Position numbers and translations under genes: made by a program. The notes below the pieces were generated by a model that saw only the letters and a program-made list of their open reading frames with translations, was not told the origin of the DNA and did no database searches. Of a stretch of 64,000 nucleotides of DNA, positions 1-64,000 are shown one piece after another; the first letter of the stretch is position 1, and each line of letters opens with the position of its first letter. The DNA is taken from NCBI RefSeq assembly GCF_033472595.1, contig NZ_CP137642.1, positions 1,116,001 to 1,180,000 of the forward strand. Direction: 5' to 3'. The DNA is from Methanoculleus receptaculi. GTDB lineage: Archaea > Halobacteriota > Methanomicrobia > Methanomicrobiales > Methanoculleaceae.

Positions 1-153
1 ACATTCCGCCCGCGTGCGGTGCAGGAGGATCCCCGTCTCCGGAGCCATGTACTTCATGAGGATCTTGCTTGATGCCCCGCGTTTCAGGGTGAGCTTTCCG
101 TCGACGGTGATCTCCGACATCATCAGCACGTGCGGCCTGTCGTCTTGTGGCAT
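1..153 (-). CDS. RibD C-terminal/DHFR-like reductase, N-terminal part (partial)
   Basis: Only the first 51 codons lie in the window, read leftwards from the ATG at 153; the gene continues beyond position 1. The start reads MPQDDRPHVLMMSEITVDGK, with the layout 'RPxVxxxSxxTxDGK' typical of the RibD C-terminal/dihydrofolate-reductase-like fold. In archaea that family includes 2,5-diamino-6-ribosylamino-4(3H)-pyrimidinone 5'-phosphate reductase of riboflavin and F420 biosynthesis. The family call rests on this N-terminal motif alone, so the exact substrate is uncertain. It is divergent from the phosphatidyltransferase gene that starts near 296. Confidence 0.55.
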   Translation of the reverse strand, partial: MPQDDRPHVLMMSEITVDGKLTLKRGASSKILMKYMAPETGILLHRTRAEC

Positions 154-295
154 TGGACTCGTTCCCGAAATACTATCTGGCGGGAGCGTTTATGAATCTG
201 GTGATTCCCGCCCGGAAAGGGTATTCTGGCTGAAGTGTTGCGCTTCTATCCGGCAGAGCAAAGATTAAACACTTTCATTGCTGATTAGATACGTG

Positions 296-928
296 ATGAA
301 TATAACCTCCCTGCGGCCGAAATTCCTCAAACACACGGAGCCAATCGCGTCGTTTTGCATCCGGCTGGGTGTTACGCCAAACCAGATCTCCGTGCTCTCC
401 TTGCTCTTTGGTTTTGGTTGCGCCATTGCTTTTGCCGGCCGCCACTTCCTGGCAGGGAGCCTGCTTATCCTCATCTCGGCCGTCCTTGACCTTGTGGACG
501 GCAGCGTCGCACGGAGGAACAATACTGATAGCAGGTTCGGCGCGGTCTTTGACTGGATCGCCGACAAGTACGTCGATGCAGCGGTCATCCTGGGTGTGGG
601 GTTCTCCGGCATCCCGATTGTCAGCCACATCTTCGACGTTCCGGCGGTCGCGGATTTCGGCGTGGTGGGGCTGGCGCTTGCAGGGTCGCTGCTGAACACC
701 TTCATCAAGCCGGTCACTTACGCCGAGATCGGCTATTCTGAAAGGGTCGCCGGAAAGATCGAGGACCCGCTGGAGGGGGTCGGCTTCTTCGGCAGGCCTG
801 AGACCATCCTGGTGCTGGTGCTCGGCGGCCTGACCGGTTTTCTCTGGGCGGCGGTGATCCTGATCGCGGTCTGCACAAACCTCTCCGCGCTCCAGCGGAT
901 CGTCTACCTCTACCAGCGGTATTCCTGA
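296..928 (+). CDS. CDP-alcohol phosphatidyltransferase family membrane protein
   Basis: A 210-residue integral membrane protein that should transfer a phospho-alcohol from a CDP-activated lipid such as CDP-archaeol to a polar head group. The full signature of the family is visible: D68-G69-x2-A72-R73-x8-G82-x3-D86-x3-D90, the metal-binding and catalytic site. Hydrophobic segments before and after the motif fit the usual six-helix fold. I chose the ATG at 296; TTG 278 and GTG 293 are in frame just upstream, but none has a clear ribosome site. It converges on archaeosortase A across about 70 bases. Head-group specificity (serine, inositol phosphate or glycerol phosphate) cannot be read from the sequence. 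Confidence 0.9.
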   Translation: MNITSLRPKFLKHTEPIASFCIRLGVTPNQISVLSLLFGFGCAIAFAGRHFLAGSLLILISAVLDLVDGSVARRNNTDSRFGAVFDWIADKYVDAAVILGVGFSGIPIVSHIFDVPAVADFGVVGLALAGSLLNTFIKPVTYAEIGYSERVAGKIEDPLEGVGFFGRPETILVLVLGGLTGFLWAAVILIAVCTNLSALQRIVYLYQRYS

Positions 929-996
929 GCGGCTCCCCTGCCGCAGCGCAGACATTCGGGCGGTCAAGAAGAGCCAGGAACCCCCGCCGGTTTTTT

Positions 997-1821
997 TCAC
1001 GTCCCGGTCTTATCCGGTCCCCGCCGAAGGAGCCTTTCCAGCTCGCCGCGATAAAGCAGATAGAGGTCGTTGGCGAGGGTGGCCAGTTGGGGTACTACGG
1101 TGAAGAGGGCGTAGGCCAGGAACACCAGCACGACAAGCGCCCCGAGTTCTGCCGCGACGTTGTGCGCCCAGAAGAAACTCTCGTAGCCGAACTCACCGTT
1201 GCTGGCGATCTCGGGAAGGTATGGGAACCACTGCTCGGTGTAGGCCGCGATCACAAAGACGTTTCGGAGGATGTTGAGGATGTAGATCGTGGGGAAGACG
1301 ATGAAGAAACCCGCTATCTTCTGTTTCAGCGTCGACTTTACGCCCCAGGCGACGCCGAGCATGATCGCGATGCTCTGGATCCCGGTGCAGGCCAGGACTA
1401 TCTCGGTCTGGAAGCCGTTGCGCTCCAGCATGTTCCAGGCCTGAAAGTTTACCGGGTAGCCGATTGCTGCAAGCACCGCTGAGGTTTGCCCGGCGACCGC
1501 GCTGATCAGCCAGTCCCCGAGCGCCGGGATGTAGCCGAAGGGGGCGTAGACCAGGAACGCGATGGCGGCGATCACTGAGACCTGGATCACCCGGGGGTCG
1601 TTGCGGAGGAGGTGTTTTATGGTTATATAAAGGAGCGGCAGCGAGATGACTGCCAGCGTTGGGTATACGAAGTTGTTGAGTGAGATGTAGCGGGGTATAC
1701 CGGCGAAGAGGTAGCCAACTATGCTTATCCAGCCGCCGATGGCAAAGTAGTTTCGATACCTCCAGGGGATGAGGAAGGCAAGAAAGCAGATGCAGGAGAT
1801 CAGCACCAGGTAATCACTCAT
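997..1821 (-). CDS. artA: archaeosortase A
   Basis: A 274-residue polytopic membrane protein of the exosortase/archaeosortase family. In haloarchaea ArtA removes the C-terminal PGF-CTERM tail of surface proteins and helps attach them to lipid. The three expected active-site residues are in place: C145 in ACTGIQS, R186 in LNILRNVF and H220 in FFWAHN. Multiple hydrophobic helices cover the protein, ending in a basic cytosolic tail. The ATG at 1821 gives a start directly before the first membrane helix. No PGF-CTERM substrate is encoded in this window; substrates are normally scattered. It lies tail to tail with a CDP-alcohol phosphatidyltransferase. Confidence 0.92.
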   Translation of the reverse strand: MSDYLVLISCICFLAFLIPWRYRNYFAIGGWISIVGYLFAGIPRYISLNNFVYPTLAVISLPLLYITIKHLLRNDPRVIQVSVIAAIAFLVYAPFGYIPALGDWLISAVAGQTSAVLAAIGYPVNFQAWNMLERNGFQTEIVLACTGIQSIAIMLGVAWGVKSTLKQKIAGFFIVFPTIYILNILRNVFVIAAYTEQWFPYLPEIASNGEFGYESFFWAHNVAAELGALVVLVFLAYALFTVVPQLATLANDLYLLYRGELERLLRRGPDKTGT

Positions 1822-1921
1822 CCATTAACGTTCTGTTTATCCGGCAATAAAACCACGTGTGCGGCCGATCTCCCCGGCCGCGGGTTTGGGCGGGGGAGTG
1901 GCTCGTGCAGTATGACCAAGA

Positions 1922-1985
1922 GTGAACTACCCCGCGCCTCTCGGGCGGGGACTTCCCGCTCCGCCCCCTTCACCCCCGCAAGTTA
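1922..1985 (-). repeat. solo TnpB right-end-like hairpin (omegaRNA-like), copy a
   Basis: On the minus strand this stretch reads a purine-rich lead-in, then GGGAAGTCCCCGC, a CCGAGAGGC loop, GCGGGG and the terminal TAGTTCAC. The same layout ends the tnpB gene of this window (about 40,870-40,930), where the stem is CCACGC/GCGTGG, so one stem pair differs by a compensatory change. No transposase or tnpB adjoins this copy. The 20 bases that follow TTCAC on the minus strand (towards 1902) would be the guide position if it acts like a TnpB guide RNA. That role is inference. Confidence 0.45.
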
Positions 1986-2013
1986 ATTGTGGTCGCCGTC
2001 CAATAATCATACG

Positions 2014-2328
2014 ATGATGTTCTGTCCGCAGTGCAAAGGTCTGATGATATCCTCAGGTGGTCAGATGAAGTGCAAGAAGTGCGGTTATATCCGTGATATC
2101 AACGCGTCTGACCAGTTGAAGAAGACAGACAGACGGGTGGAGAAGGAGATCACCATCGTCGACACGGAGAAGGAGATCGCAACTCTCCCGACCACGACCA
2201 TCAAATGTCCCGATTGTGACTGCACGACGGCATACTGGTGGCTGAGGCAACTGCGTGCGGCAGATGAGAGCGAGGTGCGGTTCTTCCGCTGCACGGCCTG
2301 CGGGAAGACCTGGCGCGAGTACGATTGA
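2014..2328 (+). CDS. tfs: transcription factor S (archaeal TFIIS/RPB9-like)
   Basis: A 104-residue RNA-polymerase-binding factor that stimulates transcript cleavage in stalled polymerase. The N-terminal zinc ribbon has C4-x2-C7 and C20-x2-C23. The C-terminal ribbon has CPDC and CTAC pairs flanking QLRAADESE, which matches the conserved acidic loop (usually RSADE) that enters the polymerase active site; D and E are kept. The length fits the family. Two adjacent ATGs (2014 and 2017) are possible starts. The upstream GTG at 1987 would add nine residues that do not belong to the zinc ribbon. It stands alone, with a TnpB-end-like hairpin just upstream. Confidence 0.93.
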   Translation: MMFCPQCKGLMISSGGQMKCKKCGYIRDINASDQLKKTDRRVEKEITIVDTEKEIATLPTTTIKCPDCDCTTAYWWLRQLRAADESEVRFFRCTACGKTWREYD

Positions 2329-2383
2329 TATTCTCTTTTACCGGCCACGATCCAGCGATGGCTGATTCTCCGGTCTGGTAAGA

Positions 2384-2421
2384 GGTCAACTACCCACCTC
2401 TAAAGGGGTGTGTAGTTGACC
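2384..2421. repeat. palindrome resembling an IS605/TnpB end
   Basis: GGTCAACTAC (2384-2393) is repeated inverted as GTAGTTGACC (2412-2421) around an 18-base centre. Read on the minus strand the right half runs AGAGGTGGGTAGTTGACC, which resembles the GAGGCGCGTGGTAGTTCAC end of the tnpB gene. It may be a decayed right end of another IS605-like element. A terminator for tfs is another possibility. Confidence 0.4.
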
Positions 2422-2497
2422 GTGCTTTTGGCGATGTAGAGGTGTGCGCAAAATGCTTTTTTGTCCTTAAGGAACGGGGGTTCTGGAGATAACGGTT

Positions 2498-2586
2498 CGG
2501 TCCATCTCCACACGCATGGGGAACACCTTCAGAGAGAGACGTTCTAAATAGGGGATTTCGGTTCATCCCCACCCGCGGGGAAACGC
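2498..2586. CRISPR. relict type I-E-like CRISPR: two degenerate repeats, one spacer
   Basis: Repeat 1 (2498-2526, 29 nt) begins CGGTCCATCTCCAC and ends GGGGAACAC. Repeat 2 starts at 2559 with CGGTTCATCCCCACCCGCGGGGAAAC. Both match the reverse complement of the classical I-E repeat, whose ends are CGGTTTATCCCC and GGGGAACAC. The start-to-start distance is exactly 61 bases, leaving a 32-base spacer at 2527-2558, the normal I-E geometry. A possible third, badly decayed repeat lies near 2619-2642. No cas genes are in the window. Confidence 0.6.
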
Positions 2587-2815
2587 CCTCTCAGTGGAGG
2601 GAAGTTGCCTTCCAGAGAGGGTCATCGATCCCCGGGACACCCTCCAGCCGCAAGGGTGCAGCAACGTATCACCGTTCTGGCAAACCCCTCTCTGCGCCGG
2701 CCGCCGGGCTGAAAACAACCTACGCACGAACCCGGCATGCACCCGCGCCCCGCCAGACCCCAGGTGCACCCCGGTAACCCTTTTCCCTTCAGCAAATCAA
2801 CGCTTAACCAGAATG

Positions 2816-2840
2816 TTGATATAATATTCATTATTAATAA
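2816..2840 (+). promoter_or_regulatory. AT-rich promoter (box A) of acetyl-CoA synthetase
   Basis: The run GTTGATATAATATTCATTATT stands out from GC-rich surroundings and contains a TATA-like box A about 35-45 bases before the ATG at 2862. GGGGT at 2850 may act as a weak ribosome site. Confidence 0.5.
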
Positions 2841-2861
2841 TGACTAATACGGGGTAAACTA

Positions 2862-4760
2862 ATGGCCGAGAAATTCGATGTCAAACTTGAGGAAGGGAAG
2901 TATTATCTGCCCGATGCCAGTTACAAGGAACGGTCCTGGATAGGCGACTACAACCGTGCCTACCAGGAGTTCCTGGCTGACCCTGATGGGTTCTGGGACA
3001 GGATCGCCCGCGATCTCGAGTGGTTCCAGCCCTGGGACCGGGTGAAAGAGTGGAACTACCCTTACGCGAAGTGGTTCACCAACGCAAAACTCAACATCAC
3101 CCACAACTGCCTTGACCGCCACGTCAACAACCAGCGGCGCAACAAGGTCGCGATCATGTGGCGTGGGGAGACCGAGGGTGAGGAAGAGGTCTACACCTAC
3201 CGCCAGCTCCTGCAGGCCGTCAGCCAGTTCGCCAACGGCTTGAAGAGCCTCGGTGTCGGCAAGGGCGACCGCGTCTGCATCTACATGCCGGTCGTGCCCG
3301 AGCAGATCATCGCCATGCTCGCCTGCGCCCGCATCGGGGCGGTCCACACAGTTGTGTTTGGCGGGTTCGGTGTCAGCGCACTCAACCAGCGTATCGTCGG
3401 CACCGATGCGAAGGTTGTCGTCACCGCCGACTTCACATACCGGCGCGGCAAGGCAATCCCGCTCAAAAACATCGTCGGAGAGGCGGTCGTCAACGCCCCG
3501 AGCGTCGAACGGATCGTTGTCCTCCGCCGCGACCAGGAAAAACCCGTGGAACTCCACCCCGAGATGGAGGTTGACTTCTACGAACTGATGGAAGAATCAG
3601 ACCGGGAATGCCCGGCCGAAGTCATGGATGCAGAGGACCCCCTGTTCATCCTGTATACCAGCGGCACCACAGGCTTCCCGAAAGGCATCGTCCACACCTG
3701 CGGCGGCTACATGGTCGGGACATACTACACAACCAAATACGTCTTTGACATCAAGGACAACGACGTCTACTGGTGCACCGCTGACCCCGGCTGGATCACC
3801 GGCCACAGTTACGGCGTCTACGGTCCGCTCTTAAACGGCGCCACCTGCCTCATCACAGAGGTCACCCCCGACTACCCGACCAACGGCACCTACTGGGACA
3901 TCATCCAGGACTACGGCGTCACCATCTTCTATACCGCCCCGACCGCCATCAGGATGTTTATGCGCGTGGGCGAAGAGTGGCCCAACCGCTACAACCTCTC
4001 ATCGCTCCGGATCCTTGGATCGGTCGGCGAACCGCTCAACCCCGAGGCGTTTGAGTGGTTCTACCATGTCATCGGCAAAGCCCGCTGTCCGGTTGTGGAC
4101 ACCTGGTGGCAGACCGAGACCGGGATGCACATGGTCACCACGATGATCGGGGAGCCCATGCGCCCGGGGTTCGCCGGGAAACCGATCCCCGGTGTGGTTG
4201 CCGACGTTGTCGACCGCAACGGAAACCCGGTTCCGCCTGGCACCGGCGGCTTCCTCGTCGTCAAAGAGCCCTGGCCATCGATGATGCGAACGGTCTGGAA
4301 TGACGATGAGCGCTACCGGAAGTATTGGTACACCATCCCCGGATGCTACACCACCTCCGATCTGGCGGTGAAAGGCACCGACGGCTACATCATGATCCTT
4401 GGCCGGTCCGATGACCTGATAGTTGTCGCCGGGCACAACATTGGAACCGCCGAGGTCGAGAGTGCGCTCGTCTCCCATGACGCCGTGGCAGAGGCCGCTG
4501 TCATTGGAAAACCCGACCCGCTGAAGGGGAACATCATCAAGGCCTTCGTCATCCTCAAGAACGGTCGCGTGCCTGGCGATAAACTGAAGAACGATCTCGT
4601 CTACCATGTCCGGATGACGCTTGGACCCATTGCCATGCCCTCCGAGATCGAGTTCGTCGATTCGCTCCCCAAAACCCGGAGCGGGAAGATCATGAGGCGC
4701 GTCCTCAAGGCTCAGGAACTGGGCATGGATCCGGGTGACATATCGACCCTCGAAGAGTAG
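2862..4760 (+). CDS. acs: acetyl-CoA synthetase, AMP-forming
   Basis: A 632-residue cytosolic enzyme that activates acetate with ATP and CoA to acetyl-CoA, AMP and pyrophosphate. Family motifs are complete: the phosphate loop [11 protein letters not shown], the adenine motif DTWWQTETG, the hinge region LGRSDDLI followed by [12 protein letters not shown], and the C-terminal [12 protein letters not shown] whose lysine is catalytic. Length is typical. It has its own AT-rich promoter and is followed by the TBP gene after 42 bases with a separate TATA box. Many Methanomicrobiales need acetate as a carbon source; this enzyme would supply acetyl-CoA to biosynthesis, possibly also to the acetyl-CoA synthase operon at 28-36 kb (inference). 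Confidence 0.96.
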
Positions 4761-4770
4761 AAACCCAACT

Positions 4771-4780
4771 ATTTATATAC
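4771..4780 (+). promoter_or_regulatory. box A (TATA) of the tbp gene
   Basis: ATTTATATAC is centred about 27 bases before the ATG at 4803, the distance expected when transcription starts at or very near the start codon. The tbp mRNA is therefore probably leaderless or nearly so. Confidence 0.55.
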
Positions 4781-4802
4781 CTATTTTAAATATGGTATAT
4801 AT

Positions 4803-5366
4803 ATGTCTGAACACAGACCAGAGGAGTCTCTCAAGATAGAGAATATCGTTGCTTCAGCAAAAGTGACCGACTCTCTCGATCTCCCCTCTCTTGCTTCCCG
4901 CCTGAAAGATGCAGAATACAATAAAAAGCGGTTCCCTGGCGTTGTTCTCAGGATGCAGGATCCGAAGATCGCGGCGCTCGTCTTCGGTTCGGGGAAGGTT
5001 GTCCTGACCGGCGCAAAGAGCATAGACAGCCTCTCACGGGGACTGCAGATCCTCACAGACCACCTGCGAGCGCTCGGCATAGAGATCCCGGGAAACCCCG
5101 AGTACAAGATCCAGAACATAGTCACCTCCGCTGACCTCGGGACACCGATCAATCTCAACAAGATCGCCGTCGGTTTCAACCTGGATCGGATCGAGTACGA
5201 ACCCGAACAATTCCCGGGCCTCGTCTACAGACTTGACGATCCAAAAGTGGTCGCCCTCCTCTTCGGTTCGGGCAAACTGATCATCACCGGCGGCAAGGTG
5301 CCAGATGATGCACGCAGAGCGGTGGAGCGGATCGTCTCAGAACTCTCGGGCCTCGGCCTCCTCTAA
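4803..5366 (+). CDS. tbp: TATA-box-binding protein
   Basis: A 187-residue general transcription factor that binds box A and recruits TFB and RNA polymerase. It is an almost perfect tandem duplication: repeat 1 (IENIVASAKV ... FPGVVLRMQDPKIAALVFGSGKVVLTGAKS) and repeat 2 (IQNIVTSADL ... FPGLVYRLDDPKVVALLFGSGKLIITGGK) form the saddle. Short charged N and C ends flank the core. The start follows a strong TATA sequence with little or no leader, so it may control its own transcription. It is a single-gene unit. Confidence 0.97.
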   Translation: MSEHRPEESLKIENIVASAKVTDSLDLPSLASRLKDAEYNKKRFPGVVLRMQDPKIAALVFGSGKVVLTGAKSIDSLSRGLQILTDHLRALGIEIPGNPEYKIQNIVTSADLGTPINLNKIAVGFNLDRIEYEPEQFPGLVYRLDDPKVVALLFGSGKLIITGGKVPDDARRAVERIVSELSGLGLL

Positions 5367-5488
5367 CACCGGGCCGGTCTGGCACTTCACCCCATCTTTG
5401 CAGCATAAGGAGATCTGAACCGGCAGGATTCTCCCGCTAATTGGCAATTTTGAGACTTCTGCAATTGCTGCCGACCTCATTGAAGCAA

Positions 5489-5502
5489 TAATATTTTTAT
5501 AG
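5489..5502 (+). promoter_or_regulatory. box A upstream of the HTH regulator
   Basis: AATATTTTTATAG lies about 45 bases before the ATG at 5542 within an AT-rich block, the only such block between tbp and this gene. Confidence 0.45.
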
Positions 5503-5541
5503 TTAGATTTAAAAAATTAGATTAAATCTGATGGTGAATGG

Positions 5542-5922
5542 ATGGGACTGGAGACGACGAATGGTTTTACCCCCCGTGACGAAGAGGTTGCCGAACTCTT
5601 AACGGACATCGGAATCAAGAGAAATGTCGCCAGAGTGCTTGTATTCCTCACAAACAACGGTGAAGCTACGTCACGGGAGATCGAACGGGGCACCGATCTC
5701 CGCCAGCCTGAGGTCAGCATAGCCATGCGCTATTTGAAAGAGTGCAACTGGATCGATGTCCGCGAGAGCAAGTCGGAGAGCAAGGGAAGACCGGTGAAGA
5801 TCTACAACCTATCCCGCTCCATATCAGAGATCGTGGACACGATCGAGAACGAAAAGATGAGGGAGGCCCGGCACCAGCTGGATCTGATCCAGAAGATGCG
5901 CGATTGCATATCAACCCGGTGA
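5542..5922 (+). CDS. winged-helix transcriptional regulator (TrmB/MarR-like)
   Basis: A 126-residue protein. Residues 20-85 form a winged helix-turn-helix: KRNVARVLVFLTNNGEATSR, then EIERGTDLRQPEVSIAMRYL as recognition region, and a basic wing with KSESKGRPVKIYNL. A helical C-terminal tail (about 90-126) probably dimerises. The layout matches short archaeal TrmB/MarR-type regulators; no sensor domain is present, so its signal is unknown. It converges with rpiA and their ends overlap by 12 bases. Target genes cannot be assigned from the window. Confidence 0.8.
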   Translation: MGLETTNGFTPRDEEVAELLTDIGIKRNVARVLVFLTNNGEATSREIERGTDLRQPEVSIAMRYLKECNWIDVRESKSESKGRPVKIYNLSRSISEIVDTIENEKMREARHQLDLIQKMRDCISTR

Positions 5923-6609
5923 GAGGATGCGAAACCCGCCCTCTTCTCCAAGAATAACCGTTATCTTTTCTCCATAACCTGTAAAAAGGCCGCATTCGAT
6001 CACACCGGGGATCGATATAATCTCCCTCTCCAGTCGAGACGGGTCGGTGATCGCCCCGAACCCACAGTCGATGATGAAGTTGCCGTTATCGGTGATGACC
6101 GGACCATCCTTCCTCACCCCTTCCCTGAGGACGGGATCGGCGCCGAGCGCTTCAAGCCTCCGGGAGACCGTCCCGGCGGCAAACGGGAGCACCTCAACAG
6201 GCACGCCTGCATCCAGGGTCTCCACCATCTTTGAGGGGTCAACGACGATCAAGACCTCCCTGGCCGCGTCGCAGACGCACTTCTCCCGGAGGAGCGCCGC
6301 CCCGCGCCCTTTGATCAACCGGAACCGCGGGTCGACCTGGTCGGCGCCATCGATGGCCAGATCGAGTTCAGGGTGTTCATCAAGACCGGTGAGGGGGATG
6401 CCGTAACGGCGCGCCCGCATGGCCGCCTGGTAGGATGTCGGGACACCGGCAATTGAGAGCCCCTCCTCTGCGATCCGCTCACCAAGCCGCTCCATCGCAA
6501 AGAAGACCGTCGATCCCGTGCCAAGACCGACGACCATGCCGTCGCATACCGCCCCGGCCGCCCTGTAGCCCGCGACCCGCTTTGCCGCAGCCGGATCGGG
6601 TGCACTCAT
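5911..6609 (-). CDS. rpiA: ribose-5-phosphate isomerase A
   Basis: A 232-residue enzyme that interconverts ribose 5-phosphate and ribulose 5-phosphate, feeding nucleotide synthesis in organisms that make pentoses through the ribulose monophosphate route. Visible motifs are GLGTGSTV (phosphate binding), DGADQVDP and KGRGAALLREK with the catalytic region, and VDPSKMV. The ATG at 6609 overlaps the stop of surE (ATGA), so the two are translationally coupled. The 3' end runs 12 bases into the convergent regulator. Confidence 0.95.
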   Translation of the reverse strand: MSAPDPAAAKRVAGYRAAGAVCDGMVVGLGTGSTVFFAMERLGERIAEEGLSIAGVPTSYQAAMRARRYGIPLTGLDEHPELDLAIDGADQVDPRFRLIKGRGAALLREKCVCDAAREVLIVVDPSKMVETLDAGVPVEVLPFAAGTVSRRLEALGADPVLREGVRKDGPVITDNGNFIIDCGFGAITDPSRLEREIISIPGVIECGLFTGYGEKITVILGEEGGFRILSPG

Positions 6610-7421
6610 GGCAGACTCATCTCCCTTTCTCCTGAGATCATCTCACCAAAGATGCTCTGGAGATCTCCTACGGCATCAAAAGCCGTGCAGTCGAGCGTGA
6701 TCGGCGTTATGGAGACGTTGCCCCGCTGCACCGCGTGGACGTCGGTCCCCTCCTCCGCATCCTCATAGAGCGGGCCGTCGATCCAGTAGTAGGGGCGGCC
6801 GCGGGGGTCAAACCGCTCCTCCACCCCGGTCTGGAAGAGTTTTGCGGCAAGCCGGGTGACCTCGTAGCCGCCGCGCACCTCCGCCGGGATGTTCACGTTG
6901 ATGACGTGGGCTGATCCCGGAAACCCCGTCTCAAGCACCCTCCCGCAGACCTCGCGGACCACCTGTTTAGCGCCGGAGAACCGTCTGGTGATCCCGGAAG
7001 GTTCGTCGAACTTGTCCCCCTGATCCTCCACCTGGAGCGAGAAGGCAATGCCCGGCACCCCCTGGTTCGAGGCCTCGAGCGCGGCCCCGACCGTCCCTGA
7101 GGTCATGATCGACTCAAACGAGAGGTTCTCGCCTATGTTGATCCCGCTGACCACCAGGTCAGGGTTCAGGCGCAGCGCAAACAGCCCGATGATCACGGCA
7201 TCGGTAGGTTTCCCGCCGACCGAGTAGGCCGTAACACCGTTTATCGTCACCCTGTTTGCACGGATAGGCTCAAATATGGATATAGACCGCCCCACAGCGC
7301 TCTGCTGCGTGGCCGGCGCGACCACGGTGACGTCAGCAAACGGCGCGAGCGCATTATATGCCGCCCAGAGTCCCGCGGACGTGATACCATCATCGTTTGT
7401 GAGCAGAATCCTGCGTTTCAT
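6606..7421 (-). CDS. surE: 5'/3'-nucleotidase SurE
   Basis: A 271-residue phosphatase that dephosphorylates nucleoside monophosphates. The N-terminus MKRRILLTNDDG carries the metal-binding N9-D10-D11-G12. The central SGINIGENLSFESIMTSGTV and the AFS segment complete the SurE site. The reading frame stays open far upstream of 7421, but that extension is antisense to mfnD and is not coding. I chose the ATG immediately before the NDDG strand. It is the first gene of a surE-rpiA pair and is divergent from mfnD, with 84 bases between their start codons. Confidence 0.94.
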   Translation of the reverse strand: MKRRILLTNDDGITSAGLWAAYNALAPFADVTVVAPATQQSAVGRSISIFEPIRANRVTINGVTAYSVGGKPTDAVIIGLFALRLNPDLVVSGINIGENLSFESIMTSGTVGAALEASNQGVPGIAFSLQVEDQGDKFDEPSGITRRFSGAKQVVREVCGRVLETGFPGSAHVINVNIPAEVRGGYEVTRLAAKLFQTGVEERFDPRGRPYYWIDGPLYEDAEEGTDVHAVQRGNVSITPITLDCTAFDAVGDLQSIFGEMISGEREMSLP

Positions 7422-7505
7422 CCTTGCATATAGGGGTGGTCCCCCCGAACCAAAAACCTGCCCGATCGTCAGGGTCATGTGTTGGGCGATCAACCATGTA
7501 CTGGA

Positions 7506-8396
7506 ATGAAGGTCTTTCTCGCCGAATACACCGTCTGCAACGACCCCTGCCTTGCGCCGGAGGGCGCCGCGATGCTTGATACGCTCGCCGGGAGTTTTGA
7601 ACGCTGCGGCCACGAGGTGCTCACACCGGAGAAGCCCGATCTCGAGGCCGAGATCCGGAGACTGGCCCCGCAATCCGATGTGGGACTGGTCATAGCACCG
7701 GATCATCTCATATTTCGCTACACCCATCTCCTCGAGCAGTTCACCCACAACATCGGTTGCGGGAGCATGAACGCGGCGGTCTGCGCAAACAAACAGCGGA
7801 CGGCGGCGATCCTCTCCCGGAACGGTATACCCGTCCCTCCACCCCCCGCCGCTGGGGGGCGCAGGGTCGTCAAACCGATCATGGGCTGTGGTTCCCGTGG
7901 GGTCAGGCTGACGGAGGGTGAACCCGGCGAGGGCGAGTTTGCCGAGGGTTACGTCGATGGGGAGGCGCTGAGCGTGAGCCTGGTGGGGAGCCGGGTGACC
8001 GGCAACGTCTGCGAATTTTATTCGGGCGCCCCGCCGCTCCTGCTCGCGATCAACCGCCAGGAGATCGCTGTCAGCGATGACGGGCTGTTTCACTACATGG
8101 GGGGCGAGACCCCTGTCCACCCGGCGCGGGAGGACGAGATCATCGCGGTCGCCGTCAGGACTATGAACGTTCTCGGTTGCCAGGGGTATGCCGGGATCGA
8201 TCTCATCGCCGGTGACCGGATCTACGTCCTGGACGTCAACCCGAGACCCACTACAAGCCTTGTTGGGATTGCGGCCGTCATGAAGGAGGAGATCGCCGAT
8301 ATCCTCATCAGAGCATCGTATGGCGACGCCCCCGGAGAGGTGCACCTCTCCGGCAGGGTGCGGTTTGACAGGGACGGGGTGATCCACAGGCTATGA
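7506..8396 (+). CDS. mfnD: tyramine--L-glutamate ligase (ATP-grasp)
   Basis: A 296-residue ATP-grasp enzyme. MfnD joins the gamma-carboxyl of glutamate to tyramine in methanofuran biosynthesis. Visible features are MKVFLAEYTVCND at the start, the ATP-binding strand RRVVKPIMGCGSRGVRL, and the metal site YAGIDLIAGDRIYVLDVNPRP, where D, E-equivalent and N ligate magnesium. I placed the start at ATG 7506, because the nine codons before it add no domain sequence. It overlaps mfnF by four bases (ATGA), and mfnF makes a later methanofuran intermediate, which strongly supports the assignment. Confidence 0.88.
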   Translation: MKVFLAEYTVCNDPCLAPEGAAMLDTLAGSFERCGHEVLTPEKPDLEAEIRRLAPQSDVGLVIAPDHLIFRYTHLLEQFTHNIGCGSMNAAVCANKQRTAAILSRNGIPVPPPPAAGGRRVVKPIMGCGSRGVRLTEGEPGEGEFAEGYVDGEALSVSLVGSRVTGNVCEFYSGAPPLLLAINRQEIAVSDDGLFHYMGGETPVHPAREDEIIAVAVRTMNVLGCQGYAGIDLIAGDRIYVLDVNPRPTTSLVGIAAVMKEEIADILIRASYGDAPGEVHLSGRVRFDRDGVIHRL

Positions 8397-9304
8397 TCGG
8401 GATCGATATAGGGGGGGCAAACCTCAAGATCGTCGATGAAGACGGCGTCCATATCCATTACTGCCCCCTCTGGCAGGGTGCGCCGCTGGCCGAACTTCTC
8501 AGAGACTGCAGGCGTCCTGCTGCCGTGGTGATGAGCGGGGAGCTTGCCGACTGCTTCCCAACCAAGATGGAGGGGATCCGCTGGATCGTGGGGACTGTAC
8601 TGGAGGTCATCCCCGACGCCCTCTTCTACGGCACCGACGCCGCCTTCCACACCCATCCCGTCCCCGAACTCGCGGCGGCCAACTGGCTGGCCTCGGCCGA
8701 TTACCTCCGGGAGGTCATCCCCGACGCCATCCTCCTGGATGTAGGGAGCACAACCGCCGATATCATACCCCTGAACCTTTTTGACGATCTGAAGGGGCTG
8801 ACCGATACCCGGCGGCTCCAGAAGCACTACCTCGTCTACACGGGGATGCTCCGGACAAATGTTGCAGCCCTCCTCCGCTCGGTCACGCTCGATGGGACGG
8901 TGACCCCCGTGAGCACCGAGTACTTCGCCTCAAGTGCCGATGTCCACCTGGTGCTCGGCCATATCACCGCCCGGGATTACACCGTCCCCGCGCCGGATTC
9001 CGGCGAGAAGACCGTCGATGCGGCGCTCCGGAGGCTGGCCAGGGTTGTCTGCGCAGACCTTGACGAGATAGGCAGAGAGGGAGCGCTCGAGATCGCCCGG
9101 CAGTTCTGGGAGGTCCAGCGAACGATGATCGCAACCGCTCTGGAGCGCGTTCAATCCCGGAGCGGTGCGGCGGGGGTGATAACAGCCGGGATAGGCGCGG
9201 ATCTATTTGCCCGTGAACTCGGCGGTGTCACGCTGAAGGCAGAGATCGGGGATGCAGCGGACGCGCTGCCGGCATACGCGGTCAGGGAGGTGGCGCTCCG
9301 GTGA
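8393..9304 (+). CDS. mfnF: methanofuran biosynthesis condensing enzyme MfnF
   Basis: A 303-residue member of the ASKHA-like hydantoinase/'H4MPT-linked C1 transfer pathway' family. MfnF couples gamma-glutamyltyramine to aminomethylfuran phosphate, releasing pyrophosphate. The sugar-kinase-like nucleotide motifs are clear: MIGIDIGGANLK at the N-terminus and DAILLDVGSTTADIIP centrally. The length agrees with the archaeal family. It is translationally coupled to mfnD upstream and to a small zinc-ribbon membrane protein downstream, forming a methanofuran operon. Confidence 0.9.
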   Translation: MIGIDIGGANLKIVDEDGVHIHYCPLWQGAPLAELLRDCRRPAAVVMSGELADCFPTKMEGIRWIVGTVLEVIPDALFYGTDAAFHTHPVPELAAANWLASADYLREVIPDAILLDVGSTTADIIPLNLFDDLKGLTDTRRLQKHYLVYTGMLRTNVAALLRSVTLDGTVTPVSTEYFASSADVHLVLGHITARDYTVPAPDSGEKTVDAALRRLARVVCADLDEIGREGALEIARQFWEVQRTMIATALERVQSRSGAAGVITAGIGADLFARELGGVTLKAEIGDAADALPAYAVREVALR

Positions 9305-9558
9305 ACCGGTGGGGGCTGAGCCTGCTCCTGCTTGCGGGATCGCTTGCCATCACGCTCATAGCGCTGGCGTTCGGGATCCCGTTCTTCTTTCTCTTCCTAT
9401 TCATACCGCTGATACCGTTCTTTGGGCGGCCGGCCGGGGTGAAGCGGTGTCCGGTCTGCGGCTGGGAAACCACAGGCCGCGAGCGCTTCTGCCCCTACGA
9501 TGGGACCCCCCTTGCGGTTGAGGGTGAGGGTGGCCAGGTTCAGCAGGGAGAGCGGTAA
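9301..9558 (+). CDS. small membrane protein with C-terminal zinc ribbon
   Basis: An 85-residue protein starting with GTG at 9301, overlapping the mfnF stop codon. Residues 5-42 form one long or two short hydrophobic helices. Residues 49-70 carry CPVC ... FCPYDG, a single zinc knuckle pair facing the cytosol. Function unknown. Its 3' half overlaps, on the opposite strand, the last 160 bases of the open frame of the transposase-like protein, so one of the two 3' ends may not be functional. Coupling to mfnF supports this one as real. Confidence 0.65.
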   Translation: MNRWGLSLLLLAGSLAITLIALAFGIPFFFLFLFIPLIPFFGRPAGVKRCPVCGWETTGRERFCPYDGTPLAVEGEGGQVQQGER

Positions 9559-10080
9559 CTGCAGACCAAAGACGTCTGTTGCGGGTATGGCACCAAACTC
9601 AAACTCGCGGGAGGCGTAGTTCCTGATCGTCCCCCGGTCGACGACCAGCCGCATCTCACGCAGGTATTGCGCCACCCGGTTGAAGGGCATCTGCTGCGCG
9701 AGGAGAACGCAGAGGTCGACGATTGGCGAGGCGAGACGGGTATTGGGGTAGAAGGGGGCGTCGGCGCAGCAGAGAGAGCCGCAGTCCTGGCAGCGGAACC
9801 TTTTCACCATGACCCTGATGGTGCGCCTCTTCCCGTTCTCGATTACGACGGCAAACCGTTTCGCCCGCATATCGTAGCCTTTCACATCGCCGCCGCAGTG
9901 CGGGCAGGAAGCCAGGTCGGTGAAGGCCACACCGTCCATCGAGTCGAGAGCGTTCACCACGAGGTCAACAAGCATCGGTGATACAGGCAGTCTCTTCTTC
10001 ACGAAAGCAACTCTCCCATACAGGTATGCAGGATCTGGTAGGCGCCCACCACTATTAACACCTTCCAGTGGTTCCGACAC
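9397..10080 (-). CDS. zinc-ribbon/HTH protein resembling a truncated transposase
   Basis: A 227-residue frame. Residues about 57-110 hold CPHCGG and CQDCGS pairs separated by a beta-rich stretch, like the zinc ribbon at the N-terminus of ISL3-type transposases. Residues about 115-160 (SPIVDLCVLLAQQMPFNRVA ... DRGTIRNYASR) look like a helix-turn-helix. A DDE catalytic domain should follow in a full transposase, but the frame instead runs for 55 low-complexity residues antisense to the neighbouring gene and stops. It is probably a truncated or domesticated relic; homology to a particular family is not certain. Confidence 0.5.
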   Translation of the reverse strand: MSEPLEGVNSGGRLPDPAYLYGRVAFVKKRLPVSPMLVDLVVNALDSMDGVAFTDLASCPHCGGDVKGYDMRAKRFAVVIENGKRRTIRVMVKRFRCQDCGSLCCADAPFYPNTRLASPIVDLCVLLAQQMPFNRVAQYLREMRLVVDRGTIRNYASREFEFGAIPATDVFGLQLPLSLLNLATLTLNRKGGPIVGAEALAACGFPAADRTPLHPGRPPKERYQRYE

Positions 10081-10400
10081 CGGTTCCGCTGCGGCGGTGT
10101 GGAGACGATGCCCTCTCCCTCTCCCTGGCAGCGGGGCGCCCTGGATCTGCCCGTGGCTGCGGTATAAGCATAAACCCGTTTAAAGAACTGTTTTAAGAAA
10201 ATACGGTATATACTAAGGCAGATGGCGCGCTTGGTGGATTTTAACCGGTAAAAATACATTGAGAGCAATTACAGCCTGTTTTGATTCACCACCGTGGCAC
10301 ACGATGGAAGAAACCCACACTTATTCATCAAAAATCCGGAAGTTAATCACTATAGTTAAATATACCTAACCCTGTATTTGTACGTATCCGAGGTTTTACC
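10081..10400. other. gene-free stretch upstream of fdhA
   Basis: No coding sequence is evident. The left part is GC-rich. The right 200 bases are AT-rich with several TATA-like runs (for example near 10200 and 10355), and contain the fdh promoter. A long untranslated leader or small RNA cannot be excluded; I see no recognisable riboswitch. Confidence 0.6.
10355..10366 (+). promoter_or_regulatory. probable box A of the fdhAB operon
   Basis: GTTAAATATACC lies 35-45 bases before the fdhA ATG at 10401 inside an AT-rich block and is the best TATA-like match near the gene. Confidence 0.45.
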
Positions 10401-12467
10401 ATGGATTTCAAGTATGTACAGACAACATGCCCCTACTGCGGTACTGGCTGCAGTTTCAACCTCGTCGTGAGGGATGGAAAGGTTGTCGGCACACAACCTT
10501 ACGACCGCTCACCCGTCAACGAGGGAAAGGTATGCCCGAAGGGCACCTACGCTCACGAGTTCGTGAACAGCCCGGACCGCCTCACAAAGCCGCTCATCAA
10601 GAAGGACGGCAAGTTTGTCGAGGCGACCTGGGACGAGGCGTATGACCTGATCGCACAGAAGTTCAAGTCGTACAAGCCCGACGAGTTTGCGGCGCTCGCA
10701 TCAGCGCGTGTCTCGAACGAGGAGAACTACCTGATGATGAAGTTTGCTCGCGGCGTCATGAAATCACGGCACATCGATCACTGCGCCCGGTTGTGCCACT
10801 CATCCACCGTCGCGGGCCTTGCGGCGTCGTTTGGCTCAGGTGCCATGACCAACTCCATCCTCGACATCGCCGAGTCAAAGTGTGTCTTTGTCATCGGGTC
10901 CAACACATTTGAGCAGCACCCACTCATCGGGCGCAAGATCGTCCAGGCAAAAAAGAACGGCGCAAAGGTCATCTACGCCGACCCGCGCTACACCCCGACC
11001 GCCAGGCAGGCAGACCTCTACATGCCCTTTGTCTCGGGAAGCGATGTCGCGATCCTGAACGGGCTGATGCAGGAGATAATCAAGAACGGCTGGGAGGATC
11101 GGGAGTTCATCGAGAAGCGGACAAAGGACTTTGAGAAACTCAAGGAGGTCGTCATGAAAGAAACCTACAGCCTTGAGAATGTCTCGAAGATCTCCGGCAT
11201 CCCGGTTGAGAGTCTCAAGACGGCGGCCGAGTGGCTCGGCACCAACAAGCCCGGCGCGATCCTCTACTCGATGGGCATCACCCAGCACACCGTCGGCGTC
11301 GATAACGTCCGGTCGGTTGCAAACATCCAGATGCTGCTTGGCAACCTTGGCAAGCCCGGCGCCGGCGTGAACGCGCTCCGCGGCCAGAACAATGTCCAGG
11401 GCGCCTGCGACATGGGGGCGCTGCCAAACGTATTTACAGGCTACCAGAAGGTCATCGATGAAGCCGCCCACAAGAAGTTCGCCGATGCCTGGGGCTTCCC
11501 GGACGGGATCTGTGAGCCAAAACTCGGCTACGAGGTCACCACCATGATGAACGTCCTGACCGATAACCCGGGAGAGCTCAAGTGCATGTACATCATGGGC
11601 GAGAACCCGATGATCTCCGACCCTGATATCAACCACGTCAGAGAGGCGCTCGAGAGCCTGGATTTCCTGGTTGTGCAGGACATCTTCATGACCGAGACAG
11701 GTGAACTCGCGGACGTCATACTCCCGGCCGCCTGCTACGCCGAGCGTGACGGTACGCAGACCAGCACCGAGCGGCGCGTCCAGCGCTGGAGGAAGGCACA
11801 GAACCCGCCGGGCGAGGCAAAGCAGGACTGGCAGATCATATGCGAACTCGCTGCCCGGATGGGATACGCGGAGCAGTTCCCGTTCCAGAGCGCCGAGGAG
11901 ATCTTTGAGGAGATCAGGCGCGTCACGCCCTCCTATGCCGGGATGACCTACGAGCGGCTCGACCGGCCAGAGGCGCTGCACTGGCCCTGCCCCACCGTGG
12001 AGCATCCGGGAACCCCGATCCTGCACCGTGAGAAGTTTTCCAGTCCTGATGGGCTTGGAGCCTTTGCCCCCATCGAGTGGAAACCGCCGGCGGAGGTTCC
12101 CGACGAGGAGTATCCGTTTGTGTTCACGACAGGGCGTATCCTCTGGCACTGGCACACCGGCACCATGACCCGCCGGTCTGCGACCCTCGATACCGAGGTC
12201 CCGACCGGCTGGATAGAGATCAACACAGAGGATGCAAAGGCGCTCGGCATCAAGAACGGGGAGATCGTCCGTGCGGTCACCCGCCGTGGGTCTGTCGAGG
12301 TCCCCGCGAAGGTGACAGACGACATCATGAAGGGTGTCATGTTCATGCCGTTCCACTTCCATGAGTGCGCGGCGAACATACTGACGAACAACGCACTCGA
12401 TCCGGTCGCAAAGATCCCTGAGTTCAAGGCCTGTGCTGTGCGGGTCGAGAAGATCACGGAGGCCTGA
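10401..12467 (+). CDS. fdhA: F420-linked formate dehydrogenase, alpha (catalytic) subunit
   Basis: A 688-residue molybdopterin (bis-MGD) enzyme that oxidises formate to CO2. The N-terminus binds one 4Fe-4S cluster: CPYCGTGC (C10, C13, C17) followed by a fourth cysteine in GKVCPKG. The active-site metal ligand is C128 in DHCARLCHS, encoded by TGC, so this is the cysteine form rather than the selenocysteine form. MGD-binding segments such as GQNNVQGACDMGALPN and the C-terminal dinucleotide-binding domain are present. It is followed after two bases by fdhB. A mobA gene for cofactor maturation lies 11 kb away. Confidence 0.96.
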   Translation: MDFKYVQTTCPYCGTGCSFNLVVRDGKVVGTQPYDRSPVNEGKVCPKGTYAHEFVNSPDRLTKPLIKKDGKFVEATWDEAYDLIAQKFKSYKPDEFAALASARVSNEENYLMMKFARGVMKSRHIDHCARLCHSSTVAGLAASFGSGAMTNSILDIAESKCVFVIGSNTFEQHPLIGRKIVQAKKNGAKVIYADPRYTPTARQADLYMPFVSGSDVAILNGLMQEIIKNGWEDREFIEKRTKDFEKLKEVVMKETYSLENVSKISGIPVESLKTAAEWLGTNKPGAILYSMGITQHTVGVDNVRSVANIQMLLGNLGKPGAGVNALRGQNNVQGACDMGALPNVFTGYQKVIDEAAHKKFADAWGFPDGICEPKLGYEVTTMMNVLTDNPGELKCMYIMGENPMISDPDINHVREALESLDFLVVQDIFMTETGELADVILPAACYAERDGTQTSTERRVQRWRKAQNPPGEAKQDWQIICELAARMGYAEQFPFQSAEEIFEEIRRVTPSYAGMTYERLDRPEALHWPCPTVEHPGTPILHREKFSSPDGLGAFAPIEWKPPAEVPDEEYPFVFTTGRILWHWHTGTMTRRSATLDTEVPTGWIEINTEDAKALGIKNGEIVRAVTRRGSVEVPAKVTDDIMKGVMFMPFHFHECAANILTNNALDPVAKIPEFKACAVRVEKITEA

Positions 12468-12469
12468 AG

Positions 12470-13708
12470 ATGGTAGCAAAAGGCGATATGTTCTACGCGT
12501 GGGCGGCCGAGGCCGCCTGCCAGGAGAGGGGCGAGTGCGGTGGCGCGGTCACCGCTCTGTTGACGCACGCGCTCAGATCCGGTATGGTGGATGCCGTCCT
12601 CGCCGTGAAGAGGGGGCAGGACATCTACGATGCCGTCCCGACACTGATCACAGACCCTGAGGATATGGCCGAGACGGCAGGTTCGCTCCACTGCGGGACG
12701 CTCCTCCTCTCGAAACTTCTCAAGAACTACCTTGACGGCGCCGAGAATATGCGCATCGGGATCACGGTGAAGGGCTGCGACGCGATGGGGCTCTACGAGC
12801 TTGCGAAACGCAACCAGGTCAATCTGGACAACGTCCTGATGATCGGTGTCAACTGCGGCGGTTCTGTCAGTCCAGTGACCGCTCGTAAGATGATCCGCGA
12901 GAAGTTCGGGGTCGACCCGGACGATGTTGTCAAGGAGGAGATCGACAAGGGTCAGTTCATCATCCAGACGAAAGACGGCCAGCACAAGGGCATCTCGATG
13001 GACGAACTCGAGGACGAGGGATACGGCCGCCGCCCCAACTGCCGCCGCTGCAAGATGAAGGTCCCGCGCCAGGCGGACCTTGCCTGCGGCAACTGGGGTG
13101 TCATAGGCGATAAGGCCGGAAAGGCGACCTTCGTTGAGGTCTGCTCCGAGAAGGGGGCAAACCTTCTCGATGCGGCTGAAAAGGCCGGAGCGGTTGTAAC
13201 GGAGCCCGCAAACCCGAAGGGTATCGAGATCCGCGGTAAGGTCGAGAACTCGATGCTGAGACTCGGCGACAAGTGGCGGAAACGCTACTTCGAGGATCTG
13301 GGCGAGGGCAAGGAACGCCTCCAGAAGATCAGGGAGGAGACGGGCAGGTGCATCAAGTGCTACGCCTGTATCGAGAACTGCCCGATCTGCTACTGCGTCG
13401 AGTGCAGCACGAAGAAGTCCTACCTGGTCGAGCCCGGCAAGGTCCCGCCGCCGTTCATGTTCCACCTGATCCGCTACGCTCACATCGCTGACTCGTGCAT
13501 CAACTGCGGCCAGTGTGAGGAGCACTGCGCTATGGACATCCCGAACTCGCTCTACATGCATGCTCTGCAGGTTGAGATGGAGAAGATGTTCGGCCACACC
13601 CCCGGTGTGAACATGGAACTCCCTGTGCTTGCGCTTGTCGAGGAGAAATCCGAGCGGGATCGGCTTGCCGCAACCGGAAGCGACCAGATCTTCGATATCT
13701 TCAAGTAA
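12470..13708 (+). CDS. fdhB: F420-linked formate dehydrogenase, beta subunit
   Basis: A 412-residue partner of FdhA that passes electrons to coenzyme F420; in related methanogens FdhAB can also join the heterodisulfide reductase complex. The central part matches the F420-reducing hydrogenase/dehydrogenase beta domain (GECGGAVTALLTHAL, HCGTLLLSKLL, GVNCGG, PNCRRCKMK). Near the C-terminus are two 4Fe-4S motifs: CIKCYACIENCPICYC and CINCGQCEEHC. Length and order are usual. A T-tract follows the stop directly. Confidence 0.95.
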   Translation: MVAKGDMFYAWAAEAACQERGECGGAVTALLTHALRSGMVDAVLAVKRGQDIYDAVPTLITDPEDMAETAGSLHCGTLLLSKLLKNYLDGAENMRIGITVKGCDAMGLYELAKRNQVNLDNVLMIGVNCGGSVSPVTARKMIREKFGVDPDDVVKEEIDKGQFIIQTKDGQHKGISMDELEDEGYGRRPNCRRCKMKVPRQADLACGNWGVIGDKAGKATFVEVCSEKGANLLDAAEKAGAVVTEPANPKGIEIRGKVENSMLRLGDKWRKRYFEDLGEGKERLQKIREETGRCIKCYACIENCPICYCVECSTKKSYLVEPGKVPPPFMFHLIRYAHIADSCINCGQCEEHCAMDIPNSLYMHALQVEMEKMFGHTPGVNMELPVLALVEEKSERDRLAATGSDQIFDIFK

Positions 13709-13711
13709 GGG

Positions 13712-13730
13712 ATCTTCCCTTTTTTTTTAA
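13712..13730 (+). terminator. T-tract terminator of fdhAB
   Basis: Nine consecutive T residues (13720-13728) begin about a dozen bases after the fdhB stop; oligo-T is the standard archaeal termination signal. Confidence 0.6.
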
Positions 13731-13902
13731 GGACACAGCGTCCAGCGGTTTTTTTACCAGGAACAGAGGCAGGATGCCCCCCTCACTGCACTGGAGAGCG
13801 ACCCGGCCACCTGCGCCAAACCACCCCGGCGAGGGGCAGAATGGGATGGATGCAGGTGAGAGGGGGAGGGGTGGCCGTCCAGAAAAATAGGGGATAGACT
13901 TT

Positions 13903-14397
13903 TCAGATGACGGTGTGCGATAGCGCCGGGATGGTGCTCTGGTCGGCAAACCTCTCCTCGTGGCCGTCAGGGAACCTGACCACCGTCAGGTCAGGGGAGA
14001 AGTCGGCCCGGATCAGCGGCGCAAACCAGTAGCCCTCCAGGATCTTCTGCGCACCGGTGAGATCGATCTCGGGTGTGGAGTAGATCACCGCCCCTTCGTC
14101 GGAGTTGACTTTTGCAAACTTTTGAGCCGAGAAAACGGCGCGATCGCTCTCGGCTGCAGTCACGGTTACAGGCACGCCTGTCGCACCCTCGAGCGCGGAC
14201 TTCAACTCCTGATCCGGTTCGGCGATCCTGAAAAAGACGCCGATCCGCTCGAGCCATGAGAGGGCGTACTCGAACGTGATATCCGCGCTCCCATCCTCGT
14301 TCAGGCTTATCTCAAGAGTCTCCGCACTGAAGGCCCCCGCCGGGGCTGCGATAAGCATCATGACCAGAAGGCAGGCGGCCAGAATTGCGGGTTTCAT
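13903..14397 (-). CDS. secreted protein of unknown function
   Basis: A 164-residue protein with a clear signal peptide: MKPA, a hydrophobic core (ILAACLLVMMLIAA) and a probable cleavage site after PAGAFSA. The mature part is acidic and beta-rich (LEISLNEDGSADITFEYALS), with no cysteine, metal or catalytic motif. I do not recognise a family; the repeated beta-strand pattern suggests an extracytoplasmic domain. It converges on fdhAB and has its own upstream AT-rich region. Confidence 0.7.
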   Translation of the reverse strand: MKPAILAACLLVMMLIAAPAGAFSAETLEISLNEDGSADITFEYALSWLERIGVFFRIAEPDQELKSALEGATGVPVTVTAAESDRAVFSAQKFAKVNSDEGAVIYSTPEIDLTGAQKILEGYWFAPLIRADFSPDLTVVRFPDGHEERFADQSTIPALSHTVI

Positions 14398-14553
14398 TCT
14401 TTACACCTCATATACCTTTTTCAACGCGAACTGCCCCGACCCCTGATGTTAGGGGCATCCTGCATCAGCGGTCTTAAAGGGCTGTTTCGTGACCAACTGG
14501 AGTATACGATACCCATGACTATATATCTATCGCAATGGAGGGGTTTTGGATAT

Positions 14554-14590
14554 GAGGTCATCGATCCAATGCCCTCCCTGGTTTGATGGG
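14554..14590 (-). repeat. fragment of the dispersed intergenic block
   Basis: On the minus strand this reads CCCATCAAACCAGGGAGGGC then ATTGGATCGATGACCTC, matching the right end of the 156-bp blocks at 48625-48780 and 58677-58833 with a few changes. Confidence 0.6.
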
Positions 14591-14627
14591 CTCATTTTCT
14601 CATTAGAACAAAATATAAACCGATTAT

Positions 14628-14693
14628 GTGAACTACCCCGCTCCTCTCGACCGGGGACTTCCCGCTCCGCCCCCTTCACCCCCCGCAAGTTAA
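14628..14693 (-). repeat. solo TnpB right-end-like hairpin (omegaRNA-like), copy b
   Basis: Minus strand: AACTTGCGGGGGGTGAAGGG, then a hairpin with CCCCG/CGGGG arms around a GAGAGG loop, ending TAGTTCAC. It matches copy a (1922-1985) almost throughout. The bases after TTCAC (ATAATCGGTTTATATTTTGT) differ completely from those after copy a and after tnpB, as expected for a variable guide or for a plain insertion boundary. No tnpB is attached. Confidence 0.45.
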
Positions 14694-14737
14694 ACAGAGT
14701 GGAGAGAACGTTCCGCCGGACCGGAGAAAAAGAATGA

Positions 14738-14810
14738 CGCCCAGGACGGAATTCGAATCCGTGTCGACGGCGTGACAGGCCGTCATGATAGGCCACTACA
14801 CTACCTGGGC
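14738..14810 (-). tRNA. tRNA-Asp (GTC)
   Basis: A 73-nt cloverleaf on the minus strand. Acceptor arms are GCCCAGG and CCTGGGC. The anticodon loop is CTGTCAC with anticodon GTC. The T-arm loop TTCGAAT is normal. The discriminator is G, no CCA is encoded, and there is no intron. It is followed closely by tRNA-Tyr in the same orientation upstream, probably a small tRNA cluster. Confidence 0.95.
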
Positions 14811-14825
14811 ACACTGTTGTGAGGA

Positions 14826-14932
14826 TCCCGCCTCCCGGATTCGAACCGGGGACATCGCGGTAGCCGCGCAGTTCGCCCGAAAGCGATGACCATACTACAG
14901 CCGCGCACTCTACCAGTCTGAGTTAAGGCGGG
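14826..14932 (-). tRNA. tRNA-Tyr (GTA) with a 33-nt intron
   Basis: A 107-nt gene on the minus strand. Acceptor arms CCCGCCT/AGGCGGG, anticodon stem CGCGG/CCGCG, anticodon GTA and T-arm CCCGG-TTCGAAT-CCGGG form a complete cloverleaf once an intron at 14862-14894 is removed. The intron lies after position 37, the canonical archaeal site, cut by the splicing endonuclease at a bulge-helix-bulge. Exons total 74 nt, with discriminator A and no encoded CCA. Confidence 0.93.
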
Positions 14933-14961
14933 TCCCTGCTCTAACATGGTTAGAGCGATTT

Positions 14962-14971
14962 GATATTAAAC
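14962..14971 (-). promoter_or_regulatory. box A of the tRNA-Tyr/tRNA-Asp unit
   Basis: GTTTAATATC on the minus strand lies about 30-40 bases upstream of the mature tRNA-Tyr 5' end, inside an otherwise GC-rich stretch. Confidence 0.45.
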
Positions 14972-14999
14972 ATTTCGCAGAATCGGAGACTGTTGCGGA

Positions 15000-15036
15000 G
15001 AGGTCATCGGTCCAACAGCCTCACTGGTTTGATAAA
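15000..15036 (-). repeat. fragment of the dispersed intergenic block
   Basis: Minus strand TTTATCAAACCAGTGAGGCT followed by GTTGGACCGATGACCT resembles the right end of the 156-bp blocks at 48.6 and 58.7 kb. It lies downstream of iorB. Confidence 0.5.
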
Positions 15037-15144
15037 CCTCTCCTCCATGGACAGATTCCGGGGGGGTGGCCGGGATCTGTATGAAGATGCTACCCCCATC
15101 TTCATGCGGTGTGCCTCTGGTCACAGCGGCATCCCGCCCACTCA

Positions 15145-15729
15145 CTACGATCCTGCACCCCTCTCCCGTCCCAGCCGGAAGGCGGTTGTGTTTACATCTA
15201 CCGTCTTTGGCGGCACGCACCGCCGCACAGCCTCTTCCAGGCTCTCCGGCCTGAGCGGGATCTCCGCCGACGCCGCCCCGAGCATGACGATGTTCTGGGA
15301 GAGGATGTTTCCTGCCTCCTCTGCGAGTTCCGCTGCATCGATGCAGGTGAGATCGAGGTTGGCGAGGGTGTTAAGTATGCTCTCCTCGTCCGGGGCGTCC
15401 ATACCCTGCTGGTAGACCGGCGTCGGGACGACCAGGTGCCGGTTCACGATAAGTCTCCCGCTGGCAGAGAGGTAGTGTCGGTATCGGAGTGCCTCAAGCA
15501 GGTCGAAGGCTATAAGGAGGTCGGCCGTCCCGGGCACTATAAGAGACCCGTATCTGCCGTCGATCCGGACATGGCTCTCCACCGACCCTCCGCGCTGCGC
15601 CATGCCGTGGGTCTCGGCGCTGCGCACGCTCCGATTCTCGATAATGCACGCCTCGCCGATGACGTTTGAGGCGAGAACTGTCCCCTGGCCGCCGATCCCG
15701 ACGATCAGGATATCAAACGATGGTCTCAT
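15145..15729 (-). CDS. iorB: indolepyruvate ferredoxin oxidoreductase, beta subunit
   Basis: A 194-residue subunit of the gamma-type 2-oxoacid:ferredoxin oxidoreductase fold. Visible are FDILIVGIGGQGTVLASNVI at the N-terminus, then SAETHGMAQRGGSVESHVRI, the typical IorB signature. IorAB decarboxylates aryl pyruvates to aryl-acetyl-CoA with ferredoxin, and in methanogens can run toward aromatic amino acid synthesis. The ATG at 15729 overlaps the iorA stop (ATGA); the longer frame upstream is not coding. Confidence 0.93.
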   Translation of the reverse strand: MRPSFDILIVGIGGQGTVLASNVIGEACIIENRSVRSAETHGMAQRGGSVESHVRIDGRYGSLIVPGTADLLIAFDLLEALRYRHYLSASGRLIVNRHLVVPTPVYQQGMDAPDEESILNTLANLDLTCIDAAELAEEAGNILSQNIVMLGAASAEIPLRPESLEEAVRRCVPPKTVDVNTTAFRLGRERGAGS

Positions 15730-17495
15730 CTCCGCCCCTCCAGCATGATCGCGCCCGATGGACATATATCGGCGCAGACACCGCAACCGGCGCAGAGTTC
15801 GGTGATCACTGCAGTCTCATCTGAAAACGCGATCGCCGGGCAGCCGAAAGCCCGGCATGTGCCGCAACCCGTGCACCGGTCGGGGTCGACCGTATAGGGT
15901 TTGCGGCGGATGCCGTACCTGCGTGCAATCATGACGCAGGGCTGTTTTGCGATGACCACCCTGACGCCGTCCCGCTCTTTCGCCCGGCGGAAGGTTTCAA
16001 GCAGCAGCGGGAGGTCATAGGGGTCGACCGTCTCAACCCAGGAGACACCGCATGCACGAGAGATCGCTTCAAGCGAGATCGGGGTGCTCTCCTCGCCGGT
16101 GGCCCTGACCCCGGTGTTGGGGTTGGGCTGGTGGCCGGTCATGGCGGTGGTCCGGTTGTCCAGGATGACAACGACCATATCGGCGCCGTTGTAGACGGCG
16201 TTCAGGAGCCCGGGGATACCGGTATGAAGGAACGTCGAGTCGCCTATGGTGCAGACGACCGGGCGCTTCTCCCCGGAGCGGGCGATCCCGCTCCCGACGG
16301 TGATCGAGGCTCCCATACATATGGTTGTGTCCACGGCGCCGAGCTGGAGGCCCAGGGTGTAACACCCAATGTCGCTTGGGAATATGCCGTCGCGAAAGAC
16401 CCGGCGCATCGCATAAAACGTCGAGCGGTGCATGCACCCGGCGCAGAGGATCGGCGGCCGCGGCGGGACTCCCGGAACCGGGTTGACGTCGGGGAAGGTC
16501 GTCGACGCGGTCATGCCGGCCGCGGCAAGGGCATCGACGACCGTTGCCGGGGTGAACTCTCCCTCGTAGGGGACTGTGCCGTTCATCTTGCCGTAGACGT
16601 CTGTTTTCGTCGCCGCCCGCCGGACGACCTCCTCTATGACGGGGTCGAGCTCCTCGACGACGAGGACGCTGTTGTGCTGGTCGACAAACTCGCGGAGCCA
16701 GTCCTCATCGATCGGGTAGGCGCCGATGATCGCAAGCGAGACATCGTCGCCGAGCACCTCCTGGACATAGGCGGCCGAGACGCCGCCTGTGATGACGGCG
16801 GTCTCCCCCCGGACGGTGCAGCGGTTGTAGCCGAGTTCTGAGAGCCGCTCTCTTATGGCCGGCTGTTTTGCGTTCAGGGCCTTGTGCAGCGGTCGGGTGT
16901 GGGCGGGGATGACCACGTACTGTTGAGGGTTGCGGTGGAACGCGGCCGTCCGGTGCTCCGTGCCGACCTCCCCGAGGTTCACATCGCCTTTGGAGTGGCA
17001 GATGCGGGTTGTGGGCCGGAGGATTACCGGCAGCCCGAACTCTTCGGAGAGGGCAAAGGCGTCACGGGCCATGTCGTGCGCCTCCTGGATGGACGAGGGG
17101 TCGAGGCACGGGAGCCGGGCGAAATGGGCATACCGCCGGGTGTCCTGCTCGTTCTGGGAACTGTGCGCGAAGGGGTCGTCAGCGGAGAGGATGACGAGCC
17201 CCCCGGTCACGCCGGTGTAGGCGCTTGTCATCAGGGGGTCGGCCGCCACGTTCAACCCGACGTGTTTCATGGTGCAGATCGCGCGCAGCCCGCACCAGGC
17301 GGCGGCGAGCGCGTTCTCGAGGGCGACCTTCTCGTTTGTGGACCATTCTAACTTGAGGGGACGCTCCTCCTGCATCCGGAGGGTGTCTATAACGTCGGAC
17401 GACGGTGTCCCTGGATAACCGCTGGCAAAGTCGATCTCTGCCTCCAGGCATGCATGAGCAATGGCCTCATTTCCTAGCAGGTATTGTATTGTCAT
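15726..17495 (-). CDS. iorA: indolepyruvate ferredoxin oxidoreductase, alpha subunit
   Basis: A 589-residue thiamine-diphosphate enzyme. The N-terminal pyrimidine-binding domain starts LLGNEAIAHACLEAEIDFAS and includes GYPGTPSS and ESSEN-equivalent WSTNEKVALE. The TPP-binding domain has GDSTFLHTG ... VVVILDNRTTAMTGHQPNP. The C-terminus carries two ferredoxin motifs, CTGCGTCRAFGCP and CAGCGVCADICPSG. Start chosen at ATG 17495 (MTIQYLLGNEAI); the open frame before it is repeat-like intergenic DNA. It is cotranscribed with iorB. Confidence 0.95.
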   Translation of the reverse strand: MTIQYLLGNEAIAHACLEAEIDFASGYPGTPSSDVIDTLRMQEERPLKLEWSTNEKVALENALAAAWCGLRAICTMKHVGLNVAADPLMTSAYTGVTGGLVILSADDPFAHSSQNEQDTRRYAHFARLPCLDPSSIQEAHDMARDAFALSEEFGLPVILRPTTRICHSKGDVNLGEVGTEHRTAAFHRNPQQYVVIPAHTRPLHKALNAKQPAIRERLSELGYNRCTVRGETAVITGGVSAAYVQEVLGDDVSLAIIGAYPIDEDWLREFVDQHNSVLVVEELDPVIEEVVRRAATKTDVYGKMNGTVPYEGEFTPATVVDALAAAGMTASTTFPDVNPVPGVPPRPPILCAGCMHRSTFYAMRRVFRDGIFPSDIGCYTLGLQLGAVDTTICMGASITVGSGIARSGEKRPVVCTIGDSTFLHTGIPGLLNAVYNGADMVVVILDNRTTAMTGHQPNPNTGVRATGEESTPISLEAISRACGVSWVETVDPYDLPLLLETFRRAKERDGVRVVIAKQPCVMIARRYGIRRKPYTVDPDRCTGCGTCRAFGCPAIAFSDETAVITELCAGCGVCADICPSGAIMLEGRR

Positions 17496-17841
17496 TGTTA
17501 TACTCAAGTGTACCTGAATCCTCGGCATTGAACATAGCGATCTGGTCCTTCCGGGTGTCCGGGAAGGTTCTGGAAGGTGGGGGGGGTGTTTCCAGGAAAA
17601 ACATCGCCACGCTGACACGTCGAGACAAGGGTGGGGGTGTGATTATCCGTCGATAGAGTGTCCTGTGTGGGATCTCTATGACGTCTCCATGAACGATCCC
17701 CAGGGCACCGTATCCAGGGCTAACATCACTCCGTGCCACGCGGTGTGGGGCTGCCGGCAATACCGTTCAGCCAGAAACGTCGGGAAAGATACTACACACT
17801 TATAACCGACCGTGACCATACACTAAACCGAGGATATTGAC
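17496..17841. other. gene-free divergent promoter region
   Basis: Lies between iorA (minus) and a hypothetical gene (plus). It has a G-rich tract near 17578-17590 and an AT-rich run CTTATAACC near 17799, which is a possible box A for the plus-strand gene about 40 bases downstream. No other feature is evident. Confidence 0.5.
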
Positions 17842-18273
17842 ATGGGTGGCACAAAGAACTCAACGTATCTTGATGTCAAGAAGGCACTCTCCCGCCGGTT
17901 CTCTCCGCAGGATGGCTGGCAGTATGTGTGGAAACCCCTCTACGGCAACGTGCAGCCCGACTGCCTGCTATCCCGCCGGGTTGCCGGCAGGACGGAGCGG
18001 GTTGTGGCGAGCGTGGATATGGCGCCAAAAGTCGGTGCAGATACCGTCAAAAAACTGCAGGAGATCTGCCGGGGGCTTGCCGCGGCGAATATCACCATCG
18101 ACAGGGCAGTCCTGGTTGTACCGGCGGGTGCGGCCGTTCCCGAGGTTCCCGCGGGGATCGAGGTCCTGGAGATGGACGCCTGGCGGGTCGTCAGCGGCCG
18201 GATCATATGGTCAAAGAACCTCGAGCGTAACGCCGTCCTCCAGCAGGAACTTGCAAAGAGGGGCATGGCGTAA
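17842..18273 (+). CDS. conserved-looking hypothetical protein
   Basis: A 143-residue soluble protein with a mixed alpha/beta pattern. An N-terminal helix (STYLDVKKALSRRF) is followed by strands (RVVASVDMAPKVGADTVKKL, then RAVLVVPAGAAVPEVPAGIE). Codon use matches the neighbours and a box A lies upstream, so it is probably real. I do not recognise a family. The compact fold with D/E and K residues on strands recalls restriction-endonuclease-like domains, but no active-site motif is convincing. It converges with polB. Confidence 0.7.
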   Translation: MGGTKNSTYLDVKKALSRRFSPQDGWQYVWKPLYGNVQPDCLLSRRVAGRTERVVASVDMAPKVGADTVKKLQEICRGLAAANITIDRAVLVVPAGAAVPEVPAGIEVLEMDAWRVVSGRIIWSKNLERNAVLQQELAKRGMA

Positions 18274-18300
18274 ACGCCCCGGCCTCTCAACCCCTTTTTC

Positions 18301-20766
18301 TCACATTCCGAAATCAAAGAGCGTCGTCCGCGAAGGGTCGATGTCTTCCCAGTTCCACCCCAACGGCTCGATGATCCGTGATATGGGGCCTTTGAGCGTC
18401 TTCTCAAGCATTGTCTCCCAGTCGACGACGAACTCCGGCGGCACCTGGTCGCCGTACTCAAAACAGATCACATCCGTCCGCGGATACTTCTCCGTCACAG
18501 CCTTGACGTAGACCCGTTTGGGCTTGCTGCCGCGCTTAAAATCAGTCCCGAGAAACGCGTTTGAGTACCTCGCACCCCGGATATGGGCATCTTCGGTCTC
18601 GTAACTATCCAGGCTCTTTCCTATCCCGCCCGGAATACCCGTCTCATCCAGGGAATACTCACCGCGGCGATACCTCCTGATGACGTCGCGGAGGTACTCC
18701 CGCACCTCCTCAAAACTATCCCCCCGAAGGATCATCTCAAGGACGGTGTGCTGCACCTCGCGTGTGATCTGCGGCGAATCGCTGCGCCGGATCTCAAACC
18801 CGACAACATCGATCTCGTCGACATCTTTGCCCTCCTTCCAGACCAGGTGCCCGGCATACCGCTTCTTTCTACCGGCCTGGAAGAAACGGCGGTAGACCTT
18901 CTCGAACTTGATCGAGAAGTAATGCTTATCGGCGTTCAGTTCGGTCTCTGCAAACTCGTCGTAACTCGCGTTTACCTGCGCCTCGATCCCCCTTGCACGG
19001 GCGATGGTCTCCTCCAGGGTTCCCGGCGGCATCTCCACCATACATGAATCGGTGTCGCCGTAGAGGACGGTGTAGCCCAGTCTGGTTATGAGATCCCGTG
19101 TGTGCCGGATGATCGCCCGGCCGACCGACGTGACGGCAGACCCGATCTCGCGATCGTATAACCTGAACCGGGGATAGCCCGAGACGCCGTAGTAGGAGTT
19201 CATGAGCACCTTCAGGACGCTCTGCTGGAGGTCGTATAGGCCGTACTCCGGCGACCCGAAGGGATACCGGTCACGGAGACGTTTGCGCTCGTCCCTCTCC
19301 TTCAAGAGTTCAGCAAGGATGCTCCTCGTCAGCCCGTCCGGTTCGCTGGAGAACCGGACGCCGTTTGGGGCGCGCAGTTCTCCGTTCGGGTTCTTCGTCT
19401 CGGGCGAGGCGTTGATGGTCATCATCGCCATAGGGTAGAGAGACTTCAAATCGAGAACCACAACGTTCTCCCGAAGACCGATGATCGGCTCAAAGACCAC
19501 CGCCCCCTCAAACTCATCCCCCGCGGCATGCCCTTTAGAGGGGAGGACGAACCTGCCTGACGCCTTCCGCAGGACGTATATATCGATGACGTTTGACGAG
19601 TTCAGTGTCCTGTCGAGCGGACAGCCGACGTAGCGTGCGATCTCCCGGTAGAACTCGATGATGCTTTTCTTTCTGTCGATCCCGACACAGAGTTCGACGT
19701 CGCGGCAGTTGTACTCCACAAGGTGTGCCGGCTTCGACCGCCAGAGGTCGGTTATAGTCCCGCCGTAGCGGACCTTTGTCACATCGAGTTCCTCCCCGGC
19801 GATCGCGTCAAGCCTGTAGGACTCTTTCTGGGCGGGGTGCATCTTTCGGTAGGCGGCCAGGAGATCAAAGACCGCCCGCCCCCGGATGGCGTCGCGTTCC
19901 GTCCGCCCCGGCAGACGTGCCAGGTCTTCCGCCCGGATACCAAGCGCCGCCATCCGCCTTATGATGTAAGGTATATCAAAATCAACGAAGTTCCAGCCGG
20001 AGAGTATGTCAGGATCACGCTCACGTATGTAGTCGGCTAGCCCGCGGAAGAGCGAGACCTCATCCGGGTAGCGGACGACCCTGTGCCGGTCATTGATCCG
20101 GAACCCGGGCGCGTCGCCGGGCTCCACCCCCGGCTGCCATAAGAGGGTTACGTAATCATCCTCAAACGAGTCCCAGCAGGTCACAGATATGACCGGGTCG
20201 CGCTCGGGCTCCGGGAAACCGCGTTCATCCACGCACTCTATATCCATGATGCAGACCCGGGCGGGAGCCTTGACATCTGCTGGTTTCAGGTCTTGATACG
20301 CAACAACGAAGGCACCGTCTGGCGATCGAGCGGCGTTTGCAGGAACTTCAACTCCCGCGGTGAGACCGCAGTCGATCATGAAACGGGTGGTAAACGGTAT
20401 GTCGGCCTCAAAGTGCGGCGCAAAGTTATCGCGAACGTCACGGACGTCGGATGGGCGCCTGGTGTAGAGGCGCCGGAGGGCCTCACCCTGTATGGAACGG
20501 TAGGTTGTCCCCGGCTCCACCTCAATCCCCTCCGGGAGGGGTTTGCCGTCGACCTGATCGGCCGGCGCATAAAAGTATGGCCGGAACCCGGTGACATCAA
20601 CCCTGACGGCCCTTCCGGAGAGATCCCTCCCAAATATATGTATGACTGGGATCTCAAACCCCGCCCCCGTGCTGTATTCCACCTGGTGGATGCCGACCCT
20701 GACCCTCTCAAAGTCGTCCAGGGTGGTCAGAACGGTATTATCGGGTTCACGTGCCAGATTTGCCAT
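18301..20766 (-). CDS. polB: family B DNA polymerase
   Basis: An 821-residue replicative or repair DNA polymerase. The exonuclease domain shows ExoI MDIECVDERG, ExoII SGWNFVDFDIPYI and ExoIII YNCRDVELC. The polymerase domain shows motif A DLKSLYPMAMM, motif B KVLMNSYYGVSGYP and motif C YGDTDS. So both proofreading and synthesis are intact. The start MANLAREPDN at 20766 is chosen because the longer frame is antisense to mdh. It overlaps the mdh 3' end by 20 bases, indicating an mdh-polB unit. No intein is present. Confidence 0.95.
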   Translation of the reverse strand: MANLAREPDNTVLTTLDDFERVRVGIHQVEYSTGAGFEIPVIHIFGRDLSGRAVRVDVTGFRPYFYAPADQVDGKPLPEGIEVEPGTTYRSIQGEALRRLYTRRPSDVRDVRDNFAPHFEADIPFTTRFMIDCGLTAGVEVPANAARSPDGAFVVAYQDLKPADVKAPARVCIMDIECVDERGFPEPERDPVISVTCWDSFEDDYVTLLWQPGVEPGDAPGFRINDRHRVVRYPDEVSLFRGLADYIRERDPDILSGWNFVDFDIPYIIRRMAALGIRAEDLARLPGRTERDAIRGRAVFDLLAAYRKMHPAQKESYRLDAIAGEELDVTKVRYGGTITDLWRSKPAHLVEYNCRDVELCVGIDRKKSIIEFYREIARYVGCPLDRTLNSSNVIDIYVLRKASGRFVLPSKGHAAGDEFEGAVVFEPIIGLRENVVVLDLKSLYPMAMMTINASPETKNPNGELRAPNGVRFSSEPDGLTRSILAELLKERDERKRLRDRYPFGSPEYGLYDLQQSVLKVLMNSYYGVSGYPRFRLYDREIGSAVTSVGRAIIRHTRDLITRLGYTVLYGDTDSCMVEMPPGTLEETIARARGIEAQVNASYDEFAETELNADKHYFSIKFEKVYRRFFQAGRKKRYAGHLVWKEGKDVDEIDVVGFEIRRSDSPQITREVQHTVLEMILRGDSFEEVREYLRDVIRRYRRGEYSLDETGIPGGIGKSLDSYETEDAHIRGARYSNAFLGTDFKRGSKPKRVYVKAVTEKYPRTDVICFEYGDQVPPEFVVDWETMLEKTLKGPISRIIEPLGWNWEDIDPSRTTLFDFGM

Positions 20767-21631
20767 CAAACTTCCTGCAGAGTTGCTGCACAAACGCCCC
20801 CGCCTCCGCCATCTTTGAGGACTCCCAGGGGTCAAGCCTCCACTCCTCGATCTCGATGATGCCATCGCGGCCGATCCTCGCCGGGACACCGAGCGAGCAG
20901 CCGGAGAGACCGTATTCACCATCGAGCACGCAGGAGCAGGGGAACACCCGGCGCCGGTCGTGTATAACCGCATCCGCCAGCATCGCTATGTGGTATGCGG
21001 GTCCAAAGACCGTGCCGCCCTTGCCGCTGATCACCTCCATGCTCGCCCCCCGCATCCGCTCAAGGATCGCCTCCCGCTCATTTACCGGGACTTTTAAACC
21101 TGTCTTTGAGAAGACCGGCACCTGGTGCTCCCCGTGCTCCCCGAGCACCACGCCCTGTGCGCTGATCCCGGCCTCACGCAGGAACCCCGTGAACCTGGCG
21201 CTGTCGAGCTGCCCGCCAAACCCGATGCATCGTTCGCGGTCGATCCCGATCGACCTCCAGAGACCATAATTGTTCGCGTCCATCGGGTTTGTGACCGTGA
21301 CGATTACCCGGGGTGACCCCTGCAGGAGTTCGGCGCAGCGTTTCACCACCGGGACGTTGGCCTCCAGGAGATCGGCCCGTGTCCTGATCTCCGGCGTTCT
21401 TGGGGTTCCTGCTGCAAATACAAATATGTCGGCATCCCGCATCCTCTTCGTCTCGGTGGATATCGTGAGATCGAGACCGGTGTGCTGCAGGTCCAGCACC
21501 TGCGCCCGAAGGAGGGGCTCGTATACGTCGTATAAAACGATCTCGTCCACAAGACCGAGCACGGCGGAGAGGTAAGCTGTCTCTCCACCCACTTTTCCTG
21601 CGCCAAGGATTGCAAGCGAGGTCATGGCCAT
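20747..21631 (-). CDS. mdh: malate dehydrogenase (LDH/MDH family)
   Basis: A 294-residue NAD(P)-dependent enzyme interconverting malate and oxaloacetate in the partial TCA pathway fed by pyruvate carboxylase. The Rossmann start MTSLAILGAGKVGGETA, substrate-loop region AAGTPRTPEIRTR, VTNPMDANNYG, and the catalytic histidine in LGEHGEHQVPVFS are clear. Start is ATG 21631 or the second ATG 21625. It is divergent from pyrD and cotranscribed with polB, an unexplained pairing. Confidence 0.93.
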   Translation of the reverse strand: MAMTSLAILGAGKVGGETAYLSAVLGLVDEIVLYDVYEPLLRAQVLDLQHTGLDLTISTETKRMRDADIFVFAAGTPRTPEIRTRADLLEANVPVVKRCAELLQGSPRVIVTVTNPMDANNYGLWRSIGIDRERCIGFGGQLDSARFTGFLREAGISAQGVVLGEHGEHQVPVFSKTGLKVPVNEREAILERMRGASMEVISGKGGTVFGPAYHIAMLADAVIHDRRRVFPCSCVLDGEYGLSGCSLGVPARIGRDGIIEIEEWRLDPWESSKMAEAGAFVQQLCRKFDGKSGT

Positions 21632-21696
21632 CGATCTGGATCCTGTCTTTTCCGTGCACGAGAAGATCCAGTTTCTCTTCCAGTATACTTGGCGCG

Positions 21697-21710
21697 AGAG
21701 TATAATAATA
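21697..21710 (+). promoter_or_regulatory. box A of the pyrD-pyrK operon
   Basis: GAGTATAATAATAC lies about 25-35 bases before the pyrD ATG (21733), the spacing of a leaderless or short-leader archaeal promoter. Confidence 0.5.
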
Positions 21711-21732
21711 CCCAGCTCCTACCTCTTTTTCA

Positions 21733-22620
21733 ATGGTTGTGCTGAATCCTGGCCCGATCGAGGTCGGCGGTATAAGGCTGAAGAACCATCTCATCCTGGC
21801 AGCCGGGATCCTCGGCAGCACCGGGGCATCGCTTGCCCGCATCCTCCGGTACGGTGCAGGCGGCGTGGTCACCAAATCCATCGGCCCGGCACCGATGGTG
21901 GGGCACCCCGGCCCCTGTCTTGTGGTCCTCGAGGACGGTATCATCAACGCAATGGGTCTGCCAAACCCATCGGCCGCTTTTATGGAGGAACTGAACGTTC
22001 TTCAGGGCGAACCTGTGATCGCGAGCATCTTCGGCGGAACGCCGGAAGAGTTCCGGACGGTTGCCGGGTGGTTCACCGGCAGGGTCTCCGGGATCGAGTT
22101 GAACCTCTCCTGCCCCCATGCCGAGGGATACGGGGCGGCGATCGGGAGCAACCCTGACCTTGTGGAGGAGTGCACCCGGGCGGTGGCCTCGCCAGGGGTT
22201 CCGACATGGGTGAAACTCACACCGAACGTCACCGATATCACCGAGATCGGGCTGGCCGCGGAACGGGGAGGGGCTGACGCGATCGTTGCCATCAACACGC
22301 TGAAAGCGATGCGGATCTCTACATCGCTGCGGCGGCCGGTGCTCGGGAACCGCTACGGCGGGCTCTCGGGGAGGGCCATATTCCCGGTTGCTGTCCGGTG
22401 CGTCTACGACCTCTACGAGGCGTGCTCCATACCGATCATAGGTTGCGGCGGGGTCTCTACCGCGGATAACGTCATCGAGATGATGATGGCCGGGGCGAGC
22501 GCGGTCGAGATAGGGAGCGCGGTCATCCATGATACCCGTATCTTTGCCTCGATCGCAGGCGACCTCTACAGCAGTGACGGTCTGGACGCACGCGAGGTTG
22601 TGGGGTGCGCCCATGTATGA
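21733..22620 (+). CDS. pyrD: dihydroorotate dehydrogenase, catalytic subunit (type 1B)
   Basis: A 295-residue FMN enzyme oxidising dihydroorotate to orotate in pyrimidine synthesis. Visible features are NHLILAAGILGSTG, the substrate region NAMGLPNPS, ELNLSCPHAEGYG with the active-site cysteine of class 1B, KLTPNVTDI, and the FMN phosphate site IIGCGGVSTADNVIEMMMAG. It overlaps pyrK by eight bases, encoding the type 1B electron-transfer subunit, so the complex uses NAD rather than quinone or fumarate. Confidence 0.96.
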   Translation: MVVLNPGPIEVGGIRLKNHLILAAGILGSTGASLARILRYGAGGVVTKSIGPAPMVGHPGPCLVVLEDGIINAMGLPNPSAAFMEELNVLQGEPVIASIFGGTPEEFRTVAGWFTGRVSGIELNLSCPHAEGYGAAIGSNPDLVEECTRAVASPGVPTWVKLTPNVTDITEIGLAAERGGADAIVAINTLKAMRISTSLRRPVLGNRYGGLSGRAIFPVAVRCVYDLYEACSIPIIGCGGVSTADNVIEMMMAGASAVEIGSAVIHDTRIFASIAGDLYSSDGLDAREVVGCAHV

Positions 22621-23377
22621 GGAGATGCCCATCGGTGTGAGTATAACCAGGATTGTGGAGGAGACACCCTCGATCAGGACTTTTTACTTTGACCACGAGA
22701 TCTCCGCCCGGCCGGGGCAGTTTGTGATGGTCTGGGTGCCGGGCGTGGACGAGATCCCGATGGCTCTCTCTTCTTCGTCCTCGATCACCGTCCAGAAGGT
22801 CGGGGACGCAACCGCCGCGCTCTTTGCGATGGGCGAGGGCGACGTTATGGGCATCCGAGGGCCCTACGGGAACGGGTTTTCTGCCGGGGGGAGGACGCTT
22901 GCCATCGCCGGCGGCGTCGGCGCCACCCCGCTGCTCCCCCTGGCGGAGTCAGGACAGGTTGAGGTCTTCCTCCTCGGCGCACGAACGGCATCCGAGGTCG
23001 TCTTTGCCGACCGGATACGCCGCGTGGCGAGGCTGATGGTCGCAACCGACGACGGCACCGCCGGGCACCAGGGGTTTGTGACAGAACTCGTCTCAAGGGT
23101 TGACCTGGAGGGTTTTGACCGGATCTGTGTCTGCGGCCCCGAGGTCATGATGGCGGCCGTCCTCCGGATACTCGAGCGGGCGGGGTGTGCGGGACGGGGT
23201 GAGTTCTCCCTCCAGCGCTACATGAAGTGCGGGGTCGGCCTCTGCGGGTCGTGCTGTATCGACCCCCATGGTCTCCGGGTATGCAGGGACGGGCCGGTCT
23301 TTCCGGGCACCGTCCTGCTGGATAGCGAGTTCGGGCGCTACGCCCGTGATGCAAGCGGGAGAAGGCAGAGGGTGTAA
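22613..23377 (+). CDS. pyrK: dihydroorotate dehydrogenase electron-transfer subunit
   Basis: A 254-residue FAD and 2Fe-2S protein that links PyrD to NAD. The FAD-binding barrel has RPGQFVMVWVPG. The nucleotide-binding part has AIAGGVGATPLLPLAE. The C-terminal cluster loop is KCGVGLCGSCCIDP followed by LRVCRDGPVF, giving four cysteine ligands. The ATG at 22613 (MYEEMPIG) overlaps the pyrD stop; the earlier in-frame start is inside pyrD and unlikely. Length is typical. Confidence 0.95.
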   Translation: MYEEMPIGVSITRIVEETPSIRTFYFDHEISARPGQFVMVWVPGVDEIPMALSSSSSITVQKVGDATAALFAMGEGDVMGIRGPYGNGFSAGGRTLAIAGGVGATPLLPLAESGQVEVFLLGARTASEVVFADRIRRVARLMVATDDGTAGHQGFVTELVSRVDLEGFDRICVCGPEVMMAAVLRILERAGCAGRGEFSLQRYMKCGVGLCGSCCIDPHGLRVCRDGPVFPGTVLLDSEFGRYARDASGRRQRV

Positions 23378-23386
23378 AACTCCTGC

Positions 23387-23992
23387 TTAACAGGAATCGC
23401 GATCGGATGAAAGATCGATTGACTCCAGGTCTTCCATCTTGTTGATGTTTGTAAACGTCAGCAGGCCGGGATCGATCTCGCGGATCTTCTCCACGGGCAC
23501 GTACCGTGTCTTCAGGCTCCAGATCATCGGCCGAAGCGATAGAGAGTCGTGTTCGCCCAGGTAGTCGCGCAGCGCCTTCGTCCGGTAGACCGCATGGAGC
23601 GGTTCGAGCATATCGGCGTTCCAGCAGGGGATGGCGGCATCGTATCCGACGGCGGCGTCAAAGAGGAGGTTCACAACGCCCGGATGGATGCAGGGCATGT
23701 CGCAGGCGGCGACAAAGACATACTCGCCGTGCACGGCAAGCGCTCCTGCATGCACCCCGCCGATGGGGCCAAGCCCCTGTCGGACGTCAGATATGCACCT
23801 GATGCCGTCCAGGTGGGAGAACCGTTCACACTGGTCGGGGTCGCGTGCAACCACCACGATCTCGTCTGCAACCTCCTGCAGCGTCTCGAGGAGACGCTCG
23901 ATGAACGTCCTGCCCTGGAACGTGAAGAAGTACTTCTCCCTCCCGCCGGCACGACGTGCCGCCCCGCCTACAAGGACGATCGCGGACCGCAT
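23387..23992 (-). CDS. mobA: molybdenum cofactor guanylyltransferase
   Basis: A 201-residue nucleotidyltransferase that adds GMP to molybdopterin, making the MGD cofactor used by formate and formylmethanofuran dehydrogenases. The start MRSAIVLVGGAARRAGGREK is a slightly divergent form of the family LAGGxSxRMGxxK loop; VAACDMPCIHP carries the metal-binding Asp. Sequence is consistent with the MobA/MobA-like (NTP transferase) family. It converges on pyrK and follows panE in the same direction, with nine bases between them. Confidence 0.85.
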   Translation of the reverse strand: MRSAIVLVGGAARRAGGREKYFFTFQGRTFIERLLETLQEVADEIVVVARDPDQCERFSHLDGIRCISDVRQGLGPIGGVHAGALAVHGEYVFVAACDMPCIHPGVVNLLFDAAVGYDAAIPCWNADMLEPLHAVYRTKALRDYLGEHDSLSLRPMIWSLKTRYVPVEKIREIDPGLLTFTNINKMEDLESIDLSSDRDSC

Positions 23993-24001
23993 GGACTCCC
24001 T

Positions 24002-24916
24002 CTAAGGTAATTCTTCCCTGAACCGGATCAGTTCGGCGATACATGTGTTGCATGGGGCGTCGATACCGTGTTTATCGGCAAGCGCTGCCACCGCGCCGTT
24101 CATGAAGTCGATCTCGGTCTTCTTTTTGCGATTGATGTCCTGGAGCATCGATGAGTGGTGGGCGGCGGTTGCGGGCAGTTGATCCTCTCTGAGGTAGTCC
24201 AGGTAGGCGTCGGCCGTCTTCCAGGGGAGGGCGATACCCTCGGCCCCGGCAACCTTGTAGGCCTCCCTGACTATGGCGGCTACAATCGTCCAGGCGTGCG
24301 GGTTGGTGAGCGCTCCGTAGGGGACGTTCATGAGCGCACCCAGCGGGTTGAGCGCGCAGTTGTAGAGGGTCTTTGACCAGATATCGGTCCTTACGTTCGC
24401 GGTCGCCTCCGCGCGGATGCCCGCCTCCCGCATAAGGGCAGCGAGCCGCTCTACCACCGGGTCGGTGCCTGACGGGAATCGACCGAGTTTCATGGGCGCT
24501 GCCTCCACGGAGACGTGGACGGCGGCGTCGCCCTGCCACTCAAACCCGGTTATGATCATGGCACCGATGACGCGGTCGGTGAACCTGGCGATGATCTCCT
24601 CGTTTCCGATACCGTTCTGGAGGCTCACCACCTCCCGGCCGCTGATGGTGTCTGCGAACTGGCGGCATATAGCCTCCGTCTCGGTGGACTTTGAGGTGAT
24701 GATGCAGTAGTCAGCATCCTGCCACCCGGGAGGGATGTCTTCCGAACAACTGAACTTGTAAGTTCCCTCTCCCCATATCCCGGTCATCCGGAAACCCCGC
24801 TGCTGCACCGCGTCCGCATGTCGTCTGCGGGCAACAGCATGAACATCAGCGACGCGGGACAACTTTGCGGCGATGGTCAGGCCGACCGCCCCGGCGCCCA
24901 GTAGTACGACCTTCAT
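24002..24916 (-). CDS. panE: 2-dehydropantoate 2-reductase (ketopantoate reductase)
   Basis: A 304-residue NADPH (possibly NADH) enzyme of coenzyme A biosynthesis. The dinucleotide fold begins MKVVLLGAGAVGLTIAAKLS. The substrate domain has SKTLYNCALNPLGALMNVPY, with the conserved lysine and asparagine of the active site, and a C-terminal SSMLQDINRKKKTEIDFMNG motif that is diagnostic for the family. It lies upstream of mobA in one orientation; the link between the two is probably only positional. Confidence 0.94.
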   Translation of the reverse strand: MKVVLLGAGAVGLTIAAKLSRVADVHAVARRRHADAVQQRGFRMTGIWGEGTYKFSCSEDIPPGWQDADYCIITSKSTETEAICRQFADTISGREVVSLQNGIGNEEIIARFTDRVIGAMIITGFEWQGDAAVHVSVEAAPMKLGRFPSGTDPVVERLAALMREAGIRAEATANVRTDIWSKTLYNCALNPLGALMNVPYGALTNPHAWTIVAAIVREAYKVAGAEGIALPWKTADAYLDYLREDQLPATAAHHSSMLQDINRKKKTEIDFMNGAVAALADKHGIDAPCNTCIAELIRFREELP

Positions 24917-24941
24917 GTTAACTACTATATTATGGACAGCG

Positions 24942-25409
24942 TTACCTGTTAATTTCTCTCATTTCAGACCTGCAGACAGTCCCCTCTCTCTCCATGGCAA
25001 GCAGCGCCTCCTTGATCGCGGGATCGGGCGAGAACCCGCCAATGCCGGTCTTTGCAACGACACGGTGGCAGGGGACGACGATGGGTGTGGGGTTCCGGGA
25101 CATCGCCAGACCTACCACGCGGGGCGCGGTGCCGACCGAGATGGCGATCTCGCTGTATGTGGCGGTCTTGCCGCAGGGGATCTCCCGGACGGCGCGGTAG
25201 ATCCGGGGATACACGCCCTCGCCTGCGGTTGCGATGCTCTGAAGGTCGGTGAGTCTTGATGGTCTCCCGGCACAGTAGCGCCGGATCTCTTCGGGGACGG
25301 CGTTCCCGATCCCCTGGCGTGCAAACCGCACGCGGTAGACCGTGTTGCCCTCCCAGGAGACGTGGACGTGCCAGAGGCCGAACCGGCACGACCCGGTCAG
25401 GATCGCCAT
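24942..25409 (-). CDS. ogt: methylated-DNA--protein-cysteine methyltransferase
   Basis: A 155-residue suicide repair protein that removes alkyl groups from O6-alkylguanine. The active-site motif VVPCHRVV, the winged-helix DNA-binding stretch YSEIAISVGTAPRVVGLAMS with its arginine finger, and the downstream GGFSPDPAIKEALLAME are all present. The N-terminal ribonuclease-like domain is short. It overlaps the 3' end of the XPD helicase gene by 13 bases, suggesting a DNA-repair operon. Confidence 0.94.
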   Translation of the reverse strand: MAILTGSCRFGLWHVHVSWEGNTVYRVRFARQGIGNAVPEEIRRYCAGRPSRLTDLQSIATAGEGVYPRIYRAVREIPCGKTATYSEIAISVGTAPRVVGLAMSRNPTPIVVPCHRVVAKTGIGGFSPDPAIKEALLAMEREGTVCRSEMREINR

Positions 25410-27406
25410 CTCTTTACCTCCTCTTTGAAGGTCTCGATGGTGCAGGGGGTCATCTCCTCCTGCATCCAGGGCGGCAGTGCGGCGTGAACCCGTGATTCGA
25501 GGAACCGCCTCTCCCCGAGAACCAGCATCCCCCTGTCTTCCGGTGTCCGGAGCACCCGGCCGAGCGCCTGAAGGGCGCGGTTGATCGCCGGGAGGGTGTA
25601 ACTTATGAACTCTCCCTCATCACCAAACTTCATCCTGAAGTAGTCGATCACCATCCTGCGGACACGGTTGAAAGGCGCGAGCGGGAGGCCGATGACGAGG
25701 GCGCCCGCAAGCATCTCGCCACGGTAGTCCAGACCCTCGCTCCACTTGCCGCCGCAGACGGCGAAGATGATCCCAAAGGTGCCGGTGCCGGGGAGGTTCA
25801 TGAACTCCCGGAGCATTGAGGCCGATTCCTGGGCGTTTCTGGACTCGATGTAGATCCTTTTGCTGCGGATCCGGTTTGCGCAGCGTTCAGCAAAGTTGTT
25901 GAGCAGGTCGTAGGAGGGGAAGTAGACCGCCAGGTTTCCAGGAATACGGGCGAACGTGATGATGTAGTCTTCTGTCCGCGCGAGGTTCTGGGTGTTGCGG
26001 CGCATGGAGTAGGCGGTGGTTATGTCCTCTGCGCAGAGGATGCGGCGGTTCTCTGGCGGAAAGGCGTTCGGGAGGGATATCGTTGTGACGGGGAGGTCAC
26101 CGAAGTAGTAGCGGCGGTAACTCTCGATCGGGGAGAGCGTGCCGGAGATGAGGACGCAGCAGGCGTGCGCCCCGGCGATCTCCTGGAGTTTTGTGCCGGG
26201 GTCGATGTTTCGGACTTCAAGCGCTACGCTTCCGTCCTCTCCCTTCCGGTAGACGGTGAGGTAGGCGGGGTCGGATGCGGAACGGAGGATCCGGTAGAAG
26301 AACGCGGTCAGCCGCTCGATCGCGCTCTCCCGGAACTCGCCGGCCTGCATGTTCTTTTCGCGGATCCCCTCGCTGATCTTGAGGAGGTCGTCCACGATCT
26401 CTTCGGTGCTCTGGTAGAGGCTGCCGGTGAGGATCATCCGCTGGAAGATGCCGGGGTCAAACCAGTCCTCCGCCTCGTGGGAGTCCTTGAGCGCTTCCAT
26501 GAACTGGCTGATCCGGGGCAGGATCTGAGCGATGGCATCCGACGGTTTCGACCGCCCCCGGCCGGAGAGTTCGTGGCCGGCCTGCTGGATGTCGCGCTCC
26601 TCGATCGTCACGCTCTCGATGCTCTGGGCGACCTCTCCGCAGTTGTGCGCCTCGTCGATGAGGAGGAGGACGTCTTGCGCCTCGATCCCGAGCGACTGGT
26701 AGATCTGTTCACGGATGGTGTCGTCGAAGAGGTGGTAGAAGTTTAGAAGCACCACGTCGGCGTCCCGGGCAGCGTAGACCATGGTGTCGTAGGGGCAGAC
26801 TTCACCGCAGAACCCTGCAAGGTGCTCTGGCGGGATAAACTCGGTGCTCACCCGTTCGGCCCGGACCCGGAGCGCCCTGGAGGCGACCATCTTGAGCCCG
26901 CCGTCCTCGGGTTCGGTGAACGATTTGCTGTGGATGAAGTAAGGGCATATGAGGGGATGTTCGGGGTCAATCTTGCGGATCTGCTGTCTGATCTGGCGGT
27001 CGTTTGCCGGGACGAGCGAACCTTTCTGCGCCCGTTCCCGCATCAGCGCTGTCGAGAGGGCTTTTACACCTTCACAACGGCGGTATACGTCACCTTCGCC
27101 GCCGAGGGGGCACATGCTGGATTTGCCGATCAGGTAGGCAAACTTGAGGCTGCCGCGTTTCTGCCGGATGAGCTGGAGTTCGCGCATGAATGTTGTGAGT
27201 TGACTGATAGTCCTGACCGCGACGAGCACCTTTCGCCCCCGGCTCTCTGAGAGGAGCGCAGCGACAACGCTCGATTTGCCGCTCCCGGTCGGCGCATCGA
27301 TCATGGCGATGCCGCCGCTGCGTGCGGTTGATGCGACCACCTCGAGCATCTCCCGCTGGTGGGGGCGGTATTCACGGTAGGGGAACCAGTCGTCGAGAGA
27401 GTCCAT
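25397..27406 (-). CDS. XPD/Rad3-type Fe-S DNA helicase
   Basis: A 669-residue superfamily 2 helicase. Walker A is APTGSGKSS, the DEAH box is in LLLIDEAHNCGE, and C-terminal helicase motifs include LVIGLPLAPF and ALQALGRVLRTPEDRG. Four cysteines between motifs I and II (SSMCPLGG, YRRCEGV, LICPYF, GEVCPYD) form the 4Fe-4S site typical of XPD, FancJ and related 5'-3' helicases. It is probably used in repair. It leads an operon with ogt. An AT-rich segment precedes the start at 27406. Confidence 0.93.
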   Translation of the reverse strand: MDSLDDWFPYREYRPHQREMLEVVASTARSGGIAMIDAPTGSGKSSVVAALLSESRGRKVLVAVRTISQLTTFMRELQLIRQKRGSLKFAYLIGKSSMCPLGGEGDVYRRCEGVKALSTALMRERAQKGSLVPANDRQIRQQIRKIDPEHPLICPYFIHSKSFTEPEDGGLKMVASRALRVRAERVSTEFIPPEHLAGFCGEVCPYDTMVYAARDADVVLLNFYHLFDDTIREQIYQSLGIEAQDVLLLIDEAHNCGEVAQSIESVTIEERDIQQAGHELSGRGRSKPSDAIAQILPRISQFMEALKDSHEAEDWFDPGIFQRMILTGSLYQSTEEIVDDLLKISEGIREKNMQAGEFRESAIERLTAFFYRILRSASDPAYLTVYRKGEDGSVALEVRNIDPGTKLQEIAGAHACCVLISGTLSPIESYRRYYFGDLPVTTISLPNAFPPENRRILCAEDITTAYSMRRNTQNLARTEDYIITFARIPGNLAVYFPSYDLLNNFAERCANRIRSKRIYIESRNAQESASMLREFMNLPGTGTFGIIFAVCGGKWSEGLDYRGEMLAGALVIGLPLAPFNRVRRMVIDYFRMKFGDEGEFISYTLPAINRALQALGRVLRTPEDRGMLVLGERRFLESRVHAALPPWMQEEMTPCTIETFKEEVKRWRS

Positions 27407-27586
27407 TGCATTAGAGGTTTGTCGGCTGTATGAATTTAGTTTGGGTGCGCGGGATGAAAGTGAAAATTCAGGTGTGAGGACGCCCGGGCGTGGCTTGGCT
27501 GGGCGGTGAGGGGGAATCTGCGGGAGGAAACCGTATCCGGGACTGACCCGAGATTCTTCAGAAGAATTTTACGAAAAACACCGGCA

Positions 27587-27851
27587 GAACGCCCCTTCCC
27601 CTGTTGCTCGCGTTTCCCGTTGAACGGTATTTATAGATCACCCCCACCTCCCGGCGCTTCCAGCGCCTCCTCCCGCCCCCTCCAGAGGGGGCGGGCAGTG
27701 TGGGGCGATTGGACCGGATACGGTGCCACGAAGCAGGAACGGGATCTCGGTGAGATCGTTCACACCGACGGCTAAGAGAGGGTCTCCCCCCGTGGCAGTG
27801 TGTCTATGGAGAATCGCCCCCCGCGGGGGAGGGGCTGACGGTGAGGGGGCG
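27587..27851. repeat. tandem intergenic repeat, unit 1 (265 bp)
   Basis: The first 122 bases (27587-27708) are almost identical to 27852-27973. They include a palindromic CGGCGCTTCCAGCGCC and a hairpin of CCGCCCCCTC with GAGGGGGCGG. The rest matches unit 2 and the copy at 41.6 kb more loosely: GGCGATTGGACCGGATACGG, GGAACGGGATCTCGGTGAG, then GGCAGTGTGTCTATGG. Confidence 0.85.
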
Positions 27852-28115
27852 GAACGCCCCTTCCCCTGTCGCTCGCGCTTCCCGTTGAACGGTATTTATA
27901 GATCACCCCCACCTCCCGGCGCTTCCAGCGCCTCCTCCCGCCCCCTCGAGAGGGGGCGGGCAGTGTGGGGCGAGTGACCCGGTGGCCGTGCACGGGGAGC
28001 GGGAACAGGATTCTTCGGGGGGTTTCATCGGGAACCAGGTGAAGGGATGCTCTTCCCTGGCAGTGCGTCGATGGGATATCACCCCCGTGGGGGAGGGGCT
28101 GACGGGGAGGGGATG
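27852..28115. repeat. tandem intergenic repeat, unit 2 (264 bp)
   Basis: Starts GGAACGCCCCTTCCCCTG like unit 1 (27587, shifted by one base at the G run), differs from it at only a few of the first 122 bases, then diverges but keeps the order of short motifs and ends with the GGGGGAGGGGCTGACGG block. A third partial copy begins at 28116 (about 28 bases). Confidence 0.85.
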
Positions 28116-28204
28116 GAACATCCCCTTTCCCTGTCGCTCGCGTCTCACCGAAGACGTCTTTCCATGCGAGCCGTCGACCAACCCCCGCCCCCGCGGGGGA
28201 ACAA

Positions 28205-28214
28205 CCTTTTATGG
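28205..28214 (+). promoter_or_regulatory. possible promoter of the acetyl-CoA synthase operon
   Basis: CCTTTTATGG lies about 35-40 bases before the acsB ATG at 28247 and is the only TATA-like run downstream of the repeats. AAGGAG at 28220 is too far from the ATG to be its ribosome site. Confidence 0.4.
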
Positions 28215-28246
28215 GCGCGTAAGGAGTAACTCATCCTGATGGCACC

Positions 28247-30283
28247 ATGAATGAGATAGAGACGGACTCGCTTGATGCGGCTATAGAACGCGGCCGCACC
28301 AGACTCGATGCACGGATGCAGACCCTCTCCGGCGAACTTGGATACCCGGATACCGCATACGCCCTCCCCGTGACCTATGCCATCACCGGGACTGCCGTTC
28401 GTGATGCCGACGAAGCGCGTGAAGCATACCGGCAGTCCGGCAACAACCTTCTTGTCGCCTGCGAATGCCTGATGGCCGCTGCAGGCGCGGTTGGACCGCC
28501 GTACACGGGTTTCATCCCGGACACGGTTCTCAGGCAGCTCGGCTACACCCTTGTCGACGGGAGCGTCATAGGTCTTGGCCTCATCGTCGGGAAACCTGAG
28601 AGCCCCGATGCAGCCGCCGCCATCTGCCGGGAGATGCAGGAGAAGTACCTCCTCACCTTCCTTGCCGGCGGCGTGGTGGAGGCTCTCTCCGGTGCCGGTG
28701 TCCGGCTGGGACTCGAGTATCGGCTGGTGCCGCTCGGGCCGGAGAGCGCTCGTGGGATCCATTTCGCCGACATCCTTGCCAGGATTGCCATGATGTTTGG
28801 CGGGGTGAAGCCCGGCGATGCCCCGGCCCTCCTCTCTTACGCCGCAGAGAGGGCAAAGGCGTTTGTTGTAGTCTTTCCCGGTCTCACAGATGAGGAGATA
28901 GCGTTTGTCGACTCACTCCGGGTTCTCGGGATGCCTATCCTGACTCTCGACGGCGGTTACCGGGGCGGGGAGTGGATCCCGGTCACCTCCGGTGAAGCCG
29001 TGCAGACCGGCATGGAGCTCCGCGGGATACGGGTCACGGTTACCGCGATCCCGATCCCGATGGCCTGCTCCCCTGCGTTTGAGGGAAAGAGCATCCGCAA
29101 AGAGGAGATGTACGTTGAGTTCGGAGGCGGCCGGACACCTGCTTTCGAACTTCTCCGGACGCGACCGCGCCAGGAGGTCGAGGACGGGAATGTAACCGTC
29201 ATCGGACCGGAGGTTGACGACGTCACGGCAGGCTCCGCCCTCCCGCTTGCGATCCTGGTGGATGTTGCCGGCAAAAGGATGAAGCCCGACTACGAACCCG
29301 TGCTTGAGAGGCGGATCCATACCTTCATCAACTACGGCGAAGGCTCCTGGCACGTCGCCCAGCGCGACCTCGTCTGGGTCAGGCTCTCGAAGGATGCGGT
29401 GGCAAAAGGTGTCAGGATCCGCGACATCGGGACACTGCTTGCCCACAAACTCAAGATGGAGTTCCCGGATCACATCGAAGCGATACAGGTGACGCTTGTA
29501 ACCGAGAGAGCGAAGGTCGAGGAGATGCTCCCGCAGGCGCGTGAGATCTACAGGAGACGCGACGAACGGATTGCCGGCATGAAGGATGACGATGTGGAGG
29601 TCTTCTACTCCTGCACCCTGTGCCAGACGTTTGCTCCAAACCACGTCTGCATCATTACCCCGGAACGCCCGGCGCTATGCGGCGCGATCACATGGCTCGA
29701 TGCCAGGATTGCCCACGAGATCACGCCCTCCGGGGCAAACCAGCCGGTTGAAAAGGGGGGAGCGGTCGACGCTCTCCGCGGCGAGTTTGCAGGTGTGAAC
29801 CGGTTTGTGAAGAAGGCATCTCACGGCGAGACCGACCGGGTCTCGCTCTACAGCATAATAGACTACCCGATGACCGCCTGCGGGTGTTTTGAGTGCATCG
29901 CGGCTATCGTCCCCGAGGTGAACGGCATCCTGATCGTGAACCGTGACCACCCCGGGGAGACGCCGCTCGGTATGACCTTCTCGACCCTTGCCGGGACAAT
30001 CGGCGGCGGTGCGCAGACCCCGGGGTTCCTCGGGATAGCAAAGAACTACATCCTGAGCGAGAGGTTCCTGCAGGCCGAGGGCGGTATCGCGCGGGTGGTC
30101 TGGATGCCGACCTCCTTAAAGGAGGAGCTCGGCGAGCGGCTGCGGGAGAGGCTTGCAGCAGCGGGGATCCCGGAGATGTATGAGAAGATCGCGGACGAGG
30201 TCACGGCGCCGACGATCGAAGACCTGATCGCGTTCCTCGAGCGTGTCGAGCACCCGGCGCTCGCTATGAAACCGCTGATCTGA
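28247..30283 (+). CDS. acsB: acetyl-CoA synthase, bacterial-type full-length
   Basis: A 678-residue enzyme that makes or cleaves acetyl-CoA from a methyl group on a corrinoid protein, CO and CoA. All A-cluster ligands are present: C456, C459, C468 and C478 for the 4Fe-4S cubane, and C545-G546-C547 bridging the two nickel ions. These intervals (3, 9, 10, 67) equal those in the Moorella enzyme. The N-terminal CO-channel domain of bacterial AcsB is also present (ELGYPDTAYALPV, MMFGGVKPGDAP), whereas the usual archaeal CdhC is about 200 residues shorter. It is the first gene of a six-gene operon that lacks CO dehydrogenase. Symbol cdhC is a synonym in archaeal annotation. Confidence 0.95.
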   Translation: MNEIETDSLDAAIERGRTRLDARMQTLSGELGYPDTAYALPVTYAITGTAVRDADEAREAYRQSGNNLLVACECLMAAAGAVGPPYTGFIPDTVLRQLGYTLVDGSVIGLGLIVGKPESPDAAAAICREMQEKYLLTFLAGGVVEALSGAGVRLGLEYRLVPLGPESARGIHFADILARIAMMFGGVKPGDAPALLSYAAERAKAFVVVFPGLTDEEIAFVDSLRVLGMPILTLDGGYRGGEWIPVTSGEAVQTGMELRGIRVTVTAIPIPMACSPAFEGKSIRKEEMYVEFGGGRTPAFELLRTRPRQEVEDGNVTVIGPEVDDVTAGSALPLAILVDVAGKRMKPDYEPVLERRIHTFINYGEGSWHVAQRDLVWVRLSKDAVAKGVRIRDIGTLLAHKLKMEFPDHIEAIQVTLVTERAKVEEMLPQAREIYRRRDERIAGMKDDDVEVFYSCTLCQTFAPNHVCIITPERPALCGAITWLDARIAHEITPSGANQPVEKGGAVDALRGEFAGVNRFVKKASHGETDRVSLYSIIDYPMTACGCFECIAAIVPEVNGILIVNRDHPGETPLGMTFSTLAGTIGGGAQTPGFLGIAKNYILSERFLQAEGGIARVVWMPTSLKEELGERLRERLAAAGIPEMYEKIADEVTAPTIEDLIAFLERVEHPALAMKPLI

Positions 30284-30297
30284 GGAGGGAGTTATCT

Positions 30298-31209
30298 GTG
30301 AGTGAAAACAGTTCTGATAAACCAGCCATCCGGGAGGTGCGCCTCGGCGCAACACGCGCTGAGGGCGGAACCCGGGAGGTATCCTACGTTATAGGCGGCG
30401 AACAGGGTCTGCCGTTCTGCGGCAACGACCCTGGCCGACGCCTTGTGGCACTAGAGATCTGCGACGATCCGGCGATCTGGCCGCCGGTCGTCCGCAACTA
30501 CGTGGGCGACCTTGCAAACAACCCCGAGGATTGGGCAGAGGCAGCGGAGCGCAGATACGGTGCAGACCTTGTGCGGTTGAACTTCACCAGCGCAAAAAAA
30601 CGAGGGTTTGATGCGTTTGCCGAGATCGCCTCGACAACAGAACGCGTGCTTGCGGCAACGACCAGACCCCTGATAATCGAGGGCAGCAACGACCCTCAGG
30701 TTGACAGCGAGGTCTTCCGCCGCTGCGGTGAGGCGGGTGAGGGCGAGCGTCTCCTCCTCGGGACAGCGGAGGCCGACAGATACCGGAGCGTTGCCGCGGC
30801 GGCGCTGGCATACGGGCATCTGGTGATCGCACAGTCGCCCATCGATGTCAACCTGGCAAAACAGCTAAACATCCTTCTCCGGGAGACGGGCGTGCCGGAG
30901 GACCGGATCGTGATCGACCCCTACACAGGGGCGCTCGGCTACGGGTTTGAGTACTCCTACTCGGTGATGGAGCGGATACGTCTTGCCGCGCTCGCCGGCG
31001 ACGGCGACCTGGCGATGCCCATGATCAGCGCTCCCACCGACACCCTCACCATCCGGGAGGTGCGGGAGGCCGTACCGGAGGAGCAGGATGCCATGGCGGT
31101 TGCATGGGAATTCTACACCGCATACTCCGCCTTTGTCGCCGGGGCTTCGATCGTCTCTGTCCGCCATCCGCTGACGGTGGAAAGGCTCAAAAAGGTGCTG
31201 GAGGCCTGA
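30298..31209 (+). CDS. acsD: corrinoid iron-sulfur protein, small (delta) subunit
   Basis: A 303-residue TIM-barrel subunit that forms, with AcsC/CdhE, the corrinoid iron-sulfur protein (CoFeSP) carrying the methyl group to and from acetyl-CoA synthase. Features include REVSYVIGGEQGLPF near the start, VRLNFTSAKKRGFDAFAEIA and RIVIDPYTGALGYGFEYSYS. It is shorter than archaeal CdhD and near the bacterial AcsD length. The GTG at 30298 is preceded by GGAGGG at a good distance. It follows acsB by 14 bases and precedes acsC by 6. Confidence 0.94.
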   Translation: MSENSSDKPAIREVRLGATRAEGGTREVSYVIGGEQGLPFCGNDPGRRLVALEICDDPAIWPPVVRNYVGDLANNPEDWAEAAERRYGADLVRLNFTSAKKRGFDAFAEIASTTERVLAATTRPLIIEGSNDPQVDSEVFRRCGEAGEGERLLLGTAEADRYRSVAAAALAYGHLVIAQSPIDVNLAKQLNILLRETGVPEDRIVIDPYTGALGYGFEYSYSVMERIRLAALAGDGDLAMPMISAPTDTLTIREVREAVPEEQDAMAVAWEFYTAYSAFVAGASIVSVRHPLTVERLKKVLEA

Positions 31210-31215
31210 AAACCG

Positions 31216-32550
31216 ATGGCGATGAAAGCGCTTGATATCTATAAGCACCTGCCGAAGACGAACTGCAAGAAGTGCGGTTACCCGACCTGTCTGGCCTTCG
31301 CCATGAAACTTGCCGTCGGAAAGGCGGATATAGAGGCCTGCCCCGACATAGACCCTGGGGCGAAGGCGCTTCTTGGAGGAGTGACCAGACCGCCGGTGAG
31401 GGCGGTCACGATCGGCGCAGGCGAGCGATCGGTCACGGTCGGCGAGGAGTTTGTCATGTTCCGGCACGAGAAGACCTTCTACCACCCGCCCGGGATCATG
31501 GTGGAGGTCTCCGACACCTGGCCGGATGATGAGGTTCGATCCGTGGTGGCGGAGGTGAGGGAGGCGGTCGTCGAACGTGTGGGTCAGGACCTCGTCCTCA
31601 ACGGTGTGGCGGTGAGAAACGAGAGCGGGGACGCCGATCGGTTCGCAGAGACCGTGTACCTTGCCGGCGGCGGAACCGGTCTTCCGCTCGTGCTGATATC
31701 TGACGACCTTCCAGGTTTTGAGGCGGCCCTTGCGGTAGCAGGACAGTACCGGCCGCTGATCCACGCGGCGACCGCCGATAACTGGGAGCCGCTGGCCGCG
31801 CTTGCTAAACAGTATGGCTCCCCTCTTGTCGTCCGGGCTGGGACGCTGGCCGACCTCGCCGCGCTTGCCGGAAACTGCGCCGGCGCGGGGGTCGCCGACC
31901 TGCTGCTCGACCCCGCACAGGGGTCGCTCCAGGGTTATATCGCCACCGCGACCGCGATCCGGAGGAGCGCCATCGAGCGGACGGAACCCGCGCTCGGCTA
32001 CCCCATCTACCTGGACGCAGGAACATTCAAGGATACCGATGCAGCAGTCGCTGCGGGCATCCTCAAGTATGCGGGGGTCATCGTCACCCCGCGGCTATCC
32101 CGCGCATCGAGGGAGGCGGCGCTCACCCTGCGTCAGAACACCTACACCGACCCGCAGCACCCCATCCAGGTGGCACCCGGGGTCTACCCGGTCAACGATC
32201 CCGGACGGGAGGCGCCCGTCCTCCTCACGGTGAACTTCTCGCTCACCTACTTCACGATCCTTGGCTACCTCGAGGCTTCCCGGATGCCCTGCCACCTCCT
32301 GATCGTGGATACGGAAGGGCTCTCGGTTCTAACATCGGTCGCCGGCGGGAAACTGACGGAGACGATAGTGGCCGATGCTCTCAAGAAGTTCGGCGTCGCC
32401 GACCTGGTTGACCACCGTCTCCTCATAATCCCCGGTTACGCCGCTCCGCTCACCGGGAAGATCGAGGATGCAACCGGCTGGAGGGTGATGGTCGGACCCC
32501 GCGATGCAGCCGATCTCCCTGAATACCTTGAGAAGGAGTGGAAGACCTGA
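31216..32550 (+). CDS. acsC: corrinoid iron-sulfur protein, large (gamma) subunit
   Basis: A 444-residue protein. The N-terminal domain carries one low-potential 4Fe-4S cluster: C17, C20, C25 and C42 in TNCKKCGYPTCLAF ... IEACP. A TIM barrel follows, and the C-terminal B12-binding domain holds the cobamide that is methylated (VADLVDHRLLIIPGYAAPLTGKIEDA). Archaeal synonym is cdhE. ATG 31216 (MAMKAL) or 31222 may be used. Its stop overlaps the start of acsV by one base (TGATG). Confidence 0.95.
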   Translation: MAMKALDIYKHLPKTNCKKCGYPTCLAFAMKLAVGKADIEACPDIDPGAKALLGGVTRPPVRAVTIGAGERSVTVGEEFVMFRHEKTFYHPPGIMVEVSDTWPDDEVRSVVAEVREAVVERVGQDLVLNGVAVRNESGDADRFAETVYLAGGGTGLPLVLISDDLPGFEAALAVAGQYRPLIHAATADNWEPLAALAKQYGSPLVVRAGTLADLAALAGNCAGAGVADLLLDPAQGSLQGYIATATAIRRSAIERTEPALGYPIYLDAGTFKDTDAAVAAGILKYAGVIVTPRLSRASREAALTLRQNTYTDPQHPIQVAPGVYPVNDPGREAPVLLTVNFSLTYFTILGYLEASRMPCHLLIVDTEGLSVLTSVAGGKLTETIVADALKKFGVADLVDHRLLIIPGYAAPLTGKIEDATGWRVMVGPRDAADLPEYLEKEWKT

Positions 32551-34475
32551 TGCCGACGGTGACGTTCCTCCCCGGCTACCGGAAGGTGACCGTTCCCGAG
32601 GGGACGAGCCTTCTTGATGCGGCACGCGCGGCCGGTCTTGCGATGAACGTGGTCTGCGGCGGGCAGGGTAAGTGCGGAAAGTGTCTGGTCTTCATAAAGA
32701 GCGGGAATGTCTCGTTTGAACGCGAAAAATTCCGCAAATTCTTCTCCGACCCAGAGATCGCGCGGGGTGCCTGCCTTGCCTGCCAGGCGACCGTTCTCGG
32801 TGACGTCCTGGTGGATGTCCCGGAAGGATCGCTCATCCAGGAGCAGAAGATCCTGGTGGAGATCCCTGGCAGGGAGGAGATCCCGCTCAACCCTGCCGTC
32901 AGGAAGTATGAGGTCTACCTCAGTCCGCCGTCGCTCGATGACACCACCCCTGACCTCACCAGGCTGCTGGAAGGGGTTGAAGCGGTGGGCGGACCGCCTC
33001 CAAACCGTGTCTACGCGCCGCTTGGTGTCCTCCGCTACCTCCCGCAGGTGCTCCGGCGGAGTGACTGGCACGTGACCGCCACGGTCGCGCTCGTGCCCGG
33101 CGGGTATCGACTGAGCAGTGTGGACAAGGGCGACACCACCGGCCGGGTATACGGCGCGGCGGTCGACCTCGGAACGACGACGGTCGTGGTCTACCTCTGG
33201 AGCCTGGTCGATGGCCAGATCCTCTCCACGGCGTCCAACTACAACCGGCAGATCTCCTGCGGCGAGGATATCCTCTCAAGGGTGAACTTCTCCAGGAAGG
33301 GCGGTCTTGCACGGCTGCAGCACCTCGCAGCGGAGAGCATAAATGAGGCGCTGAAGAGCGCCGCAGATGCCGCCGGGATAGATCTTGAAGAGGTCTTTGA
33401 GGTGATGGTTGCCGGAAACACCGTGATGACACACCTCTTTCTCGGGATCGACCCCGGCTACATGATCGCCGAGCCCTACATACCGGTCGTGCAGCGGATG
33501 CTCTCGACGGCCGCCCGCCGGGTCGGCATCGCGACACATGAGAACACCGGCATCTACACCTTCCCCGCGGTCTCGAACTTCATCGGCGGCGATGTAATCG
33601 CCGATATCCTGGCCACCGGGATGACGGAACGCGAGGAGGTCACCCTCCTGATAGATATAGGCACTAACTTCGAGGCCGTGCTCGGCAACCGTGACTGGAT
33701 GCTCTCCTGCTCGGGTGCTGCCGGCCCCGCCCTCGAGGGTGGAGAGGTGCTGTTTGGTATGCGCGCAAACCCCGGCGCGATCGAGAGCATCCAGATCGAT
33801 CCCGCTACGCTCACACCAACCTACACGACCATCAACAGCATAGCAGCCCCCCGGGGCATCTGCGGTTCGGGCCTCGTCGATCTGGTTGCGGAACTGCTCC
33901 GTGCCTGTGTCATCGACCGAACAGGCGGAATCAACCTTGAGATTGATCACCCCCGGATCCGGAAAGGAAGGTATGCCCCGGAGTTTGTTGTGGCCTGGAA
34001 GGAGGAGACACAGATAGGGAAGGATATCGTCATAACCGAGAACGACATCAAGAACCTCATCATGAGCAAGGCCGCGATCCACGGCGCCTGCATGACGCTG
34101 CTCGATGCGGCGGGGCTGACGGCTCGCGATATCGAGAGGGTCTGCCTCTCGGGGGCGTTCGGGAACTACATCAACAAGGAGAACGCCATCACGATCGGGT
34201 TGATCCCTGATGTGCCCCTCGAGCGTGTGGAGAATATCGGGAACGGTGCGATCACGGGTGCAAACATCGCCCTGGTCAACCGCAAACGGCGTAAGGAACT
34301 CGACGGCCTTGCAAGGAAGATCACATACATCGAACTGAATGCCGACCCCTCCTTCATGGACCGCTACACATCGAGCTGTTTCCTGCCGCACACCGACCTT
34401 TCGCTATTCCCGCGCGTGCAGCAGATGCTTGAGGCGTGCAGGCTGGGGCAGGGGGTGGGCTCACGGCAGGGATGA
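32550..34475 (+). CDS. acsV: ATP-dependent reductive activator of corrinoid proteins
   Basis: A 641-residue protein. An N-terminal 2Fe-2S ferredoxin domain uses C36, C42, C45 and C75 or C78. A long linker and a C-terminal ASKHA ATPase domain follow (VYGAAVDLGTTTVVVYLW, LIDIGTNFEAVLGN, LSGAFGNYINKENAITIG). Proteins of this type (AcsV/RACo) reduce cobalt that has been oxidised to Co(II), returning CoFeSP to the active Co(I) state. They belong to bacterial acs clusters; methanogens more often use RamA-type activators. Start at ATG 32550, overlapping the acsC stop. Confidence 0.9.
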   Translation: MPTVTFLPGYRKVTVPEGTSLLDAARAAGLAMNVVCGGQGKCGKCLVFIKSGNVSFEREKFRKFFSDPEIARGACLACQATVLGDVLVDVPEGSLIQEQKILVEIPGREEIPLNPAVRKYEVYLSPPSLDDTTPDLTRLLEGVEAVGGPPPNRVYAPLGVLRYLPQVLRRSDWHVTATVALVPGGYRLSSVDKGDTTGRVYGAAVDLGTTTVVVYLWSLVDGQILSTASNYNRQISCGEDILSRVNFSRKGGLARLQHLAAESINEALKSAADAAGIDLEEVFEVMVAGNTVMTHLFLGIDPGYMIAEPYIPVVQRMLSTAARRVGIATHENTGIYTFPAVSNFIGGDVIADILATGMTEREEVTLLIDIGTNFEAVLGNRDWMLSCSGAAGPALEGGEVLFGMRANPGAIESIQIDPATLTPTYTTINSIAAPRGICGSGLVDLVAELLRACVIDRTGGINLEIDHPRIRKGRYAPEFVVAWKEETQIGKDIVITENDIKNLIMSKAAIHGACMTLLDAAGLTARDIERVCLSGAFGNYINKENAITIGLIPDVPLERVENIGNGAITGANIALVNRKRRKELDGLARKITYIELNADPSFMDRYTSSCFLPHTDLSLFPRVQQMLEACRLGQGVGSRQG

Positions 34476-35497
34476 TACCCTCCCCAGAACTCAATGCAAC
34501 GGGTGTCGGGGGGCTGCCCCACCGTGACCCGGAGGAGGCCTGCCGGGCAGTGCTTGAAATCTTTCCCCGTATCCCCTATGTGCCCACCCTGCCGAACCGG
34601 GGGCTCCTGGAGGGGATAGTCTTTGCAGACTCCGAGCACCTCCCCGGCGGCGTGATCAGGGACGGCAGACTCGTTCTCGACCGGAGCATCGATCCCTCTG
34701 AGGCGATGGAGCGGATCCTGCTCGACTACCTTGAGGGGAACGCAGAGCCCTACGCGGTCGGCAGGGACTACGGTTCGGGGTTTCATGCGATGATGACCCG
34801 CGACCTCTCGGACGCACTGATAGTCAAGTGTCAGGTGACGGGTCCGGTCACGTTCGGGATGCAGGTTGTGGATGAGGCGCGCCGGCCCATCCTCTACGAC
34901 CCGGAGTACGCCGACCTGCTTGGAAAACTTCTGGGTCTGCGGGCGCGGTGGTGTGAGATCGCGATGCGCGAGCGGATGATGGCGCGTGAGACGCTGGTGG
35001 TCCTGAGCGAGCCCTACCTTGCCTCGCTCGGGTCAGCGGTCGTGCCGGTGGATGCGGGGGTCGCAGCGTCTGCGTTCCAGGATATCGCCTCTATCCTGGA
35101 TGGAGGGCTCGGGATCCACTGCTGCGCGAACACCGACTGGAGTTTTGTCCTGGGTCTCCGGCCGGCCCTGGTCTCGATCGATGCCTGGACGTATGCACGC
35201 GAGTTTCTGCTCTACCTCGATGAGGTTGCGGCATACATGGAGGATGGCGGGGTTGTTGCCTGGGGGATCGTCCCGGCCGATTACACCGTCTTCGCCGCGG
35301 AGAGTCAGGACTCGTTCTTCTCGAGGTTCCAGGCGATCCGCGCCCGTGCAGCCGGGATCATCGATCCCGACCTCTTTGACCGGCAGTCGATGATCACACC
35401 GACCTGCGGGATCCGGACCGCCGGCGAGCGTGAGGCTGTCGCGATCATGGAGGCGGCCGCCTCGCTCTCACGCCGCCTGCGGGGTGAGGGGGCATGA
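34472..35497 (+). CDS. core MetE-like zinc methyltransferase (MesB/MesC-like)
   Basis: A 341-residue protein with the UROD/MetE TIM-barrel fold and only the catalytic half of cobalamin-independent methionine synthase. It opens ATGVGGLPHRDPEEACRAVL, a hallmark of core-MetE proteins. Probable zinc ligands are H216 and C218 (GIHCCANTDW), D237 in VSIDAW at the place of the MetE glutamate, and C312 in TPTCGIRTAG. Folate-independent methionine synthases of the MesB and MesC families lie in genomes with CoFeSP and are predicted to take its methyl group. The ATG at 34472 overlaps the acsV stop (ATGA), so it is firmly part of the operon. A methylcobamide:thiol transferase is the main alternative. Confidence 0.75.
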   Translation: MIPSPELNATGVGGLPHRDPEEACRAVLEIFPRIPYVPTLPNRGLLEGIVFADSEHLPGGVIRDGRLVLDRSIDPSEAMERILLDYLEGNAEPYAVGRDYGSGFHAMMTRDLSDALIVKCQVTGPVTFGMQVVDEARRPILYDPEYADLLGKLLGLRARWCEIAMRERMMARETLVVLSEPYLASLGSAVVPVDAGVAASAFQDIASILDGGLGIHCCANTDWSFVLGLRPALVSIDAWTYAREFLLYLDEVAAYMEDGGVVAWGIVPADYTVFAAESQDSFFSRFQAIRARAAGIIDPDLFDRQSMITPTCGIRTAGEREAVAIMEAAASLSRRLRGEGA

Positions 35498-36249
35498 CCC
35501 GGCCGTGCACCGTTGTCATATCCGGGAAAGGCGGGACAGGGAAGACCACGATCTCGGCGCTCCTGGTTGATGCCCTGGTCAGGGCAGGCGAACGTCCGAT
35601 CCTTGCCGTGGATGCCGATCCAAACGCGAACCTTCACGAGGCTCTCGGCATCACGCTCAATGAGACGCTGGGGAGCATGCGCGAGGAGGCCTTCACCCGC
35701 TCCATCCCGCCCGGCATGGACAGGACGGGCTACATCAGGTACCGGTTCCGCCGGGCGCTGGCGGAGGCGGAGGGCTACGACCTTCTTGCCATGGGACGGC
35801 CTGAGGGGTCGGGATGCTACTGTTTCCCAAACGCGCTCTTAAAGGAGTGCATCGAAACGCTCGAACGCGACTACCGGTACGTCATCGTGGACTCCGAGGC
35901 GGGTATGGAGCACATATCCCGAGGGACCATCAGGAGACCGGATATCCTGCTGATAGCAAGCGATCCTGGAGCCCGCGGGATCCGGACCGCCGGCCGCATC
36001 CGCGACCTTGCGGAGTCGCTCGGTCTTGAGCCCGAGAAGATATTCCTGGTCGTCAACCGTGACCACGGGGATGCTGTTATCGAGAGCGATCTCCCGCTTA
36101 TCGCCCGGATCCCGGAGGACCCGGCTGTCGATGAGGCAGACCTTGCGGGAACGCCGATCGCGGAGATACCTGACGAGAGTCCGGCGCGGGTGGCGGTTCG
36201 TGACCTTGCCGCGCGGGTGGTCGAGACCTGTGCCAGGCGGCGTGGGTAA
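35494..36249 (+). CDS. acsF: nickel-insertion ATPase (CooC/AcsF type)
   Basis: A 251-residue MinD/CooC-family ATPase that matures nickel sites of CO dehydrogenase or acetyl-CoA synthase. The deviant P-loop is G11-KGGTGK17, with switch region VDADPNANLHEALG. The metal-binding CxC is C108-Y-C110 in GSGCYCFPN. With no CO dehydrogenase in this operon, its likely client is AcsB. It overlaps the MetE-like gene by four bases and ends the operon. A poorly conserved 180-base gap separates it from purB. Confidence 0.9.
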   Translation: MTRPCTVVISGKGGTGKTTISALLVDALVRAGERPILAVDADPNANLHEALGITLNETLGSMREEAFTRSIPPGMDRTGYIRYRFRRALAEAEGYDLLAMGRPEGSGCYCFPNALLKECIETLERDYRYVIVDSEAGMEHISRGTIRRPDILLIASDPGARGIRTAGRIRDLAESLGLEPEKIFLVVNRDHGDAVIESDLPLIARIPEDPAVDEADLAGTPIAEIPDESPARVAVRDLAARVVETCARRRG

Positions 36250-36431
36250 TGGAGAGAAGAACGGATCCCCTCCCGGGTCTCTGCGCCGTGCGGCACCCCG
36301 CAAGTGAAGATGCTCAGCACCGTTTACGCTGCTGCCGGGACCTGATGGGTCTTTAGGATGCATGTTTTTTCCTGCGGATCTTCTCTCGCCGCGACCCCTT
36401 TTTAACACGGCAGGCGAAACAGGTACCAACC

Positions 36432-37772
36432 ATGGCAATCCATCCCATCGATTACCGCTACGGCACGCCGGAGATGCGTGCCGTCTGGAGCGAGGAGAAC
36501 CGTTTTCGGGCGATCGTCACGGTCGAGGTGGCGCTGGCCCGTGCCGAGGCGGCGCACGGGATGATCCCGCCCGCGGATGCAGAGACGATCGCGGCCTGCG
36601 CGGGGCGGGCGCGGCCGGAGCGGGCAAAGGAGATCGAGGCCGAGATCAACCACGATATGATGGCGATCGTCAAGACGATTGCCGAGGTCTGCGGTGATGC
36701 CGGCCGCTGGATCCACTACGGAGCGACCTCAAACGATATCCTGGATACTGCAACCGCGCTCCAGATCCGCGAGAGCCTATCACTGATCGAGGAGAAACTT
36801 CAGCGGCTCCTCTCGGTCCTCCTTGACCGGAGCGAGGAGACGAAGACCCTTGTCTGCGCCGGACGCACCCACGGCCAGATCGGTGTCCCGACGACATACG
36901 GTCTCCGGTTTGCGATCTGGGCTGCCGAGGTGGGGCGTCACATCGAGCGGCTCCGCCAGATGCGCCCCCGGGTTGTCGTCGGGCAGCTCACGGGAGCGGT
37001 GGGGACGCAGGCGGCGCTGGGTGATGCCGGTATAGAGATCCAGGAGACTATGATGGAGATCCTGGGGATCGGATCGGTGGACGTCTCGAACCAGGTTGTC
37101 TCGCGCGATCGCTACGCGGAGTACTTCATGCTCCTTGCAAACGTCGCGACAACGCTTGACAAGATCGGGCTTGAGATCCGGCTGATGCAGCGCTCCGAGA
37201 TCGGTGAACTCGCGGAGCCGTTCGGGAAGAGGCAGGTGGGCTCAAGCACGATGCCGCACAAGCGAAACCCTATCAGGAGCGAGCAGGTCTGCGGGCTTGC
37301 CCGGATCGTTCGATCCGCGGTCGAACCGGCGCTGTTAAACAACGTCCTCTGGGACGAACGCGACCTGACGAACTCCGCTCCCGAACGGGTGATCTTCCCC
37401 GAGGCGTCGGTGCTGACCGACCACATACTTAAAGTGATGATCGAGGTGCTGAAAGGGCTCGAGATCGACCATGAGAGGATCAGGAGGAACCTGATGCTGC
37501 TCCGCGGCGTGAACCTTGCCGAGTCGGTGATGATCGAACTGACAAAACGCGGCATGAACCGGCAGGAGGCTCATGAGGTTATGAGGACGGCGAGCATGGA
37601 GGCTCTTGCCCGTGACCGCGACCTTGGCCAGGTGCTGGCCGGTCGGCCGGAGGTGACGAGGTTCATCAGCCCCGGTGAACTGGACGCTCTCCTCGACCCG
37701 AATGCCTATACCGGGACGGCGGTACGGCAGGTGGACCGGTTGATCGAGAAACTCCGGCCGCTCTGCTCGTGA
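36432..37772 (+). CDS. purB: adenylosuccinate lyase
   Basis: A 446-residue homotetrameric lyase acting twice in purine synthesis (SAICAR to AICAR, adenylosuccinate to AMP). The superfamily signature GSSTMPHKRNP is exact. The active-site segments HYGATSNDILDTA and CAGRTHGQIGVPTTYG, carrying the catalytic histidine, are present. It has its own upstream region containing a CCTTTTTAACACGG run that could be box A about 30 bases before the ATG. Confidence 0.96.
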   Translation: MAIHPIDYRYGTPEMRAVWSEENRFRAIVTVEVALARAEAAHGMIPPADAETIAACAGRARPERAKEIEAEINHDMMAIVKTIAEVCGDAGRWIHYGATSNDILDTATALQIRESLSLIEEKLQRLLSVLLDRSEETKTLVCAGRTHGQIGVPTTYGLRFAIWAAEVGRHIERLRQMRPRVVVGQLTGAVGTQAALGDAGIEIQETMMEILGIGSVDVSNQVVSRDRYAEYFMLLANVATTLDKIGLEIRLMQRSEIGELAEPFGKRQVGSSTMPHKRNPIRSEQVCGLARIVRSAVEPALLNNVLWDERDLTNSAPERVIFPEASVLTDHILKVMIEVLKGLEIDHERIRRNLMLLRGVNLAESVMIELTKRGMNRQEAHEVMRTASMEALARDRDLGQVLAGRPEVTRFISPGELDALLDPNAYTGTAVRQVDRLIEKLRPLCS

Positions 37773-37894
37773 GTGCGCGGCCGTTTGGGCGGGGGGGTGC
37801 GCCACGGCGTCCCGCGTCAGGTCTGTGGAGAACCGCAGAAGATGACCATCTCTCACCCGCGGTAAGGCGGCGATGATACCACTTCCTCTCCTGC

Positions 37895-38839
37895 TCAGGC
37901 CGCAACCATCACCAGCAGAAGCGTTGCCACCTTTGCGGCCATGCTCGCCACGTAAGTGACCAGCGAAACCCTGACGCCGAGGCTGCCAAACAGCGAGAGG
38001 TAGAGCGGCACCGAGTACTTGATGTATATCATGGTGATGACCGCCATGCTCCCCAGGATGAGCGTGATGAGCGCCGTCTCGAGCGTGAGTGCGCCGGTCT
38101 CGATCAGTGATGCAACGATCGCGTAGCCTGCCGAGAAATGGGCTGAGTGAGCCACGAGCGCCGCGGCGCTCTCGCCAGGGAGACCGACGAGCCGGAGGAG
38201 GGGGTCAAAGGCTGCTGCGATCAGGTCGATGATCCCGGTCTCCGAGAGGAGGGCGAAGACTATCAGAGCGGCCAGGGTGACCGGGACAACCCGCCGGAGC
38301 GTCGGGACCGCCTTCCTGCACCCCGAGATCACGACCTGGCGGTTGAGTGCAACAGGAGTCTCTGGTGCAGCGGGAGCCGCGACCTGCGGCTGCCCATCCG
38401 CAAGAAACCGGCGGCTGTAGAGGAGAGCAAATAACCCCTGGATACCGCTTGAAAAGAGGTTCAACCCGGTATAGATCCCGCCGACCACGGGGCCAAGGAG
38501 AACCAGCGCGACCGGCAGGTGGACGCGAAAGAGCGACTCGCCCAGGACCACCGGAAATGCGCCCATGATGAGGGCCGGGATCACCTCCTCTTCTCTCACA
38601 TCTCCATTCTGGTAATACCCGGCGAGCATCGATTTTCCCGCAGTTGCGTTGACCGCCATCGCGATGATCGAGAGGACAGATGCTTCAGAGAGGCCGGATA
38701 GTCTGCAGAAAGGGGCTGTGAGCGAGGAGAGTCGGGAAAAGATCCCGGTCTCCGCGAGGATGTTCGCTATGGCGATCCCAAGGGTCACGAGCAGAACGGC
38801 CCTCACCGCGTAGGAGATCAGCGGCACGACCTTCATCAC
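37895..38839 (-). CDS. Gate-domain (nucleoside-recognition) membrane protein
   Basis: A 314-residue membrane protein with about eight helices in two similar halves. Each half begins with a hydrophobic helix and a pair of glycine-rich turns (ATAGKSMLAGYY in the first, ALVAHSAHFSAGYA in the second), the layout of 'nucleoside recognition' Gate domains. Such proteins are thought to move small organic molecules or ions. Substrate unknown. It converges on purB, which may hint at nucleobase-related transport, but position alone is weak evidence. Confidence 0.75.
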   Translation of the reverse strand: MMKVVPLISYAVRAVLLVTLGIAIANILAETGIFSRLSSLTAPFCRLSGLSEASVLSIIAMAVNATAGKSMLAGYYQNGDVREEEVIPALIMGAFPVVLGESLFRVHLPVALVLLGPVVGGIYTGLNLFSSGIQGLFALLYSRRFLADGQPQVAAPAAPETPVALNRQVVISGCRKAVPTLRRVVPVTLAALIVFALLSETGIIDLIAAAFDPLLRLVGLPGESAAALVAHSAHFSAGYAIVASLIETGALTLETALITLILGSMAVITMIYIKYSVPLYLSLFGSLGVRVSLVTYVASMAAKVATLLLVMVAA

Positions 38840-39014
38840 CCTGTCCAGACGTTATAGGTTGTCAAACGGCCGTAACCGTATCGGTGATCTGAACCGGTAT
38901 AGTTTATCCCGGCGTGAGGGGGTGGCTCCGCCGCAACCCAATAAAAGGTGGGCGGTGCTGAGAGCAGCTGCCTGCCAGTGTCTATTCAGACGCGGCTTCA
39001 AGACGACACGGGCA

Positions 39015-39566
39015 TCAGCGGATCCAGGTTATCAGAGGCTCGCGCCGCGCCGGTTTCGGCGGGAGGCCGGCGGGGTAGCCAAAGACCAGCGGCGCCACTA
39101 TGCGGTAGCCGTCCGGAACCTTCAACTCTGCAAGGAGGGCGGGGTTCTTCTCAACTATGGCCGCAGAACCGATCCAGCAACTCCCAATTCCGAGCGCCCA
39201 GGCGGCAAGCATCATGTTCTCCGCACAGAGGGCGCAGTCTATGACACCTGACTGCGCCTCCCTTGAACCGAGGACAAGAACCAGCACCGGGGCGTTGTAA
39301 AAGAGGCTGAACCCCGGGCTCCTGAGCGCTGCCAGGAACTCCTCAGACCCGGGGCCACCCTCCCTGGCGACCATCTCTGCCAGGATCGGTCTGCAGTAAT
39401 CTGAGACGCGCCGCAACAGGTCGCGGTCTTTTACCACCACAAACCGCCAGGGCTGAAGCCCCATGGCGGTGGGGGCCTCAATACCCGCAGCGATGATAGT
39501 CTGCAACAGATCATCCGGAACGTCCCTCTCGGTGTAGTTGCGAATACTCCGGCGATCCCGGATCAC
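39015..39566 (-). CDS. nitroreductase-family flavoprotein
   Basis: A 183-residue FMN protein starting with GTG at 39566 (MIRDRRSIRNYTE). FMN-binding motifs RRSIRNY, APTAMGLQPWRFVVV and GIGSCWIGSA are clear. The family reduces nitro compounds, flavins or quinones, and some members dehalogenate; the true substrate here is unknown. Its 5' end is adjacent to a TnpB-end-like hairpin that begins 24 bases upstream, so the promoter may have been altered by that element. Confidence 0.88.
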   Translation of the reverse strand: MIRDRRSIRNYTERDVPDDLLQTIIAAGIEAPTAMGLQPWRFVVVKDRDLLRRVSDYCRPILAEMVAREGGPGSEEFLAALRSPGFSLFYNAPVLVLVLGSREAQSGVIDCALCAENMMLAAWALGIGSCWIGSAAIVEKNPALLAELKVPDGYRIVAPLVFGYPAGLPPKPARREPLITWIR

Positions 39567-39589
39567 GGAGATGACTGTGAACTCTTTAT

Positions 39590-39645
39590 CTTGCAGGGGG
39601 TGAAGGGGGCGGAGCAGGAAGACCCCGGTCGAGAGGCGCGGGGAT
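39590..39645 (+). repeat. solo TnpB right-end-like hairpin, degenerate copy c
   Basis: Plus strand CTTGCAGGGGGTGAAGGGGG, then CGGAGCAGGAAGACCCCGGT and CGAGAGGCGCGGGG, matching copies a and b. The terminal TAGTTCAC is missing and replaced by ATGAAAGC, so this copy should be inactive as an end or guide scaffold. It sits about 80 bases before the tnpB frame but in a position where a left end would be expected. Confidence 0.45.
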
Positions 39646-39748
39646 GAAAGCGGAGCCGCCCTTCTGATATAGATCCGGAGATTACAGAAAACTACATCCT
39701 ATTATAACGCTTAATATTGCTTCTGTGCTCCAAGCCTAAAAGTATCGG

Positions 39749-40942
39749 ATGTATCCTTCAAGAGAGCAAATCACGCTCCTCATGAAGCACATCCATGCCT
39801 GTCGGTTTGTGTACAACCATTCTCTGGAACAGAAGATCAAAGCATACGAGCAAGATGGCCAAAAACTCTCTTGCTTCGACTTGAACAATCGTCTTCCTGC
39901 CCTCAAGGAAGAATATCCGTGGCTCAAGGAAGTCAACTCGCAGTCGCTCCAGAGTGCAAACAAGAACCTCGACAACGCTTTCACCCGGTTCTTCAGGGAG
40001 AAGAAGGAATTCCCCCGGTTCAAGTCAAAGAAGAACCCTGTACGGTCTTTTCAGGTACCACAACATTACCATGTGAATTTTGACCAGAGGACGATCAAAT
40101 TCCCTAAGATCGGTGAGGTTAAGACCGTCTTCCACCGAATCTTCACTGGGAAGATGAAGTATGCCACGGTGTCTGTAACATCGACGGGAAAATGGTTTGT
40201 CAGCATCCTTGTCGACGACGAGGAACCTGAGCCTAAACCTGTACCGTTCACATCTGACACGACGGTCGGGATTGATGTTGGCTTAACCGACTTCGCAACC
40301 TTCTCCACTGGAGAGAAGATTGAGAACCCCCGATACCTGAAGACCTCCCTCCAGCGGTTGAAAGTGTTGCAAAGGCGAGTGTCACGGAAGAAGAAGGGGT
40401 CAAAGAACCAAGAGAAGGCGATCCGGAAACTTGCCCGGTGCCATGAAAAAGTCGCCAACCAAAGAAACGATTTCCTGCACAAAATCTCTTTTCGAGTTGT
40501 GAGCGAGAACCAAGCTATTGCAGTGGAGTCGTTGAATGTTGGCGGGATGATGAAGAACCATTGTCTGGCACAGGGGATTGGAGATGTATCGTGGAGCACG
40601 TTCTTTACGATGCTGGATTACAAATGTCGAAAGTATGGGAAGACGCTCCTGAAGATCGGGCGGTTCGATCCATCCTCAAAGATATGTAATAATTGTGGAT
40701 ATCTCGAGCGGGATCTTGCCCTCTCTGAGAGGGAATGGGTCTGCCCGGTCTGTGATACTCATCACGACCGCGATATCAATGCGGCGATCAATATCAAGAA
40801 GTTCGCCCTGCAAGAACAGAATCTTGTCGGGGTATCAGGTGCGGGACGCACCGTTGAGCCTGTGGACTCGCTCCCGGTGGGGAGGAGGATGAAGCAGGAA
40901 GCCACGCCCGAGAGGCGCGTGGTAGTTCACCTGTCTGCATGA
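39749..40942 (+). CDS. tnpB: TnpB RNA-guided nuclease of an IS605/IS607-like element
   Basis: A 397-residue RuvC-like nuclease, the Cas12 ancestor, guided by an RNA from its own 3' end. The catalytic acids are D176 (VGIDVGLTDFA), E260 (AVESLNVGGM) and D340/D342 (HHDRDINAAINI). The zinc finger is CNNCGYL ... WVCPVC. No tnpA is nearby. Upstream codons from GTG 39725 read M-L-Q-A-stop-K-Y-R and then join the ATG at 39749; full-length TnpB usually starts MLQAYKYR, so a TAA replaces a Tyr codon. Translation may restart at 39749 with loss of eight residues. Confidence 0.9.
   Translation: MYPSREQITLLMKHIHACRFVYNHSLEQKIKAYEQDGQKLSCFDLNNRLPALKEEYPWLKEVNSQSLQSANKNLDNAFTRFFREKKEFPRFKSKKNPVRSFQVPQHYHVNFDQRTIKFPKIGEVKTVFHRIFTGKMKYATVSVTSTGKWFVSILVDDEEPEPKPVPFTSDTTVGIDVGLTDFATFSTGEKIENPRYLKTSLQRLKVLQRRVSRKKKGSKNQEKAIRKLARCHEKVANQRNDFLHKISFRVVSENQAIAVESLNVGGMMKNHCLAQGIGDVSWSTFFTMLDYKCRKYGKTLLKIGRFDPSSKICNNCGYLERDLALSEREWVCPVCDTHHDRDINAAINIKKFALQEQNLVGVSGAGRTVEPVDSLPVGRRMKQEATPERRVVVHLSA
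40840..40930 (+). ncRNA. putative omegaRNA 3' part at the tnpB right end
   Basis: The last codons of tnpB coincide with a GGTGGGGAGGAGGATGAAGC stretch and a hairpin CCACGC-CCGAGAGGC-GCGTGG followed by TAGTTCAC. In characterised IS605 elements this region is the scaffold of the guide RNA, and the flanking bases (CTGTCTGCATGATACACGGG here) are the guide. Assignment is by position and resemblance. Confidence 0.5.
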
Positions 40943-41022
40943 TACACGGGTAGCCGCCAGCGGTATTTATACCCTGCACCCGGTCTGGCGGGTGTGAGCG
41001 GACTTTGCCGCTGATTTGCAAC

Positions 41023-41346
41023 TCATGGAGGGTGCCCGGCCTGCCTCTGCAGACGTGTCATGGCCTCCCGGATGGCAGCAAGCGTGCAGGGCAGGAGCAA
41101 ACCTTTCTTACCGGCGACATCCGCTGGCTGGATGGTTGCAGAATGTGCGGCCAGGACGTAACTCTCCGCAAAGAGGTCAAGTCCACCACTGGCAAAGTCT
41201 TCAAGCGAGATCGGGATCGATACGCCGTCGCTGGACGGGGTGCTCGATACCGGGCAGACCAGCAGGCTCCCCCTCTCTCCACCCCTTATGACCACCACCG
41301 GGCGCACCTTCCGCTCACCGTCGCCTCCTATGCGCACCGGTGCCAA
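41023..41346 (-). CDS. MazF/PemK-like toxin-type protein, 5' end uncertain
   Basis: About 107 residues. The start of the homologous region reads GDLVLAPVRIGGDGERKVRP then VVVIRGG, close to the MazF/PemK pattern GDIVLxPF...RPxVVI, but its first residues lie upstream of the only available start (TTG 41346) and no ATG or GTG precedes them in frame. The rest (LLVCPVSSTPSSDG, PADVAGKKGLLLPC) continues the fold. No antitoxin gene is visible. The gene may have lost its start to the adjoining repeat block, or use an unusual start. Confidence 0.5.
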   Translation of the reverse strand: MAPVRIGGDGERKVRPVVVIRGGERGSLLVCPVSSTPSSDGVSIPISLEDFASGGLDLFAESYVLAAHSATIQPADVAGKKGLLLPCTLAAIREAMTRLQRQAGHPP

Positions 41347-41879
41347 AACGAGATCCCCGAGTAATCTCTCGTGACAGAAACAATAAATCGATCCCGGCAG
41401 GCGATTGAACGGCGGCGAATGCAGGACGCGGAAAAGAGGGTCTCCGGGTGAGGCGTCTGCCCAATCGAGATACAGTTTCCATCCATGGCACGGCTTTCCA
41501 TGGGCAATCGCGGCGGGGGTGATCCAGCGAAGAGAGGTTTTTCAGTGAGACGCGGGAGACCGGGGGAAGGGGCGTCTCCGTCTCCCCCCTCCCCGTCAGC
41601 CCCGCCCCCCGGGGGGAGATATCCCATAGACGCACTGCCAAGAAGCAGACAACCTCTTAGCCGTCAACGCAAAGACCCTCACCGAGAACCCGTTCCTGCA
41701 CCCCGTGGCACGGCCATCCGGTCAATCGCCATGCACTGCCCGCTCCCCGCAGGAAAAGGCGTTTCTGAAAAGACGTGCGAGAGAGCGGGGGGAGGGGCAT
41801 CTCGCCCACGCACCCTCCCCCACCCACGGTCTCATCCGGTGCGGCGCTGCCGCCACAAACACGGGGCCTCTCCCTTTGA
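41347..41879. other. gene-free stretch holding a copy of the dispersed repeat
   Basis: No gene. A 200-bp copy of the 265-bp tandem repeat unit lies here in reverse orientation (41551-41750). The rest is GC-rich spacer without protein-like frames. Confidence 0.65.
41551..41750 (-). repeat. dispersed intergenic repeat, reverse copy
   Basis: Its reverse complement follows the 27.6-28.1 kb units in order: AGCGGGCAGTG, GGCGATTGACCGGAT, GTGCAGGAACGGGTTCTCGG, TTGACGGCTAAGAGG, GGCAGTGCGTCTATGGGATA, GGGGCTGACGGGGAGGGG and ACGCCCCTTCCCC. The CGGCGCTTCCAGCGCC hairpin part is not included. Confidence 0.8.
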
Positions 41880-42701
41880 TCAGGTGCCGGAACTCCGTTC
41901 GCGGTCACGGAATGCGTTCTCGTTCTTCGTCCTCTCCTTCACCCTCTCTGCCAGGGGATGCCCCTCGGGGTTGCCGGGAGACGGCCCCTTCCCGTTGCCG
42001 GGCTCGATGAGAGATACGGCACCTCTGCCGATGACAGTGACATTCCCATCCTCTGTCACTGCACTGCCGTTAACAGTCAGGTTGCCCTCAGCCGCCAGCG
42101 GAGCAACGTCCGCCCGCCGATACTTCAGGATGAACGTGCCGCCATCCTTCATGCAGTAGTTGACCTTCGCGGGGGTTGCGTTTCCGATTGTAAAGATCGA
42201 GGGATCCGCTATCGTCACGTTTGCCTCATCGGCTTCGGCAAACCCGAGCCATTCGGAGACGCTGACAAAGACGGTCATGAAACCCCTGCTCTTCTGGTTC
42301 AGAAGACCAGGAGCCACCTCAACCGCCGCTGTCTGCGGGTTCACCGTCACGTTCAGGGAATCGGTGGTCACGTTGCCGGTAGCGTTGTTCTCAACCGCCA
42401 CAGTGACCGTGTAGATGCCTGCAACCGGGTATCTGTGGGTTGCCTGGATGGTTGCGTTCTGCTCATCGTCTGCCAGAATCTCTGCTGGCGTTCTCACTGT
42501 CCCCCAGTCGATGAAGGCAGAGAGGTTCAGCAGATCGATGCCGTCCGTGTCGTTGCAGGCCGCGAGAACGGTTACCGGTTCCCCGGCAAGCACGCTGAGG
42601 TCATCACCTGCATCGACCACCAGAGCGGCCTGCACCGCAGGGGCCAGCAGGGCAACAGCGATCAGCAGCATGCTGATTTGAGTGGCAGCATTCTTCTTCA
42701 T
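41880..42701 (-). CDS. secreted surface protein with PKD-like domain
   Basis: A 273-residue exported protein. The signal peptide is MKKNAATQ plus the hydrophobic ISMLLIAVALLAPAV and a probable cut near VQAAL. Residues about 30-120 resemble a PKD/Ig-like beta sandwich (VDAGDDLSVLAGEPVTVLA ... THRYPVAGIYTVTVAVENN). A second beta-rich region follows, with an embedded YCMKDGGTFILKYRR. Many NxT/S sites suggest N-glycosylation. The C-terminus is charged, without a PGF-CTERM anchor, so it is probably released or bound to partners. Confidence 0.8.
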   Translation of the reverse strand: MKKNAATQISMLLIAVALLAPAVQAALVVDAGDDLSVLAGEPVTVLAACNDTDGIDLLNLSAFIDWGTVRTPAEILADDEQNATIQATHRYPVAGIYTVTVAVENNATGNVTTDSLNVTVNPQTAAVEVAPGLLNQKSRGFMTVFVSVSEWLGFAEADEANVTIADPSIFTIGNATPAKVNYCMKDGGTFILKYRRADVAPLAAEGNLTVNGSAVTEDGNVTVIGRGAVSLIEPGNGKGPSPGNPEGHPLAERVKERTKNENAFRDRERSSGT

Positions 42702-42985
42702 GGATACATCACCTCAGCCAGGTACTCTTCTCCATCCCCTATTTGAGCGCATTGAGCTCCCCGGTTAGATCAATAAACCGACTGTTGCCAGAAAGACGAG
42801 ATGGGTTCTTCAACCTCTACGTAAATGGGAGGTTGGGGTGCTCGAAATAAAGGGCGTTTGCCGGTGGCATGCAGGAGACAGGGGCGTGGGGGCGTGCCGC
42901 CCCTCACGGGCGGTTCCCCATCGATAGGGTGCCCTGGAGGTTATCCTCTCTCTCTGACGATTCTGTGAAACCGCTTCCCGAGATC
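42702..42985. other. intergenic stretch with hairpin and repeat fragments
   Basis: CAACCTC (42811-42817) pairs with GAGGTTG (42829-42835) in a hairpin downstream of the P-type ATPase gene. Around 42895-42925, GGGCGGTTCCCCATCGATAG is a reverse fragment of the dispersed repeat's TCTATGGxGAATC core. No gene is seen. Confidence 0.5.
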
Positions 42986-44980
42986 TCATCTTCCGGCACG
43001 GCCATCGGGCCAATCGCCGGAGGCCTGCCTGCCTGCACCACCCGGCCGGCCTACCCGGAGAGCGTTTGCTATGACCGCAAGCGAGAGCCCCATATCCCCG
43101 ACCGCCACCGCCATCCAGAGTGAGACCAGACCGAGTACGGCGAGCGCGGCGATCCCGAGTTTAACGACGACCGCCGATGTGACGTTCTGCCGGACGACAG
43201 AGACCGTCTTCTCCGAGAGCGCCACAAGGTAGGCAACACGTGAGATCTCATCCTCCATCACAACGATATCCGCAGCCTCTATCGCAGCATCCGAGCCTAT
43301 CGCCCCCATCGCCACGCCGACGTTTGCCCGGGCAAGCGCGGGGGCGTCGTTCACGCCGTCGCCGACCATGACCACGATGCCGTAACGCTCCATCAGCCGC
43401 TCGACCATCGCCACCTTCTCCTCGGGGAGGAGACCCGCATAACACTCATCGATCCCGATGCGCCGTGCCACCGCCATGCCGACGCGCTCGTTATCCCCCG
43501 TGAGCATCACCGTCCGGATCCCCCGCGCCCTGAGAGCGGCAACCGTTGCCTCTGCCTCCTCCTTGATGACGTCCGAGAGCGCTATAAGCCCGATAACCCC
43601 TGAGATTGTCCCGACAAGAACGACGGTCTTTCCCTCAGCCTCCAGCCGTTCATAGACCGATCGCCATTCACCGCTGGATGGTGCAGAGTTTCCAACCGTG
43701 TAGACGCTGCCGCCGATCCTTCCCCGAACACCCCTCCCCGCGGTCGAGACGAACTCCTCGACCTCATCCAGAACGATACCCTCCCTCCCGGCACGCCGTC
43801 TGATCGCCTCCGCGATCGGGTGGCCGGATCGGGATTCAAGCGACGCGGCGATGGCAAGCACCTCACCCTCCGGGACGCCAAACCCTATAACATCCTCCAC
43901 CTCAAGCCTCCCGGTTGTGAGCGTCCCGGTCTTGTCAAAGACCATCACCCTTGCGCGCCCCACAGCCTCCAGGGCGTCACGACCCTTGATCAGCACACCG
44001 TTATGCGCCGCGGTCGTGATCCCCGATACCATCGAGACCGGGGTGGATATGGCAAGCGCGCAGGGGCAGGCGATGACCAGCAGGACGAGCGCCCTGTAGA
44101 TCGCCTCAAGGAACGGCACGCCGAAAGCAACCGGAGGAACGATCATCAGGACCGCAGCGGCGAGTATCACACCCGGCGTGTAGTAGCGGGAGAACCGCTC
44201 GATGAACGTTTCCGTGGGGGAGGGGTGGGCCTGCGCCTCCTCGACCAGCGCCGCAACACGGGCTATGGTGCTCTCCTTCACCGGTTTTGTCACCCTGACC
44301 TCAAGGTAGCCCTCGATGCACTGCGTTCCAGCGTATACATCGTCCCCCGCGCCCTTCGCCACCGGAACGCTCTCGCCGGTGATAGCCGCCTGGTCGACGG
44401 AGGAGCCCCCGGCAACGACGACCCCATCGAGCGGGATGATATCCCCCGGTCTCACGATCACGGTCTCGCCAACACCAACCTCCTCAACGCCGACCGTCAC
44501 CTCGGTACCGTCCCGCCTCACCCTGGCCGTCGGTGGCGCCAGGTGGAGGAGCGAGGCTATCGAGCGTTCAGCCCTCCCCGCGGCGTACTCCTCCAGGAAC
44601 TCGGCGATGGCATAGAGGTAGAGCACGGTCGCCCCTTCGGCAGGATTGCCTATCAAAAACGCGCCCGCTGCGGCGATGGCGACGAGCACGGCGATGCTGA
44701 ACCGGAACCGGATGAGAGAGACCGCCGCCGTCTTGAGGAGATCGCGGCCGGATACGACCGCTGCAGCGAGCAGCAGCAGGTTTCCGGCAAGCGTCCATGT
44801 GGTGGCATAGACGGCAAGTATCCCGAAGAGGAGGAGGAGACCCGCGACGATGAAGACCGCGATCTCCCGGCGGTCGAGAACCGGGCCGCAGGTCGCGCAG
44901 ACCCCCTCGCGGCAGATGCTGCAGGACGCTGACGCCTCACGCGCCATCGAGGCCACCTCCGCCATGACCCCATCGCGCAC
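42986..44980 (-). CDS. heavy-metal-transporting P1B-type ATPase (Zn/Cd-like)
   Basis: A 664-residue membrane pump. The N-terminus has a small cysteine cluster (CSICREGVCATC) instead of a full HMA domain. The actuator motif is AITGESVPV, the metal-binding CPC is in LVIACPCALAIS, the phosphorylated aspartate is in FDKTGTLTT, and the hinge is MVGDGVNDAPAL. CPC plus the HP motif (SGHPIAEA) places it in the metal-exporting P1B group; metal choice is uncertain. The last 15 or so residues and the stop codon lie in DNA that matches the dispersed repeat (42995-43018). Start ATG 44980 or 44965. Confidence 0.92.
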   Translation of the reverse strand: MRDGVMAEVASMAREASASCSICREGVCATCGPVLDRREIAVFIVAGLLLLFGILAVYATTWTLAGNLLLLAAAVVSGRDLLKTAAVSLIRFRFSIAVLVAIAAAGAFLIGNPAEGATVLYLYAIAEFLEEYAAGRAERSIASLLHLAPPTARVRRDGTEVTVGVEEVGVGETVIVRPGDIIPLDGVVVAGGSSVDQAAITGESVPVAKGAGDDVYAGTQCIEGYLEVRVTKPVKESTIARVAALVEEAQAHPSPTETFIERFSRYYTPGVILAAAVLMIVPPVAFGVPFLEAIYRALVLLVIACPCALAISTPVSMVSGITTAAHNGVLIKGRDALEAVGRARVMVFDKTGTLTTGRLEVEDVIGFGVPEGEVLAIAASLESRSGHPIAEAIRRRAGREGIVLDEVEEFVSTAGRGVRGRIGGSVYTVGNSAPSSGEWRSVYERLEAEGKTVVLVGTISGVIGLIALSDVIKEEAEATVAALRARGIRTVMLTGDNERVGMAVARRIGIDECYAGLLPEEKVAMVERLMERYGIVVMVGDGVNDAPALARANVGVAMGAIGSDAAIEAADIVVMEDEISRVAYLVALSEKTVSVVRQNVTSAVVVKLGIAALAVLGLVSLWMAVAVGDMGLSLAVIANALRVGRPGGAGRQASGDWPDGRAGR
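42995..43018 (+). repeat. dispersed-repeat fragment inside the ATPase gene end
   Basis: GGCACGGCCATCGGGCCAAT plus CGCC matches 41707-41730 at 22 of 24 positions. It encodes, in reverse, part of the SGDWPDGRA tail of the ATPase. Confidence 0.6.
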
Positions 44981-45091
44981 CGAACCGCTGCATGGTTACC
45001 CTATCTTCTGTATCACAGCCGTAAAGTATGATTCGAAGGGTGTGCCCCAAAAGGTCTGTTTTTTCACCGGCCGCACCATAACCCTCCAGGG

Positions 45092-45751
45092 ATGGCAGAC
45101 GAGATGGAGATTATAAGATCGGCGCTCCGGAGGGCACGTGAAGACGGGGCGGACGCGGCCGGCGCTCTGCCGGCCGCAAACCTCCTTGACTGCCCCTCGG
45201 CGGCCGCGGACGGATGGCGGGGAGCGCGGGACGAACGGGGGGCCTATATCGTCATTGGCCTCTACCACGACCCCGGAAAACCCGAACTCGACCTCTGGGA
45301 ACCGGGTCGGGGGACGCCCGGGGATCGGATCCTGGCGGGGATCGGGAAGGACGTTGTCCGCTGGTTGCAGGAGACCCACGGCACCAGCGCACGTCTCATC
45401 CCCTACCAGATAGAGGATGGCGGGATCTACCTCAAAGACGCGGCCTGCCTCGCCGGAATCGGGCGGATGGGCAGGAACAACCTTGTCATCGTCCCCAGTT
45501 ACGGCCCCAGGGTGCGGTTCCGGGCGGTATGGGCCGACCTGGACTGCCCGGAACCGGATCGTCCCTGGGCCGAAGACCCTTGCAGAGACTGCCCGGGCTG
45601 CTGCATCAGCGCCTGTCCGATGGATGCCTTCGCTTCCGGCCGGTATGACCGGGAGCGGTGCATGGCGCGGATGAACGCCGACAAAGCCTCAGGGAGGGGG
45701 CGGATCGATCACTGCCGGGCGTGCGAACTCGCCTGCAGGAAAGGGTTATGA
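45092..45751 (+). CDS. QueG-like double-cluster ferredoxin protein
   Basis: A 219-residue protein resembling the iron-sulfur half of epoxyqueuosine reductase. The central part has YLKDAACLAGIGRMGRNNLV. The C-terminal half has CRDCPGCCISACPMDA and then CMARM ... HCRACELACRKG, enough cysteines for two 4Fe-4S clusters. It is much shorter than QueG (about 350 residues) and lacks the N-terminal cobalamin-domain features I would expect, so the reaction is unknown. It is divergent from the P-type ATPase and converges on the peroxiredoxin gene with a six-base overlap. Confidence 0.8.
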   Translation: MADEMEIIRSALRRAREDGADAAGALPAANLLDCPSAAADGWRGARDERGAYIVIGLYHDPGKPELDLWEPGRGTPGDRILAGIGKDVVRWLQETHGTSARLIPYQIEDGGIYLKDAACLAGIGRMGRNNLVIVPSYGPRVRFRAVWADLDCPEPDRPWAEDPCRDCPGCCISACPMDAFASGRYDRERCMARMNADKASGRGRIDHCRACELACRKGL

Positions 45752-46234
45752 GGCGGCGGACGATGCCGCCAGCTCCTCAAGTTTTGCCTTCACCTCGTCA
45801 ACGTGCCCATCCACCTTCACGTTCCTCCAGACTGCAGCGATCTTTCCCTCGGGATCGATGATGAAGGTGCTCCGGTCGACACCCTCATACTCCCTGCCGC
45901 AACGCTTCTTCCTGACCCAGGCGCCGTATGCCGCGATCACGTCGTGGTCGGGGTTGGATAGGAGATGAACGGAGAGGTTGTGCTTCTCGGCAAACCGTTT
46001 GTGGCTCCGCGGCGGGTCCGGGCTGATACCTATAACCCTGGCGTTCAGGCGTTCAAACTCCTCCATCTCCTCTGTGAACGACCTGGCTTCCAGGGTGCAG
46101 GCCGATGTGTTGTCCTTCGGGTAGAAGTAGACCACCACATAGGCGCCCCGCATATCCTGGAGCGATACGGGCTGGTCGTCAGCATCCGGGAGGGTGAAGT
46201 CGGGCGCCGCCATGCCGGGTGAGAGTTCTGCCAT
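45746..46234 (-). CDS. bcp: thiol peroxidase, BCP/PrxQ-type peroxiredoxin
   Basis: A 162-residue peroxidase that reduces hydrogen and alkyl peroxides with electrons from thioredoxin. The peroxidatic cysteine is in [13 protein letters not shown]; the usual BCP motif has a second cysteine five residues later, and here that position is not cysteine, so it acts as a one-cysteine type or resolves elsewhere (KKRCGREY has a distant cysteine). [14 protein letters not shown] at the C-terminus is typical. The start ATG 46234 (MAELSPG) gives the family length. Confidence 0.93.
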
Positions 46235-46447
46235 AGCAGTGAGAGATACCCTTGAGGATATAAGAATATCCCGGAACATATTATACACACGGCGGGGTCA
46301 TCGAATCTCCCGCTTTATAGCCTCAATGACCTCCTTCTCGTCAACTGCAGCCTCCTTGAGGCAACAGCGGCAGGCAGAGAGAGCGCTCTCATCCGGATCG
46401 GCCAGAGACCGCAACCCTCTTTTGTCTGGATTCTACGAACTCTTATC

Positions 46448-46885
46448 ATGGATAGGATCGAGCGGTACCGCGGTTGCCTGCTCGGCCTGGCCGTCGGTGA
46501 CGCCCTCGGTGCGCTACTCACCGCTGGCGGGCTACTGGGAGGAGCACCCGCTTGCCGTTGAGATCGATGAGGTCGCAGGGGGGTCGTTCTACTACAGGGA
46601 GCCCCCGGCAATCCGGGGGCGCGGTTACGTTGCAGCCTCGCTTGAAGCAGCACTCTGGGCGTTCTCCCGGGCAGCACCTTTGAGGAGGGCCCTCTCATGG
46701 CGGTGAACCTGGGGGAGGATGCAGATGCCACGGGAGCCATCTACGGCCAGATTGCCGGCGCATACTACGGCGTCTCCGCGATACCGGTGGACTGGCTGGC
46801 CTCTCTTGCAAAACGCAGCCTCATAGAGTTTTATGCCGATGAACTCCTGCGCTGCAGTGGGACCGGCGCAGCGGAGTCCCCGTGA
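46448..46885 (+). pseudogene. ADP-ribosylglycohydrolase (DraG-like) pseudogene
   Basis: Three pieces of the DraG family lie in different frames. From ATG 46448 comes [20 protein letters not shown]. About 46,560-46,675 encodes [20 protein letters not shown] in another frame. From about 46,672 the frame shifts and reads [20 protein letters not shown] then [18 protein letters not shown] to the stop at 46885. The central third, including most metal ligands, is missing. So at least one large deletion and a one-base frameshift have inactivated it. Confidence 0.8.
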
Positions 46886-46897
46886 GACCGCCGATCA

Positions 46898-47227
46898 TCA
46901 CGCATCCGAACAGAGTTTCAGCCCCACTATCCCGGCAACGATCAGGAGGATGCAGAGGAGGCGGAGAGCGCTCCGCGACTCGCCGAAGAGCACCAGCCCC
47001 GCGATGACCGTTCCCACCGCGCCGATACCTGTCCAGACGGCGTAGGCTGTCCCCAGAGGAAGCCCGGTGAGCGATCGCGATAGAAGGTAGATGCTGCCCC
47101 CCATCAGGACGAGGGTTGCCGCCGACGGCCAGACTCTGGTGAAACCCTCGGTGTACTTCAGCCCGATCGCCCATCCGGCCTCCAGTATCCCGGCAAAGAA
47201 GAGGGTTATCCACACTCCGTTCTGCAT
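46898..47227 (-). CDS. small multidrug resistance exporter, Gdx/SugE subtype
   Basis: A 109-residue, four-helix membrane protein acting as an antiparallel dimer with proton exchange. The conserved glutamate is in [20 protein letters not shown], and the signature [16 protein letters not shown] is that of SugE/Gdx, a subgroup that exports guanidinium. No guanidine riboswitch (ykkC type) is seen upstream; an AAGATATATC box A lies near 47255. Specificity is inferred from the subgroup motif. Confidence 0.9.
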
Positions 47228-47364
47228 GATGTCCTGGATAATCTGGTTCTAACAGCGATATATCTTACCCGCATGGGCGTGCAAGGCCGGCTACACGGGA
47301 GAAAAGAGTCAGGATCACGTTCGACCCGGCGGCCGTCTCCGGGGACGCAGATGAGACGGGAGAG

Positions 47365-47817
47365 TCACTGCTCGATCTTTTTTATGTGCTCGATCGCGCT
47401 CTCCGCCACCTTCTCCCGGCCCTGGAGTTCTGCGACGTCCCGTATCGCCTCGAGCACGTGGACAGAGTCTTCAAGGAAACTCAGGATATCAGCAGGGTAG
47501 AGATCGATCCCGTATTCTTCAAGGAGGTGGGCGCTGATCTGGCGGTGGTCAAGCCCCATCTCCCGGAGTTCGATGATCGTCAGGGTGAACTTGCGCTCCG
47601 GGCAGCCGCAGTATGGTGCGTTCTTGCATTTGCAGTCCATAAAGTTGCGAAAGATTGCCAACAGGTTCTCCTGCATCCGCCGGTCGAGGTTCTCGAAGTT
47701 TACACCGCGTCCGACCGCCTCAAGGAAACCACCCGAGAAGACATGGTCGGGCAGGCGGAACCCCGCTGCCCGCTCAAGTTTTCGTGCCGCCCGAAAACGG
47801 GCCTTATCTGCGATCAC
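47365..47817 (-). CDS. uncharacterised archaeal protein with a Cys-rich segment
   Basis: A 150-residue, mostly helical protein. Residues about 60-75 (MDCKCKNAPYCGCPERKF) hold four or five cysteines that could bind a metal, flanked by helices. The C-terminal half (LDHRQISAHLLEEYGIDLYP) has a helix-turn-helix look. It resembles small accessory proteins with zinc-binding helices, but I do not recognise the family. It is coupled to the upstream DUF2150 gene through a four-base ATGA overlap, so the two probably work together. Confidence 0.75.
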   Translation of the reverse strand: MIADKARFRAARKLERAAGFRLPDHVFSGGFLEAVGRGVNFENLDRRMQENLLAIFRNFMDCKCKNAPYCGCPERKFTLTIIELREMGLDHRQISAHLLEEYGIDLYPADILSFLEDSVHVLEAIRDVAELQGREKVAESAIEHIKKIEQ

Positions 47818-48452
47818 ACCACTTCTCCAGGCTCCTCGTCGAACTTTGCAAGCGATTTCATGGCGTTGCTCATCGTCTCGATCTCGACCAGCCAGTCATC
47901 GAAGAGGCTCAGGTTCTCTGCGTCGTCCTTGATGTACTTCGCGCAGCAGGTGGCGCCGTCGATGACTGCGGCCCCGATGTTGGCCGCAATCTCAAGCGCC
48001 TCATCGAGGTCCGTATCACCGATGACCCTGCCTTTCTTCACAAGCGTCTTTATATCCCCATCAAACCCACCGTCGAGATACTTCCGGCAGGCTGTGAAGA
48101 GCACGATCAGGCTCAACTGGAGCGATCCAACGAGATCCTCGAGTCTCCCCTCCGGCAGCCCGGTCATGACGAGCATCTCCACCTCATCGAGTTTATTTAT
48201 GGCCTCCTCTTTTGTTAACCGGCCGTTCTGGTAGAGGCGGATGATCTTTAAGACAGAGAGTGTGAGATCCTCGGCAAAACTGTAGAGGAGTTTTTCGCCC
48301 TCCGAGACCTCTTCGCCATCTGCGGGTTCAAAACTTGCATCCTCAAGCCTCCTGATCCAGTTGTCCCAGCGTTCCTGGTTGTAAAAAATATAGAAGAGTT
48401 TCACCGGCTCTGCCTCTTTAGCAGCCGTTTTCTTCGCCGATTTTTTTGCCAT
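47814..48452 (-). CDS. DUF2150 family protein
   Basis: A 212-residue acidic helical protein with a lysine-rich N-terminus (MAKKSAKKTAAKEAE). The YIFYNQERWDNWIRRLEDAS segment and long helices (GDTDLDEALEIAANIGAAVI) match the archaeal DUF2150 family, whose function is unknown. The next gene in the operon encodes a cysteine-containing protein. No membrane segment or catalytic motif is seen. Confidence 0.8.
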   Translation of the reverse strand: MAKKSAKKTAAKEAEPVKLFYIFYNQERWDNWIRRLEDASFEPADGEEVSEGEKLLYSFAEDLTLSVLKIIRLYQNGRLTKEEAINKLDEVEMLVMTGLPEGRLEDLVGSLQLSLIVLFTACRKYLDGGFDGDIKTLVKKGRVIGDTDLDEALEIAANIGAAVIDGATCCAKYIKDDAENLSLFDDWLVEIETMSNAMKSLAKFDEEPGEVV

Positions 48453-48928
48453 ACCAGTACCTTCGGAGCGCCTCTTTTAAAAACCATTTGTTCCCTCTGC
48501 AGGAAACAAGCGGCCGTCAAATCCCTGGCGCATCAACGATCTGGCTCATAAACTCTTCTCTCTTTTCCGGTATTATGCGCGCCTCTGGCGCATCTTGCCA
48601 GTTTATCTGGTTTTTACCGGAGATACAATTTGCTCTCAAGGCTCGAGGTATCGTCTCTATGAGAGGGTGGGGGATGAGGTGGAAGATTCTAATTATGCAG
48701 AGTGAGGGGGTGGGGGAGGGATCTTGCGTGGTCGCTGAAAGTTGCCATCAAACCAGTGAGGGCATTGGATCGATGGCCTCCTCGGGAGAGTCATACTTGG
48801 GAACGGGAATTTTTCTTTCAGTCTTTCTTATACTCTATCTCATCGGGAATCTGACCTGATGAGCATAAGGCACCCCCCCGGTATAACGGCCCGTCTCCAG
48901 CGTCTAGCCGGGGGGCTGAGGACTTATT
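48453..48928. other. gene-free stretch with duplicated block
   Basis: Contains one copy of the 156-bp block (48625-48780) and, at 48868-48912, a stem of CCCCCCGG with CCGGGGGG around a 27-base loop just before the HEAT-repeat gene. Small reading frames across the block are not protein-like. Confidence 0.6.
48625..48780 (+). repeat. duplicated intergenic block, copy A (156 bp)
   Basis: Matches 58677-58833 along its whole length with only about a dozen differences. Landmarks are ACAATTTG, CGAGGTATCGTCTCTATGAG, ATTATGCAGAGTGAGGGGG, TTGCGTGGTCGCTGAAAGTT and CATCAAACCAGTGAGGGCAT. Confidence 0.85.
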
Positions 48929-48988
48929 ATGCGGCCGCTGCAACGTATGATCGAGGAAGGCCTCATACACGAGGGATGTGAGAGAACC

Positions 48989-49516
48989 ATGACTCTGAAG
49001 AATGTCTCACCCGGAGGCGATCGTCTGGATAGCCAGATAAAGAAACTCATCTCGATGCTCTCAGACCCGGAGAAGGGGGTGCGAGAGGAGGCGATGCGCG
49101 GGTTTGTGGCTATCGGAAGACCGGCCGTGCCTGCCTGCATCGCTCTGCTGGAGAGCACTGACTGGAAGGTGCGTTACCGTGCGGCCGAGGCGCTCGGGTT
49201 GATCGGCGGGCATGAAGCGTATGACCCTCTTCTCTTTGCCCTGCAGGACGGCAGGGACCACGTCCGCTACATGGCGGCAAAAGGGCTCGGGCTGATCGGC
49301 GACCCCCGGGCGGTCGCCAGCCTTGCAGCCCTTCAGCGTGACGAGAACGAGTTTGTGCGGCGGAGCGCCGCCCGCTCCCTCGGTCAGATCGGTGGCGGGG
49401 AGGCGATCAGGGCGCTGCGCCTGGTCCTCGATACCGAGAGCGTGGAGGCTGTCCGCGCGGCCATCGTTGAGGCGCTCAGGGATGCCGGGCACCAGGCAGG
49501 GGTTTCGCGACGATGA
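48989..49516 (+). CDS. HEAT-repeat protein
   Basis: About 175 residues from ATG 48989 (an in-frame ATG at 48929 would add 20). After a short polar lead it consists of four or five HEAT/PBS-type repeats with the pattern VRYRAAEALGLIG, VRYMAAKGLGLIGDPRAV, VRRSAARSLGQIGGGEAI and VRAAIVEALRDAG. These build an alpha-solenoid used for protein binding; related repeats occur in phycobilin lyase-like proteins. The 3' end overlaps the convergent phosphatase gene by 41 bases. Confidence 0.85.
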   Translation: MTLKNVSPGGDRLDSQIKKLISMLSDPEKGVREEAMRGFVAIGRPAVPACIALLESTDWKVRYRAAEALGLIGGHEAYDPLLFALQDGRDHVRYMAAKGLGLIGDPRAVASLAALQRDENEFVRRSAARSLGQIGGGEAIRALRLVLDTESVEAVRAAIVEALRDAGHQAGVSRR

Positions 49517-50219
49517 CCGTTATGTTATCGGTGCTTGCGGCTTCCCTGGCAGCATCGATCAGTTTCCGGCACGCTGTATCCGGATCGTTTGCCCTCACGA
49601 TCTGCTGGATGAGATCCCCCGGGACGTAGTCGTGAAGCCCGTCAGAACTGAGCAGCAGGACTGACCCGGGAGAGAGTTCCCTCTCGTCGAGATCCACCAC
49701 TACACGGGCTTCCAGGCCGAGCGCCCTGGTCAGGATGTTCTTTGCCGGGTGATAGAACGCCTCTGCCGGAGATATCATCCCTGCGTCCACGAGGCTCTGG
49801 ACGTAGGTATGATCCCGGGTGTGCCAGACTGAGGATGATGTTATGATATACGTCCTGCTGTCGCCGACAGTGCCGATCCAGCACCTGCCCGCATCTCCCA
49901 CAATCGCCACCGAAAGCGTCGTCCCGGCGTTCAGACCACGTTCACGGTTGAAAGCAAAGATCGCGGTATTTATCCGCCGGAACGCACGTTTGAGCGCCTC
50001 CGCAGGATCAAACGCAGAGAGTTCTTCGCTGACGACCTCTTCCAGGACCTCGACCGCCATCCTGCTTGCGACATCCCCGCAGGCGTGCCCCCCGAGGCCG
50101 TCTGCGATGGCAAAGAGATGGTAGCCGCTCACCCTGCCGGCGAAACAGGCATCCTCGTTCCGCTCCCGCATACCGATATCGGTCATCGCCGCATACCGGA
50201 GCCAGCCCTCGTCTTTCAC
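49476..50219 (-). CDS. PP2C-family serine/threonine phosphatase
   Basis: A 247-residue metal-dependent phosphatase. Motifs are DIGMRERNEDA, FAIADGLGGHACGD with two metal-binding aspartates, TVGDSRTYII, LLLSSDGLHDYV and ASTDNITVIV. It is the minimal bacterial Stp1-like form. No partner kinase or FHA gene is in the window. The overlap of its 3' end with the HEAT-repeat gene suggests the two transcripts could interfere. Confidence 0.92.
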   Translation of the reverse strand: MKDEGWLRYAAMTDIGMRERNEDACFAGRVSGYHLFAIADGLGGHACGDVASRMAVEVLEEVVSEELSAFDPAEALKRAFRRINTAIFAFNRERGLNAGTTLSVAIVGDAGRCWIGTVGDSRTYIITSSSVWHTRDHTYVQSLVDAGMISPAEAFYHPAKNILTRALGLEARVVVDLDERELSPGSVLLLSSDGLHDYVPGDLIQQIVRANDPDTACRKLIDAAREAASTDNITVIVAKPLPGARHP

Positions 50220-50275
50220 CTCTAATCGAGAGTATAATCTTCCCGTTCAACCAGATAGTCTTTTTGCGGCTCCTC

Positions 50276-51217
50276 TCAGAAGATCCCGCGATAAAGACCG
50301 TTCTCCCGCGCAGATCGGAGAGCATAGGCATACTCCTCAGCGGTGATCGGACGCCGCAGCACTGCAAACTCAGGGTTTAGCCTGTCCTGCAGCACTCTCC
50401 CTGCCGGGCGGTACTGGGCCATGATGTTCACATAGGAGTCACGCGACAACTCCAGGGCGATGAACTCCATAACGATCTCGCTGTTTGCAAGGTTCGCCGG
50501 GAGCACAAGGTGCCGGATTATCATGCCCCTGAGAGCGATACCGTCCTCGATCACCAGGTCGCCGACCTGGCGGTGCATCTCCTTTAATGCAGCCTTCATG
50601 CTGGCGGTGTAGTTCGGCGCGTGCGAGAGCGCCAGCGCCACATCGTCCCGCCCGTATTTTGCATCCGGCATGTAGATATCTATGACACCCTCAAGGAGGC
50701 GCAGCGTCTCCACAGAGTCGTATCCACCGCTGTTGTAGACCAGCGTTATGCGCAGACCACGGCCGGCGGCTATGGTGACCGCCCGGAGGATCTGAGGGAC
50801 GACGTGTGTTGGCGTGACCAGGTTGATGTTGTGGCACCCCATCTCCTGCAACCGGAGCATGATCCCGGCGAGATCGTCGCAGGAGATGGCGTAACCGACC
50901 CCTCCCTGACTGATATCAAAGTTCTGGCAATAATCACACCGCATGCTGCAACCCGAAAAGAAGATCGTTCCAGACCCCCTCTGGCCGACAAGCGGCGGTT
51001 CTTCGCCAAAATGCGGGTTGTAACTTGCAACAACCGGGAGGCGCCCCGTCCGGCAGAACCCGGTCTCGCCCTCCAGGCGGTTCACATGGCACTCACGGGG
51101 GCAGAGAACGCAGTCGCGGAGCACCTCATGCGCCCTCTCTGCCCGCTCCTCCAGTTCGCCGCTGCGGTGGAGGCGCAGGTATCCGGGTGACTGCTCTGCT
51201 TCTGCCATGATACTCAT
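50276..51217 (-). CDS. radical SAM protein, PflA-like (COG1313/PflX type)
   Basis: A 313-residue radical SAM enzyme. The cluster motif is C-x3-C-x2-C in FSGCSMRCDYCQNFDIS. An extra N-terminal cysteine set (DCVLCPRECHVNR ... GFCRTG) suits an added iron-sulfur site, as in the PflX-like group. It looks like an activase but no glycyl-radical enzyme is nearby; the substrate is unknown. Start ATG 51217 or 51208. It follows the phosphatase by a 56-base gap in the same orientation. Confidence 0.85.
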   Translation of the reverse strand: MSIMAEAEQSPGYLRLHRSGELEERAERAHEVLRDCVLCPRECHVNRLEGETGFCRTGRLPVVASYNPHFGEEPPLVGQRGSGTIFFSGCSMRCDYCQNFDISQGGVGYAISCDDLAGIMLRLQEMGCHNINLVTPTHVVPQILRAVTIAAGRGLRITLVYNSGGYDSVETLRLLEGVIDIYMPDAKYGRDDVALALSHAPNYTASMKAALKEMHRQVGDLVIEDGIALRGMIIRHLVLPANLANSEIVMEFIALELSRDSYVNIMAQYRPAGRVLQDRLNPEFAVLRRPITAEEYAYALRSARENGLYRGIF

Positions 51218-51435
51218 CTTGTTGCCCGGCGGAAAGTAAGTTTACCGGCTGATGGTCTGAACCCCCTCAAACCAGTCTGCTCATGGTTTGATGCCCCGAA
51301 GTCCACCACCGCATTGAGACGTCTTTAGCGGCTGACCACCCACCTCCCGGCGCCAAACAGGATCTCCACCCGCCGCTTCTCTCCTCTGTGTCACCCGGAC
51401 ACCGTATCGATGGTGAATCGCCCCGTGAGGAACGG

Positions 51436-51615
51436 ATGAGACTGAGATCATATCCGAAGGTCTTTGTCGTATCGAAAGGAGAAACCTTTTGGGAGATCCA
51501 GCACGAGCGTGCCGATGCCACCGAGTGAAACAGGATGTGCGGCAAGCGCAGAGACCTGGACCACTACAACTGCAGACGCTGCCAGAGCCTTGCCCGGATC
51601 TACGGAATGGATTAA
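51436..51615 (+). CDS. one split or two tiny reading frames
   Basis: ATG 51436 opens a 30-codon frame (MRLRSYPKVFVVSKGETFWE then IQHERADATE) ending in TGA at 51526-51528. In the same frame ATG 51535 opens MCGKRRDLDHYNCRRCQSLA followed by RIYGMD and a stop. The second has a CxxC pair. They may be two small genes, or one short zinc-binding protein split by a nonsense codon. Neither matches a family I know. Confidence 0.3.
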
Positions 51616-52168
51616 TAGAACCCGACCGCCACGGAGGGCGGCGGGCCCCTCTCGCCGGACTTCAGCCAGCGAGAGCGGTGTTTCTGAGACGCACGGCGTT
51701 CTCATCCTGGTCGGCGTCACGATCATACTTGCCGTTCTTGTCCTGCTGATGTTGCTTGCGATGATACCGTCCTGGTCGTGGGCGGAACCGGCGCAGCCAC
51801 CCATCATCATCACAGGGGTTTCGCACCACAGCGCGATTACCGGCAAAATGACCTACGCGAGCAGGGTGACCCTCCTCAACAACGGCAGCACGGTATACGA
51901 GAACGATTGCCTTAAGGCGGTCTTCTACGTCAACGGCCAGAGGGTCTGTATAGTCCAGACTCTGAACGGCCACATTTTCATCCCGTCGCATCATTACGGG
52001 GTGAAGACCATCGGCGGCAAAGGCTGCCGCACCGAACACTGGAACCCTGGTGAGAGGATAGATATAGACCTCACCGATGCGACCCTCTACCCGGGTGCCG
52101 AGGTCTGCGTCGAGATCATCGACAAACGCGACGGGAAGGTGATCTCAAAAGATGCAGTGCGAGCCTGA
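51590..52168 (+). CDS. type IV pilin-like/DUF1628 exported protein
   Basis: The convincing part starts near 51665: SESGVSETHGVLILVGVTII then LAVLVLLMLL, a charged lead, Gly/Ser processing site and 20-residue hydrophobic helix of archaeal pilins. A beta-rich globular head with two cysteines follows (TLLNNGSTVYENDCLKAVFY, IDIDLTDATLYPGAEVCVEI). No ATG or GTG lies close before the processing site; TTG 51590 would give a 192-residue protein, and an earlier ATG at 51464 overlaps other frames. The true start is unresolved. Confidence 0.7.
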   Translation: MPGSTEWINRTRPPRRAAGPSRRTSASESGVSETHGVLILVGVTIILAVLVLLMLLAMIPSWSWAEPAQPPIIITGVSHHSAITGKMTYASRVTLLNNGSTVYENDCLKAVFYVNGQRVCIVQTLNGHIFIPSHHYGVKTIGGKGCRTEHWNPGERIDIDLTDATLYPGAEVCVEIIDKRDGKVISKDAVRA

Positions 52169-52217
52169 AGACCCAAGGATCATGCTTTTTCTATAGGGAC
52201 ACTCCTAAGAGAGTGTT

Positions 52218-52679
52218 ATGTTCAGATCGATGCTCGTGGCGGTAGATGGCTCGGATATCGGCCAGAAGGCGCTTGAACAGGGGCTTGCCGTTGCCCGCGC
52301 GATGGAGATCCCGGTGCACGTCGTGCACGTCATCCAGACCGCTGCATACCCCGCGCTTGCCCTGAGCGATCTACCTCCACCCGATATCGCACAGCAGGCC
52401 CTCCTTGATGCCCTCTACCGAGAGGCCGAGGAGATCCTGGCCGGCGCGGAGAGGACCGCGGCGGCCGCCGGTGTCCCGGTAACCACCCACAAACAGTTAG
52501 GACACCCGGGTGCGGAGATCATCGCGCTTGCGCGTAAGGTCGGCGCTGGTCTGATAGTCGTCGGGTCGCACGGCAAGGGCAAGCTCGGTCGGCTATTCCT
52601 GGGGAGCACCAGCTCCTACGTTGTCGATCACGCAACCTCAACGGTCATGGTTGTCAGGTGCGAGCCCGGGGCTTCCTGA
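52218..52679 (+). CDS. universal stress protein UspA family
   Basis: A 153-residue alpha/beta protein. The ATP-binding signature G-x2-G-x9-G-S appears as GSHGKGKLGRLFLGSTSSYV. N-terminal MLVAVDGSDIGQKALEQGL and C-terminal ATSTVMVVR complete the fold. Such proteins are stress-linked and bind ATP or other nucleotides. A TTTTCTATAG box A lies about 25 bases upstream. It converges on the DUF99 gene, with a 42-base overlap. Confidence 0.93.
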   Translation: MFRSMLVAVDGSDIGQKALEQGLAVARAMEIPVHVVHVIQTAAYPALALSDLPPPDIAQQALLDALYREAEEILAGAERTAAAAGVPVTTHKQLGHPGAEIIALARKVGAGLIVVGSHGKGKLGRLFLGSTSSYVVDHATSTVMVVRCEPGAS

Positions 52680-53231
52680 GGAGCGGACGACCCCTCTCGC
52701 GATGAGTCGAGCCACACGGATCGGTTCGGGCACCCTTCCTTCGTAGGTGAAACCGTTGCAGAGCCGCGCAGCATCATCCTCTGCGATACCGCAGGAGCGG
52801 ATGAACACGGTGTAGCCGGACCGCAGCCGGACCGGCATCCTCCCGCCGAGGTTCCGGTATGCGGCGAGTCTTGCATCGTCGCCAGGGAAGTGGCGGCGGA
52901 TACCCTCCTCCAGCCCCTCCGACTCCTCGTATGTGACGATGATTACCGGGAGACCTGTCGCCTCGTGCACCGCTGCAGGGTCGATGATGTTATACCATGC
53001 GATGACGTTTCCGCCGATCATCAGGAAATTGATATCCCGGCGGCCAAGACGGCTGTAGAGCCGGATGACCGCATCGGTTGCATCCATGCCACCGACGGTC
53101 ACCCTGGCAAAACCCACGCCGTCGATCCGGAGATCCTTACGCATGACCACACCGGCAAGCGTGGAGTATTCGCGGCCGGAGTAACTCTCCGCGACGCCCA
53201 GAGCGCGCAGCCCCGGTTTGGCTATGTGCAT
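52638..53231 (-). CDS. DUF99 family protein (endonuclease V-like fold)
   Basis: A 197-residue protein. The DUF99 family has an endonuclease V-like RNase H fold, but its role is unknown. Its N-terminal part is typical (KPGLRALGVAESYSGREYST, LAGVVMRKDLRIDGVGFA). Acidic residues that could bind metal are present (GGMDATDAVI). It is divergent from the glycosyltransferase gene. Confidence 0.85.
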   Translation of the reverse strand: MHIAKPGLRALGVAESYSGREYSTLAGVVMRKDLRIDGVGFARVTVGGMDATDAVIRLYSRLGRRDINFLMIGGNVIAWYNIIDPAAVHEATGLPVIIVTYEESEGLEEGIRRHFPGDDARLAAYRNLGGRMPVRLRSGYTVFIRSCGIAEDDAARLCNGFTYEGRVPEPIRVARLIARGVVRSSGSPGLAPDNHDR

Positions 53232-53272
53232 ACGAAGTGCTTATTGTTCCTGACCGGGATATAGTACATTCT

Positions 53273-54199
53273 ATGAGCATCGAGCGCGACGAGGTCTGTG
53301 TCCTCATCCCGACGCTGAACGAAGCCCCGACGATCGGCGGCCTGGTCAGGGGGTTTAAGGAGCGCGGATATGAGCACATCCTTGTCATCGATGGAAACAG
53401 CACCGACGGAACGCCCGAGATAGCACGCGCCGCGGGAGCGGTAGTGCGAACTCAGACAGGGAAAGGGAAGGGCAACGCCATCCTGGAGGCTATGGAGATC
53501 ATAGACAAGCCCTGCGTGCTGATGCTCGACGGCGACGGCACCTACTCCCCGGATGATGCGGAGAGGATGCTTGAGCCCCTCGGAAAAGGGTTTGACCACG
53601 TCATCGGAGACCGCATGGCCTGCCCGGAGAAAGGGGCTTTTACGAGGTTAAACCTTCTTGGCAACCAGATCCTTAACCACGTCTTCAGGATCGCCCACGG
53701 TAAGGATCTCCACGACATCCTCTCGGGCTATCGCGCTTTTACCCTTCACTCGATCCGGCAGATGAACCTTAAAGAGACCGGATTTGAGATCGAGACGGAG
53801 ATGGCGGTCGAGGCGGTGAGAACCGGGCAGCGGGTAGCGGTTGTTCCCGTCCGCTACTCTGCAAGACCGGGGACGGTCACCAAGTTAAACCCCCTCCAGG
53901 ACGGTCTAAGGATCTTCTCAACCATATACCGTCTTGCGAAGATGAACAACCCGATCTTTTATTTTGGGATCATCGGGCTCATCATCTCGATCACAGGCGG
54001 GATCATCGGCATCTACGTGGTTCTCGAGTGGTTCAAGAACATCGAGCACCTGCCGCTTACAATCCTCACCGTCCTGCTGATCATGATGGGGTTCCAGATG
54101 TTCATGTTCGGGGTCATAAGCGATATGCTGCTTGGATTTCAACGCGAGACGATCCGCCAGATCGAGCAGTTACGCAACCCTCCGAAGCCTCCAAGATAG
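53273..54199 (+). CDS. AglJ-like family 2 glycosyltransferase
   Basis: A 308-residue enzyme of the dolichol-phosphate sugar transferase type. The catalytic domain shows VCVLIPTLNEAPTIGGLV, VIDGNSTDGTPEIA, GKGKGNAI and the metal-binding MLDGDGTYSPDD. Two C-terminal hydrophobic helices anchor it to the membrane. The order of features agrees with AglJ, which adds the first sugar to dolichol phosphate in archaeal N-glycosylation. Start ATG 53273 (MSIERDEV); the longer frame is upstream of that. The last 30 bases overlap the convergent aldolase gene. Confidence 0.85.
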   Translation: MSIERDEVCVLIPTLNEAPTIGGLVRGFKERGYEHILVIDGNSTDGTPEIARAAGAVVRTQTGKGKGNAILEAMEIIDKPCVLMLDGDGTYSPDDAERMLEPLGKGFDHVIGDRMACPEKGAFTRLNLLGNQILNHVFRIAHGKDLHDILSGYRAFTLHSIRQMNLKETGFEIETEMAVEAVRTGQRVAVVPVRYSARPGTVTKLNPLQDGLRIFSTIYRLAKMNNPIFYFGIIGLIISITGGIIGIYVVLEWFKNIEHLPLTILTVLLIMMGFQMFMFGVISDMLLGFQRETIRQIEQLRNPPKPPR

Positions 54200-54718
54200 G
54201 ATGAGGATCCGGCAGGCATACTCGGCGATTGAGGTGTAGATATACGCCTCATCCAGGGTTTTTCCGGCGGCAAACGTCCCGTGCCCTCTGACTATGACGA
54301 TATGCCCGCTGATGAGCGCTTCGGCGACGTTTCTTGCGATCTCATCGGTTCCTGGCTCTCCGGTAACAACCGGGATCTCCGGGCAGAGCATTCTCCCCTC
54401 ACTGTCAACTGGCCGTATTAAGTCGAGATCAAGTGATGCGGCGACAGCGTGAACCGGGTGGGCGTGGACGATTGCACGGTGGGATGCCGCCCGATAAACC
54501 GCCCGGTGGACGCGGTACTCGCTCGAGGCCTCCGGCGGGGCATCGCCCTCATAGGGCACGAAGACCGGCATATCTCCGGAATCGAGGCAGGCACCGGTCC
54601 TGGTGATACAGAACCCGTTCTCTCCCTCCGTCCGAACGCTCATATTCCCGAAATTTGCTCCGACCAACCCCTCCCTAAAGAGGCGATCTCCAATTCGTTT
54701 GAACTCCTGATCCAGCAT
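54170..54718 (-). CDS. class II aldolase family protein
   Basis: A 182-residue zinc enzyme. FGNMSVR (substrate loop), the metal-binding HAHPVH and the later RGHGTFAAG are class II aldolase motifs. In methanogens the fuculose-1-phosphate aldolase MJ1418 makes lactaldehyde, a precursor of coenzyme F420, so that role fits the npdG neighbour upstream. Ribulose-phosphate aldolase is an alternative. I placed the start at ATG 54718 (MLDQEF); the frame is open further but the extra segment is not conserved-looking. Confidence 0.85.
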   Translation of the reverse strand: MLDQEFKRIGDRLFREGLVGANFGNMSVRTEGENGFCITRTGACLDSGDMPVFVPYEGDAPPEASSEYRVHRAVYRAASHRAIVHAHPVHAVAASLDLDLIRPVDSEGRMLCPEIPVVTGEPGTDEIARNVAEALISGHIVIVRGHGTFAAGKTLDEAYIYTSIAEYACRILILSWRLRRVA

Positions 54719-54927
54719 TCCCGGCACCATTGATGTTGCTGCAGGATGGTTCTGTTCGCGCCGGAATATCTGCATGCCGCTTGAGGCGCGGGGTGTGTTC
54801 GATGATGCGGGAGAAGGCACTCTCATGAGGGGCGAACCTGGCAGGGTGTCGCCGGAAGCATCGAAGATAGCGAAGACCGGGCGCACGAGTCCGGTGATCC
54901 GCTCTTCAATCGTTACGAAAAGAGGAA

Positions 54928-55578
54928 TTAGATGAACCTGACGCCGACATCCCGCATCCTGTTGAACCGGGCGATGTTTAGGAGGAGGGGTGTTACGCTC
55001 TCGACCAGCGATGCTGCCGCAAGCGGTCCCGCATCGTAGGCGCGGAGGCGTGAGACGTTGTTGACCATCTCCATCACCGTCTGTTTGGCTACCGGATCGT
55101 CGCAGCAGACAGCAACCGAGTAGTCCAGTTCCTCGTCGATCTTCTTCCACCTGTTTGCAGCGACGTTGTTGAACGCTGCGCATACGGTCGCGGTCGCGGG
55201 AAGCATACCTCTTATCATCATCGCCGCCGAGCCCTCGGGCGGTGGGGCGTAGTAAAAGTAGGTATCCCGCTCGATCGGGTTGACGGGGCTGACAACGATC
55301 TTGCCCTCAAAACCCCCCAGCGTCTTCAGGGTTGGTGCCACGTGTTTGAAGGGTATCGCCAGGACAACGAGATCGGCCTCGTCAACCGCAGCCTGGTTGG
55401 AGGCGCCAACCAGGCTGCAGGAGATGCCCTGCCCCCCAAGCGCCTCCCGGCAGGTCTCGCAGGTCATGACCGCTTTAGCCTCCTCCCGCGACCCGACAAT
55501 CACGTCATACCTCGGCGAGAGGCGGAGCGCCATACCCTCCCCGATCTCACCGGTTCCGCCGATGATCCCGATCTTCAC
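54928..55578 (-). CDS. npdG: F420-dependent NADP reductase
   Basis: A 216-residue enzyme that moves hydride between reduced F420 and NADP, providing NADPH for biosynthesis. The N-terminal Rossmann motif is MKIGIIGGTGEIGEGMALRL; VGSREEAK binds the NADP phosphate. NPIERDTYFYYAPPPEGSAA and the C-terminal GPLAAASLVESVTPLLLNI are the F420-binding half. It starts within the trx stop (ATGA overlap). Confidence 0.93.
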   Translation of the reverse strand: MKIGIIGGTGEIGEGMALRLSPRYDVIVGSREEAKAVMTCETCREALGGQGISCSLVGASNQAAVDEADLVVLAIPFKHVAPTLKTLGGFEGKIVVSPVNPIERDTYFYYAPPPEGSAAMMIRGMLPATATVCAAFNNVAANRWKKIDEELDYSVAVCCDDPVAKQTVMEMVNNVSRLRAYDAGPLAAASLVESVTPLLLNIARFNRMRDVGVRFI

Positions 55579-55862
55579 TTCTCCACCAGCGGTTTCAGGA
55601 TGCTCTCAAGCGTGGCCAGGTCCTGGACACCCACCAGTTTCCGGACGACCTGTCCGTCCTTCTCGATGACAAGCGTGGGTACGAACTGAAGATCGTATTT
55701 CACAGCATACCGCTGCGTCTCCTCAGAATCTACACCTACATCGATCTTCCTGATCTCAACCCGATCGCCCATCCTTCTCCTGAGCTCATCGATGATCGGT
55801 GACTGCTGGTGGCACGGACCGCACCAGTCGGCGAAAAAATCCATTAAAACCGGTTTTCCCAT
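55575..55862 (-). CDS. thioredoxin
   Basis: A 95-residue redox protein. The active site is FADWCGPCHQQ, with cis-proline in FVPTLVI. It is shorter at the N-terminus than bacterial thioredoxin, as usual in methanogens. It is translationally coupled to npdG, which provides NADPH, though an F420-linked thioredoxin reductase may be the actual donor. Upstream is a 60-base gap to secD. Confidence 0.94.
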   Translation of the reverse strand: MGKPVLMDFFADWCGPCHQQSPIIDELRRRMGDRVEIRKIDVGVDSEETQRYAVKYDLQFVPTLVIEKDGQVVRKLVGVQDLATLESILKPLVEK

Positions 55863-55922
55863 ACAGATATACCCCGTTCAAACACTGTGTAAAAACGGGG
55901 CAATAAAGGTTTTGTAGGGTTG

Positions 55923-57383
55923 TTATCTTGAGAGGATTGCCATAACTATCTTTCCATAGGCGGGTCGGGTGACAAGGATGCCGACCAGGACACCGAGTAT
56001 GGTGATGATGGCAAACCCCCGGAGGGTGGAGAGATCCATCAGCGCCAGCGGCAGCATGGCTATTACAACCGTTGCAGCAGAAAGGGCGATGATCCCGAGC
56101 GCCCGCCCATAACGCTTCAGGTAGAGGCTTGGCGATGGGACCCGGCCCTCGTGGAGCACCTCGTCCGTAATGATGACGAGCTGGTCGATCCCGGTACCCA
56201 TCACCGCTATCAGCCCGGCGATGGTGGCAAGGTCGAGCTGGATTGCAAACCGCGCGATCCCGAGCAGGATGATGATCTCCGAGAGGTTGATCGCAACCAT
56301 GGGGAGCACGATCGCGGCTTCACGGTATCGGTAATAGATAACGAGCCCGACTGTCAGCAGCGCAAGCAGCCCGGCAATGACAATCGTCGTCTTGAACTGC
56401 TCTCCGAGCGCCGCAGGCACCGAACCCGAACCGACTATATCCACCTTGACCGGGAGGGCGCCTGCCCGCAGGTGGATCTCAAGCGTCATCGCCGCATCAA
56501 GCCCCGCATCGCCGGTGCCGGTGGTGGCCGAGAGCGACCTGACCGGACCTGACCGGAGTTCGCTCACAAGGTTTCCGGCAAGGGGCGCGCTGTAGACGGT
56601 CTTGTTGTCAAGGAGCATTATGAGATGGTGGGCCGAGGGGTTGTCCACAGCGCCGTACCTGAGGGCGGCATCCCGGAACGCTTCCGCTCCGGCATCGGAG
56701 AGCGTAAACCCGACACCCCATTCCTGGCTGTATGGATCCTTCTGCGGCACGCTGACACTTGTTATCTGGTCGCCGTAGAGGACGTGCTCGGTCTCGTTTC
56801 CAGCGGTCTGGATCCTGATCTCGAAGACACCCTGCTGGGCGACGATATCCTGGGCGGTCGCCATGTCCACGCCGGCGAGTTCTATCCGCACATACTGGGG
56901 GAACTCACTTCCTGTCGGGGTGAGCAGGTTGATCCTGGCGTCCTGCATCCCGAGAGCGTTCACCTTCTCGTTGAGGATCCGCTTAACCTCGTCCGCGGTG
57001 TAGGCGGATACACCCTTCTGATAGGTGACGATCGAGGCTCCCGATCCGACAAAGATCGGTTCAAGGTCACCACGCTGGACGTCCTTGCGGATCTCGAGAT
57101 GGTTCTCATCTATACGTATGACCTCCGTATCAAGGGCCGTCCGAAGGTTTGCCACGAGGTCATCAACCGATCCCGTCGTCGAGTAGCCCACGACCACCGA
57201 CTGGAACTCCAGTTGCAGCCACGAGCCACCCTCAAGGTCAAGACCGAACTGGAGGTTCCCTTCAAGCCCCTTCTCCGGGTTGGGAGGAACAAGGTAGATA
57301 CCCACAAGGGAGCCGATGACCAGCAGGAGCAGCAGAGCGACCCGCCAGTCTTTGAGTAGTTTCTTGATGGTTTCGGTATTCAT
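55923..57383 (-). CDS. secD: preprotein translocase-associated subunit SecD
   Basis: A 486-residue inner membrane protein with one N-terminal helix, a large outer domain and five C-terminal helices. The conserved FGLDLEGGSWLQLEF and the VMGTGIDQLVII region (D519-like proton path) are present. With SecF it uses the proton gradient to help pull proteins from the Sec pore; archaea have no SecA. The start overlaps the secF stop by four bases. Confidence 0.95.
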   Translation of the reverse strand: MNTETIKKLLKDWRVALLLLLVIGSLVGIYLVPPNPEKGLEGNLQFGLDLEGGSWLQLEFQSVVVGYSTTGSVDDLVANLRTALDTEVIRIDENHLEIRKDVQRGDLEPIFVGSGASIVTYQKGVSAYTADEVKRILNEKVNALGMQDARINLLTPTGSEFPQYVRIELAGVDMATAQDIVAQQGVFEIRIQTAGNETEHVLYGDQITSVSVPQKDPYSQEWGVGFTLSDAGAEAFRDAALRYGAVDNPSAHHLIMLLDNKTVYSAPLAGNLVSELRSGPVRSLSATTGTGDAGLDAAMTLEIHLRAGALPVKVDIVGSGSVPAALGEQFKTTIVIAGLLALLTVGLVIYYRYREAAIVLPMVAINLSEIIILLGIARFAIQLDLATIAGLIAVMGTGIDQLVIITDEVLHEGRVPSPSLYLKRYGRALGIIALSAATVVIAMLPLALMDLSTLRGFAIITILGVLVGILVTRPAYGKIVMAILSR

Positions 57384-58234
57384 CTCTTATCCCCCCGGAG
57401 AACGTAGCCCTTGAGGATCCCGGCGTTCAGCATCCAGGTGTTCATCAGGTCGACCACCAGACCTATCAGGAGGACGCTTGCTATCTCGGTGATGATCTGG
57501 ATCTGCCCGACCGTTGCGACGACCCACATCGCGGCGATGGCCGCAAGGGTTGTCGTCGTCATGATGATCCCCGTCCTGAACGCGCCGGCAAGTTTCTCAT
57601 CGAGTTTCCCCTTGCGCTTCAATAGTCGTGTGGTCAGCAGGATATCACTGTCGACGGAGTAGCCGATCAGCATCAGTAGCGCGGCGGTCGTCCCGAGGGA
57701 GAGCGGAATCCCTATGACCTGCATGACTGCCGCGCTGATGGCTATGTCGGCGAAGGCCGAGAGGACGACCGCCCCTGCTGGCACAAGGTTTCGGAACGCG
57801 ATCAGGACGACGATGGCCATACCGATGAACGAGAAGAGGAGGGCAAGGAAGGCCTGACCCTGAAGCGCCTTCCCAAACGTCTCGCCTATCTGGTCGATCT
57901 TAGCATCTGGATAGCGCTCATTTATGAGCGCCACCAGGCTCTGGAAATCTGCATCATCCATTGGCCCGAACCGGATGTACCTCCCGCCGCCGATCCCCTC
58001 ACCCACAGACAGCAGAGGATAGCCGGCGAAGACAGCCTCTATAGTCTCTTTGCTCTCGGATGTAAAGACGGTGACTGCTGTCCCTCCCGCAAAGTCGATA
58101 CCCGGCGTTACGGGCAGACCTGTGGTTAAGGTGGTATAACCGAGCACCGCCAGCGCCAGGAGGAGGATAACCAGGGGCAGCGCCACCATCTGCCGCGGGG
58201 AGTATCTGTTGACGTCGTATCTGGCAAATTCCAT
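57380..58234 (-). CDS. secF: preprotein translocase-associated subunit SecF
   Basis: A 284-residue partner of SecD with six helices. PGIDFAGGTAVTVF, the outer domain, and the IGYSVDSDILLTTRLLKRKG motif mark it clearly. It precedes secD in the operon; no other secretion genes are nearby. Confidence 0.95.
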   Translation of the reverse strand: MEFARYDVNRYSPRQMVALPLVILLLALAVLGYTTLTTGLPVTPGIDFAGGTAVTVFTSESKETIEAVFAGYPLLSVGEGIGGGRYIRFGPMDDADFQSLVALINERYPDAKIDQIGETFGKALQGQAFLALLFSFIGMAIVVLIAFRNLVPAGAVVLSAFADIAISAAVMQVIGIPLSLGTTAALLMLIGYSVDSDILLTTRLLKRKGKLDEKLAGAFRTGIIMTTTTLAAIAAMWVVATVGQIQIITEIASVLLIGLVVDLMNTWMLNAGILKGYVLRGDKR

Positions 58235-58906
58235 ACTATATCAGTGTAAGAACTGTGAAATGATAAAGAGTGTTGCTCTGTCGGTCGTTGGAGCCATGGG
58301 CTATCGATCAAGTATTTTCCCGATTCCAGGGGGCAGCGTTGCAGACTCCCTGCATATCTGGATCCGGGTTGGCCGGTTTTTTGTAAGACGCCATTCCCGA
58401 GAGATTGGACAAGCAGGGGGTCGATGAGGGATGTTTACCGGGAGATGCGGGAGAAGCGATTCTCCTAACGTCCCGTTATCTGTGAACCCCTCCAAAAATT
58501 CCCGTTTTCGGTCCCTGGATAGCCGTGCACGGGGACAGAGACCGGATCTCAGAGAGTGTTAAACGAGACCGCAAAGAGACTGCCCACCCCCCGGACGCCG
58601 TATCTATGGAGGATTCCCCCCGAAATATGGGGGGACATGAAGAGCGGGAGATGTCTTCAGTCTTCCGGGTTCTGCCACAATTTGATCTCAAGGTTCGAGG
58701 TATCGTCTCTATGAGAGGGTGGGAGATGAGGTGGAGGATTCAAATTATGCAGAGTGAGGGGGATGGGGGAGGGGTCTTGCGTGGTCGCTGAAAGTTGTCA
58801 TCAAACCAGTGAAGGCATTGGATCGATGGCCTCGTGATTTGATGGGGTGTTTGTGGTAAGCAATATATGCAATATATGCCTAACCTAAAGCGTCGGAGAT
58901 TTACTT
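58235..58906. other. gene-free stretch with repeats upstream of DUF4013 genes
   Basis: Holds a degraded copy of the dispersed repeat at about 58505-58640 (GCCGTGCACGGGGACAG, CCGTATCTATGGAGGATT, CCCCCCGAAATATGGGGGG) and copy B of the 156-bp block (58677-58833). AATATATGCAATATATGC at 58862-58880 is a doubled TATA-like promoter for the first DUF4013 gene. No gene is present. Confidence 0.65.
58677..58833 (+). repeat. duplicated intergenic block, copy B (157 bp)
   Basis: Pairs with 48625-48780. The copies are in the same orientation and both lie shortly upstream of plus-strand genes. The flanks are unrelated, so the boundaries are sharp. Confidence 0.85.
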
Positions 58907-59548
58907 ATGGACTATGGTAAGATGCTGAGCGATTCGTTCAGCTACACAAAAGATGCCGTCTGGGGCAAATGGGTCCGGTGGATCCTGCTTGTCATCAGCA
59001 CGATCATATTCCCGCTGATCATAGGGTATATGGTCAGGATCTACAGCGGTGCTAAACCGGCCCCTGATGTAGGAAACTGGGTGAAGACCTTCATCGACGG
59101 CCTGAAACTCATCATCATCGGTATCATATACAGCATACCGGTTTTTATCGTCGCGCTCATCTTTGGAGTGCCCGCGGTGATGGCCGGCGACCCTGCGACC
59201 GCCATCGGCACGATTGGTATCGGGCTGCTGGTCATGATCATCGTCGCGATCCTGGTTTCACTGATCTATATGATCGGTATCATCCGGTTTGCACGGAAGA
59301 ACAGCATGGGGCAGGCGTTTGCCTTCGGCGCCATCCTGGAGCATATCGGAAAGATCGGCTGGGGGAGTTACATCCTGGCGCTCATCATCCTCTGGGTTGT
59401 CGCGCTCATCTATGGTTTCATCGTCGGTGTGCTGGCAATTGTCCCGATCATCGGCTGGCTGATTCTGCTCTTCCTCTACCCTCCCTGGATCATCTTTGTT
59501 GCACGCTACGTGACGCTGATCTACGAAAGCGCCCCGGAACCGGCGTAA
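58907..59548 (+). CDS. DUF4013 membrane protein (paralog 1)
   Basis: A 213-residue membrane protein with five or six helices. N-terminal MDYGKMLSDSFSYTKDAVWG, then a first helix and GYMVRIYSGAKPAPDVGNWV, which is the DUF4013 signature. Function unknown. A paralog follows in the same direction (59709-60404) with the same order of motifs. A doubled TATA-like element lies upstream. Confidence 0.85.
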   Translation: MDYGKMLSDSFSYTKDAVWGKWVRWILLVISTIIFPLIIGYMVRIYSGAKPAPDVGNWVKTFIDGLKLIIIGIIYSIPVFIVALIFGVPAVMAGDPATAIGTIGIGLLVMIIVAILVSLIYMIGIIRFARKNSMGQAFAFGAILEHIGKIGWGSYILALIILWVVALIYGFIVGVLAIVPIIGWLILLFLYPPWIIFVARYVTLIYESAPEPA

Positions 59549-59708
59549 AACCTCACCTCCCCATTCCATTTTATCCAGGGCGGGAACGGATCAGAGACCA
59601 CCGGCCGCGATCGATCCTCCTCCTGAATACCCGGGTTTCACCCGCTGGAAAAACATAACGGTGTCATTATGTCCCGGTATCGACAACCGGAGGTAGGTGT
59701 TATCACCC

Positions 59709-60404
59709 ATGGATTACGGTGCTCTTATCTCCAGGTCATTTGATTATACCAGGGATGCCCTGACAGGAGAGTGGACGCGGTGGATCCTGCTTGCCGTCCT
59801 CTCGTTCCTCCAGGCGCTGACGCTCTCGCTGGTGCCGCTCCTCAGCGGTTACCTGGTGCGGGTTCTCTCGGGGAAGACGCCCGCCCCGGAGGTCGACAAC
59901 TGGGGCAGACTCTTCGTCGACGGCTGGAAGTTGAACATAATCATCCTCGTCTACATCATCCCGGCGGTCCTGGTCTTCCTGCTCTTTGGCGGGCTTGGTG
60001 CGGTCGGTATGCTTGCCAGCGCGGCGGTCGGCGGCGATGTGGTGCTAACTGGTGCTGCGCTGGTCAGTATCCTTGCAGGCATCCTTCTTGCTGGAATCGT
60101 CGCGATCATCACGGCTTTCGTCGCACTGTTTGCCATCCTGCGGTTTGCCCGCACCGGCCGTATGGGTGAGGCCTTCAACGCGGGTGCGATCTTCTCACAG
60201 ATCGGTGGCCTTGGCTGGGGAGCATGGATCATCGCGATCGTGGTGCTTCTGGTCCTCTCGTTCATCTACGGGATCGTGGCCGGCGCCCTGGGTCCGATAC
60301 CCTTCGTGGGCTGGATCATCGTCCTACTCCTGAACGCCGCATTTGCCCTCTTTGCCGCCCGCTACCTGGCCCTGGTCTACGAGGAAGCCCCTGCGCAGGC
60401 GTAA
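59709..60404 (+). CDS. DUF4013 membrane protein (paralog 2)
   Basis: A 231-residue protein with the same layout as its neighbour: MDYGALISRSFDYTRDALTG, GYLVRVLSGKTPAPEVDNWG, RFARTGRMGEAFNAGAIF. Start ATG 59709 is aligned with the paralog's start; the frame begins four codons earlier at TTG. The paralogs differ in most helices, so the duplication is old. They may form a hetero-oligomer, which is inference. Confidence 0.85.
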   Translation: MDYGALISRSFDYTRDALTGEWTRWILLAVLSFLQALTLSLVPLLSGYLVRVLSGKTPAPEVDNWGRLFVDGWKLNIIILVYIIPAVLVFLLFGGLGAVGMLASAAVGGDVVLTGAALVSILAGILLAGIVAIITAFVALFAILRFARTGRMGEAFNAGAIFSQIGGLGWGAWIIAIVVLLVLSFIYGIVAGALGPIPFVGWIIVLLLNAAFALFAARYLALVYEEAPAQA

Positions 60405-60406
60405 GA

Positions 60407-60715
60407 TCATACCACAACCCTGCATTTTTGTAACAGGTCAGTGAACTCCTCTCTCATGAGGGCGGCGTTCCCATACCCCCTGACCGTCCTGAAAGAAGGG
60501 AGGGGACGGCTACCACGCGATCCTTTCGGGATGAGACCAGGTTCTTTTGTGAGCCGGCCAGGATACGTGCCCACCTTCTTCGGCGATTTGGTGGTCCTGT
60601 CGTAGACACTCGATGAGCGATAGACGTAGGGTTTGTTCTGGATGTATTTGATCTCCAGGCACGTCTCACCCTGACTTCGCCGTTCCTCCAGCCAGGCACG
60701 AACCCAGTCTTCCAT
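60407..60715 (-). pseudogene. N-terminal fragment of a transposase
   Basis: A 102-residue frame. MEDWVRAWLEERRSQGETCL plus EIKYIQNKPYVYRSSSVYDR and KVGTYPGRLTKE resemble the N-terminal part of archaeal IS4/IS1634-like transposases, which start with the same tryptophan and tyrosine-rich stretch. The DDE domain is absent; the frame stops after a short tail next to the DUF4013 gene. Probably an IS remnant, though a domesticated short protein cannot be excluded. Confidence 0.6.
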
Positions 60716-61103
60716 ATGATATAATATCAGGGATTATAAGTCTATAGATCTTGCGATTTGAGAGGCGGGATTGGAAAAATGAGGATGATTTGAAGAGTAT
60801 AATCCCTAAATCATGCGGTGTTTGGGGTCTAAAAGTGGGGGTCCGTGTTCACGCCATCTCCCCGCTGGCAACGCCCTTCACCTCCTCCTGCAGGGTCTCC
60901 TTTTCGTACGGCTCCAGTTCCGTCACTAACTCGGTGATGAGGCCCGTGGCCAATGCTTTTCGGACGGCTGTAGTGGCATAGGTTTTATCGACAGGATGGA
61001 ACTCTCTGTCAGTTTGGGTTGGTGCTGTGAACGCTCCCATGCAAGGGAGGTCGGAATGAAGGTATAAACGCGTTTGCTGACAGATCTGAACCTGAATAAT
61101 AGA
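60716..61103. other. intergenic stretch beside tRNA-Met with a weak small ORF
   Basis: No certain gene. On the minus strand, ATG 61040 opens a 63-codon frame ending at 60849 with DREFHPVDKTYATTAVRKAL and TELVTELEPYEKETLQEEVK; it looks somewhat protein-like but matches nothing I know. AT-rich runs at 60716-60745 may be the promoter of the transposase fragment. Being downstream of a tRNA, the stretch may be old integrated DNA, but I found no repeated tRNA end. Confidence 0.4.
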
Positions 61104-61214
61104 TGCTGCGGGTGGGATCCGAACCCACGATCTCCAGATGTCCCAGGTCTGGACGCACCGTTTCTTCACAAAACCCTATGAGTCTGGCGCCCTAACCAGC
61201 TAGGCCACCGCAGC
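61104..61214 (-). tRNA. tRNA-Met (CAT, elongator type) with a 37-nt intron
   Basis: A 111-nt gene on the minus strand. Acceptor arms GCTGCGG/CCGCAGC, D-arm with AGCTGGTTAG, anticodon stem CCAGA/TCTGG, anticodon CAT, T-arm GTGGG-TTCGGAT-CCCAC. An intron at 61140-61176 sits after position 37, the canonical place, leaving 74 nt. Discriminator is A; no CCA encoded. An Ile tRNA with modified CAT cannot be fully excluded, but archaeal elongator tRNA-Met commonly has an intron here. Confidence 0.88.
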
Positions 61215-61286
61215 ACACAAAGTGCAGTATAACAATGCTGTATTGACAAATAAACCTTATGCCTGACCGAAAAATTGGATAGAGGG

Positions 61287-62762
61287 TTATCTCGCGTTTC
61301 TCTGGATGTAGACATCGATCGCCGCCGTGATTGCTGCGACCTGCTTTCCCTGGCGCAGAGATGCGGCCAGCGTCTGCATACGCGCCTCCTCCTCGCGGAT
61401 GTAACGGCGCAGACTCGCGGCAATATGCCCCTCCTGCAGGAAGTGGGTGTGGGTCTCGCCTGCGATAAAGTAAGGGTTTTGCATGATCGCGTAGTGAAGA
61501 GGGAGCGTCGTCTTCACGCCGATGATGACATACTCGGAGATCGCCCGGCGCATCCGCTGGATAGCCTCCTCGCGGTTCATGCCCCAGGCACAGAGTTTGG
61601 CGATCATCGAGTCATAGTGTGCTGGAATGGTATACCCCATGTGAATGCCGGAGTCGACCCGTATCCCGGGCCCACCAGGAGATCGGTAGCGGACGATCTT
61701 TCCCGGATCAGCGGCAAAGTTGTTCAGCGGGTCCTCCGCATTGATCCGGCACTCGATCGCGTGCCCCCGCATGCTTATATCCTCCTGGTCCATTGCCAGG
61801 TCATAACCTGCCGCGATCGCGATCTGCTGCTTCACCAGATCGATCCCGGTGATAAACTCCGTCACGGTATGCTCCACCTGCAGCCTGGTGTTCACCTCCA
61901 TGAAGTAGTAGTCCCCGTTCGAGTAGAGGAACTCCACCGTTCCGGCGTTCTTGTAGTTTGCCGTCTTCGCCGCGGTGATGGCCGACTCCGCCATCCGTTC
62001 CCGCAGTTCTGGAGTCATGATCGGAGATGGCGCCTCCTCAAGCAGTTTCTGGTGCCGGCGCTGGATTGAGCACTCGCGGTCGTAGAGGTGGACGATGTGC
62101 CCCGCCCCATCAGCAAGGATCTGGATCTCCAGATGGCGCGGCTTTTCGAGGTACTTCTCCACAAAGATGGTAGGGTCGCCAAACGTAGACTCTGCGATCC
62201 TCCTCCCCTTCTCGATCGCCTCCTCGAGCTGGTCATCGTTCTCGACGATATGCATGCCGATACCGCCGCCGCCAGCGCTCGCCTTCACGATCACCGGGTA
62301 GCCGATCTCGGCTGCGACCTTCCTCGCCTCATCGATGCTGGTGACACCCTCCGGGGTGCCTGGAAGAACAGGGACGCCGGCCTCCCGCATCATCCGTTTC
62401 GACTCGATCTTTGAGCCCAGGATCTCGATCGTCTTCCAGGACGGGCCGATGAAAGTCAGACCCTCTTCCTCGACCAGTTTTGCAAACCCGGCGTTCTCGG
62501 CGAGGAACCCATAGCCGGGGTGGATCGCCTCCGCCCCGCTCTTCTTCGCCACGTCGCAGATCCGCTCCTTGTTCAGGTAACTCTTCGAAGGGTGCGCCTC
62601 CCCGACACAGAACGCCTCATCAGCGTACTGGACGTGAAGCGCATTCCTGTCGGGCTCAGAATAGATCGCAACCGTCTCGATGCCAAGCTCCCTGCAGGCA
62701 CGCATGACCCGGATGGCGATCTCGCCACGGTTGGCGATAAGGATCTTGTCAAAGTAAGTCAT
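61287..62762 (-). CDS. pycA: pyruvate carboxylase subunit A (biotin carboxylase)
   Basis: A 491-residue ATP-grasp enzyme that carboxylates biotin with bicarbonate. N-terminal [23 protein letters not shown]-binding [13 protein letters not shown], and the catalytic [20 protein letters not shown] are present. It pairs with PycB, which starts off the window, to make oxaloacetate from pyruvate for biosynthesis in methanogens. Start ATG 62762 (MTYFDK); the six earlier codons are unlikely. It follows pycB by 14 bases. Confidence 0.95.
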
Positions 62763-62776
62763 CGCGCAAACAGCCC

Positions 62777-64000
62777 TCACTCAATGATCATCAAAACATC
62801 GCCGTTCTGCACAACGTCCCCCACATTCACAAAGATCTCCGTGACCCTTCCGTCGCGAGGGCTGGGGATGGGGTTCTCCATCTTCATAGCCTCGAGAACT
62901 ATGAGTGTATCACCCTTCCGGACGGTGCCCCCCCGCTCGACCATAACCTTAAGGACCATCCCCTGCATGTTGCTCTTGACAGCGCCAGGGAGATCCCCGC
63001 GGGGTGGTGCCCCCCTTACCGGCTGCGCCGCTCCTGCAGCCAGAGGCTCGACCGCACCTCCATCCACGGTCATTATCCGGACAGAGAAGATCTCACCGTC
63101 CACCTCGACCTCCATGGAGTGCGGGATCCCCGCAATCCCCATCGGCGCAGCCTGCGGCACCTTGTCAGGGATAATCTCCTGCTTGCACTCGCCCCGGAGG
63201 AACGAAGGAGCGATGTTCGGATAGAGGATGTAGGTAAGAACATCCTCCTCCATGGAGATCAGACCCTGTTCCATCGCCTCCTTCTTCATCTTCTCATAGA
63301 TCGGTTCAAGCAGATCCGCCGGGCGAACGGTTATCGGGTCCTCATCACCTATGATCCGCCTCCTGATCTCCGGGCTGATCGGGGCCGGTGGGCGGCCGTA
63401 GAACCCGAGAACATAGTCCTTCACCTCACGGGTCACATTCTGGTAGCGCTCCCCGCCCATGAGGACGTTGAAGACCGCCTGGGTGCCCACAATCTGGCTT
63501 GTCGGTGTCACAAGCGGCGGGTAGCCGAGATCCTCCCTCACCTTTGGGATCTCGCGGAGCACCTCATCCAGGCGGTCGAGCGCGTCCTGCTCCTTGAGCT
63601 GCGAGACCAGGTTTGATATCATCCCGCCCGGGAGCTGGTAGATCAGAACATCCGAGTCGACCCGTTCGGAGATGGGGTTTAAGAGCGGTTCATATTTCCC
63701 ACGTATCTCGCGGCAGATGTTGCGGACTTTCCGCAGTTTGAAGAGGTCGATACCTGTATCGCGTGATGTTCCCGCAACGCTTGCGATGACGCTCTCCGTC
63801 GGAGGCTGCGAGGTGCCAAGAGCAAACGGCGACATCGCTGTATCAAGGATATCCACGCCGGCATCGATCGCCGCCTGGTAACTCATCGGAGCAACACCGC
63901 TCGTGCAGTGCGAGTGAAGACAGACCCTGACATCCGCCACACCCTTGATCCCGGTGATCAGGTCACGGGCATCGTGCGGCATGATCAGGCCGGCCATATC
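62777..64000 (-). CDS. pycB: pyruvate carboxylase subunit B (partial, 5' end outside window)
   Basis: 408 residues of the carboxyltransferase plus biotin carrier. The visible part begins [17 protein letters not shown]; the N-terminal metal-binding region lies beyond 64000. Barrel motifs include [20 protein letters not shown] and [20 protein letters not shown]. The C-terminal biotinyl domain has [11 protein letters not shown], where the lysine is biotinylated. Oxaloacetate decarboxylase is a close relative, but the pairing with a biotin carboxylase makes pyruvate carboxylase the better call. Confidence 0.94.

Follow-up and report, generated by a model that had tools for sequence, protein, structure and literature searches.

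A candidate acetyl-CoA decarbonylase operon without carbon monoxide dehydrogenase in Methanoculleus and other Methanomicrobiales

Described systems and the present operon

The CODH/ACS systems of bacteria such as Moorella and Carboxydothermus combine a full-length AcsB, made up of A1, A2, and A3 domains, with a short AcsD and the accessory genes acsV and cooC. The archaeal counterpart, ACDS (CdhABCDE), has homologous beta, gamma, and delta subunits, but there is no A1 in its CdhC, which is bound to CdhA/CdhB. According to a structural paper, no methanogen and no modern archaeal ACS has the A1 domain (PMC11474084).

An incomplete Wood-Ljungdahl route can be found in Dehalococcoides mccartyi. 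This organism lacks CODH and AcsE, has AcsB, AcsCD, and a core MetE, and takes the methyl group of methionine from acetate; the core MetE, which is of the MesB type, has been proposed as the acceptor of methyl groups from CFeSP (PMC7005905, PMC7857596). In the MesB family as described by Price et al. (2021), the zinc ligands are HCEC or HCDC, and score thresholds of at least 130-173 bits to DET0516 are applied (PMC7857596).

The operon described here lies in a Methanoculleus genome of 1.98 Mb, assembled as a single contig. It was found in a window of 64,000 nucleotides, which is the whole stretch of DNA that was analysed and to which all positions refer. At 28247-36249, six ORFs on the + strand follow one another in the order acsB-acsD-acsC-acsV-mesB-cooC. 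From 5' to 3', the first two junctions are gaps of 14 and 6 nt, and the next three are overlaps of 13, 1, and 4 nt. ORF positions, spacing, and family scores thus agree with the coupled six-gene run reported in a preliminary description of this DNA.

With D. mccartyi the locus shares AcsB, AcsC, AcsD, a core MetE, the lack of CODH and AcsE, and an acetate-fed organism. Here, however, the core MetE, AcsV, and CooC are encoded in one operon with acsB, and the host, a methanogenic archaeon, has MesA as a further methionine synthase; labelling has demonstrated flux in D. mccartyi only. All the bacterial CODH/ACS features named above are present, but the operon is without CODH and AcsE, the A1 helical bundle is shorter, and one residue of the CO alcove is replaced. 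Relative to ACDS, the beta, gamma, and delta subunits are homologous, whereas the genome contains no CdhA. The MetE-like protein resembles the MesB family in its short length, its HCDC zinc ligands, and its link to CFeSP. In Methanomicrobiales, unlike in that family generally, MesB follows the full-length AcsB operon rather than CFeSP as such, and genomes with archaeal ACDS only are without it.

Proteins of the operon

AcsB (28247..30283, + strand, 678 aa) is a full-length acetyl-CoA synthase/decarbonylase. It scores 904 bits against the equivalog model NF040764 (cut-off 800) and matches the Carboxydothermus and Moorella ACS structures in the PDB with E-values down to 1e-191. The six cysteines of the A-cluster (C456, C459, C468, C478, C545, and C547) are present and are invariant in 101/101 distinct operon AcsB sequences.

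The same description had AcsB keeping its N-terminal domain. A1 is indeed present (PF18537, 30.6 bits, slightly below the cut-off of 32.2). In all 101 operon sequences, however, the helical bundle of this domain is missing about 15 residues relative to three CODH-linked AcsBs used for comparison. The large Methanomicrobiales genome set contradicts the stated absence of A1 from methanogens (PMC11474084). Retention of the domain is no argument for a CODH partner, since A1 has also been modelled in contact with CFeSP (PMC12289521) and is trimmed here.

The residues lining the CO alcove are G99, Y100, V103, F184, and F462. Y100 corresponds to Ile146 of Moorella, and the position is Tyr in 100/100 sequences. 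A change of the gate from Met to Leu and of the latch from Trp to Gly had also been considered operon-specific; both were dropped because the same residues occur in a clostridial, CODH-linked AcsB, that of Acetoanaerobium noterae. After this comparison, only the Tyr in the alcove and the deletion in A1 appear distinctive at the level of sequence. An AlphaFold model of AcsB was of mediocre quality (pLDDT 77.9, pTM 0.54) and was set aside. An ACS found in nature without CODH and with one substituted alcove residue offers a test case for control of CO by the alcove.

AcsD (30298..31209, +; PF03599; NF003376, 348 bits, cut-off 280) is of the short, bacterial-like form. Its closest solved structure, 4djd_D, is the small subunit of CFeSP. 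The large, corrinoid-carrying subunit is AcsC (31216..32550, +, 444 aa), in which an N-terminal Fe-S domain (PF04060) is joined to PF03599; it reaches 530 bits against NF003195 (cut-off 306). AcsV (32538..34475, +, 645 aa), whose gene overlaps acsC by 13 nt, has all four domains of the RACo-type ATP-dependent corrinoid re-activators (Fer2 and the RACo linker, middle, and C-terminal domains), with 562 bits against NF040756, under the cut-off of 800. The last gene, cooC/acsF (35494..36249, +, 251 aa), shares 4 nt with mesB. It encodes a CooC-like P-loop nickel-insertion ATPase of the CbiA/MinD family, and its best solved structure is CooC 3kje (E 4e-19).

The fifth ORF, mesB (34475..35497, +), encodes 340 aa counted from the ATG at 34475. 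This codon, which overlaps the acsV stop, is probably the start, rather than the GTG at 34436. The protein has no match in Pfam or NCBIfam. Its AlphaFold model (mean pLDDT 94.9) predicts the fold of the MetE catalytic domain, with the folate-binding half absent, and the top Foldseek matches of the model are the methionine synthases 4l6h, 4ztx, and 1xdj. The zinc-ligand positions H215, C217, D236, and C311 form an H-C-D-C set that is invariant in 29 sequences. Judged by these residues and the modelled fold, the gene product is a MesB-type core methionine synthase.

Two further genes in the window deserve mention. An AMP-forming acetyl-CoA synthetase (2943..4760, +; TIGR02188, 858 bits, cut-off 725; Pfam ACAS_N and AMP-binding) is encoded outside the operon and is a possible source of its acetyl-CoA. 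Downstream lies purB, adenylosuccinate lyase (36432..37772, +; TIGR00928, 525 bits). It is a frequent neighbor, found near the operon in many relatives though not all, and is not a member of the module. No riboswitch was found around the operon with Rfam.

Absence of CODH and spread of the module

The absence of CODH and AcsE from the 64 kb, seen in the preliminary description, extends to the whole genome, and the complete CODH elsewhere that was named there as contrary evidence was searched for and not found. These absences rest on genome-wide searches of the one-contig assembly. No protein matches CooS/AcsA (TIGR01702) or CdhA (TIGR00314) above cut-off, and the only prismane-family match is a frameshifted hybrid-cluster protein. 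AcsE was likewise not found genome-wide: the pterin-binding matches are one weak match and one DHPS-like protein of 272 aa with the motif MGVINCSPESFY.

Rather than an oddity of a single methanogen, the operon is an order-wide module. Full-length AcsB occurs in five Methanomicrobiales families, and in each of them the six genes are collinear. Of 80 named loci, 55 show the complete order and 25 are interrupted by contig ends. Among 135 near-complete genomes surveyed, MesB and full-length AcsB co-occur in 61/61, and two more genomes have acsB fragments. The likeness to Dehalococcoides proposed earlier fits both this co-occurrence and the MesB-type core MetE in the operon.

CODH behaves differently. 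Some form of it is encoded in 51 of the 61 near-complete AcsB genomes and is absent from ten, namely the Methanoculleus genome described here and nine others at least 90% complete. Archaeal CdhA is encoded in addition to the operon in 31 of the 61, so the operon should be dispensable there for ordinary acetyl-CoA synthesis. Among CdhA-free genomes, CooS is present independently of AcsB (20/30 versus 39/64, Fisher p 0.65), and the Methanoculleus CooS is closest to 7b7q and distant from ACS-bound CODHs. In three genomes (G156, G211, and G219), CooS is encoded no more than 3 kb from the operon. No extant operon contains a CODH gene. CooS as a hidden AcsB partner was thus rejected here, where it is absent, and is unsupported elsewhere, where there is no association. 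The partner that AcsB invariably has is MesB rather than CODH.

Acquisition from bacteria had also been suggested. The AcsB search of genome contigs retained archaeal loci only; those named to order or below all belong to Methanomicrobiales, and in the AcsB tree the sequences group by family. Because the module is order-wide, any bacterial transfer would have taken place before much of the radiation of the order. No donor was identified among the loci retained. A search of viral contigs gave nothing, and plasmids gave one bacterial comparator.

Possible function and alternatives

The operon probably codes for an acetyl-CoA decarbonylase that acts independently of CODH and provides the methyl group of methionine, an account held with moderate confidence. 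Gene content, intact active sites, the absence of CODH and AcsE, the co-occurrence of MesB with AcsB, and purifying selection support it. Methanoculleus isolates also require acetate as a carbon source (PMC10654671).

The direction of flux, the methyl acceptor, and the fate of CO may be pictured as follows. Acetyl-CoA synthetase would convert acetate to acetyl-CoA, which AcsB would bind and cleave at its A-cluster. Besides CoA and CO, this would yield a methyl group, which would pass to Co(I) of CFeSP (AcsC/AcsD) and from there be transferred to homocysteine by MesB. AcsV would re-reduce oxidised corrinoid, and CooC would load nickel into AcsB. CO would leave the cell in the CODH-free genome; in relatives it could be oxidised by an independently encoded CooS.

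More tentatively, and with somewhat less than even confidence, the module may be an ancient, order-wide archaeal decarbonylase that has no CODH partner and was re-tuned, by the trimmed A1 bundle and the alcove Tyr, to expel CO. Methyl groups would then run via CFeSP to MesB, an acetate-to-methionine route that bypasses the methanogenesis pathway.

Several points count against cleavage for methionine. The hydrogenases of a methanogen could be inhibited by CO freed within the cell, and AcsB alone is also capable of synthesis if given CO. The main puzzle is MesA: with this enzyme in the genome, the operon is not the sole route to methionine, and in a hydrogenotroph methyl groups should not run short, so the benefit of an acetate route is unclear.

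The reverse reaction would be a form of CO scavenging, in which AcsB makes acetyl-CoA from the methyl group of methyl-H4MPT and free CO, supplied by a separate CooS or by neighbors, with MesB merely tapping CFeSP. ACS in solution binds CO tightly (Kd 0.74 uM), and this affinity persists with the tunnel blocked (PMC12289521); the 51 genomes with some CODH and the three with CooS close downstream also fit. This reading is nevertheless unlikely: ten AcsB genomes, the one-contig Methanoculleus included, have no CODH, CooS does not track AcsB, 31 genomes already have an archaeal CODH gene, the invariant partner is MesB, and no AcsE-like enzyme was found that could charge a bacterial-type CFeSP. In another proposal, CFeSP receives its methyl groups from methyl-H4MPT, plentiful in methanogens, and hands them to MesB, which acts as a second methionine synthase, the role of AcsB being minor or regulatory. 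Archaeal CFeSP is regarded as swapping methyl groups directly with pterin, which favors this proposal. MesB is indeed predicted to take methyl groups from CFeSP (Price et al., PMC7857596). Yet acsB is first in every operon, is constrained like the other genes, and has an invariant A-cluster, and the short AcsD is of a form that works with AcsE in bacteria; this proposal is accordingly given a low probability.

MesB might instead be a methyltransferase of different specificity, passing the CFeSP methyl group to an acceptor other than homocysteine. It matches no family model, and MesA already makes methionine, but its best predicted fold matches are methionine synthases and it carries HCDC, one of the zinc-ligand sets given for MesB (PMC7857596), which leaves this reading highly improbable. 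Least credible is that the operon is a decaying remnant of a complete CODH/ACS. Incomplete Codh/Acs gene sets, ascribed to 'partial deletion', were described in Methanoculleus by Nagoya et al. (PMC8621161), and many Methanoculleus genomes lack the operon entirely. Purifying selection, however, acts on every one of the six genes (dN/dS 0.08-0.24, unsaturated pairs), which argues against decay, as do the identical gene set and order in five families, the invariant active sites, and the absence of a CODH gene from every extant operon. The remnant was rejected on dN/dS and order-wide conservation.

The operon opens a labelling question to direct test in cultured methanogens. It also bears on genome surveys, which can misread metabolism when these genes are counted as a CODH/ACS complex though CODH is missing. 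The operon can mislead rules under which a CODH/ACS gene set that is more than half complete marks a methanogen as acetoclastic or carbon-fixing. For instance, a landfill study with such a rule called Methanoregulaceae and some Methanoculleus MAGs acetoclastic, and itself noted that the Methanoculleus call is at odds with isolate physiology (PMC10654671).

Gene content of the operon and its host genome

The operon consists of six genes on the forward strand (window 28247-36249), in the order acsB, acsD, acsC, acsV, a MetE-like gene and cooC/acsF. By their ORF coordinates, the first two junctions are gaps of 14 and 6 nt, and the remaining three are overlaps of 13, 1 and 4 nt. Domain and family searches back all identities except that of the MetE-like ORF, which has no match in Pfam or NCBIfam. 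An AlphaFold model of this ORF, built from 29 aligned sequences, has a mean pLDDT of 94.9, and its top solved-structure matches are methionine synthases. Four zinc-ligand positions, H-C-D-C, are invariant in the alignment; this set is known from MesB (PMC7857596). Because of the matching fold and the invariant ligands, the predicted product can be called MesB-type.

Directly 5' of acsB, the intergenic region (window 27583-28142) is taken up by a 265-nt unit in two to three direct copies, with no Rfam match. Many Methanoculleus genomes place a CorA-family metal transporter gene near acs (L042:6573-7616 in one locus, similar in 13 loci); the window has none. Putative IS200/IS605 OrfB (TnpB-like) ORFs with a C-x2-C zinc ribbon were seen by eye at window 39749-40942 and L019:1895-3271.

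The host genome is one 1.98-Mb contig with a completeness of 99.76%. Its closest named relative is Methanoculleus sp. Yes49-05 (AcsB identity 94%), and its one CdhC-domain gene is the operon acsB. The preliminary description saw neither CO dehydrogenase (CODH) nor AcsE within the 64 kb, and searches of the whole genome likewise found neither. Nothing there reaches the curated cut-offs for CooS/AcsA or CdhA, and no AcsE was found, the pterin-binding matches being one DHPS-like protein (272 aa) and one weak match. In the prismane family there is a single match, a frameshifted gene for a hybrid-cluster protein (C1:871574-873150; L019:3575-5175). A second AMP-forming acetyl-CoA synthetase (C1:181118-182948) is likewise broken into two frames; these frameshifts are either real pseudogenes or sequencing indels. 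The DHPS-like gene adjoins folD, and upstream lies the tail end of what looks like glyA (L223:611-2256), a neighbourhood that suggests some tetrahydrofolate metabolism in the host.

Acetyl-CoA synthetase is present, with one copy within the window, and MesA, a second methionine synthase, is encoded elsewhere. The gene set agrees with the route proposed for D. mccartyi, in which acetate supplies the methionine methyl group and CODH and AcsE are absent (PMC7857596, PMC7005905), so the likeness to Dehalococcoides drawn earlier holds. For MesB, Price et al. (PMC7857596) predict CFeSP as the methyl donor. All evidence comes from sequence, which does not reveal which way the reaction runs. Partial Codh/Acs gene sets have already been reported in Methanoculleus (Nagoya et al., PMC8621161). 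What is new is the absence of CODH over a whole genome, the presence of the operon across the order, the strict linkage of MesB to AcsB independent of CODH, and the peculiarities of AcsB.

Distribution and descent

In the home family, 16 of 40 genomes have a CdhC-domain gene, of AcsB type in 15 and of the short archaeal form in one. The order survey covered 232 genomes, many of them drafts, with AcsB called full-length by open-frame length. Among the 135 near-complete genomes (completeness at least 90%), 61 encode full-length AcsB, and all 61 also encode MesB. The only other near-complete genomes with MesB, G094 and G187, have fragmentary acsB. MesB of the operon type was found in none of the order's genomes having archaeal ACDS alone. 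MesA, in contrast, is near universal (216/232). The operon is collinear in the home family and in 20 additional genomes picked across four families; of 80 named loci, 55 have all six genes and the other 25 are interrupted by contig ends.

The dN/dS ratio is 0.08-0.24 for every operon gene in five unsaturated pairs, one of them CODH-free (G027, G025). These values indicate purifying selection and not decay; as judged from the sequences, the operon is functional.

In the AcsB tree proposed as a check, sequences cluster largely by family with strong support, the exception being family f2, nested in f6. Vertical descent in the order, with repeated loss, would produce such a pattern. The suggested acquisition from bacteria is unsupported as a recent transfer, and an early one is neither favoured nor disfavoured.

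Relation to CO dehydrogenase

CODH is not the partner of the operon AcsB in the host, and elsewhere such a partnership is unsupported. CooS and CdhA are both absent in 10 of the 61 near-complete AcsB genomes (G000, the host, and G025, G027, G037, G097, G133, G137, G140, G188 and G221). Missing assembly sequence could account for a few of these, not all: the host assembly is a single contig, and completeness reaches 98-99% in G027, G037 and G221. CdhA is also present in 31 of the 61. Among near-complete genomes without CdhA, CooS occurs in 20 of 30 with AcsB versus 39 of 64 without it (p 0.65), counting as positive G031, where CooS is truncated at the edge of its contig, and treating related genomes as independent.

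The best structure match of Methanoculleus CooS is 7b7q (677 bits), against 251-266 bits for ACS-bound CODHs. CooS lies within 3 kb downstream of the operon in three genomes (G156, G211, G219); one of these three was compared, and it is closest to 6b6v, like 7b7q a CODH solved without ACS.

Peculiarities of the operon AcsB

A cryo-EM study describes the A1 domain as missing in all methanogens (PMC11474084). By their predicted proteins, the Methanomicrobiales operon genomes show otherwise. The N-terminal domain is retained, as first described, but each of the 101 distinct operon AcsBs lacks about 15 residues of the domain's helical bundle. All 101 share the A-cluster cysteines and, in the alcove (residue set defined in PMC11321310), G145, V149, F229 and F512, while the alcove position Ile146 is Tyr in 100/100. 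Changing F229 to Ala lowers CO affinity thirty-fold, and to Trp raises it 80-fold (PMC11321310). CODH-linked comparators are few (n=3): the Carboxydothermus and fused archaeal AcsBs have both the A1 bundle and Ile146, and that of Acetoanaerobium has the bundle, with Val at this position. The trimming of A1 may reflect lost CODH docking, because in acetogens A1 is the only ACS domain that contacts CODH (PMC11474084).

A phylum sample of 394 genomes was scored against the full-length AcsB model cut-off; outside the order, a single family has AcsB above it, in the form of a fusion with CODH. The fusion is a single ORF of 1378-1407 aa (L219:6554-10774 in G250; L220 in G232), and acsD and acsC come after it at both loci.

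Follow-up and report, generated by a model that had tools for sequence, protein, structure and literature searches.

Gene content of the locus

The window analyzed here, a 64,000-nucleotide stretch of the Methanoculleus receptaculi genome, contains an operon in which genes for acetyl-CoA synthase, the CoFeSP subunits, a RACo-like activator and a CooC-like ATPase surround a frame for a MetE-type protein:

28247..30283, + strand: acsB, acetyl-CoA synthase with N-terminal domain, bacterial-type length (NF040764, 904 bits, cut-off 800; PF19436, PF03598)
30298..31209, + strand: cdhD/acsD, CoFeSP small subunit (NF003376, over cut-off)
31216..32550, + strand: cdhE/acsC, CoFeSP large corrinoid subunit, predicted methyl donor (NF003195, 529.7 bits, cut-off 306)
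32538..34475, + strand: acsV/RACo-like reductive activator of corrinoid protein (PF14574, PF17651, PF17650, Fer2; NF040756, 562 bits, below the cut-off of 800)
34472..35497, + strand: mesB, probable MetE-type core methionine synthase, 341 aa, predicted zinc ligands H216/C218/D237/C312 (sequence, profile, predicted fold)
35494..36249, + strand: CooC/AcsF-like MinD-family ATPase (CbiA/MinD matches; conserved beside mesB)

The product of 34472-35497 is quite probably a core methionine synthase of the MesB family, in which zinc-activated homocysteine would be methylated by CoFeSP. AcsC and AcsD, the expected companions of MesB, are both encoded within its operon. A sequence-only reading of this DNA had the operon linking the protein to AcsB physically; the linkage stands at the level of the operon, and the word "physically" goes further than that. 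The CooC/AcsF-like ATPase is likely a nickel-insertion maturation factor, and purB follows directly after its gene. Elsewhere in the window, an IS200/IS605-type TnpB RNA-guided endonuclease is encoded at 39749-40942 on the + strand (NF038281, over cut-off).

As the sequence-only reading had noted, mesB overlaps both neighbors by ATGA, with the RACo stop and MesB start at 34472-34475 and the MesB stop and CooC-like start at 35494-35497. A longer frame could open at a GTG at 34436, but the MIPSPEL start is kept in relatives. Translation yields the 341 residues and the H216-x-C218, D237 and C312 pattern already described (residue 217 is also a cysteine); the ATGVGGLPHRDPEEA motif, previously taken for the protein start, begins at residue 9. 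Identity ranges from 48 to 90% across 53 aligned orthologues, in which H216, C218, D237 and C312 are invariant, and this conservation of frame and putative ligands argues against a chance reading frame. The closest named match, from Methanoculleus sp. Yes49-05 (locus L053), is 90% identical.

Fold and family assignment

None of the Pfam and NCBIfam models matches the 341-aa protein, and a sequence search of solved structures with the single sequence and with profiles returned nothing relevant. The structure model is of high confidence (pLDDT 95.5), and its best PDB matches are MesD (3RPD, Z 25.5) and MetE catalytic halves (Z ~24). Because the model aligns along the whole length of 3RPD and with MetE residues ~392-740, the protein corresponds to a single MetE catalytic domain without the folate-binding N-terminal half, sharing the fold of MetE and MesD (Z 22-25) at 10-19% identity over the aligned chains. 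Profile comparison agrees: hhalign of the MesB profile against MesA/MetE gives 95% (E 2e-8) and places H216, C218, D237 and C312 onto H186, C188, E209 and C270, with the D599 position aligned too. The earlier description of a MetE-type protein without folate domain is therefore borne out, with MesB as the best-matching family.

MesB was characterized as the Dehalococcoides core-MetE, a 343-aa protein with H215, C217, D236 and C312 that uses methylcobalamin (Deobald et al., PMC7005905), and was named MesB by Price et al. (PMC7857596), with Asp in place of Glu665; a published threshold for the family is a phmmer score to DET0516 above 173 bits. Price et al. (PMC7857596) predicted CoFeSP as the MesB donor. 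They described certain methanogens in which mesB shares an operon with acsC and acsD, as well as some Methanomicrobiales that have both MesA and MesB. The Dehalococcoides mccartyi protein (cbdbA481, DET0516; PMC7005905, PMC7857596) is likewise a single-domain MetE catalytic half of ~340 aa, and by published description its His/Cys/Asp/Cys ligands at 215, 217, 236 and 312 correspond to 216, 218, 237 and 312 here. The aspartate third ligand, which had been singled out as unusual, has in fact been reported for characterized MesB (PMC7857596, PMC7005905) and is the family norm, and all four ligand residues are invariant in 100/100 orthologues. Both D. mccartyi and M. receptaculi encode AcsB and CoFeSP and have no CO dehydrogenase (CODH). 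The two systems differ in that mesB lies near SAM-cycle genes in D. mccartyi but inside the acsB-acsD-acsC-RACo operon here, that MesA is also present here, and that the equivalents of MetE Ser433 and Asp599 are replaced here.

Two other archaeal core synthases were considered and rejected as identities for this protein. MesA (PRK00957/NF002119) shares the MetE fold and the zinc H-x-C...C motif, but is ~300 aa long, carries Glu as third ligand, lies at an unlinked locus and is predicted to use MtrA (PMC7857596); the protein here has no NF002119 match and an Asp third ligand, and a different gene encodes this genome's MesA. MesC of Methanosarcinales and Archaeoglobi is also predicted to use CoFeSP, but is reported from other orders and mostly has His at the second zinc position (PMC7857596), which is Cys218 here.

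The protein and its gene arrangement fit a family described in 2020-2021 and are largely ordinary. Less routine are the occurrence in a genome without CODH and the replacement, in most of the clade, of two MetE contacts to homocysteine.

MesB co-occurs with long AcsB

Among 41 genomes (the M. receptaculi genome and 40 relatives), MesB is present in 17, exactly those whose AcsB is long (636-749-residue frames), and in 0/24 of the others, including two genomes with only a short archaeal CdhC (468-471 residues). The gene order AcsB-CdhD-CdhE-RACo-MesB-CooC is conserved across Methanomicrobiales at almost all loci whose flanks are long enough, with a median gap of -1 base from the MesB stop to the start of the aligned CooC; no CooC match was found in the 1.1 kb after MesB at locus L111 or in the 0.8 kb after it at locus L120.

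In a survey of the phylum, 41/392 genomes contain a MesB match, 38 of them Methanomicrobiales and three, with distant matches, from another family. CoFeSP is encoded in 3/3 of the latter genomes; CoFeSP genes were not found beside the two of their MesB-like genes read in context (L153:6694-7752 and L154:7720-8778), which adjoin radical-SAM, glycosyltransferase, nitroreductase or metallophosphoesterase genes and whose products carry Ser and Asp at the two homocysteine-contact positions. A scan of genome contigs returned matches from Methanomicrobiales only, and viral contigs queried with a bacterial MesB-like protein gave none. The plasmid search found a Desulfosarcina homologue with 27% identity, used only as an outgroup. 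This Desulfosarcina ovata plasmid gene (L031:7980-9008), annotated as hypothetical, encodes H-x-C...D...C ligands and lies amid nitric oxide/hydroxylamine detoxification genes (norR, FprA, hcp).

A search of the M. receptaculi genome for other methionine synthases, suggested as a check by the sequence-only reading, found a separate MesA at G000:C1:1921932 (NF002119, 386 bits, cut-off 258). MesB is thus an additional synthase tied to AcsB and not the sole candidate. More broadly, a PF01717 synthase is present in 40/41 of the genomes and in 34/34 high-quality Methanomicrobiales genomes, those with MesB and those lacking it alike, so methionine as such does not require MesB.

A genome without CO dehydrogenase

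The M. receptaculi genome is a single contig of 1.98 Mb and 99.76% complete, and no CODH catalytic subunit was found in it: a search with the CODH model returns only a hybrid cluster protein. This hydroxylamine reductase, the genome's sole member of the CODH superfamily, lies outside the window (G000:C1:871574-873150, locus L033) in a frame apparently split near the N-terminus, and the copy in the nearest relative, G002, is split too (C33:112854-114447). Nothing in another genome with AcsB and MesB (G012, 99% complete) matches the Prismane family. The remaining AcsB/MesB genomes mostly carry additional Prismane-family genes of CODH length at other loci, and the copy in G001 is confirmed as CODH.

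The lack of CODH makes acetyl-CoA, via AcsB, a plausible source of methyl groups, as proposed for Dehalococcoides. Where CODH is absent, AcsB may supply methyl from acetyl-CoA, or CdhD/CdhE may take it from methyl-tetrahydromethanopterin. Three B12-binding-domain matches in the genome lie in frames of 393-464 residues. L187, the one of them that was examined, belongs to the B12 radical-SAM proteins; the search therefore found no MtaC-sized corrinoid protein as a competing donor.

Alternative acceptors and functions

Two positions that contact homocysteine in MetE differ in this clade. At the Ser433 equivalent this protein has G14, and the 100 orthologues have Ala (64), Gly (19) and Ser (16); at the Asp599 equivalent it has S179, and the orthologues have Asn (76), Ser (13) and Asp (9). 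MesB proteins are expected to keep both contacts in most cases, though this is not given as a strict defining trait. These replacements, together with a MesA-type synthase in every high-quality genome, allow a different thiol acceptor. On such a reading, a zinc methyltransferase derived from MesB would drain methyl from CoFeSP onto another thiol, for example coenzyme M, which would also accord with the presence of MesB tracking AcsB rather than methionine need and with MesA already serving methionine synthesis in the same genomes. We consider it unlikely. When changes at positions 14 and 179 are traced on a quick tree, the seven labelled combinations together require 17 changes, with Ser and Asp arising repeatedly, a pattern that points to tolerance more than to a single substrate switch. 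Furthermore, E47 is invariant in the orthologues, outgroups included, and may replace MetE Glu484 in binding the amino group, and the protein does not group with coenzyme M methylases. Slightly less likely again is the more specific proposal that the Methanomicrobiales clade as a whole switched its acceptor (e.g., to coenzyme M), forming a CoFeSP-to-thiol outlet of an acetyl-CoA-cleaving operon without CODH.

Zinc thiol chemistry and a TIM barrel are features of the MtaA/CmuA coenzyme M methylases. That the protein could itself be such a methylcobalamin:CoM methyltransferase of the UROD superfamily is suggested by the shared H-x-C...C zinc pattern and barrel fold and by matches to M. mazei methyltransferase structures (4ay7/4ay8), but this identity, already disfavored, was rejected as extremely improbable: MtaA and UROD structures match at Z ~19 as compared with 22-25 for MetE/MesD, hhalign gives 6% for CmuA/MtaA-like and 0.15% for UROD-like profiles as compared with 95% for MesA/MetE, and there is no Pfam UROD match. 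The grouping with MtaA/CmuA that the sequence-only reading had named as counting against it was not seen. Since the UROD-like Methanomicrobiales proteins L167, L170, L172 and L173 do not have the H-x-C motif (for example HLASGR in L167) and so make poor controls for zinc methylases, CmuA was compared as well. The protein might instead be a MesB derivative with no catalytic role, serving the AcsB/CoFeSP complex as an accessory or regulatory subunit and comparable to the Chloroflexales homologues that have no ligands (PMC7857596). This would fit the invariant place between RACo and CooC and the redundancy with MesA; it is nevertheless very unlikely, given that the four ligand residues are kept in all 100 orthologues, unlike in those homologues.

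Proposed reaction and implications

For a MesB-family methionine synthase at this locus, zinc held by H216, C218, D237 and C312 would activate the homocysteine thiol. The methyl would then pass to this thiol from methyl-cob(III)amide carried by CoFeSP (CdhD/CdhE, whose genes lie two to three positions upstream), giving methionine and cob(I)amide. RACo would re-reduce the corrinoid once it reached Co(II). The presumed direction of flux is toward methionine, with methyl groups plausibly entering either by AcsB cleavage of acetyl-CoA or from methyl-tetrahydromethanopterin by way of CdhD/CdhE.

If this is true, a single operon encodes the CoFeSP donor and its activator alongside the acceptor enzyme, and the prediction that CoFeSP feeds MesB would be directly assayable, as Methanoculleus includes cultured methanogens. 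That a complete genome lacks CODH suggests that acetyl-CoA synthase and CoFeSP can serve as a methyl-supply route and not for CO2 fixation, paralleling the proposal for Dehalococcoides.
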